Source: Planctomycetota bacterium
GTDB lineage: Bacteria; Planctomycetota; Planctomycetia; Planctomycetales; Planctomycetaceae
Direction: 5' to 3'
Assembly (NCBI GenBank): GCA_027618475.1
Contig: JAQCEJ010000056.1
Coordinates: 1-33,910 of the forward strand
DNA: 33,910 nucleotides
Below the pieces are notes generated by a model, which was not told the origin of the DNA, did not search any database, and saw only the letters and a program-made list of their open reading frames with translations. Positions 1 through 33,910 of this stretch are shown here, piece by piece. The stretch's first letter is position 1, and each line of letters begins with the position of its first letter. Made by a program: the position numbers and the translations under genes.

Positions 1-1
1 C

Positions 2-181
2 GTCTTAAAGGCCCATCGACAACGCATCGCCGAAGGTTGGATCAATCCACGCGAAATCACGACCGGCGACCCCGGCAAACTTCCCGAACTTCCCGACGAT
101 TGCACGCCTCAAGACGCCGCCGCGTGGACGCTCGTTGCTCGCGTCTTGCTGAATCTCGACGAAACCATCACCAAAAACTGA
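2..181 (+). CDS. C-terminal end of a PSD1/DUF1553-type planctomycete protein (5' partial)
   Basis: The frame is open from the window edge to TGA at 179-181 and encodes about 59 residues. The end reads AAAWTLVARVLLNLDETITKN-like, which matches the usual tail of planctomycete PSD1/DUF1553 proteins, where a W-x-L-x-R-x-LLN-x-DE segment closes the domain. In many planctomycetes such a gene sits directly upstream of a DUF1501 gene, and here the next gene starts 23 bp later, so the two are probably co-transcribed. The family is usually large and exported and often carries a cytochrome-c-like N-terminus, but none of that lies in the window. The identification rests on a short tail plus gene context. 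Confidence 0.6.
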   Translation, partial: VLKAHRQRIAEGWINPREITTGDPGKLPELPDDCTPQDAAAWTLVARVLLNLDETITKN

Positions 182-204
182 ATCCATCACATTGTGAGCC
201 GACC

Positions 205-1632
205 ATGAACTATCAAGAACAATTTCACGCCGCTCGCGCCCGTTATCTCAGCCGTCGCTGGTTCCTCCGCGATTGCGGTGTGGGACTCGCGGGCATCGCC
301 GCCGGTTCGCTGCTGGCAAACGAGACGAAGGCGAAATCCGCCGAAAGGCCGCTCGCGCCGCGCGAACCTCATTTCGCGGCGAAAGCGAAGCGCGTGATCT
401 ACATCTTCCAGGCGGGAGCCCCCAGCCATCTCGAATTATTCGATCCCAAACCCGAATTGACCAAACACAACGGACAGCTCCCTCCGGCCGAATTGCTGAA
501 AGGATATCGCGCCGCGTTCATCAATCCGAACTCGGCATTGCTCGGCCCGAAGTTCAAGTTCGTTCCCAACGGCGAATGCGGCATGGAACTCAGTGAAGTT
601 CTGCCGCACATCGGCAAGGTCGCCGACGATATCTGCCTGATTCGCACGCTGAACACCGAAGCGGTCAATCACGCGCCGGCTCAAATCATGATGAACTCCG
701 GCTCGCAGCAATTCGGCAGGCCGAGTTTCGGATCGTGGTCGCTTTACGGCCTCGGCAGCGAATCGACCGATCTGCCGGGTTATGTCGTTCTCACCAGCGC
801 CCGCGGAACCAGTGCCGGCGCCAGCAACTACGGGTGCGGTTTCCTGCCGACGGTGTACGGTGGCGTGCCGTTCCGCAACGCCGGCGACCCGGTTCTGTAT
901 CTCTCGAACCCGCCGGGAATCGATCAGGAAACGCAGCGATCGTCGCTCGATGCTCTCAATCGCCTAAACGAACTGTCGTTCGAGGCCGTGGGAGATCCCG
1001 AAATCGCGGCACGCATCCAGAGTTACGAAATGGCGTATCGCCTGCAAACCAGCGCCCCGGAGCTAATGAGCCTCGAACAAGAATCGAAAGAAACGATCGA
1101 CAAATACGGCATCAAAGATCTCAACGACGGCAGTTTCGCCCGCAATTGCCTTCTCGCCCGTCGCCTCGTCGAACGGGGCGTCCGATTCGTGCAGTTGTTC
1201 AACGAAGTCTGGGATCAGCACGGCGATCTGACCAACGGCGTGAAACGAAACGCCCAGGCAACCGACCAGGCCTCCGCCGCACTCATCACCGATCTCAAAG
1301 AACGGGGCCTGCTCAACGATACCATCGTGATCTGGGGAGGTGAGTTCGGACGCACGCCGATGGTGCAGGGGGGGAACGACGGCCGCGACCACCACAATCG
1401 CTGCTTCAGCATGTGGCTCGCCGGTGGCGGCATCAAAGGAGGACACGTCCACGGCCAGACCGACGACTTCGGTTTCAACGTCGCCGCCGACCCGGTCCAC
1501 GTCCACGACCTGCACGCCACACTCTTGCATCTGCTCGGCTTCGATCACACGGCATTAACGTACCGCTTCCAGGGCCGTGACTACCGCCTGACCGACGTCC
1601 AAGGCCAAATCGTCAAAGGCATCCTCGCGTGA
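205..1632 (+). CDS. DUF1501 family protein with Tat signal
   Basis: This 475-residue protein starts MNYQEQFHAARARYLSRRW. The frame is open upstream to position 37, but ATG 205 puts the twin-arginine motif SRRWFLRD and a hydrophobic stretch (GVGLAGIAAGSLLA) near the N-terminus, so I chose it. This predicts export by the Tat route. The mature part has DUF1501 landmarks: GAPSHLELFDPKPE near residue 80, GGEFGRTP near 380, GRDHHNRCFSMWLAGGG just after, and HVHDLHATLLHLLGFDH at the end. DUF1501 has an alkaline-phosphatase/sulfatase-like fold, and the conserved Asp/His clusters probably bind metal. The substrate is unknown. The preceding DUF1553-type gene is the usual partner. Confidence 0.9.
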   Translation: MNYQEQFHAARARYLSRRWFLRDCGVGLAGIAAGSLLANETKAKSAERPLAPREPHFAAKAKRVIYIFQAGAPSHLELFDPKPELTKHNGQLPPAELLKGYRAAFINPNSALLGPKFKFVPNGECGMELSEVLPHIGKVADDICLIRTLNTEAVNHAPAQIMMNSGSQQFGRPSFGSWSLYGLGSESTDLPGYVVLTSARGTSAGASNYGCGFLPTVYGGVPFRNAGDPVLYLSNPPGIDQETQRSSLDALNRLNELSFEAVGDPEIAARIQSYEMAYRLQTSAPELMSLEQESKETIDKYGIKDLNDGSFARNCLLARRLVERGVRFVQLFNEVWDQHGDLTNGVKRNAQATDQASAALITDLKERGLLNDTIVIWGGEFGRTPMVQGGNDGRDHHNRCFSMWLAGGGIKGGHVHGQTDDFGFNVAADPVHVHDLHATLLHLLGFDHTALTYRFQGRDYRLTDVQGQIVKGILA

Positions 1633-1662
1633 TATGCAAGCCCGAGCGGCGGGATTCACCCC

Positions 1663-1694
1663 CGCCGTCTCCGCCGTCTCCGCCGTCCCCGCCG
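1663..1694 (+). repeat. 9-bp tandem repeat, about 3.5 units
   Basis: The unit CGCCGTCTC occurs at 1663-1671 and 1672-1680, then as CGCCGTCCC at 1681-1689, followed by a partial unit ending at 1694. It starts 30 bp after the DUF1501 stop codon. Its length is a multiple of three, but it lies in no supported gene. Such an array can vary in copy number by slippage. Confidence 0.75.
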
Positions 1695-1796
1695 ATAATT
1701 TGAAGATAATTTCTACAGAACAAAAACGGGTCCGCAGATGAACGCAGATTTTTCGCTTCTCTCGGTCCATCGCAGCGATTCCTGCGAGTTGATGAA

Positions 1797-2015
1797 CGGC
1801 GGGTGGCTGGGGCGCTCTTGAAGCAGGCGAAAATGTTGCACCATTAATTTCGCAAGAGAGATTGAATTCCAACCGGCCTCCACGGCCCCAGTTGATGGCT
1901 TGTGAACGTTACCCCGGCAGCCTGGGACCATGGGATCATTACGACACGTGGTCGATCATTGCGCACCCGCTGTGTGAATTCCTGCAACGCCAGTCAGCGC
2001 CCCAGCCACCTGCCG
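1797..2015 (+). repeat. MITE-like 219-bp element, copy A
   Basis: This stretch is about 90% identical by eye to 4530-4747, in the same orientation (roughly 20 mismatches and one gap). Its ends are inverted repeats: the left end begins CGGCGGGTGGCTGGGGCGCT, and the reverse complement of the right end is the same with one change (A at position 5). The element has no transposase. These properties fit a non-autonomous, transposase-mobilised element or another dispersed palindromic repeat. I find no clear target duplication beside it. A third possibility is a structured RNA, because the ends could pair. Confidence 0.7.
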
Positions 2016-2205
2016 CTTGCCGCTTGCCGAGAGATGTACCACGTCCGGACAGTGATATCCCGGGTGCGTCATCGTACTTCTCATCGTGGAGGATCTCGAG
2101 GGTGAGATCCCGTTTCTGACGACCATCAATTGCGAGCCGCCGGCGCGTTCGCTATTGTCGAAACCGGGCAACATCGAGAAAGTGTAGATACCTAAGGAGC
2201 ATCCG

Positions 2206-2850
2206 ATGAATAAGAAACCGGAAATCGATGCCGAAGCCTTCATGCGTCGCTTTATGATGATACTGATTCTCTGCGGTGTCGTCCTGACGACGCCGATTTT
2301 GATTTACACCTGGTATCTCAACCGTCGCCTCGATTCATTCGAAGAGACATTGCAATACCGGGCTCCGGAATCGTCCGACGAATCCGACGACGATTCCGCC
2401 AAAGATCAATTACTGTTCGAACCGGTTCAGGGGCAAACCGTTTATGTGCCGGCGTATTCTCATGTGTATCACGAAAATGGCAGGCCGCACCTGCTGACGG
2501 TGACGCTCAGCGTTCGAAACACGAGTCTCGATCGCGACATCGTCATTTCGTCGGTGCGATATTTTGATACGAAGGGGAAAGAGGTCAAATCGCATCTCAA
2601 AAAACCGATGCGATTGGGGCCTCTCTCGACGACGGAATTTCTGATCGGGCGATCCGATACCTCAGGAGGAAGCGGCGCCAATTTCATCGTCGAATGGATC
2701 GCGAATCAACCGGTCACCGAACCGATCATCGAAACCGTGATGATCGACACCAGTGGCCAACAGGGAATTTCGTTCGCACGTTCGGGAACCGTGATTAAAG
2801 AACATATTCCGGATGAACAACAACGTTCGAATGACAACGGCAACGAATAG
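2206..2850 (+). CDS. DUF3124 domain-containing membrane-anchored protein
   Basis: This 214-residue protein has a well-placed AAGGAG (2194-2199), six bases before the ATG. Residues ~14-38 form one hydrophobic segment ([20 protein letters not shown]), so the protein is probably anchored in the membrane with the rest outside. After an acidic Ser/Asp/Glu-rich linker (~50-67) the DUF3124 core follows: [49 protein letters not shown], then [13 protein letters not shown]. The domain's function is unknown; its beta-rich pattern resembles proteins of the periplasm or surface. It lies between the two copies of the ~219-bp repeat and has no obvious operon partner. Confidence 0.85.
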
Positions 2851-3054
2851 CGCCCCTGTTCCGTAATAGTCCATCTCTCGCAAAAAGCCCGGTATTTCGA
2901 GTTTAGACAAGGGATTCAAAGACTGTCGCCCCTCATGGAGTTTACTCAAAGGACATTCGTCCCTTGGGGCTTCCGCCACAAGCTATTGACGACCGCCTCT
3001 CCGAGGCTCAAACCGCAGAGCCGAGATTTCGAACATGAATACCCGCGATAGGGT

Positions 3055-4347
3055 TTAGCGCGGTGCGTTTCGCCACCAGCGGAGTTCGAGCGATCCTCTG
3101 ACTCGGCTGGAACCATCGTCGGACGTGCCCGCGAGATCGACTCGTCCGTCACCGTCGAGATCGGCGGCGATGATCTGATTGGCAGCGAGCCATTCCTCTT
3201 TAACGATATGCTTCGTCCACTCCTGGCGAGGATTGCCTCCATTCTCGAACCAGACGACCTGGTCTCCTTTGGCCCAACTCGACGCAGCGATATCGACGTC
3301 CCCGTCATTATCGAAGTCGGTCGCAATAGCCTCGAAGGCGAACGGCATCGGGCCGACGGTGTGTTTCATCCATTCGGTCCCTTGACCTTGTTCACCGACG
3401 TTTTCATACCACACGACGACATGGAGTTCGGGCGGGAGCAACGTATCGCGCATTCCCTGGGCGATGACGACGTCGGTATCGCCGTCGCCATCAACGTCTG
3501 CGGGATGACCTTGAATCTGCGCCCGGCCGGTGTCGTCGATAATATGCTTGGTCCAGGTGTCGGTTTTGGGATTGGCCGGGTTCTCATACCAGGCCAGATA
3601 CGAGACATGCTGATTGATGTCGGTTACATCGGCCGGAACTTTTTCGGCCCCGACCGATGCACCGAGGATGTCGGGCTTGCCGTCGAAGTTCATGTCGACG
3701 ACCGCCACCGTGCGGGCTTCGGGCATTTTGTCGTCGATGATGTAACGCGTCCATTCGTTGTCCCATCCCTTCGGACCGGGGTTCTCGAACCACGTCATCA
3801 ATCCGCTCGCGTAACCGCAAGCGGAGGCATCGAGGTCGCCGTCCCCATCGATGTCCGTGAGCACCACATCGTACGCCCGCGGACAATTCGTCGAGATCAC
3901 GTAACGTTCCCACGTGCCGGCTTTCGGGTGCTCGGGGTTGGCGTACCACGTGAGCTGACCGTCGCGTTTATTCACGATGGCAATATCGGCGCGGCCATCG
4001 CCGTTGATGTCGCCGTAGGTATGCCGTTCAAACCAACCCGTTTCGTTTTCGTGGATGAGATGGCGTGTGAACGATCCTTTGCCGTCGTTTTCATACCAGT
4101 ACAGATCCGACTGTTGCTTGGCTCCACGAACGTCGCCGCTCGAGAGATCGAGATCGCCGTCTCCATCAAAATCGGTGGCGGAGAGCCCGAACGCATACGT
4201 ATATTTGTCGGAGATCAAGTGTTCTTCAAAGTTGACCGGGGATGACGTCGATGGCGTGGCATCATCGCCAGACAATTCATGACCCGCGATGCAGAGAACG
4301 ATTGAAATTGTCAGACCCCACGAAATCGGAATTAAATTCCTATACAT
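3055..4347 (-). CDS. Secreted FG-GAP/VCBS-repeat seven-bladed propeller protein
   Basis: This 430-residue protein starts with a signal peptide (MYRNLIPISWGLTISIVLCI to about residue 27). An AGGAG lies six bases before the ATG on the minus strand. Seven calcium-loop motifs of the DxDxDG type follow at regular spacing: DFDGDGDLD, DINGDGRAD, DIDGDGDLD, DMNFDGKPD, DVDGDGDTD, DFDNDGDVD and DLDGDGRVD. Between them are repeated strands of the type WYEN/WFENPG and 'W-x-KHII-DD'. This matches an integrin-alpha-like FG-GAP beta-propeller, likely periplasmic or extracellular and calcium-stabilised. It is a paralogue of the protein at 19984-21210. No catalytic domain is attached, so binding is more likely than catalysis, but the ligand cannot be told. 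Confidence 0.88.
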   Translation of the reverse strand: MYRNLIPISWGLTISIVLCIAGHELSGDDATPSTSSPVNFEEHLISDKYTYAFGLSATDFDGDGDLDLSSGDVRGAKQQSDLYWYENDGKGSFTRHLIHENETGWFERHTYGDINGDGRADIAIVNKRDGQLTWYANPEHPKAGTWERYVISTNCPRAYDVVLTDIDGDGDLDASACGYASGLMTWFENPGPKGWDNEWTRYIIDDKMPEARTVAVVDMNFDGKPDILGASVGAEKVPADVTDINQHVSYLAWYENPANPKTDTWTKHIIDDTGRAQIQGHPADVDGDGDTDVVIAQGMRDTLLPPELHVVVWYENVGEQGQGTEWMKHTVGPMPFAFEAIATDFDNDGDVDIAASSWAKGDQVVWFENGGNPRQEWTKHIVKEEWLAANQIIAADLDGDGRVDLAGTSDDGSSRVRGSLELRWWRNAPR

Positions 4348-4529
4348 AGAGAACTCCTGACGAATTTGATTGCGTGTTTCACGTTTCGGTTGAAGTCACG
4401 GATTCGTGATCCAACACGGCTCACAGCAGACCGCTGTTCTTTAGGTTATGTTAATCCATTGCCGCTTCATCAGTCCAGTAGCGGACGATCTTGCGTGCTG
4501 TATTGAGGGGTTACTCGGTGGTTGAATGG

Positions 4530-4747
4530 CGGCGGGTGGCTGGGGCATTCTAAAGCATGTGAAAAAGTTTCACCATCAATTTCGCAAGAGAGATGGAATT
4601 CCAACCGGCCTCCACGGCCCCAGTCGATGGCATGTGAACGTTACCCCGGCAGCCTGGGGCCATGGGATCAGTTCGACGCATGGTCGATCATTGCGCACCC
4701 ACTCTGTGAATTCCTGCAACGCCAGTCAGCGCCCCATCCACCCGCCG
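4530..4747 (+). repeat. MITE-like 218-bp element, copy B
   Basis: This is the second copy of the element at 1797-2015, same strand, about 90% identical by eye. Its left end CGGCGGGTGGCTGGGGC and the reverse complement of its right end (CGGCGGGTGGATGGGGC) differ at one base. Divergence is concentrated in the first 50 bp after the left repeat; the central part, from the GAATTCC near 4595 on, is strongly conserved. It lies 180 bp upstream of the FG-GAP gene start, in the opposite direction to that gene, so it could affect that gene's expression, though this is only inferred. Confidence 0.7.
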
Positions 4748-4892
4748 GTCGTGAGTGTCTGGTGCGGGACTTTTTCTCGTCGAAGATGATATTCTCAAAC
4801 ACTGATGCCAATTCCCAATGCCGGTTTCGTCTTCGGAGAGGAAGAATCACGTGGTCGACAGACGCGGGTTGCGCTCGTGTTTATGAATGTGC

Positions 4893-4985
4893 AAAAATGG
4901 CGCAAAACTGCGCATTTTTGAGCGCGAAACGCGCGCGAAGGGCGCGCGAGTGATGAATTTTCGCGCATTTTGCGCGCATTTCACC
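4893..4985. repeat. GCGC-rich cluster of inverted repeats
   Basis: The first part (4893-4919) is a hairpin: AAAAATGGCGC, a short A-rich loop, then GCGCATTTTT, with one bulged base. Because it has an A-run on one side and a T-run on the other, it could act as an intrinsic terminator in both directions. It is followed by further GCGC and CGCG words alternating with A or T runs, including GCGCGAAA (4922-4929), which can pair with TTTTCGCGC at 4958-4966. Gene-terminator, protein-binding or repeat-remnant roles are all possible. Confidence 0.5.
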
Positions 4986-5414
4986 ACCCCCAAACACGAT
5001 TGCGAGGTTCCAGAAAATAACAAAAATACTGCGATTCACCGGAAAGCGCAACCACGTCCGAAGGGGTAGACGCGAGGTGAAGACGAATCAGCACGAGGGG
5101 AGCGAAACGATGAATGCGAAACTCCGAAAGAGTCACAACAACATTTTCCGTTTCCTGCTGAAAGTGCTTGTTGGCGTGCGAAACGGATGCGACGGGCTTG
5201 TCACCCGCCGCCACGCGGCTCCCCCCTCCCGATCGTCACGTTGCCCCACCCTGGTTCGCCATTGCTGCGACGAGTGGGTTGCCCCCGCGCTTCATCGTGC
5301 CGTGCTGTTTCACCCATTCCGCCCCGAGTAGACTCGCGGGAATACGGCACCGGCGAGATCCTGCCGAACGTTTGATGCGGCGGCGAGGAAACGAGACCTG
5401 ATAACGTCACCTCT

Positions 5415-6002
5415 TCAGAGCTTCTTCTCCAGCGCCAACTGATGAAAGAAGTGCGGCACATTTTCCTGGTTTTTCAGCAACCAGTCGATCGTCGGCTCAT
5501 TGTTCATCGCTTTGCGAATCGCTTTCGCCGTCGCTTCGCGATTGGTTTTGAACAGGATTTCGGGATCGATCTCGGTCGTCGTGACGCTCGGATCGAGCCA
5601 AGTCGACACAATGATGCCGAGATCGTTCGCTTTGCTCTTGGGGATATCCCCCGCTCGGACGGCGTCGAGCACGCCATGAGCGATGGCGGCTTGCACCGTC
5701 CCCATCAAGATGTTGGTGTACTTCTCGTTATCGACGGTCACTTTGCTGACCATCACCGTCGTCGGCCGCACCTGCACGTCGCAGTTGAGTATCGCGAAGA
5801 CGCGGGTGTGTCCCTTCACTTGTCCGCCGATAAGATTGGCGATGGCATAACCGACCGGGCCGTCGAGTTCGCCGATGACGACCTCCGGCTCCGCCGCTGA
5901 CCAGCTCGGTTCGGCCTCGACCAGCGCTTCACCCGTTCGCAGCACAATGCGGCCCGGTTTGGTTTTCTTGGCAGATTTCGACGCAGTTTTCTTCTTGGCC
6001 AT
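5415..6002 (-). CDS. fae: Formaldehyde-activating enzyme (Fae) family protein
   Basis: This 195-residue protein has a Lys-rich head (~1-17) and then a Fae-like domain: GEALVEAE near residue 24, DGPVGYAIANLI near 47, KGHTRVFAILNCDVQVRPTTVMVSKVTVDN near 63-92, GTVQAAIAHGVLDAVRAGDIPK and NREATAKAIRKAM. Fae condenses formaldehyde with tetrahydromethanopterin in C1 oxidation, a pathway known in planctomycetes. True Fae enzymes have a conserved His in a NEVAH-type motif after GEALVGDG; here the matching place reads AAEPEVVIG, with no His. It may therefore be a non-catalytic or altered paralogue (Fae2/Fae3-like), and the assignment is to the family, not the reaction. The unrecognised gene upstream ends 40 bp before this start, so the two are probably co-transcribed. 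Confidence 0.82.
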   Translation of the reverse strand: MAKKKTASKSAKKTKPGRIVLRTGEALVEAEPSWSAAEPEVVIGELDGPVGYAIANLIGGQVKGHTRVFAILNCDVQVRPTTVMVSKVTVDNEKYTNILMGTVQAAIAHGVLDAVRAGDIPKSKANDLGIIVSTWLDPSVTTTEIDPEILFKTNREATAKAIRKAMNNEPTIDWLLKNQENVPHFFHQLALEKKL

Positions 6003-6042
6003 GTTGGAGAGATCCTGAGGTCATGAAATGTGAATACGACGC

Positions 6043-7476
6043 TTAGTTCTTTTTCTTCGCCAGCAACTCGACGGTATCGGCGGTCAGCTTCCAATAGACG
6101 ACATCCTCGGCGAACGCTGACGTTTCGAGGGCGGGAATCGGATAATCGGGAATTTTGAGCACAGCGTTATACTGAGCGAATTTGAGATCGATGTAGATGC
6201 GATTGTCGGCCTGAGGGAGTTCGTCGAACGATGTGAAGTGTTCGAGCACTCCCACTTCACCATACACGGCGGGGGTCGGAGGCTGTTCTTGTACGAGTGT
6301 GAAACAGAGGATCTGTTTTCCCTCGGCCTTGTCAACCGCCGCCGCGAGTTCATCGGGATACCAGTTGTAGCCGACGAAGAGGGCGACGTCGTCTTTCTTC
6401 ATTTCTGTATCCATCTGGGGATAGTAAGCGTTTCCTTCACTGTAGACGGTATAAAGTCCCGGATCCCCCGGCAGCCCTTCGGGGGCCAGTCCGTGTATCA
6501 AGAGCGCGAACGACGTCTTTTTCTTCTGAGCGGCCTCGGCGAGCCACTCGGCAGCCTGGCGAAATTTCTTGCGTTGTGGAGGCACAATGCTGCTGACGAT
6601 GCGGCTGATGTGATCGAGATAGGTATTGCCGAGTTCTCCTTCCGGGACACGAGTCACATTGAATGCCGGGACAAACTTGTATCTTTCCAGCAGAGGCGTG
6701 TTCCAGATTTGCGGACTCTCGTACGTCACCGACAGCAAGATGCCGGGGATTTTTCCCTGCCGCATGAAGGCGCCGATCAACTCAGCTTGAAACGTCCACA
6801 AATACAATCGATTGACCAGGCTTCGTCCTGAGCAGATTTTTTCGGGCCAGCCCTTCACATCGATGATTCCGCCATCGGGCACGTTATGGGTTATGACGTA
6901 AAGGTTTTCGAGATGTCCGAACTCGTCGGCCAGCTTTTCAGCACCGGCCTGGGAACCGAAGAAGATGACAAGGGCTCCCTCCTTGAGTAGTTCTTTCGTC
7001 GTAGGTATCAGGAGTTTACTCTCGGCCTGTTCGTTCTCGAAACCAAGTAATACAACGTCGTTCGGTCCGGCCTGCTGGATCGTAAAATGATCGACAAATT
7101 CCTTCGTGCGATAGTACGGAATCTCTTCGCTCGCCGACTTCACCGCTGCTTGCGCGGCTTCTTTGTCTTGTGGCGATAAGTATTGCCGAGCGAACGCGAT
7201 ACCACCGGCCCGCCAAACCGGTTCGAGTGAGAAGCTTTGATCTCCCGCCGAGAGAAATTCGCCATTACGTTTGACGATTCGTTCGGCCGCCAGATCGGCA
7301 ATCCGCGTGATGTGTGGAATCGACTCTCGCGTGATTTCAATCTCGTCCAGCACAAAGTTCACAAACCGATCACCGGCCTGCTCCACTTTGATTTTTTCGG
7401 AGGTGAAGCCGATACCGGAAATCAAACCGAAAATCGTCAGAACGACGAGCATGAATTGGCGAATATTTTGTCTCAT
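6043..7476 (-). CDS. Unrecognised exported protein upstream of the Fae homologue
   Basis: I do not recognise this 477-residue protein. I start it at MRQNIRQFMLVVLTIFG because GAGGAG lies seven bases upstream on the minus strand; an in-frame ATG 21 bp earlier has no such site. Residues ~8-25 form a signal peptide or membrane anchor. The middle has alternating strand/helix segments such as NDVVLLGFENEQAESKLL and GALVIFFGSQAGAEKLADEF, which recall a Rossmann-like or SIS-type sugar-binding fold, though weakly. Later parts (SFALLIHGLAP, DVALFVGYNWYPDELAAAV, QILCFTLVQEQPP) repeat that pattern. With the Fae-like gene 40 bp downstream it probably forms one transcription unit. It diverges from the FGE-like gene across a 144-bp gap. 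Confidence 0.75.
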   Translation of the reverse strand: MRQNIRQFMLVVLTIFGLISGIGFTSEKIKVEQAGDRFVNFVLDEIEITRESIPHITRIADLAAERIVKRNGEFLSAGDQSFSLEPVWRAGGIAFARQYLSPQDKEAAQAAVKSASEEIPYYRTKEFVDHFTIQQAGPNDVVLLGFENEQAESKLLIPTTKELLKEGALVIFFGSQAGAEKLADEFGHLENLYVITHNVPDGGIIDVKGWPEKICSGRSLVNRLYLWTFQAELIGAFMRQGKIPGILLSVTYESPQIWNTPLLERYKFVPAFNVTRVPEGELGNTYLDHISRIVSSIVPPQRKKFRQAAEWLAEAAQKKKTSFALLIHGLAPEGLPGDPGLYTVYSEGNAYYPQMDTEMKKDDVALFVGYNWYPDELAAAVDKAEGKQILCFTLVQEQPPTPAVYGEVGVLEHFTSFDELPQADNRIYIDLKFAQYNAVLKIPDYPIPALETSAFAEDVVYWKLTADTVELLAKKKN

Positions 7477-7620
7477 GATGGCACTCCTCAGCGGCAATCG
7501 TACTTTCGATCGAGCATCCGAATGGGCGTTGTTGCGTTGGCATCGTTTGATGAGATAGTATGGTCAACGTGCAATACATTCGCAAGCAGTCTGAATTGGG
7601 GATTCAAAAAGGGAGTACCG

Positions 7621-8697
7621 ATGGGTCGTAGCGTCATTCCCTTCATTGCTGTAATTTTCAGCATCATCAGCGTTCTGGCGTGGCCGAATTGCTCTTCGAG
7701 CGACGACACGGAGGTTGCGAAATCGATGACGAATTCCATCGGCATGAAACTCGTACGTGTTCCCGCCGGTGAGTTTCTCATGGGGTCTGCCGAGGAGGAT
7801 CCCGGCTCGCGTGACGACGAACGACCGCAGCATCGGGTGCAGATCAGCAAGCCCTTCTATATGGGTATTTATGAGGTCACTCAGGACGAATTTGAAATGA
7901 TGATGCAGACGAACCCCAGTTCGTTTTCGCGCGCGGGACTATTGGCGGATGCTCCCGAGGCAATTGATTGTTCAAAACTCCCCGTCGATAACGTTACGTG
8001 GTACGCCGCCGTCGAGTTCTGCAAGCGATTGTCCCACTTGCCGGACGAGAAAAAAGCGGGGCGTGTCTATCGATTGCCGACAGAAGCGGAGTGGGAATAT
8101 GCCTGCCGTGCCGGGACGAAGAGTACGTTTCATTTCGGCGATGACCTCTCATCAACGCAGGCGAATTTCAACGGTGCGCATCCCTTTGGTGCAGCGGATA
8201 AAGGACCATTCCTCAATCGAACGGCAATCGTCGGCTCCTATCAACCGAATGCATGGGGTTTGTATGACATGCACGGCAATCTCAACGAGTGGTGCCTCGA
8301 TCGGTTCGATCGGGAATATTACAGCCATTCGCCCGAGGTTGATCCACGTGGCCCCCAGACCGGTACGTCTCGCGTCATTCGCGGCGGCGACTGGTACAGC
8401 GACGGTCGCGATTGCCGGTGTGCGTTTCGATACGCCGACATCCCCGACGGTCGATTTTATGCCCTCGGCATGCGAGTTGTGTGCGAATTGATATCCGAAG
8501 GAGCGACACTCGACCCGATTATTGCCGCCGGGGGAATGTCCGAATCCCGAACCCCGACAACACCCACCGGAAGCGAACTCAATACTCAGCCACGGCCAGC
8601 TGACGGAGAGGACTGGCCACGTTGGCGCGGCATAAGGGGAAACGGAACGTGGCGTGCTCCGAGACTTCCTGAGACGTGGCCGGAAGCGGGACTGTAA
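7621..8697 (+). CDS. FGE/SUMF1-domain protein, upstream part of an FGE-PQQ gene interrupted by TAA
   Basis: The 358 residues up to TAA begin at ATG 7621, five bases after AGGGAG; the frame is open further upstream but without support. A hydrophobic export signal (~5-22) precedes an FGE-sulfatase domain: NSIGMKLVRVPAGEFLMGS, YEVTQDEFEMMM, PVDNVTWYAAVEFCKRL, YRLPTEAEWEYACRAG, GLYDMHGNLNEWCLDR, SRVIRGGDWYSD and RCAFRY. The cysteine pair that makes formylglycine in true FGE is not evident in the GGDWYSDGRDCRCAFR stretch, so this is more likely an FGE-like accessory domain. From DWPRWRG (about residue 324) a PQQ-like propeller begins, and TAA at 8695-8697 interrupts it. The same frame continues downstream with clear homology, so the stop is probably a nonsense mutation. 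Confidence 0.85.
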   Translation: MGRSVIPFIAVIFSIISVLAWPNCSSSDDTEVAKSMTNSIGMKLVRVPAGEFLMGSAEEDPGSRDDERPQHRVQISKPFYMGIYEVTQDEFEMMMQTNPSSFSRAGLLADAPEAIDCSKLPVDNVTWYAAVEFCKRLSHLPDEKKAGRVYRLPTEAEWEYACRAGTKSTFHFGDDLSSTQANFNGAHPFGAADKGPFLNRTAIVGSYQPNAWGLYDMHGNLNEWCLDRFDREYYSHSPEVDPRGPQTGTSRVIRGGDWYSDGRDCRCAFRYADIPDGRFYALGMRVVCELISEGATLDPIIAAGGMSESRTPTTPTGSELNTQPRPADGEDWPRWRGIRGNGTWRAPRLPETWPEAGL

Positions 8698-8757
8698 CAG
8701 GACTGGCGAGCCGATCTCGGCGGTGGATACGGTGGAATCTCGGTCTCCAACGGACGC

Positions 8758-9795
8758 GTGTGCGTCATGGACCGTCAGAAAGAGCCGATGGATGTCGAAC
8801 GAATTCTCTGCTTCGATGCAACAACCGGCGATGTGCTCTGGTCACATTCATGGCCCGTTGACTATTCGGGTGTGGCGTATGACAACGGACCACGAGCGAC
8901 GCCGACGATTTACCAGGGTCGAGTTTACACCCTAGGGGCGGTCGGGCACTTGCTCTGTCTGGACGGAGCGAGTGGCGAAGTCATCTGGTCGAAGGATCTT
9001 GTCAAAGATTTCGGAGCCCGCGTACCATTGTGGGGACTCAGCGCGTCGCCGGTGATTTTCGACTCGCTGGTGATCGTACACCCCGGTGCGGAACCGGAAG
9101 GGTGTTTCATCGCCTTCGACCGGATGACTGGTGACGAGGTCTGGAGGAATTTTTCAGACGGGGCCGGCTACGCCACTCCAATGATGATCGAGTACGAAAA
9201 TAAGCCACAAATGGTCGCGTGGACACCGACAAACATCCGCGGATTAGAACCAACAACCGGACAACTTCTCTGGTCAGTTCCGTTCGAAGTCAACTACGGC
9301 ACGTCGATCGCCGACCCGATCTATCACGAAGGATTGGTGCTCGTCAGTAGTTACTACGAAGGGAGTCAGGCGATTCGTATATCCAACGGAACAACCGAAC
9401 CGGACGTTGTCTGGCACGACGAGCGCAACCTTCGTGGTCTGATGTCACAACCGTTGTACCGCGACGGTTACGCCTATCTCATCGATAAGCGATCCGGCCT
9501 GACCTGTTTTGAATTGGCGACAGGAACCAAAATCTGGGACGATGATAATCGTATGACGCCGAAGGGACGCAATCCGCAGGCGACGATGGTCTGGTTGAGC
9601 GACGAAGACCGTGCCGTCGTGCTCAATTCCGATGGCGACCTGATACTCATCCGCCTCAACCCAATGGGATACAACGAAGACTCTCGGACGAAGATCATTG
9701 AGACGACATGGGCTCATCCGGCGTATTCTGGAAACTGCGTATATGCTCGAAGCGATAACGAAATCGTGTGTGTTGTGTTGCCTGGCAGAGAATGA
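8758..9795 (+). pseudogene. PQQ-like beta-propeller, downstream part of the interrupted FGE-PQQ gene
   Basis: The frame is the same as in the upstream FGE part and is open from 8698; ATG 8758 is only the first Met after the TAA. From 8698 the sequence reads QDWRADLGGGYGGISVSNGR, the normal continuation of the first propeller blade. Further blades follow: ILCFDATTGDVLWSHSWP, HLLCLDGASGEVIWSKDL, CFIAFDRMTGDEVWRNF, GLEPTTGQLLWSVPF, GLTCFELATGTKIWDDDN and VVLNSDGDLILIRL. Such PQQ-like proteins are usually periplasmic propellers, and the repeats lack evidence of a true dehydrogenase centre. If translation restarts at 8758 the product would lack a signal peptide and its first strands. No good ribosome binding site precedes 8758. 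The stop could also be a sequencing error or a readthrough site. Confidence 0.75.
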
Positions 9796-9809
9796 GGCCG
9801 AAGAGCATA

Positions 9810-9827
9810 AATCTGACTGGTCAGATT
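9810..9827. promoter_or_regulatory. Perfect 8-bp inverted repeat, possible operator
   Basis: AATCTGAC-TG-GTCAGATT is a perfect palindrome with a 2-bp spacer. It lies 15 bp after the propeller stop codon and 29 bp before the channel gene's ATG (9856). It has no T-run, so an operator or an RNA hairpin is more likely than a terminator. No cognate regulator is visible in the window. Confidence 0.35.
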
Positions 9828-9855
9828 GACGCCTTTGAGTTATTGTACGCGCGCT

Positions 9856-11910
9856 ATGTACTCTCCATCCCGTCGATTTCCGCGTACCGACATTTTTATT
9901 GTCATTTTCTCGCTCTTTGCACTGCTTGTGCCTTCACCGAGCAGAACAGCTGTCTTTTCGCAGGACAAGGCAGCCGAGACACCTAAAGTCGAAGTTCCTC
10001 CCACCAATCCGGTGGAACAATTCACTGTCGCCGACCTTGAAGCAAGGATCAAGCAGGTCGAAGAATCGACCGATCTTGATGCCGAAGCCAAGAAGAAAAT
10101 CACCGATCCACTTCGAAGTGCGATCGGGCAGATTCAGCGGATGGAAATGCTGCGGAAGCAGGCCGATGAGTTCCAGGCCGCCGTGAACGAAGTCCAAGAG
10201 CGCGTAAAATCCATTCGCGCCGACATCGAATCGCTCAAGACACAGGAACCCGAGAAACCGGATAATCTGCCGCTCCCTGAATTGGAGCAACTGCTTGCTA
10301 CGAAAAACCTGTTGTTGCAGGACCAAAAATCGACTCAGGCTCAATTGGAGTCAGAACCCGCAAAACGAGCAGGACGGCGAAAAGAGCTTCGCGAGAATCT
10401 GATGAAGATTCCCTCTCAATTAGAGGAGATCAAACAAAAGTTAAAGGTGCCCCCTCCCGAAAACGAACCGGCACTTGTCACTCAGGCTCAACAGGCCGAC
10501 TTGTTGACCCGACGCAGGTTGCTGGAGCTGGAATCGGTGGTTGGCCAACATGAGTTCACGAAATACGACTCAGAGGACGCAGCCGACCTGAACAGCTTCC
10601 GTCGCGACAGGCAAGTTCTTCAGATCAAGAAGACACAAGCCGAAATCGATCTGATCAAATCGGCAGTTCAGCAAAAACGAGAAATTGAGACCCAGGTTGC
10701 GGTTGCCAGAGCGCAGAAGGAAATGATTGGCGCTTTACCGGCGCTGAAGCCTTACTTCGAGGAAAACGAACGGCTCGCTCAAGAGGCGAAAACGCTGAAC
10801 GAGTTGAACCTCAAAACGGAAGCCAACCGGCAACAGGCCCAACAACGCCTCGAAAAATTGCGCGAACAAATTGCGCAGACAAAGAGAAAGGTCGATGCCG
10901 TCGGCCTGACGGGATCCGTTGGCCTGCTATTGCGAAAAGAACGCAACGAACTGCCGAACGTCAGCCGTGCCGAACAAAGCATTGCCGCTCGCCGTCAGAT
11001 TATCGACGATACACAATTTGCCAGTCTCGAATACAACGATCGGAAAAATGACCTGACGGACCTCGATCCGCATATCGAGAAAATTCTCGCTTCCGTTGAT
11101 TTGTCAGGCGACGATGCAGAACAAAGCTTACTTAAAGATGAGACGCAAAAATTTCTCGAAAGTCAACGCACCAATCTCGATCTTCTGTTGCGAAATTATG
11201 ATGTCTATTTCAAGTCGCTGCTCGAACTCGATACCACCGAACAGGAACTCGTATCGCTGGCGACTGAATACCGCACATATATTGACGAACGGGTACTCTG
11301 GATTCGCAGTGCCAAACCGCTCTATGCCGACTTCGAACTCGATCAAGCCGATTTAAAATGGCTGCAGTTACGGTCGTGGAAAAATCTTGCCCACTTTATG
11401 TTGGCCGACGTCGTATCGGCACCTGTCATCTATTTATCGGCATTATTGATGTTTGGCGCGCTGTTACACGTGGGCCGGCAGCTTCGCCGCGACCTGACAG
11501 ACCTGGCGAAGTCCGCCGAGCGGAGTTCTTGCATCGTATTCCTGCCGACAGTTCAAGCAATGATCCTCACGCTGGTTATTTCGTTGCCTGCACCGGGCCT
11601 GTTATTTTTTCTCAGTTGGCGGTTGAAAGCGATTTCAGATCAGGATCAACTGGTACAGGGTTTGAGTTCTGGCTTTTTCGTTATCTCCGTGATTTACGTG
11701 TTAAACGAAATCGTCCGACAAATGTGCAGACCGCGCGGACTGGCTGAATCGCATTTCGACTGGCCGACATCGGTGTGTGTCGATATCCACAAATCATTAC
11801 CTAACCTGCCTCATGAATTTCGGACACTCGGAAGTAAGATTATGATGATCATTTTCAAGGAGTGTCTGACATGGTCAAAGGGAAACGTTACGATCGAGAA
11901 TTTCAATTGA
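9856..11910 (+). pseudogene. MscK/MscM-type mechanosensitive channel, 5' part, interrupted by an IS3-family element
   Basis: Start ATG 9856 gives MYSPSRRFPRTDIFIVIFSL, a signal peptide; a TTG at 9826 is an alternative. Residues ~45-440 are charged and heptad-rich (many Gln/Glu/Lys/Leu runs), a long periplasmic coiled-coil domain as in MscK (KefA) and MscM. Three hydrophobic segments follow (ALLMFGALLHVG, MILTLVISLPAPGLLFFLSW, SSGFFVISVIYVLNE). The native gene ends at 11801, where the insertion element begins; the last ~35 codons to TGA 11910 are element sequence. The other half is at 13078-14611. Joining 9856-11801 to 13078-14611 gives one frame of 1160 codons, close to the ~1110-1120 residues of E. 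coli MscK and MscM. In the cell this family relieves osmotic down-shock by opening under membrane tension. Confidence 0.88.
11802..11834 (+). repeat. Left terminal inverted repeat of the IS3-family element
   Basis: This 33-bp end matches the right end at 13042-13074 in reverse complement, with mismatches at positions 2, 13 and 32. It begins TA instead of the TG usual at IS3 ends, so the outermost pair is imperfect. The 3-bp duplication ACC sits immediately outside, at 11799-11801. Confidence 0.85.
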
Positions 11911-12158
11911 ATGCGGCTCGTCTGGTGGTCGAGCAGGGGTATTCTGTCGCCGAAGTCTCTCGCAAGCTGGGTGTCGCGAACTGGTCGATCTCGCGGTGGA
12001 TCGTGCGGTTTCGCGAACGCGGCGAGCTGAAGGTCGACAATCAGGCTGTCGCCGAGGCCGACGAGCTGCGGGAACTCCGCAAGCAGAACCAGCAACTTAA
12101 GCTCGAAGTTGAAATCCTAAAAAAAGCGGCGGCGTACTTTGCGAAGGAGTCGCTGTAA
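11871..12158 (+). CDS. IS3-family transposase OrfA
   Basis: I start this 95-residue protein at ATG 11871, eight bases after AAGGAG (11857-11862); an in-frame GTG at 11862 overlaps that site. The N-terminal helix-turn-helix is clear (YDREFQLNAARLVVEQGYS, then AEVSRKLGVANWSISRWIVRF), and a leucine-zipper-like stretch follows (ELRELRKQNQQLKLEVEILKK). In IS3 elements OrfA binds the terminal repeats and multimerises through the zipper, and it is also the N-terminus of the OrfAB fusion transposase. An A7 run near its end provides the slip into the OrfB frame. It ends in KESL at TAA 12156-12158. Confidence 0.93.
   Translation: MVKGKRYDREFQLNAARLVVEQGYSVAEVSRKLGVANWSISRWIVRFRERGELKVDNQAVAEADELRELRKQNQQLKLEVEILKKAAAYFAKESL
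12119..12125 (+). promoter_or_regulatory. Programmed -1 frameshift site (A7) for OrfAB
   Basis: Seven A residues followed by G lie within the EILKKAAA codons of OrfA. OrfA is in frame 3 and OrfB in frame 2, so a -1 slip here joins them. The OrfB frame is open from 12125 through to its stop. A-rich heptamers of this kind are the standard frameshift signal in IS3-family elements. Confidence 0.7.
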
Positions 12159-13036
12159 AGTACGCCTGGATCGAAAAGCATCGCGACCAATACCCCGTCC
12201 GCACGCTCTGCCGGGTGCTCGGCGTCAGCGCCAGCGGTTATTATCACTGGCGAGGGCGCAAGCCGAGTTCGCAAGCGCAGCAGCGCGAACAGATCCGTGA
12301 GGCCGTGCGCGAATCACATCGCGAGAGCGACGGCATCTACGGTTATCGCAAAGTCCACGAAGACCTCCAGGAGCAAAATATGCACTGCTGCCTCGAATCG
12401 GTACGGCGGGCCATGCGCAAACAAGGCTTGTTTTCCAGGGTCAAACGCAAGTTCGTGGTCACCACCGATTCGAATCATCACTTTCCTGTGGCCGAGAATC
12501 TGCTCGATCGAGATTTCGAAGCCACCGCACCCGACCAGAAATGGGGAGTTGATATCACCTACATCCGCACGGCCGAAGGCTGGTTGTACCTGGCCATTGT
12601 GATGGACCTGTTCTCACGCCGCATCGTCGGCTGGGCCACATCCTCCTCGGTCGATACCGCGCTCGTCAGGAATGCTTTACAGAAAGCTATTGCTCAACGG
12701 AATCCTCCTCCAGGACTCATGCATCACAGCGATCGCGGCAGCCAGTACGCCTCCGATGCCTACGGAGACCTGCTGGCCACACGACTGTTCGTCCGCAGCA
12801 TGAGTCGCAAAGGGAACTGCTGGGACAATGCACCCGTCGAAAGTTTTTTCGGCAAACTCAAAACTGAATGGATGACCGAAAAAGAATATCAATCGCACGA
12901 ACACGCTCAAATGGAACTCTTCAAGTACATCGAAATGTTCTACAATCGAAAACGACGACACGCCGCGTTAAACTATCAAACACCCGTCGACTTCGAACGA
13001 CTGCACCAAATCAACAACGCCAAACTCGCGTCTTAA
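12125..13036 (+). CDS. IS3-family transposase OrfB (DDE integrase domain)
   Basis: OrfB reads in the -1 frame of OrfA. Conserved residues (KYAWIEKHRDQYPVRTLCRV) precede GTG 12215, and the frame has no good start of its own, so expression through frameshifting at 12119-12125 is most likely. The HTH_21-like part (YGYRKVHEDLQ) is followed by the rve integrase core: WGVDITYI (first Asp), HHSDRGSQY (second Asp) and WDNAPVESFFGKLKTE (Glu), a full DDE set, then FYNRKRRHAALNYQTPVDFE. It catalyses cutting and joining of the element ends. It ends in TAA 13034-13036, six bases before the right inverted repeat. No disruption is visible. Confidence 0.93.
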   Translation, partial: SGGVLCEGVAVKYAWIEKHRDQYPVRTLCRVLGVSASGYYHWRGRKPSSQAQQREQIREAVRESHRESDGIYGYRKVHEDLQEQNMHCCLESVRRAMRKQGLFSRVKRKFVVTTDSNHHFPVAENLLDRDFEATAPDQKWGVDITYIRTAEGWLYLAIVMDLFSRRIVGWATSSSVDTALVRNALQKAIAQRNPPPGLMHHSDRGSQYASDAYGDLLATRLFVRSMSRKGNCWDNAPVESFFGKLKTEWMTEKEYQSHEHAQMELFKYIEMFYNRKRRHAALNYQTPVDFERLHQINNAKLAS

Positions 13037-13041
13037 CTGTG

Positions 13042-13074
13042 CCTCCGAGTGTCCGAAATTCGTGAGGCAGGTCA
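13042..13074 (-). repeat. Right terminal inverted repeat of the IS3-family element
   Basis: This is the 33-bp partner of 11802-11834, in reverse complement, and reads inward from TGACCTGCC. The target duplication ACC follows at 13075-13077. A GTG at 13049 inside this repeat is in frame with the downstream channel fragment. Confidence 0.88.
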
Positions 13075-13077
13075 ACC

Positions 13078-14611
13078 GCGTCTGTTTGTGTTGATGTTGC
13101 CTCTCGTGCTCGTCATTCACACCCTGCAAGCGGCCGATCCGCTCCACGGACAGGATGTGCTCGAACGGGTTGCGTTTATGCTGGTGATCGCGATCGTCGG
13201 TTGGTTTCTGCACCGTTTGCTGCGATCGGAAGGAAACGTGTTCCGCGAGTACCGTGCATTGTATTCGGGGGGATGGATCGACCGGCTTGGCCCCTTCTGG
13301 TCCTGGCTCGGAATCAGTCTTGTGGTGACGATCATCGGACTGAGTTTCTTCGGCTATCATTACACGGCACGCCAAATCGCCTTTAAGTTGTTCGTTTCGT
13401 TCGAATTGCTCGTGGCGATGATTATTTTGCGTTCGGCCATTTTTCGCGCCATATTAGTCATGGGGCGGCGAGTCAGTATCAACGAATCGCGCCAACGGGC
13501 AATGAATGCCGCACAAGAATCTCAGCAGGCCAGCACAGCGGGCCTCTCGCCGAGCAAGATCGCGCCGGAAACTACCCAGCGATTTGACGTCAGCGCGAAC
13601 ATTGCACAGTTTAAACGCATAGTTTCCACCATGCTGCTAATGTGTAATCTCATCGGCTTATGGTTTATCTGGAGCGAAGTCTTTCCGGCTATCAACCAAC
13701 TTAATCGATGGGAAATCGGATCGACATCAGTTTTGGTGACAGAGCAGGTTCCGGATGGAAAGGAAGGTACGGTCACAAATACAAAAGAACTCATCGAACC
13801 AGTGACAGTCGTCGATCTGGGAATGGCGATCCTGATAGGCATCGTGACATTTGTCGCTTCGCGAAATGTGCCAGGTATGCTGGAAATGGCACTGTTGCAG
13901 CGATTGCCTCTGGATAATTCGGTCCGGTATGCCATCACAACGCTGGCACGATACTTCATCATCGTATTCGGCATCATTTTTGGTTTTAATCTTCTGGGAC
14001 TGGGTTGGTCGCAGGTGCAATGGCTGGTAACCGCCCTCACGTTCGGGCTCGCGTTTGGCCTGCAGGAAATCTTTGCCAACTTCGTTGCAGGATTAATTCT
14101 TCTTTTCGAGCGGCCTATTCGCATAGGAGATATCGTCACGGTTGATGACGTCAGCGGTGTCGTCTCAAAAATCCGCATGCGGGCAACCACCATTTCAAAT
14201 TGGGATCGCAAAGAATTCATCGTCCCTAATAAAGACTTGATCACCGGTCGTTTACTCAACTGGACTCTTTCCGACCAGATCAACCGTGTCATCATTAACG
14301 TCGGAATTGCCTATGGCTCTGATGCATCACTGGCGACAGAATTACTGCTCAAAACGGCTAATGAACATCCGCTGATCCTTACCGATCCTCCGCCGATGGC
14401 AACCTTCGAGAGTTTTGGTGACAATTCTCTGAACCTGGTTTTGCGCTGCTTTCTGCCGAACTTGAATAACCGCCTGGTCGCGACCGACGAACTCCACAAG
14501 GCAATTTACAAGACCTTTGCTGACGCTGGCATCGAGATTTCGTTTCCGCAGCGGGATATTCATATTCGCAGCTTGCCGCCCGGATTTCCTGAAATGCCGA
14601 AATCGTCATAA
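13078..14611 (+). pseudogene. MscK/MscM-type mechanosensitive channel, 3' part after the IS
   Basis: The fragment continues the frame of 9856-11801 exactly (Leu-Pro-Arg-Leu across the junction). It carries most of the membrane part: at least six hydrophobic segments (such as LVLVIHTLQ, ERVAFMLVIAIVGWF, WSWLGISLVVTIIGLSFFG and MAILIGIVTFVASRNV). The MscS pore region follows: LARYFIIVFGIIFGFNLLGL, then TALTFGLAFGLQEIFANFVAGLILLFERPIRIGDIV. The cytoplasmic MscS beta and alpha/beta domains (VSGVVSKIRMRATTISNWDRKEFIVPNKDL to the end) are complete. Translation could begin at GTG 13049 in the IS right end, which is in frame, and would give a 520-residue MscS-like protein without the periplasmic coiled coil. 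No strong ribosome binding site supports this. Confidence 0.88.
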
Positions 14612-14640
14612 CCGTGAGTTAAGAACCCGTCTTCGGAATC

Positions 14641-14656
14641 CATCTCATGTGAGATG
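14641..14656. promoter_or_regulatory. 7-bp inverted repeat upstream of the acetamidase gene
   Basis: CATCTCA-TG-TGAGATG is a perfect inverted repeat 29 bp after the channel gene stop. A second, wider pair lies downstream (GATAGAGA at 14684-14691 and TCTCTATC at 14727-14734). There is no T-run for a terminator. An operator or structured leader for the acetamidase gene at 14804 is possible. Confidence 0.3.
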
Positions 14657-14803
14657 ACTCTCTTCAACAGCACAAACCTTTTCGATAGAGAATCATTGGT
14701 GCTTTGCTCTGTGGAATTGGTCATACTCTCTATCACTAACAGCTTACATATGATGAGCCTCCGTAACGTCTTTTTCAATCGATTATGATAGGGGATCGAC
14801 ATC

Positions 14804-16171
14804 ATGAAAACTCCCGTTGCTGCTACACCTTCATCGAATCACCTCGCATCTATGGAGTCATCACATCCAGGCGTACAAACAATTTACGTCAACGAGTTCA
14901 CCGACGCCGTCCTCGACCCCACGCGTCCGATGCTTGGACCCGTGCAGGACGGCGGTTACATCATCGCGAACACGGCCCCCGGTTGCTGGGGGCCGATGAT
15001 CACGCCTCAACTTCGCGGCGGTCACGAGGTGACGAAGCCGGTCGCCGTGGCAGGAGCCGACGTCGGCGATGCGATCGTCATTCGCATCAAGGAAATTACC
15101 ATCACATCGAAGGCCACCTCGTCTGGGACCGATCAACCACTCGAAGGACGATACTTGGGAGACCCGTTTGTTGCGGCGAAGTGCCCCGATTGCGGTGCCA
15201 TGAATCCCCCAACGAAACGGGACGGCATTGGTAAATCGGCCATTCGTTGTGCGAACTGCGGTGCCGATGCGACACCGTTTCATATCAGCCACGGCTATAC
15301 GATTGCTTTCGATGAGCAGCACACAATGGGAGTCACCGTCGATCAGCCCGCCGCTGATAAAATGGCTCACGATGCCGCTCATTATGCGGCGTTGCCGGCG
15401 AATTCGATTCAAAATTCCATCTTGACCTTTGCACCGCACGACCTCGTCGGTGTCCCCGCACGATTGCGGCCGTTTCTTGGTCAGTTGGGAACAACTCCCG
15501 GCGTGGCCATGCCCGACTCGCATAACGCCGGTGATTTCGGCATGTTCCTCATCGGGGCACCGCACGAACTCGCGCTGACAACCGAACAACTCAACCAGCG
15601 CACCGACGGTCATATGGACATTGACGCTGTTCGAGCCGGGGCGATTCTTGTCTGCCCAGTGAAAACGGCCGGTGGCGGCCTTTACATGGGGGACATGCAT
15701 GCCATGCAAGGAGACGGCGAGATCGCCGGTCACACATGCGACGTGGCCGGCCTGGTTACACTACAAGTGCATCTGCTCAAATCGCTAGATATTGACGGGC
15801 CGATCTTGTTTCCCGTCGTCGACGATTTGCCATATCTGGCGAAGCCGTTTTCCGGAGAAGAAAAGTCGCGCGCACGCAATATCGCCAAACAGCAGGGTTT
15901 GAATGACATCGAAGAGACGCTGCCGATCTCGGTGATTGGTACCGGCGGCAATTTGAATGTCGCGACCGACAACGGCCTCGTCCGTGCCGCGAAGCTCCTC
16001 GATATGACAGTTCCCGAAGTCCGTAACCGCGCCACCATCGCCGGTGCCATCGAAATCGGCCGGCACCCCGGCGTCGTGCAGGTGACGTTCCACGCGCCGG
16101 TAGAAAAATTGAGTGCGTGTGGATTGTTACCGTACGCGGTTGAACAATATGGTGATGTCGATCCGGTCTAA
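14804..16171 (+). CDS. Acetamidase/formamidase family protein with zinc-ribbon insert
   Basis: This 455-residue protein starts at ATG 14804 behind AGGGGAT. It matches the long form of the FmdA/AmdA family: PVAVAGADVGDAIVIRIKEI, PDSHNAGDFG, TDGHMDIDAVRAGAILVCPVKTAGGGLYMGDMHAMQGDGE, then AGHTCDVAG. These enzymes hydrolyse short amides to the acid and ammonia, but the substrate of this subgroup is not known. Two CxxC pairs (Cys127/130 and Cys149/152) about 20 residues apart form a probable zinc ribbon. No signal peptide is seen, so it should be cytoplasmic. It faces a nitrilase-family gene 46 bp away, and a second, shorter member of the same family lies at 31831-32757. Confidence 0.87.
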   Translation: MKTPVAATPSSNHLASMESSHPGVQTIYVNEFTDAVLDPTRPMLGPVQDGGYIIANTAPGCWGPMITPQLRGGHEVTKPVAVAGADVGDAIVIRIKEITITSKATSSGTDQPLEGRYLGDPFVAAKCPDCGAMNPPTKRDGIGKSAIRCANCGADATPFHISHGYTIAFDEQHTMGVTVDQPAADKMAHDAAHYAALPANSIQNSILTFAPHDLVGVPARLRPFLGQLGTTPGVAMPDSHNAGDFGMFLIGAPHELALTTEQLNQRTDGHMDIDAVRAGAILVCPVKTAGGGLYMGDMHAMQGDGEIAGHTCDVAGLVTLQVHLLKSLDIDGPILFPVVDDLPYLAKPFSGEEKSRARNIAKQQGLNDIEETLPISVIGTGGNLNVATDNGLVRAAKLLDMTVPEVRNRATIAGAIEIGRHPGVVQVTFHAPVEKLSACGLLPYAVEQYGDVDPV

Positions 16172-16177
16172 TCGAAG

Positions 16178-16221
16178 GTAGCTACAACAACATTCCATTG
16201 AGTCACGTTTGTTGTCGCTAC
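16178..16221. terminator. Hairpin between convergent acetamidase and nitrilase genes
   Basis: The 13-bp arms GTAGCTACAACAA (16178-16190) and TTGTTGTCGCTAC (16209-16221) pair with one mismatch around an 18-nt loop. The hairpin lies just after the acetamidase stop and overlaps the nitrilase stop codon. There is no strong U-tract, so a bidirectional terminator is likely but not certain. Confidence 0.45.
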
Positions 16222-17048
16222 TCATCCACCACTTCCAGAAAGATTTTCCCCAACTCATTAAAACTCATCCGCGACTTGTTGACGGCCCGTTCGTAATACG
16301 GATGGTTCGAGTCGACGTCGGCAATGATCATATCTTCCTGATGCCGACGGCTGCGGACGAGGATTTCTCCCATTGGGTCGACGACATAGCTGTCGCCGTA
16401 ACCGACACCGGTGTTTCTGGTGATCGCCGGGTCGTGACCATAAACGACGTTGTTGCCACGGACGAAATAGATGCCGTTTTCCATCGCGCGAGCGGTGTGG
16501 TCGCTACGGACCCGCATGAAATGATCGAGTAAACCCTGCTCGCCAATGTAGTTATAATGCGGGGCAAAGACGATGCGGGCTCCTTTCAAAGCGAGAATTC
16601 GCGTCGGTTCGATGTAACCGCCGTCGGCACAGATCACCACGCCGAATTTCACACCGTGATGCTCGAAGACTGGAAACGTTCTTCCCTGCGTATGAAACGG
16701 CTGATACGCAAAACATTTGCTGTATGTTCCCAGCAGATGCCCTTTGTAGGCGACGAGTGCCGTGTTGTAGAGATCGTCGCCGCGAATTTCGTTGAAGCCG
16801 ACGATGCATACAACGTCGAACGTCGACGTTTCATCGAGTACGCGCATGATCTGCGGCGAATCGACCGCGAATGCGGTCTTGCGTGCGAGTTCGCCGGTGT
16901 CGGGATAGTCCGTCAAATAACATTCGGGAAACGAAAGAATCTCGACGCGGTCTCGTTCGGCGCGTTTCAGTCCATCGATAACTTTCGCGAGATTGCCGTC
17001 GAAGTCGTCGTATTTCGCTGCGAGTTGACAATGTCCGATGCGAATCAT
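16218..17048 (-). CDS. Carbon-nitrogen hydrolase (nitrilase superfamily)
   Basis: This 276-residue protein has the full Glu-Lys-Cys triad: Glu42 in LSFPECYLTDY, Lys111 in GTYSKCFAYQ and Cys140 in GVVICADGGYIEP. The length and the GxxFPVF and RGNNVV segments fit an amidase or nitrilase-like hydrolase of the superfamily. It probably cleaves a carbon-nitrogen bond of an amide in the cytoplasm, because no signal peptide is present. An AAGGAT lies a few bases before the start on the minus strand. Its start is 12 bp after the stop of the esterase gene, so the two are very probably co-transcribed. The facing acetamidase gene, also an amide hydrolase, hints at related nitrogen chemistry, which is inference only. 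Confidence 0.87.
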   Translation of the reverse strand: MIRIGHCQLAAKYDDFDGNLAKVIDGLKRAERDRVEILSFPECYLTDYPDTGELARKTAFAVDSPQIMRVLDETSTFDVVCIVGFNEIRGDDLYNTALVAYKGHLLGTYSKCFAYQPFHTQGRTFPVFEHHGVKFGVVICADGGYIEPTRILALKGARIVFAPHYNYIGEQGLLDHFMRVRSDHTARAMENGIYFVRGNNVVYGHDPAITRNTGVGYGDSYVVDPMGEILVRSRRHQEDMIIADVDSNHPYYERAVNKSRMSFNELGKIFLEVVDE

Positions 17049-17060
17049 GATTTGGCATCC

Positions 17061-17972
17061 TTATTTCTGGAGATGCGTATCGAAGAACCCAATTATCAAT
17101 TCTCTCAGATCGCGTTCTTTCGGTTGCAGATGGAAACTATGCGGGGCCCCCTCGATGATCACAAGTTCTGACGAAACCGTCGTTTTCTGCATCGTCTTGT
17201 AGAACAGTTCCGACTGCGAGACCGGAACCTGATCGTCGGCAGTGCCGTGCAGCAACAGCACGGGAGGATCGTCGTCTGACGCATACGTCACCGGCGAGGC
17301 TTTGACGCATAAGGCTTTCAATTCATCGGAGAGGCCGTCGTACATCTTGCGGTCCTTGGCGAGCGCGACGAGATCGTATCCGCCGTACAGCGGCACGATC
17401 GCCTGTACCTGGCATGAATGGCCATCGTACAAACCGGTCGGGTCGAGCCCGTCGTCGGGGTCGGTGAGACCGACCATCGCCGTCAGATGTCCTCCTGCCG
17501 AGCCGCCGATGACGCCGATGTGATCAGGGTCGATATGCAACCTCGCGGATGACTTCCGCAAGAATCGCACGGCGGTTTTGCAATCGTGCAAATTCTTTGG
17601 CCAGACAGTCGCCAATGTCTTCATGAATTCGTCGTTCTGATTCTCCGCCAGCAAATAATTGATGCTCGCGCAGATATATCCCGATTTCGCGAGCGTCGTG
17701 CCGATGTTGATCTCGCGTTCTGCCCCTTTATCGCCGGCATACCAGCCGCCGCCGTGAATGATCAGCACCGCGGGATGCTTCCCTTCTCCTTCGTAGTTCG
17801 CGGGGAGATACAAATCCATTTTCTCGGCACGATCGGCACCGAGATAGGCGACGTCTGTGATGATTTTCACGTCATCATCGGCGTTCACGGATGTTGAAAA
17901 CGGAGAATACATCAACACAGCAGCCATCGCCGTTAAGACGAATCGAGTAAAAGACCTCTTCAAGAACGACAT
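17061..17972 (-). CDS. Secreted alpha/beta hydrolase (BD-FAE/carboxylesterase type)
   Basis: I start this 303-residue protein at MSFLKRSFTRF, eight bases after AAGGG; an in-frame upstream start adds ten residues without support. Residues ~1-31 are a signal peptide. The fold landmarks are the oxyanion motif HGGGW (73-77), the nucleophile elbow GGSAGG with Ser158, GTADDQVP with Asp246 or 247, and GAPHSFH with His278. This is the complete Ser-Asp-His triad of the esterase/lipase HSL-like group, so it should hydrolyse a carboxylic ester outside the cytoplasm. The CocE-type gene ends 39 bp upstream and the nitrilase starts 12 bp downstream, which makes a likely operon. Confidence 0.88.
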   Translation of the reverse strand: MSFLKRSFTRFVLTAMAAVLMYSPFSTSVNADDDVKIITDVAYLGADRAEKMDLYLPANYEGEGKHPAVLIIHGGGWYAGDKGAEREINIGTTLAKSGYICASINYLLAENQNDEFMKTLATVWPKNLHDCKTAVRFLRKSSARLHIDPDHIGVIGGSAGGHLTAMVGLTDPDDGLDPTGLYDGHSCQVQAIVPLYGGYDLVALAKDRKMYDGLSDELKALCVKASPVTYASDDDPPVLLLHGTADDQVPVSQSELFYKTMQKTTVSSELVIIEGAPHSFHLQPKERDLRELIIGFFDTHLQK

Positions 17973-18011
17973 GAATTTCACCCTTCTTTCGAGAGATAAC
18001 ATCTATCGGGT

Positions 18012-19913
18012 TTATTTCAGAATTCTCACATTCAACCGAGAAGGCATGTCGGCGGTTCGATAGACCCGTTGCGTGGCCGACTGAAAATCACCGGCTTCGG
18101 CGGCGTAGATATCCATGAATTTCTGCGGATTGCGATCGACCAGTGGAAACCAACTGCTCTGAATCTGCACCATGAGCCGGTGTCCCGTGCGAAAGGCATG
18201 ATAGGTATCGGGGAGCGTAAATTTCACGCGAGTCGGTTTACCTGGTTCAAACGGCTCGGGATTTTCGTAACTGTTGCGAAACTTGCCGCGCATCACGTCG
18301 CCGCGAATGAGTTGCTGAAAGCCTCCCATGCGAACCTGTGTCGGATTCGGCGAAGGATCGGGGTAATCATCGGGATAAACGTCAATGATTTTGACAATCC
18401 AGTCGCTGTCCGTTCCCGTGGTCGAAACATAGAAATCGACTTCGACTTCTCCGACGAGCGTGATGTCTCTTTCGAGAATCTCAGTCTGATAGACGATTAC
18501 GTCAGTTCGTCGGGAGGCAAAGCGTTGATCGGCCACGAGATATTCCGCCGGCATGGCAGGATTGATCCAATCGATGAACGGAACCGGCTTGTTGGGATCG
18601 CTGATAAACTCATCGAAACCATCGTTGTCTTTCGGAGCACTCGTCGACAAACCGCTACCGGATTTCAGATAGATAGACGCTGGCTTCGCTTCCGCCGGTG
18701 GCCATTGATCGTACTTTCGCCACTGGTTGGTTCCTGTCTCGAATACCCAGGCTTCAGGCGTCGTGCCGTCGCCATCTCCCTTGAGATGATACTTGAAAAA
18801 TGGGAATTCGATCTTCTCGCGATAGAATTCAGCGGTCTTCGCGTTGAACTGAGAGTAACCAAGCGATTCGCCGGTTTCTCTCGCCCATTGACCATGCCGC
18901 CATGGGCCCATCACCAGCGTATTCCTGGCGTCGGGACTGTTCGCTTCGATATTCTTATACGTTTCCAGCGCCCCGAACAGATTCTCGGCGTCAAACCAGC
19001 CGCCGACGGTCATTACAGCAGGTTTAATATTCTTCAGATGGGGACGGAGATTGCGCGCCTTCCAATATTCGTCATAAGTACCATGCTTCATCACATCGTC
19101 CCAAAAGGGAACTTCATCGTCGAGCAGATCTTTATTAACCAGATTGAGCGGCCCAAGATTAAGATAAAACTGATAACCATCCGGTGTGCCGTAATCGTAC
19201 CGTGTCCCCGATTTGTTTGTCGGTTGCGGTCGCTCGCGACCGTGGTACGACAAGAAATTGAACATGTGAGGTAGAAACAATGCCCCGTTATGATGAAAAT
19301 CGTCACCAACAAACCAGTCGCTGATCGGTGCCTGCGGCATCGCCGCCACCAGCGCGGGGTGTGCATCGATCACACCGTTCGACGTGTAAAACCCGGGATA
19401 CGAAATACCGTACAATCCGACCTTGCCGTTGTGTCCTTCGAGAGTGTTGATCAGCCAGTCAATTGTGTCATAAGTATCGGAGCTCTCATCGATATCCTGC
19501 GAACTCTTTTTGTCGGCAACGATCGGCCTCATGTGTACGAAATCCCCTTCCGACATCCACCGACCGCGCACATCCTGATAAACGAAGATGTAACCATCCG
19601 TCCCAAACAACGGCGATGGCCCGAGATCCGATCGATATTGATCCACTCCATACGGAGCGCAGCTATACGGCGTGCGAGAAAAAAGAATCGGATACGACTT
19701 TGACACATCCTTTGGCATATACACAGCAGTGAATAGCTTTATGCCGTCACGCATCGGAATTTTGAATTCGTGCTTCGTATAATTTGCTTTAACATATTCG
19801 AGTCCCTGAGCAACGACATATGTATTTGAGCTCAAGCCAACCATTAAGTATATTATGATTGGTACGAAATTATACGTCGCCTTGTTCAGTCTATTCTCGT
19901 ATTGCAAATACAT
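18012..19913 (-). CDS. CocE/NonD family hydrolase (X-Pro dipeptidyl-peptidase S15 type)
   Basis: I start this 633-residue protein at MYLQYENRLNK, about nine bases after GGGAG. The frame is open up to 20078, but that would overlap the upstream gene's end. A hydrophobic stretch (~15-30, VPIIIYLMVGLSSN) suggests export. The S15 alpha/beta domain shows MRDGIKLFTAVYMPKD, the elbow GLYGISYPGFY with Ser171, GGWFDAEN with Asp309, and GPWRHGQW with His340. The C-terminal part is the galactose-binding-like domain typical of CocE. Relatives cleave esters or N-terminal X-Pro dipeptides and acylases act on beta-lactams; the substrate here is open. It follows the FG-GAP gene by 70 bp. Confidence 0.9.
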   Translation of the reverse strand: MYLQYENRLNKATYNFVPIIIYLMVGLSSNTYVVAQGLEYVKANYTKHEFKIPMRDGIKLFTAVYMPKDVSKSYPILFSRTPYSCAPYGVDQYRSDLGPSPLFGTDGYIFVYQDVRGRWMSEGDFVHMRPIVADKKSSQDIDESSDTYDTIDWLINTLEGHNGKVGLYGISYPGFYTSNGVIDAHPALVAAMPQAPISDWFVGDDFHHNGALFLPHMFNFLSYHGRERPQPTNKSGTRYDYGTPDGYQFYLNLGPLNLVNKDLLDDEVPFWDDVMKHGTYDEYWKARNLRPHLKNIKPAVMTVGGWFDAENLFGALETYKNIEANSPDARNTLVMGPWRHGQWARETGESLGYSQFNAKTAEFYREKIEFPFFKYHLKGDGDGTTPEAWVFETGTNQWRKYDQWPPAEAKPASIYLKSGSGLSTSAPKDNDGFDEFISDPNKPVPFIDWINPAMPAEYLVADQRFASRRTDVIVYQTEILERDITLVGEVEVDFYVSTTGTDSDWIVKIIDVYPDDYPDPSPNPTQVRMGGFQQLIRGDVMRGKFRNSYENPEPFEPGKPTRVKFTLPDTYHAFRTGHRLMVQIQSSWFPLVDRNPQKFMDIYAAEAGDFQSATQRVYRTADMPSRLNVRILK

Positions 19914-19983
19914 TGGCTGTAACTCCCGATGTTTTCCGATTGACTCTGCTGTCTCCCGCTTGCACGTCGTCAATATCTGTTGT

Positions 19984-21210
19984 CTAATTCCCCTTAGCTC
20001 GTATTTCATTTCGCCACCAGCGAATCTCGTTCGCTCCCCGTTCGTTCGACGCGGCGATATCGAGACGGCCATCACCATTGAGATCGGCCATAATAATTTG
20101 ATTGGCTTTCGGCCATATTTCTTTCAAAATGTGCTTCGTGAACTCGGCGTGCGGGTCGCCATTATTTTCCAGCCAGATGACACCACCGTTTCCACCGAAC
20201 GCAGTTGCCGCAACATCGAGATCGCCATCGCCGTCGATGTCGCCAGCGAATGCTTCGAAGGCAAATTCGAATCGCGCGAGACGATGTTTACCCCAAGTGC
20301 TTCCATCGCCCGGTGTACCGACGTTTTCGTACCAGATGACTTCGTTCGATTTTTCTTCGCGTGTGTCTGCCAGCATTCCGGCGCCGAGAATAATGTCGGC
20401 ATCGCCGTCCCCGTCGAAATCGACCGCATGGCCATGCGTCGGCTGTATGGTCTTATCGTCGACAATATGTTTCTTCCAGGGCGTATCAGTCGATTTACCG
20501 GGATTCTGATACCACACAACAAGATCCGTCGTACGGGTCGTTGTGAACAAATCGAAGATTCCATCGGCGTTGAAATCGGCAAAACGAATCGTTCGCGTCT
20601 CACCGATGTCTTTATCGATAATGTGTTCGTTCCATTCAACCGATTCAGGATACTTCCCAGGATTCTCGAACCACACAACTTGCCCGCTCACGTAATTCGT
20701 TGCGGCGGCATCGAGGTCACCGTCTCCGTCGAGATCTTTGAGAGCGACATCGTAAGCCCTTTTGAAATCGCTCGACACCGTGTGTTTTTTCCAGAGTTTT
20801 TCTTCACGAGGGTTGCCGCTGTTCTCGAACCAGTGCAATTGACCGACCTGATTCTTCACAATAATGATGTCGAGGTCGCCATCGCCATCCACGTCACCGA
20901 GGTCGTGCCGTTCAAACCAACCGGGATCGTCCTTCTGCACGAAATGTCGCGTGAAGCGACCATCCCCGTCGTTTTCGTACCAGTACAAAAAATTATCGGT
21001 GGCATCCCCGCTCGAGAGATCAAGATCGCCGTCGCCGTCGATGTCCCCCGCCATGACGGCAAAGGCATAGCCGTATCCGTCCGCGATCAGATGTTCCGAA
21101 AACCCTTCAACGATTTTGTCATCGTCGCTCATACAGCCTGAATCAGCTGACAAGAACACAACAACCGAAAGAGACGCGATGAACAATAGCCGGAACGCAC
21201 GAATGACCAT
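19984..21210 (-). CDS. Secreted FG-GAP/VCBS-repeat seven-bladed propeller protein (paralogue)
   Basis: I chose the start MVIRAFRLLFIASLSVVVFL, preceded by AAAGGAA; upstream in-frame starts add 23 residues without a site. The signal peptide runs to about residue 25, and the Cys in DSGC is only a weak lipobox candidate. Seven DxDxDG-type calcium loops occur in order: DIDGDGDLD, DVDGDGDLD, DLDGDGDLD, DFNADGIFD, DFDGDGDAD, DIDGDGDLD and DLNGDGRLD. Between them lie the WYEN/WFENPG and KKHIVDD repeats. It matches the protein at 3055-4347 throughout, so the two are paralogues. It is the first gene of a minus-strand series leading to CocE, esterase and nitrilase genes. A binding or scaffold role is likelier than catalysis. 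Confidence 0.88.
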   Translation of the reverse strand: MVIRAFRLLFIASLSVVVFLSADSGCMSDDDKIVEGFSEHLIADGYGYAFAVMAGDIDGDGDLDLSSGDATDNFLYWYENDGDGRFTRHFVQKDDPGWFERHDLGDVDGDGDLDIIIVKNQVGQLHWFENSGNPREEKLWKKHTVSSDFKRAYDVALKDLDGDGDLDAAATNYVSGQVVWFENPGKYPESVEWNEHIIDKDIGETRTIRFADFNADGIFDLFTTTRTTDLVVWYQNPGKSTDTPWKKHIVDDKTIQPTHGHAVDFDGDGDADIILGAGMLADTREEKSNEVIWYENVGTPGDGSTWGKHRLARFEFAFEAFAGDIDGDGDLDVAATAFGGNGGVIWLENNGDPHAEFTKHILKEIWPKANQIIMADLNGDGRLDIAASNERGANEIRWWRNEIRAKGN

Positions 21211-21417
21211 CGATATTTTTCCTTTCGTAGAAACCTGGAATCGGCTCTCGTCATGTCCTACAAGATGGCATTTTCCCATTATGAATCAATTCGCCGGGGA
21301 AATCACCGTCCGTAGAGTGGAAACAAAAGTGTTTTCCGGAGTATTCTGTCACAAGATCGATAAGATCCTTTACATTCGCATGGAACAAGATCATTCACAC
21401 ACCAGGAGTCGTATCCT

Positions 21418-22422
21418 ATGAAATTGGTTTCCACATTGAGTTGTTTGTTGTTGTCCGCGACCCTGTCGGCTTATGCTGGCGAGAAACTCTCGTGGGAAAA
21501 GGTCACTGCCGAGGCCGGTTGGCAGCCGAGAGATTCACAAGGGGAAGTGGTCTACGACGGAAAACTATGGATCTTCGGTGGCTGGTTTCAATCGTATGCG
21601 CCACCTCCGCGCGACGTGTGGAGCTCGGCAGACGGAAAGACATGGGAAATGGTCGAAAGCAACGCACCGTGGTTTCACAGTGATTTGCCGATGTCGGTGA
21701 CATTCGACAACAAAATGTGGATGATGGGAGGCTGGTACAAGGGTCGACTACCCGGCTACTGCGCCAGCAACGAGACATGGTTTTCGACCGATGGAATAAA
21801 ATGGGAACAGGGAACCTTTAACGCTGGATGGAGTCCGCGTCTCTCAGCGGGGCTGGTGGTCTTTAAAGATAAGATGTGGATCACCGGCGGGACCGAGAAT
21901 TACTACTTTGGCAACGAGAACAGCCTCAAGAACGACGTCTGGTCGTCTCTTGACGGCAAAGAATGGACGCTGGTCAACGAACACGCCGGCTGGAAGCCGC
22001 GGGCGTATCATGTCTCTCTGGTATACGACGACAAGTTGTGGGTGATGGGAGGCGGAAACTACACGCCCGAATATTTCACCTACAACGACGTCTGGTGCTC
22101 GGAGGACGGCGAGAATTGGACGCAGGTGACCGAAGCGGCCCCGTGGTCGCCGCGCATCTGGTTCTCGGGGGCCATCTATCGCGACCGTATGTGGGTACTC
22201 GGCGGATGGTCGAACAATCCTTCGCAAAACTGGGGCGATGTCTGGCATTCGAAAGACGGTAAGGAGTGGACGAAACTCGAAACCGAAATGACATGGAAAG
22301 AACGTCACGAACACTCGGTCTTCGTCAAAGACGACAAACTCTGGATCGCCGGCGGACATGCCCAGCCGCTGAGCAGTGAAGTCTGGTCGCTCGATATTCC
22401 GAAAGACTATTTCAAGGACTGA
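21418..22422 (+). CDS. Secreted kelch-repeat beta-propeller protein
   Basis: This 334-residue protein has CAGGAG (21403-21408) nine bases before the ATG. It begins with a signal peptide, MKLVSTLSCLLLSATLSAYA. Six kelch-type repeats follow, each ending in a Gly-Gly pair: WIFGGW, WMMGGW, WITGGT, WVMGGG, WVLGGW and WIAGGH. Each is preceded by a strand of the DGKEW or DVWSS kind, so a six-bladed propeller is expected. There is no enzymatic motif. It is transcribed away from the FG-GAP gene across a 207-bp shared upstream region and ends by overlapping the TolB-like gene on the other strand by 16 bp. Partner or ligand is unknown. Confidence 0.88.
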   Translation: MKLVSTLSCLLLSATLSAYAGEKLSWEKVTAEAGWQPRDSQGEVVYDGKLWIFGGWFQSYAPPPRDVWSSADGKTWEMVESNAPWFHSDLPMSVTFDNKMWMMGGWYKGRLPGYCASNETWFSTDGIKWEQGTFNAGWSPRLSAGLVVFKDKMWITGGTENYYFGNENSLKNDVWSSLDGKEWTLVNEHAGWKPRAYHVSLVYDDKLWVMGGGNYTPEYFTYNDVWCSEDGENWTQVTEAAPWSPRIWFSGAIYRDRMWVLGGWSNNPSQNWGDVWHSKDGKEWTKLETEMTWKERHEHSVFVKDDKLWIAGGHAQPLSSEVWSLDIPKDYFKD

Positions 22423-23621
22423 GCACCCGGACAAGGTTGCCAGTGCGGCCACATGGCTCCGTGGCCAACAGCGAGATCGGTGATTTGTGTCTCCGATTGA
22501 TCTGCCAGATCGCGGACGACAATTTGCCGAATACCCTTTCGTTTCGATCCATAAATCAGCCAATTTCCATCCGGGGAAGATTGCGGATGATAATGGGTCG
22601 TCCCAGGGGAGGAGTGTGTAAGCCGAATCGGTTCACCATCGATTGCAATGTGAAATAGTTCGATATTTTCATCGACTTTTGCTGTGAAATAAATCGAATT
22701 GCCGGTCTTGGACCAGACAGGGAGATCACTGCTGCCGCCATGAAAGTCGGGGACGTCGAGAAACTCCGTCACGCCGGTGTATCCTCCCCGGTCGGCGATT
22801 TTCTTCAATCCGGATCCATCGGCACGAACAACGTGCGGATGGCAATTGTAGTGCTCGCCCGAGACGAACATGACCCACTCGCCGTCAGCCGACCACTGTG
22901 GGCCGAAGTTGAATGAATTGCCTGTGTCGATGTGCATTTTCTCCGAACCGTCTGAATTCGCGATATAGACCTGATATGACTCGTGATAGCTGATTTTATT
23001 CCCCTGGGGAGACGCCGAAAATCCATAAGTAAAACCGTTGGAACCACCGGAAACATCTTGCTTGTTATGTCCGTCAAGGTCCATCAGAAAAGGTTTCGAC
23101 GTACCACCGACCAGTGATGTCATCAACAGTTTTTTTCCATCTACCGAGTACGTCACCGAGTTGTAATGACTGACGCGATCGACGGCACAAACGTTTGTCA
23201 GCATGCCGGAGTCGATCTCAAGCAGATACGAATCGAGCGACCATTTCCCCGGTTCCATCCGAAACGACTTGTGTTCTTCTTCCCACTTGGCGTTTTCTGG
23301 ATCCTGCCAGCCGCGACCTATGATAGCCGTTCTGCCATCAGGCGACCAACCCGCAAACTGCGTCCACGCATCGGGCTTGTCAGCGAGATGTTCGCCGACA
23401 AGATGTCGGTCAGAACCGTCGCTTCTACAGACGACAGCCCGCATCGTGCGGACATTGTTATGTCGACCGCCTGGGAGATTGGTCTGAAGTTGCGAAAACC
23501 CAATCAATGGTCTAATGGAGTCAAGGTGCGCCTTCGGCTCGGCCGCAGAGGTAATACCTGCATCCAACATGGCGATTATGACCAGGACACGCGAAACGCC
23601 AAATTGACCCGCATCATTCAT
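22407..23621 (-). CDS. Secreted TolB-like (PD40/WD40-like) beta-propeller protein
   Basis: This 404-residue protein begins MNDAGQFGVSRVLVIIAM, a signal peptide, with GAGGT just upstream. PD40-type repeats follow: WSPDGRTAIIG, YSVDGKKLLM, ASPQGNKISY, WSADGEWVMF, WSKTGNSIYF and SSPDGNWLIY, suggesting six blades. The HPHVVRADGSGLKKI and HYHPQSSPDG segments recall the oligogalacturonate-lyase-like propellers seen in planctomycetes, but I see no catalytic proof. It is likely periplasmic. Its 3' end overlaps the kelch gene tail to tail. It diverges from the second DUF1501 gene over a 233-bp interval, which must hold both promoters; I cannot pick them out. Confidence 0.82.
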   Translation of the reverse strand: MNDAGQFGVSRVLVIIAMLDAGITSAAEPKAHLDSIRPLIGFSQLQTNLPGGRHNNVRTMRAVVCRSDGSDRHLVGEHLADKPDAWTQFAGWSPDGRTAIIGRGWQDPENAKWEEEHKSFRMEPGKWSLDSYLLEIDSGMLTNVCAVDRVSHYNSVTYSVDGKKLLMTSLVGGTSKPFLMDLDGHNKQDVSGGSNGFTYGFSASPQGNKISYHESYQVYIANSDGSEKMHIDTGNSFNFGPQWSADGEWVMFVSGEHYNCHPHVVRADGSGLKKIADRGGYTGVTEFLDVPDFHGGSSDLPVWSKTGNSIYFTAKVDENIELFHIAIDGEPIRLTHSSPGTTHYHPQSSPDGNWLIYGSKRKGIRQIVVRDLADQSETQITDLAVGHGAMWPHWQPCPGAQSLK

Positions 23622-23854
23622 TTCATTACCTCAATGCAGAAAGATACGATTATGTTGAATCTCTGCACATTTGAATTGTCAGACGTAACGGTTTCATCAT
23701 ACAATTCATCTGCTGTCCCCAAAAGGACTACCGAATGTTAAAGACTGCTATATTTCAGCTGCAGGCTCATTCAAACGCGCCGATACGCAATTTAACGTCT
23801 TAACGACTTCGCTTGAGATCGCAGAGGATTGGAAAACTTATAAGGAATGATTTC

Positions 23855-25276
23855 ATGTTCAGCGTGCGATATGGTGAATTGAATGACCGAGTGAGTTTCA
23901 GACGCCGCGAGCTGCTCCGCATTGGTGGACTGTCCTTATTTGGCGGCATGACGTTTCCTAATCTGCTCCAATGTGCAGAGATATCTTTTCAGCACATCGC
24001 ACCGCGCGCAAAGTCGGTAATTTTGTTCAACCTGCTTGGTGGCCCAAGCCACATGGACATGTTTGATATGAAACCCGAGGCTCCGCCGGAAATTCGCGGC
24101 GAGTTTCAGCCGATTGACACATCGCTCCCCGGTCTGCAGATCTGTGAACTGTTACCGAACACAGCCAAGTTGATGCACAAAGCCTGTGTGATTCGTACTT
24201 TTTCTCACATGTACAATTCACACGACCCACTGGTTATGATGACCGGTTACACCGGTGCTAATCCGCAACTTCCCGCACAGCCGACCGATCCGCCCGACAT
24301 TGGTGCCATATGCCAATACCTAGGCATTGGACCACACGATTTGCCCGGTTCGGTCTGCATGCCCTGTTATCCCGGCTGGGGGCAGGAAGGTTACCGCCGC
24401 GGCGGACCTTACGGTGGATTTCTTGGCAGTCAGTATGATCCGCTGTTCTCATTGTGCAATCCGACATTCGAACGCGAACCGAAATTTCAACATTACGACC
24501 CGGTGATGGCATGTGGCGAACCGGTTTTACCAGGGATGGATGAACTCCCCGAAATGTCGGTCGATCGCTTCACCAATCGTCGATCGCTGCTAGATCAAGT
24601 CGATGAGCGTTTCAGCCAGACGAGTCAATCAAAAGCCCAGGAGCGGCTCGATAAATTTCAGCAGCGCGCCTTTTCTATGCTCACGTCGAGTAAAACTCGC
24701 GATGCGTTTGACCTTTCACAGGAAACGGACGAAACTCGTAACCGATACGGACGTAATTTGTTCGGTGCGAGTATGCTGATCGCCCGTCGGCTGGTCGAGG
24801 CGGGGGTACCGTATATCAGCATCCATCAGGAGATTTTCAAGCATTATGGCCACGCCTACGACATGCACAGCAACAACTTCAACATGCTGCGTAACGTCAA
24901 TCTACCTATTCTCGATCTCGTCTATCCGGCAGTTGTACAGGATCTCGAAGACCGCGGACTTCTCGACAGCACGCTGGTTATCGTCATGGGAGAAATGGGA
25001 CGTTCGCCACGTGTAAATTCAAGCGCGGGTCGCGATCACTGGCCGCAGTGCGGTTTCAGTTTACTGACCGGAGGCGGTATCAAACCGGGAATGATTTACG
25101 GAGCGACCGATAAACAAGCGGCGTACCCGACACGAAACCCCGTCTCGCCTGCCGATTTGGTTGCAACGATATACCATCTGTTGGGGATCGATCCACATAT
25201 GACAGTCAACGATCGCGTGGGCCGGCCGATGCCGATCGCACAAGGGGGCAACCCGATCGTCGATCTCCTGGCATGA
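23855..25276 (+). CDS. DUF1501 family protein with Tat signal (second copy)
   Basis: I start this 473-residue protein at MFSVRYGELNDRVSF, eight bases after AAGGA (23842-23846); an upstream in-frame start is unsupported. The leader has a twin-arginine motif (FRRRELLRIGG, then LSLFGGMTF), so it is exported by Tat. DUF1501 marks follow: LLGGPSHMDMFDMKPEAP, LQICELLPNTAKL, MGEMGRSPRV, GRDHWPQCGFSLLTGGGIKPGMIYG and DLVATIYHLLGID. The layout is the same as in the protein at 205-1632, with different loops. Function is unknown beyond the phosphatase/sulfatase-like fold. No DUF1553-type gene accompanies it here, so it may act alone or with a partner elsewhere. Confidence 0.9.
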   Translation: MFSVRYGELNDRVSFRRRELLRIGGLSLFGGMTFPNLLQCAEISFQHIAPRAKSVILFNLLGGPSHMDMFDMKPEAPPEIRGEFQPIDTSLPGLQICELLPNTAKLMHKACVIRTFSHMYNSHDPLVMMTGYTGANPQLPAQPTDPPDIGAICQYLGIGPHDLPGSVCMPCYPGWGQEGYRRGGPYGGFLGSQYDPLFSLCNPTFEREPKFQHYDPVMACGEPVLPGMDELPEMSVDRFTNRRSLLDQVDERFSQTSQSKAQERLDKFQQRAFSMLTSSKTRDAFDLSQETDETRNRYGRNLFGASMLIARRLVEAGVPYISIHQEIFKHYGHAYDMHSNNFNMLRNVNLPILDLVYPAVVQDLEDRGLLDSTLVIVMGEMGRSPRVNSSAGRDHWPQCGFSLLTGGGIKPGMIYGATDKQAAYPTRNPVSPADLVATIYHLLGIDPHMTVNDRVGRPMPIAQGGNPIVDLLA

Positions 25277-25308
25277 CCCTTCAGGTTGTTGGCACATTTT
25301 GGCTGTGT

Positions 25309-25336
25309 CGATGCGATGCGGTATTTTATCGCATCG
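25309..25336 (+). terminator. 9-bp perfect hairpin after the second DUF1501 gene
   Basis: CGATGCGAT (25309-25317) and ATCGCATCG (25328-25336) form a perfect stem around a 10-nt loop, 32 bp beyond the stop codon. No T-run follows, so it may slow or end transcription with Rho or serve another role. Confidence 0.4.
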
Positions 25337-25391
25337 GCCCACGCGAAACTTTGTCTTACGAAACCACCGCTACACAAAGAATGTCGTTGTG

Positions 25392-25441
25392 AAAAAACCG
25401 AAAACGAACAGAGCTAAGTTGAAAGCCCTGCTCGTTTCCGG
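25392..25441 (-). terminator. Intrinsic terminator of the BBP7-like gene
   Basis: On the minus strand an 18-bp stem (25441-25424 pairing with 25415-25398, three G-U pairs) encloses an 8-nt loop and is followed by six T residues (A6 on the plus strand at 25392-25397). It begins 28 bases beyond the stop codon of the barrel gene. This is a textbook Rho-independent terminator. Confidence 0.85.
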
Positions 25442-25469
25442 TATTTGGTCGTTTGTCATCGTAACGCGG

Positions 25470-27266
25470 TTAGTACGCCCAGTCGATACCGACACTCCAG
25501 TTTAGTGTGGACCAGGTTTCGCGGTCGACTCTGAGCAGCGGGAACAATCCCTCTTGCGGATTTCCCTTCCACACGATGTTATTATAGGGTCGGGCAATGG
25601 CCCCCGCGACGATGTATGTCACGCCGAACTTCAACTTGGCTTCCTGTAGAAAATAGATCTCGTCGAGTAGTGGAATATCGCCGAAAATGTTCATTTCAGC
25701 GAAGAGTCCTTGTTCGAAAATAGGTGACACGTGGCTGTGTTCATCGTTGCCGAAGAAACGGTTCGGATGAGGATTATCGGGCGTGGCTTCGAGTAAATCG
25801 CCACGGGTGGCCATACCGATGTTATCGCCCCGCATGGCGAGTTTTTCATTGTTCCCCATCAGACCGACTTTTGACTGTCCCCAAATGAGAAGTTTAGATC
25901 CTCCCAAGTCGTATCTCACGCCGATTTCGGGACCTGCCAAATTGGTGCGAACGGTATTGCTCAAGTAAGCCGTATAGGGATCCGTGATGATGCGAAAGCC
26001 AACTTCATCGGTAATGTTTTCGATGTCCTGACCCCCATCGCTCCCAGAGTCGTCAGGTTCGACAATACCTTCGACGATACCGGCATTGTCAACGATTCCG
26101 TCGCCATCGGTATCTGCGTAGTTGGGTAACGACTGCAATTTCAAATCGGGAGTCGCCGGGTCAGTAGTGTCCGCATTATCGTCGTACAGTAATCCACTGT
26201 CTTGCCCGATAAACGTGAAACCTTCCTGAATGTTCAAATAACGAACACCCCATAACGGTCGCAGCATGAAAGTGTTCGTTTTCATCATCGGCGTCGTGAG
26301 AATATTTGCCGCGGCTCCGAACGATTCTGAAGAGACCTTTAGCTTATAACCCAGATCGTAAGGAATGGTAATGCCGCCGTGCGAACCATCATCCACAGGG
26401 AGACCGCGAAGGTTCAACAGATTCTGCTGAAGAATTTCGTCGGCAGTATTAGGGAAAACGTCGGTCGTCAGATAGTCCGGCGCACTAAGCAAGGCAAATA
26501 GGTCAGCCATCTCGGATGGATCCTGCCTGCGCGATGATCCCAACGTCGCAGCGTCCCAGGTATCGGTCTGGTCGACTGCCCACCAGCCCTCGAGGACAAA
26601 ACCCGAGTCGTCCGGCCGGATGAAACCCCATCGGCCTCTCATGCCGGGAGACTTGATTTCCTTATGGATACCGACGCTCTGAGCATCGTAATAGTTAAAT
26701 CCAAAGTTCTCGAACTGGTCGGCGAGTTCGTCATCGATTTCAGTGATCGAATCCTGAACCATTTGAAAATAGGTGACACTTTGGGGGTTACCAACGAGTG
26801 CTTTTTTTGTCGGACGTTTATTTCGCGTTGAAAGATATTCCAACCCGAAGAAATATTGGTTCGGTCGATTGTTCGATTCAAACTGCCACAAGCCATCGGA
26901 ATTTGTATGTTGACTAAAACGGGAGGCAAACGGACTGGGAACCTGACCGTCTCCCGGCCAGTACATTCCGGGATTTGGATACTGCGATGCTCCTCCGGGC
27001 CCCGGTGGAGGATAACCTTCAGCGACCGGTTGACCCCAGCTTGCCCAAGCAGAGTCCGCCGGTGTCATCGACCTCGATTGAGGATATCCAACGGTGCCAT
27101 ATTGCATGGCGGGAACTCCGGAGATAAATTCTCCCGGAGCTGAAACCTGTGCGCGGCCCTCATCTGAATCCGATGAATTCGGAGTGGACTGTGCCCAGGT
27201 TCCTTGACCGATTGTCGCGACAAGACAAGCGCTAAACAATGGTGTGAGCCAGCGACGTAGCCGCAT
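25470..27266 (-). CDS. BBP7-like outer-membrane beta-barrel protein
   Basis: This 598-residue protein has AGAAGGA upstream and a signal peptide (MRLRRWLTPLFSACLVATIG to about residue 25). A Pro/Gly/Gln-rich linker (~40-115) precedes the barrel-like part, with repeated aromatic and alternating strands (YFFGLEYLSTR, FVLEGWWAVDQTDTWDA, FMLRPLWGVRYLNIQEGF, GPEIGVRYDLGGSKLLIWGQSKVGLMGN and WSTLNWSVGIDWAY). It ends in Tyr, as outer-membrane barrels often do. The pattern fits the planctomycete BBP7 family (beta-barrel porin 7), so it may be a porin or envelope protein. An Asp/Gly-rich loop (~390-425, DTDGDGIVD) may bind calcium. It diverges from ettA over 549 bp. Confidence 0.75.
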   Translation of the reverse strand: MRLRRWLTPLFSACLVATIGQGTWAQSTPNSSDSDEGRAQVSAPGEFISGVPAMQYGTVGYPQSRSMTPADSAWASWGQPVAEGYPPPGPGGASQYPNPGMYWPGDGQVPSPFASRFSQHTNSDGLWQFESNNRPNQYFFGLEYLSTRNKRPTKKALVGNPQSVTYFQMVQDSITEIDDELADQFENFGFNYYDAQSVGIHKEIKSPGMRGRWGFIRPDDSGFVLEGWWAVDQTDTWDAATLGSSRRQDPSEMADLFALLSAPDYLTTDVFPNTADEILQQNLLNLRGLPVDDGSHGGITIPYDLGYKLKVSSESFGAAANILTTPMMKTNTFMLRPLWGVRYLNIQEGFTFIGQDSGLLYDDNADTTDPATPDLKLQSLPNYADTDGDGIVDNAGIVEGIVEPDDSGSDGGQDIENITDEVGFRIITDPYTAYLSNTVRTNLAGPEIGVRYDLGGSKLLIWGQSKVGLMGNNEKLAMRGDNIGMATRGDLLEATPDNPHPNRFFGNDEHSHVSPIFEQGLFAEMNIFGDIPLLDEIYFLQEAKLKFGVTYIVAGAIARPYNNIVWKGNPQEGLFPLLRVDRETWSTLNWSVGIDWAY

Positions 27267-27815
27267 CGTTGCGTCCTTCTATTCAGCGATAATTAACTGC
27301 CCTTACAGGCAGACGGACATGTCCGCATCTGACGCAATGACCAACACCGAGCGCAGAGAAAACGGACCTAACGGAAGTATCGGACGGTCGACTTGGTAAT
27401 CTGTAGCGATTGTTCCGAAAATAACGATTTTTCCAACTCTACCGATATTGAAAACAAGCGTAGTCAAATGGTCGATTCCATTCGCGTTATCACGACGAAT
27501 ATCAAATATCGTTGACCGTCTCGGCGGGTGATTTTCCACAAGTAATTACAAAATATAATGTTATGAACATTCTAATTGGTGCAGTCTACTGAGGATCCAT
27601 CACGTCTGGATGGAATTTTCTATGGCTTTCGAGTTGAGGAATCGGATTTCGTGGATACAATCGTCGCAAATCCAAGAGGACAACCCTACATTCGGATGAT
27701 GCTTTTCCCTAAAACATCACCACGCTAACGCAGAGGCTGTAGATTCGTATCCGAACGCCGATTCGATGGCATATTCTTCTCAACTCTATTATTAACAATA
27801 AGATACGGAACAATA
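27267..27815. other. 549-bp divergent intergenic region
   Basis: This lies between the starts of the BBP7-like gene and ettA. It contains a CGGACATGTCCG palindrome (27314-27325) and an A/T-rich patch near 27540-27580. Short frames such as the minus-strand one at 27303-27539 have no protein-like features. Promoters for both genes must be here, but I cannot assign -35/-10 boxes with confidence. Confidence 0.5.
27314..27325. promoter_or_regulatory. 12-bp perfect palindrome, possible operator
   Basis: CGGACATGTCCG is a perfect palindrome 47 bp upstream of the BBP7-like start (minus strand). It is flanked by CAGA and, after two bases, TCTG, which extends the symmetry. The location suits a transcription-factor site in the leader of the barrel gene, but no regulator is visible. 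Confidence 0.3.
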
Positions 27816-29492
27816 ATGGCTCAGCAGTACATAATGACTATCGAAGGTTTGACGAAGATCTTCGAACAAAAAGAAGTCCTCAGCAATATCTGGCTGGCGT
27901 TTTATCCCGGCGCAAAAATTGGTGTTCTCGGCAATAACGGGGCGGGGAAAAGTACGTTACTACGCATCATGGCGGGAGAAGATACTGACGTGATGGGAAC
28001 CGTCCGTCCCGCCAAAAACATCCGGATTGGTTACTTTCCTCAGGAACCCAGACTGAACGAGTCGAAAACAGTCGACGAATGTATCCAGGAAGGAGTCGTC
28101 GAATCGCAGAATATCCTTGACCGTTACAATGATGTGAACATGAAGTTGGGAGAGGAGATCTCGCCCGAGGAGATGGAGGAACTCCTGGAAGAACAGGCAA
28201 AATTGCAGGACATTATCGATGCAGGAAATCTGTGGGAACTGGACCGAGTGGTTGAACTTGCCACTGATGCTATGCGTCTTCCACCAGGTGATCGACAGGT
28301 TAGTCTGTTGTCGGGTGGTGAAAAACGCCGCGTTGCATTGTGCCGCCTTCTGTTGCAGAATCCCGATATTCTCCTCCTCGACGAACCGACGAATCACCTT
28401 GATGCCGAATCGGTCGCTTGGCTCGAACGGTTCCTGCACGAATTCCCCGGCACAGTTGTCGCGGTGACTCACGATCGTTATTTCCTGGATAACGTCGCCG
28501 GTTGGATACTCGAACTCGACCGTGGCAAGGGATATCCGTTCGAAGGAAATTACACCTCCTGGCTCGAACAAAAACAAGCTCGACTGGCAGTCGAAGAAAA
28601 GCGAGAATCGAACCGGCAAAAAACACTTAAGCGAGAACTCGAATGGGTTCGCATGTCCCCCAAGGCCCGCGCCACGAAAAACAAGGCCCGCCTGCAGAAC
28701 TACGAAGCACTTGCCGCCCAGCAATACGAGGAACGCGAAGACTCGGCCGATATCCAGATCCCAACCGGTCAACAACTCGGTGATCTTGTGATTCGCGCAG
28801 AAAACGTCTCAAAGGCGTTTGACAGTCAATTGCTCTTCGAAGGGTTGAATTTCAATCTCCCACGCGGTGGAATCGTCGGAGTGATCGGCCCCAACGGTGC
28901 CGGTAAGACGACGCTATTCAAAATGATTTTGGGAATGGAACAACCCGATACCGGCACGATTCGCATCGGAGATACTGTTGAATTGGCGTACGTGAATCAG
29001 TCACGCGATGCGCTTAACCCCAATCTGACCGTCTACGAAGAAATTTCGGGGGGACAAGACCAGATGATCGTCGGCGGGACAAAAATTCATGCCCGCAGTT
29101 ATGTCGGCCGTTTTAACTTCAAAGGGCCCGATCAGCAAAAACTGGTCAAACAGCTTTCCGGTGGTGAACGTAACCGCGTGCATCTGGCGAAACTGTTGCG
29201 CTCGGGGGGCAACATGATTCTGCTCGATGAACCGACCAACGATCTCGACGTCGAAACGCTAAGGTCGCTCGAAGAGGGTCTCATGAACTTCGGCGGCTGT
29301 GCGATGGTCGTCAGCCACGACCGCTGGTTCCTCGATCGTATCGCCACGCATATCCTCGCCTTTGAAGGAGAAAGTAATGTCGTCTTCTTCGAGGGAAACT
29401 ATAAAATGTACGAGATTCAGAAGCGTGAACGACTCGGTGAAGAAGCCGATCGTCCTCATCGCATCCACTACAAGCCACTCATCCGAACGTGA
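27816..29492 (+). CDS. ettA: EttA-type ABC-F translation factor
   Basis: This 558-residue protein is close to E. coli EttA (555). It has two ABC domains and no membrane segments. The first domain has Walker [10 protein letters not shown] (39-47), signature LSGGEKRR and Walker [12 protein letters not shown]; the second has [17 protein letters not shown] and [11 protein letters not shown]. Between them is the ABC-F linker ([20 protein letters not shown] to [14 protein letters not shown]). ABC-F EttA binds the ribosomal E site and gates entry into elongation in response to the ATP/ADP ratio. It is cytoplasmic. It leads a plus-strand group with a bshB1-like gene 117 bp downstream; a functional link to that gene is not implied by the sequence. 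Confidence 0.95.
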
Positions 29493-29609
29493 AGGCCTTA
29501 CAAGCAGTTTCATATCCCTATGGACGACGGATTTTTCAGGGCCATTTGACCATTTATTCAGTCGCCAACCAGGTTATGAAACCAGTTCCAGGAGTTATTT
29601 GGTGTTAAC

Positions 29610-30311
29610 ATGACTCCACTCGACGTTCTCGTTGTCGCTCCGCATCCCGATGATGCCGAAATCAGCGTTGGCGGGACAATATTACGTGCTGTCGATGAGG
29701 GATTGTCTGTCGGTATCCTCGAGCTGACCAATGGCGAACCAACGCCACACGGTACGCCCGAAATCCGCGCAAAGGAAACGGTATCTGCCACCAATATTTT
29801 GCAAGTTAACTGGCGTGAAAACCTCGGTCTCTCGAACCGCAGCCTCGAACCAACAATCGATGCGCGAAAACAACTCGCCAGTGTTTTTCGTCAAACTCGA
29901 CCTAAGGTCATACTGGCTCCCTATTGGGAAGACGTGCATCCCGACCATGTTGCCGCCAGTCGATTGATCGACGATGCGAGGTTTTGGTCGAAGCTGACGA
30001 AAACTGACATGCCGGGTGATCCATATTGGCCTCCCAAGATTTTTTACTTCTGGAGTATTCATCTGCGAATCCATCCGCAGCCGAAGTTTGTGATGGATAT
30101 TTCACCTTATATCGATCGCAAGATGCAGGCGATTGGTTGTTACGAAAGTCAGTTTATAACCGGTCGCTCGCAGACATTTCCCACACCCATCGATGACATT
30201 CGCGATCGAGCCCGTTATTGGGGCTGGACCATCGGCAAAGCGTATGCAGAACCGTTTGCCAGCCGTGAAGAATTCGGCGTAAATTCGGTCAAGACGTCAT
30301 TGTTTGAATAA
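29610..30311 (+). CDS. bshB1: BshB1-type PIG-L/LmbE deacetylase
   Basis: This 233-residue protein has the metal motif APHPDDAE (10-17) and the second motif HPDH (110-113), which supply the zinc ligands of the PIG-L/LmbE fold. The [29 protein letters not shown] and [10 protein letters not shown] segments match the bacillithiol-pathway deacetylase BshB1, which removes the acetyl group from GlcNAc-malate. A general N-acetylglucosaminyl deacetylase remains possible, because no other bacillithiol gene is in the window. It is cytoplasmic and has no signal peptide. A MoaD/ThiS-like gene starts 42 bp after its stop, so the two may be co-transcribed. Confidence 0.85.
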
Positions 30312-30353
30312 TGACAGATTCTTCAGGGCGTGCCATCCGACAGGAGTGTGCTG

Positions 30354-30614
30354 GTGATTCGAGTTGAGTTTTACGGCATCCCTCGTAGCCGCGCTGGAGT
30401 CGACGTAATCGACATCCCGGAGGGAACACTTCACGACGTGCTCCTCTCGCTTGCAGAAATATTACCTATATTCGCCGACGAATGCCTCAACGGCCCTGCC
30501 CTCAAATCGGGTTACCTGGCCTGTATCAACGGCCATCGATTCACAACTGACGGTAATCAGGCGTTGATCGCAGGCGACGCGTTACTCATACTCTCCGCTG
30601 ATGTAGGGGGATGA
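30354..30614 (+). CDS. MoaD/ThiS family sulfur-carrier-like protein
   Basis: I chose GTG 30354, seven bases after CAGGAG (30341-30346); a GTG at 30330 is in frame but lacks a site. The 86-residue product (VIRVEFYGIPRSRAGVDVID at the start) has the size and beta-grasp pattern of MoaD/ThiS and ends LILSADVGG, with the C-terminal Gly-Gly that is thiocarboxylated in this family. The strands VEFYG, DVIDIPEG and LLILSADVGG and the central helix (LHDVLLSLAEI) agree. Sulfur transfer to molybdopterin, thiazole or another acceptor is possible; no other cofactor gene is nearby to decide. It lies between the bshB1-like and MnmE-like genes on the same strand. Confidence 0.85.
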   Translation: MIRVEFYGIPRSRAGVDVIDIPEGTLHDVLLSLAEILPIFADECLNGPALKSGYLACINGHRFTTDGNQALIAGDALLILSADVGG

Positions 30615-30688
30615 ATCCGCGTAACGCTGTTCGGGAATCCTCTTGTGAGAACACGTTCGTATGGACGACATATCCTGCCTGACAATAT

Positions 30689-31834
30689 ATGAAGCATCAA
30701 TTCCCATCACCGCTCGCAGCACGATTCACGCCGCATGGTCGTGGAGCCGTTGCATCAATTCGTTTGCGAGGAGAACCAGGTCATGTGAGACCTATCCTCT
30801 CTCAACATTTCCAACCGCGCGGCGATCGCGATTTGTTCGGCACCATCGGTGAGATTCGTTACGGTAAATGGGGAATAGACCGCGCCGAAGATGTTGTCGT
30901 CTGCCACGTCGACGAGATGAGTTGGGAAATCCATTGTCACGGCGGTTTTGTCGCTTCTCAACGTATTCTTACCGACCTCGAAGCCTCCGGCGTGACGGTC
31001 GTTCCCTGGCATGAGTTGTTCGCCGTTGAAGCAGGCACTTTGGAAGCTGAATTTCGTCAATTGCTTTCGAAAACCACCACACTGAAAACCGCGGAATATG
31101 TCTTGCGGCAAGCGAACGGATTGTTCGCCGGTGAGATCAAGTCCCTACGCGACGCGATCATAAGCGGCCAGAATTATCCACATTGCATCGATCGTCTCCG
31201 CGAAATGTTGAGGTGGTCGACATTCGGCCGCCGATTGACGCAACCCGCAAACGTTGTGATCGCCGGTCGGCCGAACGTCGGCAAATCGTCGCTGATCAAT
31301 GCACTGCTCGGCTACACGCGGTCGATCGTCTTCGACCAGCCGGGAACCACACGGGACGTCGTCACCGCCGAAACCGCCTTCAATGGCTGGCCCGTCGCTC
31401 TCACCGACACCGCCGGAATTCATGAAACGACGAATCATCTGGAACAATCCGGCATCGAACGGGCAATTGATAAACTTCGACTCGCCGATTGTCAGATAAT
31501 CCTGCTCGACCGTAGCCAGCCGCTGCATGATTTCGGCAGAGAGTTGGTGGCTCGGTTTCCTGAAGCGATCGTGGTCGTACACAAGATTGATCTATTGCCT
31601 GCATGGGACGCCAGCCAATTCGACAACCGATTAGACGTTTCTTCGAAAACCAGCGAGGGGATCGACTATTTAATCACTGCGATGGTCGATCGATTATTCT
31701 CCGATCTTCCCCCGAATGAAATGGCGATACCGATGACGGAACGGCACTGTCAGCTCATGAGGCAAGCGTTCGAGGCTCTGGAACTGAACGACGCGGCAAC
31801 CGCAACAGCGAAGCTGACTTCGCTCATTGACTAA
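30689..31834 (+). CDS. MnmE/TrmE-like GTPase lacking the C-terminal cysteine motif
   Basis: This 381-residue protein resembles MnmE but is shorter than its ~450-460. The N-terminal folate-binding-like part shows FTPHGRGAVASIRLRG (compare the ATPPGRGxVxxIRxSG of MnmE) and EIHCHGG near residue 80. The G domain has GRPNVGKSS (193-201), PGTTRD, DTAG (240-243) and HKID (298-301, in place of NKxD). MnmE ends with a conserved C(I/L)GK needed for tRNA U34 modification; this protein ends ATAKLTSLID and has no such motif. It may be a paralogue with another job or a degenerate copy. The ATG is not preceded by a strong ribosome binding site. Its stop overlaps that of the converging acetamidase gene by four bases. 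Confidence 0.82.
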   Translation: MKHQFPSPLAARFTPHGRGAVASIRLRGEPGHVRPILSQHFQPRGDRDLFGTIGEIRYGKWGIDRAEDVVVCHVDEMSWEIHCHGGFVASQRILTDLEASGVTVVPWHELFAVEAGTLEAEFRQLLSKTTTLKTAEYVLRQANGLFAGEIKSLRDAIISGQNYPHCIDRLREMLRWSTFGRRLTQPANVVIAGRPNVGKSSLINALLGYTRSIVFDQPGTTRDVVTAETAFNGWPVALTDTAGIHETTNHLEQSGIERAIDKLRLADCQIILLDRSQPLHDFGRELVARFPEAIVVVHKIDLLPAWDASQFDNRLDVSSKTSEGIDYLITAMVDRLFSDLPPNEMAIPMTERHCQLMRQAFEALELNDAATATAKLTSLID

Positions 31835-32757
31835 TTCTGCGGCAGGAAATTTTTCTCCACCATGAACCGCATCGAATACGTTGCAACCTGCATCTGACCG
31901 GGACGTAAATCACCGACAAGGTTGATGAAACTTCTGGCCTCTTTTTTCGTCCAACCGTATCGTTCACCTAACCAGAGAATCATCTCGCGCAGCGCAATCC
32001 ATTGAGCACTCTCGGCTGGGCGGTCCGCCCCAACGGTGACGAGATGGGTTGGAGTTTCGATACGGATACCGTTCTGCGAGGTTGACCAATTTTTTAACAC
32101 ATCGACCGAGAGCGTCACCTCCGATCTCATTTCACAACCACTAACTTCTCCGTCTCCCTGATAAGGGTGACAGTCGCCGAGGAATAACAACGCTCCAGGG
32201 ACACTCACCGGCAAATAGACCGTCGAACCGGGGCAAACTTCCGGTACGTCGAGGTTGCCGCCGTGCCGTGCTGCTCCCCCGGCGGTAAGGGCTTCGAGAT
32301 GTGGGGCTGTGCCAATGCAGCCGATCATTGGTCTAGTGGGGATTTTGAGCGGAAGTTTGCCCGTTGCCGTCTCGAGTTCGTAATGCACGTGGCCCTCCTT
32401 GATCTCGACAAGCTGCGTCACCGGTTCGTCGAACCAGTCCTGCATGTGATAGAGCACCGGCCAGTAGCCGAAGAACCCTTGTGTGTCGCATTTCATCTGT
32501 AAGATACGAATCGCCAGCGTGTCACCGGGCTCGGCTCCTTCTATGAAAATCGGTCCGGTGACCGGATTGCCGTAGTAGGGGCCTTTCTTCCGCAGCGAGA
32601 GTACGTATTCCGCCGTAATCGTCTCGGGCGTCCGTGTCTGCCCCGTGCGGGAATCTTCGGTTTCGACGAGAAATGTCTCCCCCGGTTTCACCGTGAGGAC
32701 CGGCTTCAGACGGTGATCGAACACATAGCTGATTTTGTCTCGCGTGACGCGCTGCAT
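31831..32757 (-). CDS. Acetamidase/formamidase family protein (short form)
   Basis: This 308-residue protein has the family's marks: VKPGETFLVETEDSRTG, GPIFIEGAEPGDTLAIRIL, IPTRPMIGCIGTAP, GGAARHGGNLDVPEVCPGSTVYLPV and GDCHPYQGDGEVSG. It lacks the zinc-ribbon insert of the longer member at 14804-16171. The expected reaction is hydrolysis of a small amide to acid and ammonia, with no signal peptide seen. The ATG lies 22 bp from a 6-bp hairpin (32779-32794) and no clear Shine-Dalgarno is visible. It converges with the MnmE-like gene (four-base CTAA overlap) and diverges from the YjhG-type dehydratase gene. Confidence 0.85.
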   Translation of the reverse strand: MQRVTRDKISYVFDHRLKPVLTVKPGETFLVETEDSRTGQTRTPETITAEYVLSLRKKGPYYGNPVTGPIFIEGAEPGDTLAIRILQMKCDTQGFFGYWPVLYHMQDWFDEPVTQLVEIKEGHVHYELETATGKLPLKIPTRPMIGCIGTAPHLEALTAGGAARHGGNLDVPEVCPGSTVYLPVSVPGALLFLGDCHPYQGDGEVSGCEMRSEVTLSVDVLKNWSTSQNGIRIETPTHLVTVGADRPAESAQWIALREMILWLGERYGWTKKEARSFINLVGDLRPGQMQVATYSMRFMVEKNFLPQN

Positions 32758-32778
32758 GGTCAGTGCTTTCGTAGAAGT

Positions 32779-32794
32779 ACAGGCTTTCGCCTGT
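32779..32794. promoter_or_regulatory. 6-bp hairpin in the acetamidase/dehydratase divergent region
   Basis: ACAGGC-TTTC-GCCTGT is a perfect inverted repeat 22 bp upstream of the acetamidase start. A second imperfect pair lies at about 32906-32930. Either could be an operator, a leader hairpin, or leftover repeat. Confidence 0.3.
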
Positions 32795-32983
32795 TGACTT
32801 TCGAACTCCTTCTCAAAGTCGCCCAGTCTCTCGCATTAGTTATAAGAATTCCAGTTCGATGAGGGGAGAAAATGATTCAGCGGATCTGATACAATACCAA
32901 ACGCGAAGAGCAGGCTCATTCCTGTTCTCGTACAAAGACAGCAGACTGAAGCCAGGACTCCTACAAAGACGGATCAACCACGA

Positions 32984-33910
32984 ATGACTCGCCCCCTGAA
33001 TCTGACGGTCGATGAACTTTATCGGTCCGATATTGATGAATTCGGCACACTTGCTACCACCGGCGAAGGTCCGGCGGGGAAATTACCCATCGATGATGAA
33101 CTTCTCCGTGAAAGCCCGAGTGGAGATCTGTTCGGACTGACGCAGAATGCGGGCATGGGATGGGATCCGAATCACCTGTTACGAAAACAATTTCTGATTC
33201 TCAGCACCCAGGGGGGCATTCGTGCCGAGGATGGTCACCCGATTGCGCTCGGTTATCACACCGGGCATTGGGAAGTCGGACTCCTGATGCGTGCTGCCGC
33301 TGAAGAACTCAATCGACTTGAACGTCTTCCGTTTGCAGCCTACGTCAGCGACCCGTGCGACGGACGCACGCAGGGAACCCCCGGCATGATGGACAGCTTG
33401 CCATATCGAAACGACGCGGCAATCGTGCTTCGTCGTTTGGTCCGCTCGTTGCCGCAGCGAAAAGGGATTGTCGGCGTCGCCACCTGCGACAAAGGACTAC
33501 CGGCGATGATGATGGCGCTCGCTTCGTTTCGAGATCTGCCGTGCGTGATCGTTCCCGGCGGTGTGACGCTTCCGGCACGCAACGCCGAAGACGCCGGCAA
33601 AGTGCAGTCGATCGGAGCGCGGTTCGCTCATGGCGAGATCACGAAAGAATACGCCGCGGAAATGGGTTGCAAAGCATGCGGCAGTGCAGGGGGGGGGTGC
33701 CAGTTTCTCGGGACGGCGGCGACGTCGCAAGTCGTCGCCGAAGCGCTCGGCATGTCGCTCCCTCACTCGGCTCTCGCCCCCTCGGGTCAGGCCATCTGGC
33801 GAGAGATGGCTCGACGGAGTGCCCAAGCCGTCGTCGCTCTGGAAGAGCAGGGGCTCGCTATGGGAGATATGGGCACCGATGAAGCTTTGCACAACGCCAT
33901 GGTCGTGCAT
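32984..33910 (+). CDS. yjhG: YjhG/YagF-type dehydratase of the IlvD/Edd family (3' partial)
   Basis: The frame starts at ATG 32984 and runs open through the window edge, so the C-terminal part is missing (309 codons seen; relatives have ~650). Diagnostic segments are [83 protein letters not shown] and [18 protein letters not shown]. These match the YjhG/YagF dehydratases, which remove water from sugar acids such as xylonate to give 2-keto-3-deoxy acids. The Cys of DPCD, ATCDKG and GGGCQ are the expected Fe-S cluster ligands. No strong ribosome binding site is seen. The gene is divergent from the acetamidase. A G9 run at 33689-33697 encodes its Gly stretch. Confidence 0.88.

Follow-up and report, generated by a model that had tools for sequence, protein, structure and literature searches.

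The window analysed here is a 33,910-nucleotide stretch of planctomycete DNA, and within it a gene resembling those of the MscK and MscM mechanosensitive channels lies in two halves on either side of a complete insertion sequence of the IS3 family. The features of the locus are collected in Table 1.

Table 1. Features of the interrupted channel gene and of the element within it (positions in the window).
Feature	Position	Strand	Basis or remark
5′ half, MscK-like gene	9856..11801	+	PF12795, PF12794 positions 2-127, hydropathy
Target duplication ACC, left copy	11799..11801	+	3 bp, directly before element
IS3-family insertion sequence, complete	11802..13074	+	1273 bp
Left terminal inverted repeat	11802..11829	+	28 bp, 26 matching right repeat
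orfA	11871..12158	+	HTH_Tnp_1, PF01527 E 8.7e-15
A7G slippery run, orfA/orfB overlap	12119..12126	+	sequence; -1 frameshift predicted
orfB frame, DD(35)E integrase core	12119..13036	+	rve E 1.1e-26; NF033516 E 9.1e-109
Right terminal inverted repeat	13047..13074	-	28 bp
Target duplication ACC, right copy	13075..13077	+	directly after element
3′ half, MscK-like gene	13078..14611	+	PF12794 positions 128-335, PF00924, PF21082, hydropathy

The gene halves and the element between them

The 5′ half encodes a signal-peptide-like start, a periplasmic MscS_porin domain and the first part of MscS_TM, and its frame continues into the element, where it meets a stop at 11910 to give 684 residues from the ATG at 9856. 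The 3′ half encodes the remainder of MscS_TM, the MscS beta domain and the C-terminal domain (E 3.5e-22 for PF00924 and 9.7e-16 for PF21082), and its frame opens at a GTG (13049) that lies within the element. When the flanks and one ACC were joined by script, a frame of 1159 codons resulted that starts at ATG 9856, ends with the stop codon at 14609-14611, reads Leu-Pro-Arg-Leu at the join and contains no other stop. The left and right matches to the MscS_TM model (PF12794, 339 positions) abut with zero positions lost at the cut, and a simple hydropathy scan finds one signal-like segment at the N-terminus, then three more ahead of the cut and eight beyond it. PF12795 and PF12794 are divided between the halves in this genome; since relatives carry homologues of both halves in one chain (below), MscS_porin and MscS_TM can be placed upstream of the MscS core in a single polypeptide. 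The original prediction had given the same element bounds, ACC copies, Leu-Pro-Arg-Leu junction and 1159 residues, and the scripted join reproduced all of them exactly; it had also held both halves to be free of other damage, and we found neither stops nor frameshifts in them beyond the insertion itself.

The rejoined product resembles Escherichia coli MscK (KefA) and MscM in having a periplasmic porin-like domain, an MscS core at its C-terminus and 11 hydrophobic segments beyond the N-terminal one. Both halves match the NCBIfam models of MscK and MscM (PRK11281 and PRK10929) in the right order. Against the MscK equivalog model NF008438 (cut-off 991) the halves, scanned apart, score 127.2 and 410.6 bits (538 together), and because these values are far below the cut-off we regard the split gene as a distant planctomycete homologue. 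It appears from its sequence to be MscK-like but to stand at some distance from MscK proper, and it differs from its E. coli counterparts in being interrupted by the element.

The element begins TAACCTGCC... and ends ...GGCAGGTCA, with TA at its left tip and CA at its right tip. Its left end reads TAACCTGCCTCATGAATTTC... and its right end, reverse-complemented, TGACCTGCCTCACGAATTTC...; the two agree at 26 of their first 28 bases, and a repeat finder also picked up the arms as 11804-11845 and 13031-13072 (83% complementary). These inverted repeats and the short ACC duplication on both sides are those expected of the IS3 family, as is the transposase: the orfB product scores 364 bits against the NCBIfam model NF033516 (cut-off 160), and its DD(35)E catalytic residues are encoded at 12551 (D), 12731 (D) and 12839 (E). 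orfA could start at the ATG at 11871 or at a GTG at 11862 (98 codons), and orfB overlaps it in a frame offset by -1 at the slippery run, where frameshifting is predicted from the sequence. The orfB product is 49.6-52.7% identical to the best 10 plasmid places among the matches listed, and less than 60% identical to every record among those matches (at least 5000 plasmid records). With both ends present, ACC on either side and orfA and orfB open, the element is complete, as predicted, and domains, end structure and orthologs together support an IS3-family insertion in an MscK/MscM-like gene.

The target duplication of IS2 is 5 bp long, whereas that of the present element is 3 bp. The element resembles IS2 in its general plan, with orfA and orfB joined by a -1 slippery A-run and a DDE integrase core. 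IS2 is described (PMC3299598) as having TA at its left tip, CA at its right tip and a left end that acts as the recipient end; the tip asymmetry of the present element is also that of IS2. Its slippery run is A7G, that of IS2 being given as A6G in the same source.

The gene in other genomes

We searched 59 genomes, including the one under study, with each half (match threshold E <= 0.001); none of the 58 others belongs to the same genus. The 3′ half was matched in 51 of the 59 genomes and the 5′ half in 35 (own genome included in both counts), and the two match tables were paired genome by genome. Both halves lie in one uninterrupted frame of 1111 to 1668 codons in 32 of the 34 other genomes with a 5′-half match. 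The remaining two are cut by contig ends: in G002 both halves share a 987-codon frame that is broken off there, with the rest on another contig, and in G010 the match stops where the contig does. Genomes that match the 3′ half only do so mostly weakly and through other MscS-family genes, and shorter MscS genes are present in these genomes too, as weaker matches. The original prediction named relatives with a naturally short MscS gene and no homology to the 5′ half as the finding that would speak against it, and the closest matches are not of that kind.

For the region of the join we compared 42 loci (13 from GTDB contigs and 29 from other genomes; 40 distinct sequences) over 150 residues on either side. 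All 42 align across the join, 40 of them with no gap in the five residues to either side (the exceptions are L021 and L084), and this, together with the abutting MscS_TM matches, shows that the in-frame rejoining is no coincidence; these loci were fetched by their match to the 3′ half, and so the comparison tests continuity, not frequency. From the intact frames of the relatives and the alignment across the join, we conclude that the ancestral state is a single long gene.

Two loci in this set of genomes deserve separate mention. The 3′-half homologue at L084 (G029:C172:16796-18211) has one TGA within the frame as read and may be a further MscK-like gene that is broken, unless the TGA is a sequencing error. 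At G014:C898:7392-9140 there is a second MscK-like copy whose 5′ half is read through one TAA.

Age of the insertion and the channel complement

Both ends of the element are present in the assembly only for the copy described above. When the ends were searched for as patterns with at most 3 mismatches, five places matched: both ends of this copy and one site each in contigs C186, C40 and C50 of the same genome (G000); a reversed control pattern matched nowhere. The first 70 bases of C186 (1-70, L050) match the element's left end at 70 of 70 positions and are flanked by different DNA; they mark another insertion of this element, which the assembly truncates. A frame about 40 bp beyond this left end encodes what is presumably a protein of the phytanoyl-CoA dioxygenase type. 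The C186 copy hints at recent movement, and 70 bases are too few for dating it or for establishing identity over the full element.

Other traces in the genome are shorter or more divergent. C40 holds 129 bp left over from the left end of a related element (3577-3705, L051; 80% identical), and the 7000 bases read there show no further long match to the body of the element; C160 holds a 66-bp piece (1464-1529, L004) that is 85% identical to the internal part 423-489 of the element; and C124 (4003-4031, L054) and C50 (53949-53977, L055) each hold a 29-bp piece that is 93% identical to its right end, with no long element match beside them in the stretches read. These remnants are older relics. No other complete copy of the transposase was found in the genome, where the search gave three matches, the other two being only 27% and 30% identical.

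The insertion is likely recent. The lesion-free halves, the complete element with its open frames, the intact duplication and the C186 copy with its identical 70-base left end all favour a young insertion, as the original prediction had supposed. However, the stop-free frames by themselves set only a loose bound on age: the 3474 bases have acquired no stop, which at the 95% level still allows up to about 0.021 neutral changes per site, or some 2%.

The split gene contains the only match to PF00924 in its genome, and the only matches to PF12794 are its two halves; PF05552, which is matched in 8 of 14 control genomes, has no match there. On these searches the split gene appears to be the genome's only member of the MscS family. 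A further one could lie in a gap, since the assembly is in 218 contigs despite a reported completeness of 100%. MscL is encoded once, in an open frame of 179 codons, and since the searches turned up no further gene of the MscS family, hypo-osmotic protection of the strain probably depends on this single MscL. Exactly one PF00924 match occurs in 18 of the 59 genomes (own counted) and none in 5 of the 59. Three of those five (G043, G051 and G053) have MscL, and two (G042 and G010, the latter only 79% complete) show neither; such a loss would therefore not be unprecedented in the class. If the assembly is complete, the insertion has removed the organism's last MscS-family channel, which suggests that channels of this family are dispensable to a planctomycete while it has MscL.

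Origin, consequence and alternative explanations

Very probably, an IS3-family insertion has split a full-length MscK-like gene and left what is most likely a null allele. The element would have arrived by the copy-out/paste-in route of its family, entering just before the fourth inner-membrane helix and duplicating three bases. Translation of the 5′ half would then gain 36 foreign residues and stop, and the 3′ half, with the pore and the MscS core, would be deprived of its own start and signal peptide; a truncated 5′ half and a 3′ half lacking both of these make loss of function the expected outcome. The event is an ordinary, textbook insertion-sequence knock-out, and only mildly unusual in that it seems to have hit the genome's one gene of the MscS family. 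The locus should be annotated as one interrupted gene, not as two. A narrow, all-terms search of the open-access literature found no report that brings insertion sequences together with mechanosensitive channels, a result that does not imply absence from print.

Among the other explanations, the one with the best prospects, although we consider it unlikely, is that the insertion is polymorphic, the contig representing one allele from a population or culture that is mixed and in which, as the original prediction allowed, intact alleles may persist. Insertion of the element at two or more places and the undamaged state of both gene halves would fit this, but each half matches only once in the genome, so that no second or empty-site allele was found in the assembly; this argument is weak, as assemblers may drop a minor allele. 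It is considerably less probable that the gene has been reshaped and not destroyed, its 3′ fragment (a 520-residue frame from the GTG, or a frame starting at ATG 13094) being expressed as a shortened MscS-like channel. The fragment still has the complete MscS core together with eight hydrophobic segments, and small MscS channels consist of the core plus a few helices only. Were such a channel expressed, from inside the element or next to it, the one MscS-family gene found would have been shortened instead of plainly lost, in a natural truncation experiment on MscK, though we give such an outcome very little credence. Against expression, a crude consensus scan of 9500-14900 found no outward promoter-like site on the + strand close to where the element ends on the right, and the available starts are not preceded by a clear ribosome-binding site. 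The scan found 6 promoter-like sites in total, close to the number in shuffled sequences (mean 4.1, sd 1.9), and 7 terminator-like sites against 6.2 in shuffles; with a promoter total so near that of the shuffles and a consensus so crude, low expression of the fragment is possible. On these sequence grounds expression of the 3′ fragment seems unlikely.

Two further readings were rejected. That the assembler misplaced the element into the gene has some basis in the second copy: its left end coincides with the edge of a contig, as is typical of multicopy repeats, and repeats of this kind can lead an assembler to join the wrong sequences; a misjoin would not, however, be expected to flank the element with the two halves of one gene and a matching 3-bp duplication while losing no residue, and the in-frame join and target duplication make it highly improbable. 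More improbable still is that the halves are two separate genes, the result of fission or of a naturally short gene, with the element merely lying between them: both frames are open, but MscS_TM is cut in mid-domain, and the single long frames of the relatives (all but the two contig-cut genomes) contradict it.

The window also holds several other genes. Two genes of the acetamidase/formamidase family (PF03069) are present in the contig, one directly downstream of the channel gene (14804-16171) and the other at 31831-32757, and a gene for a formaldehyde-activating enzyme (Fae) lies at 5415-6002. At 30689-31834 there is a 381-residue GTPase, shorter than an ordinary MnmE; it matches the TrmE N-terminal domain weakly, and the MnmE helical domain in part and below threshold.
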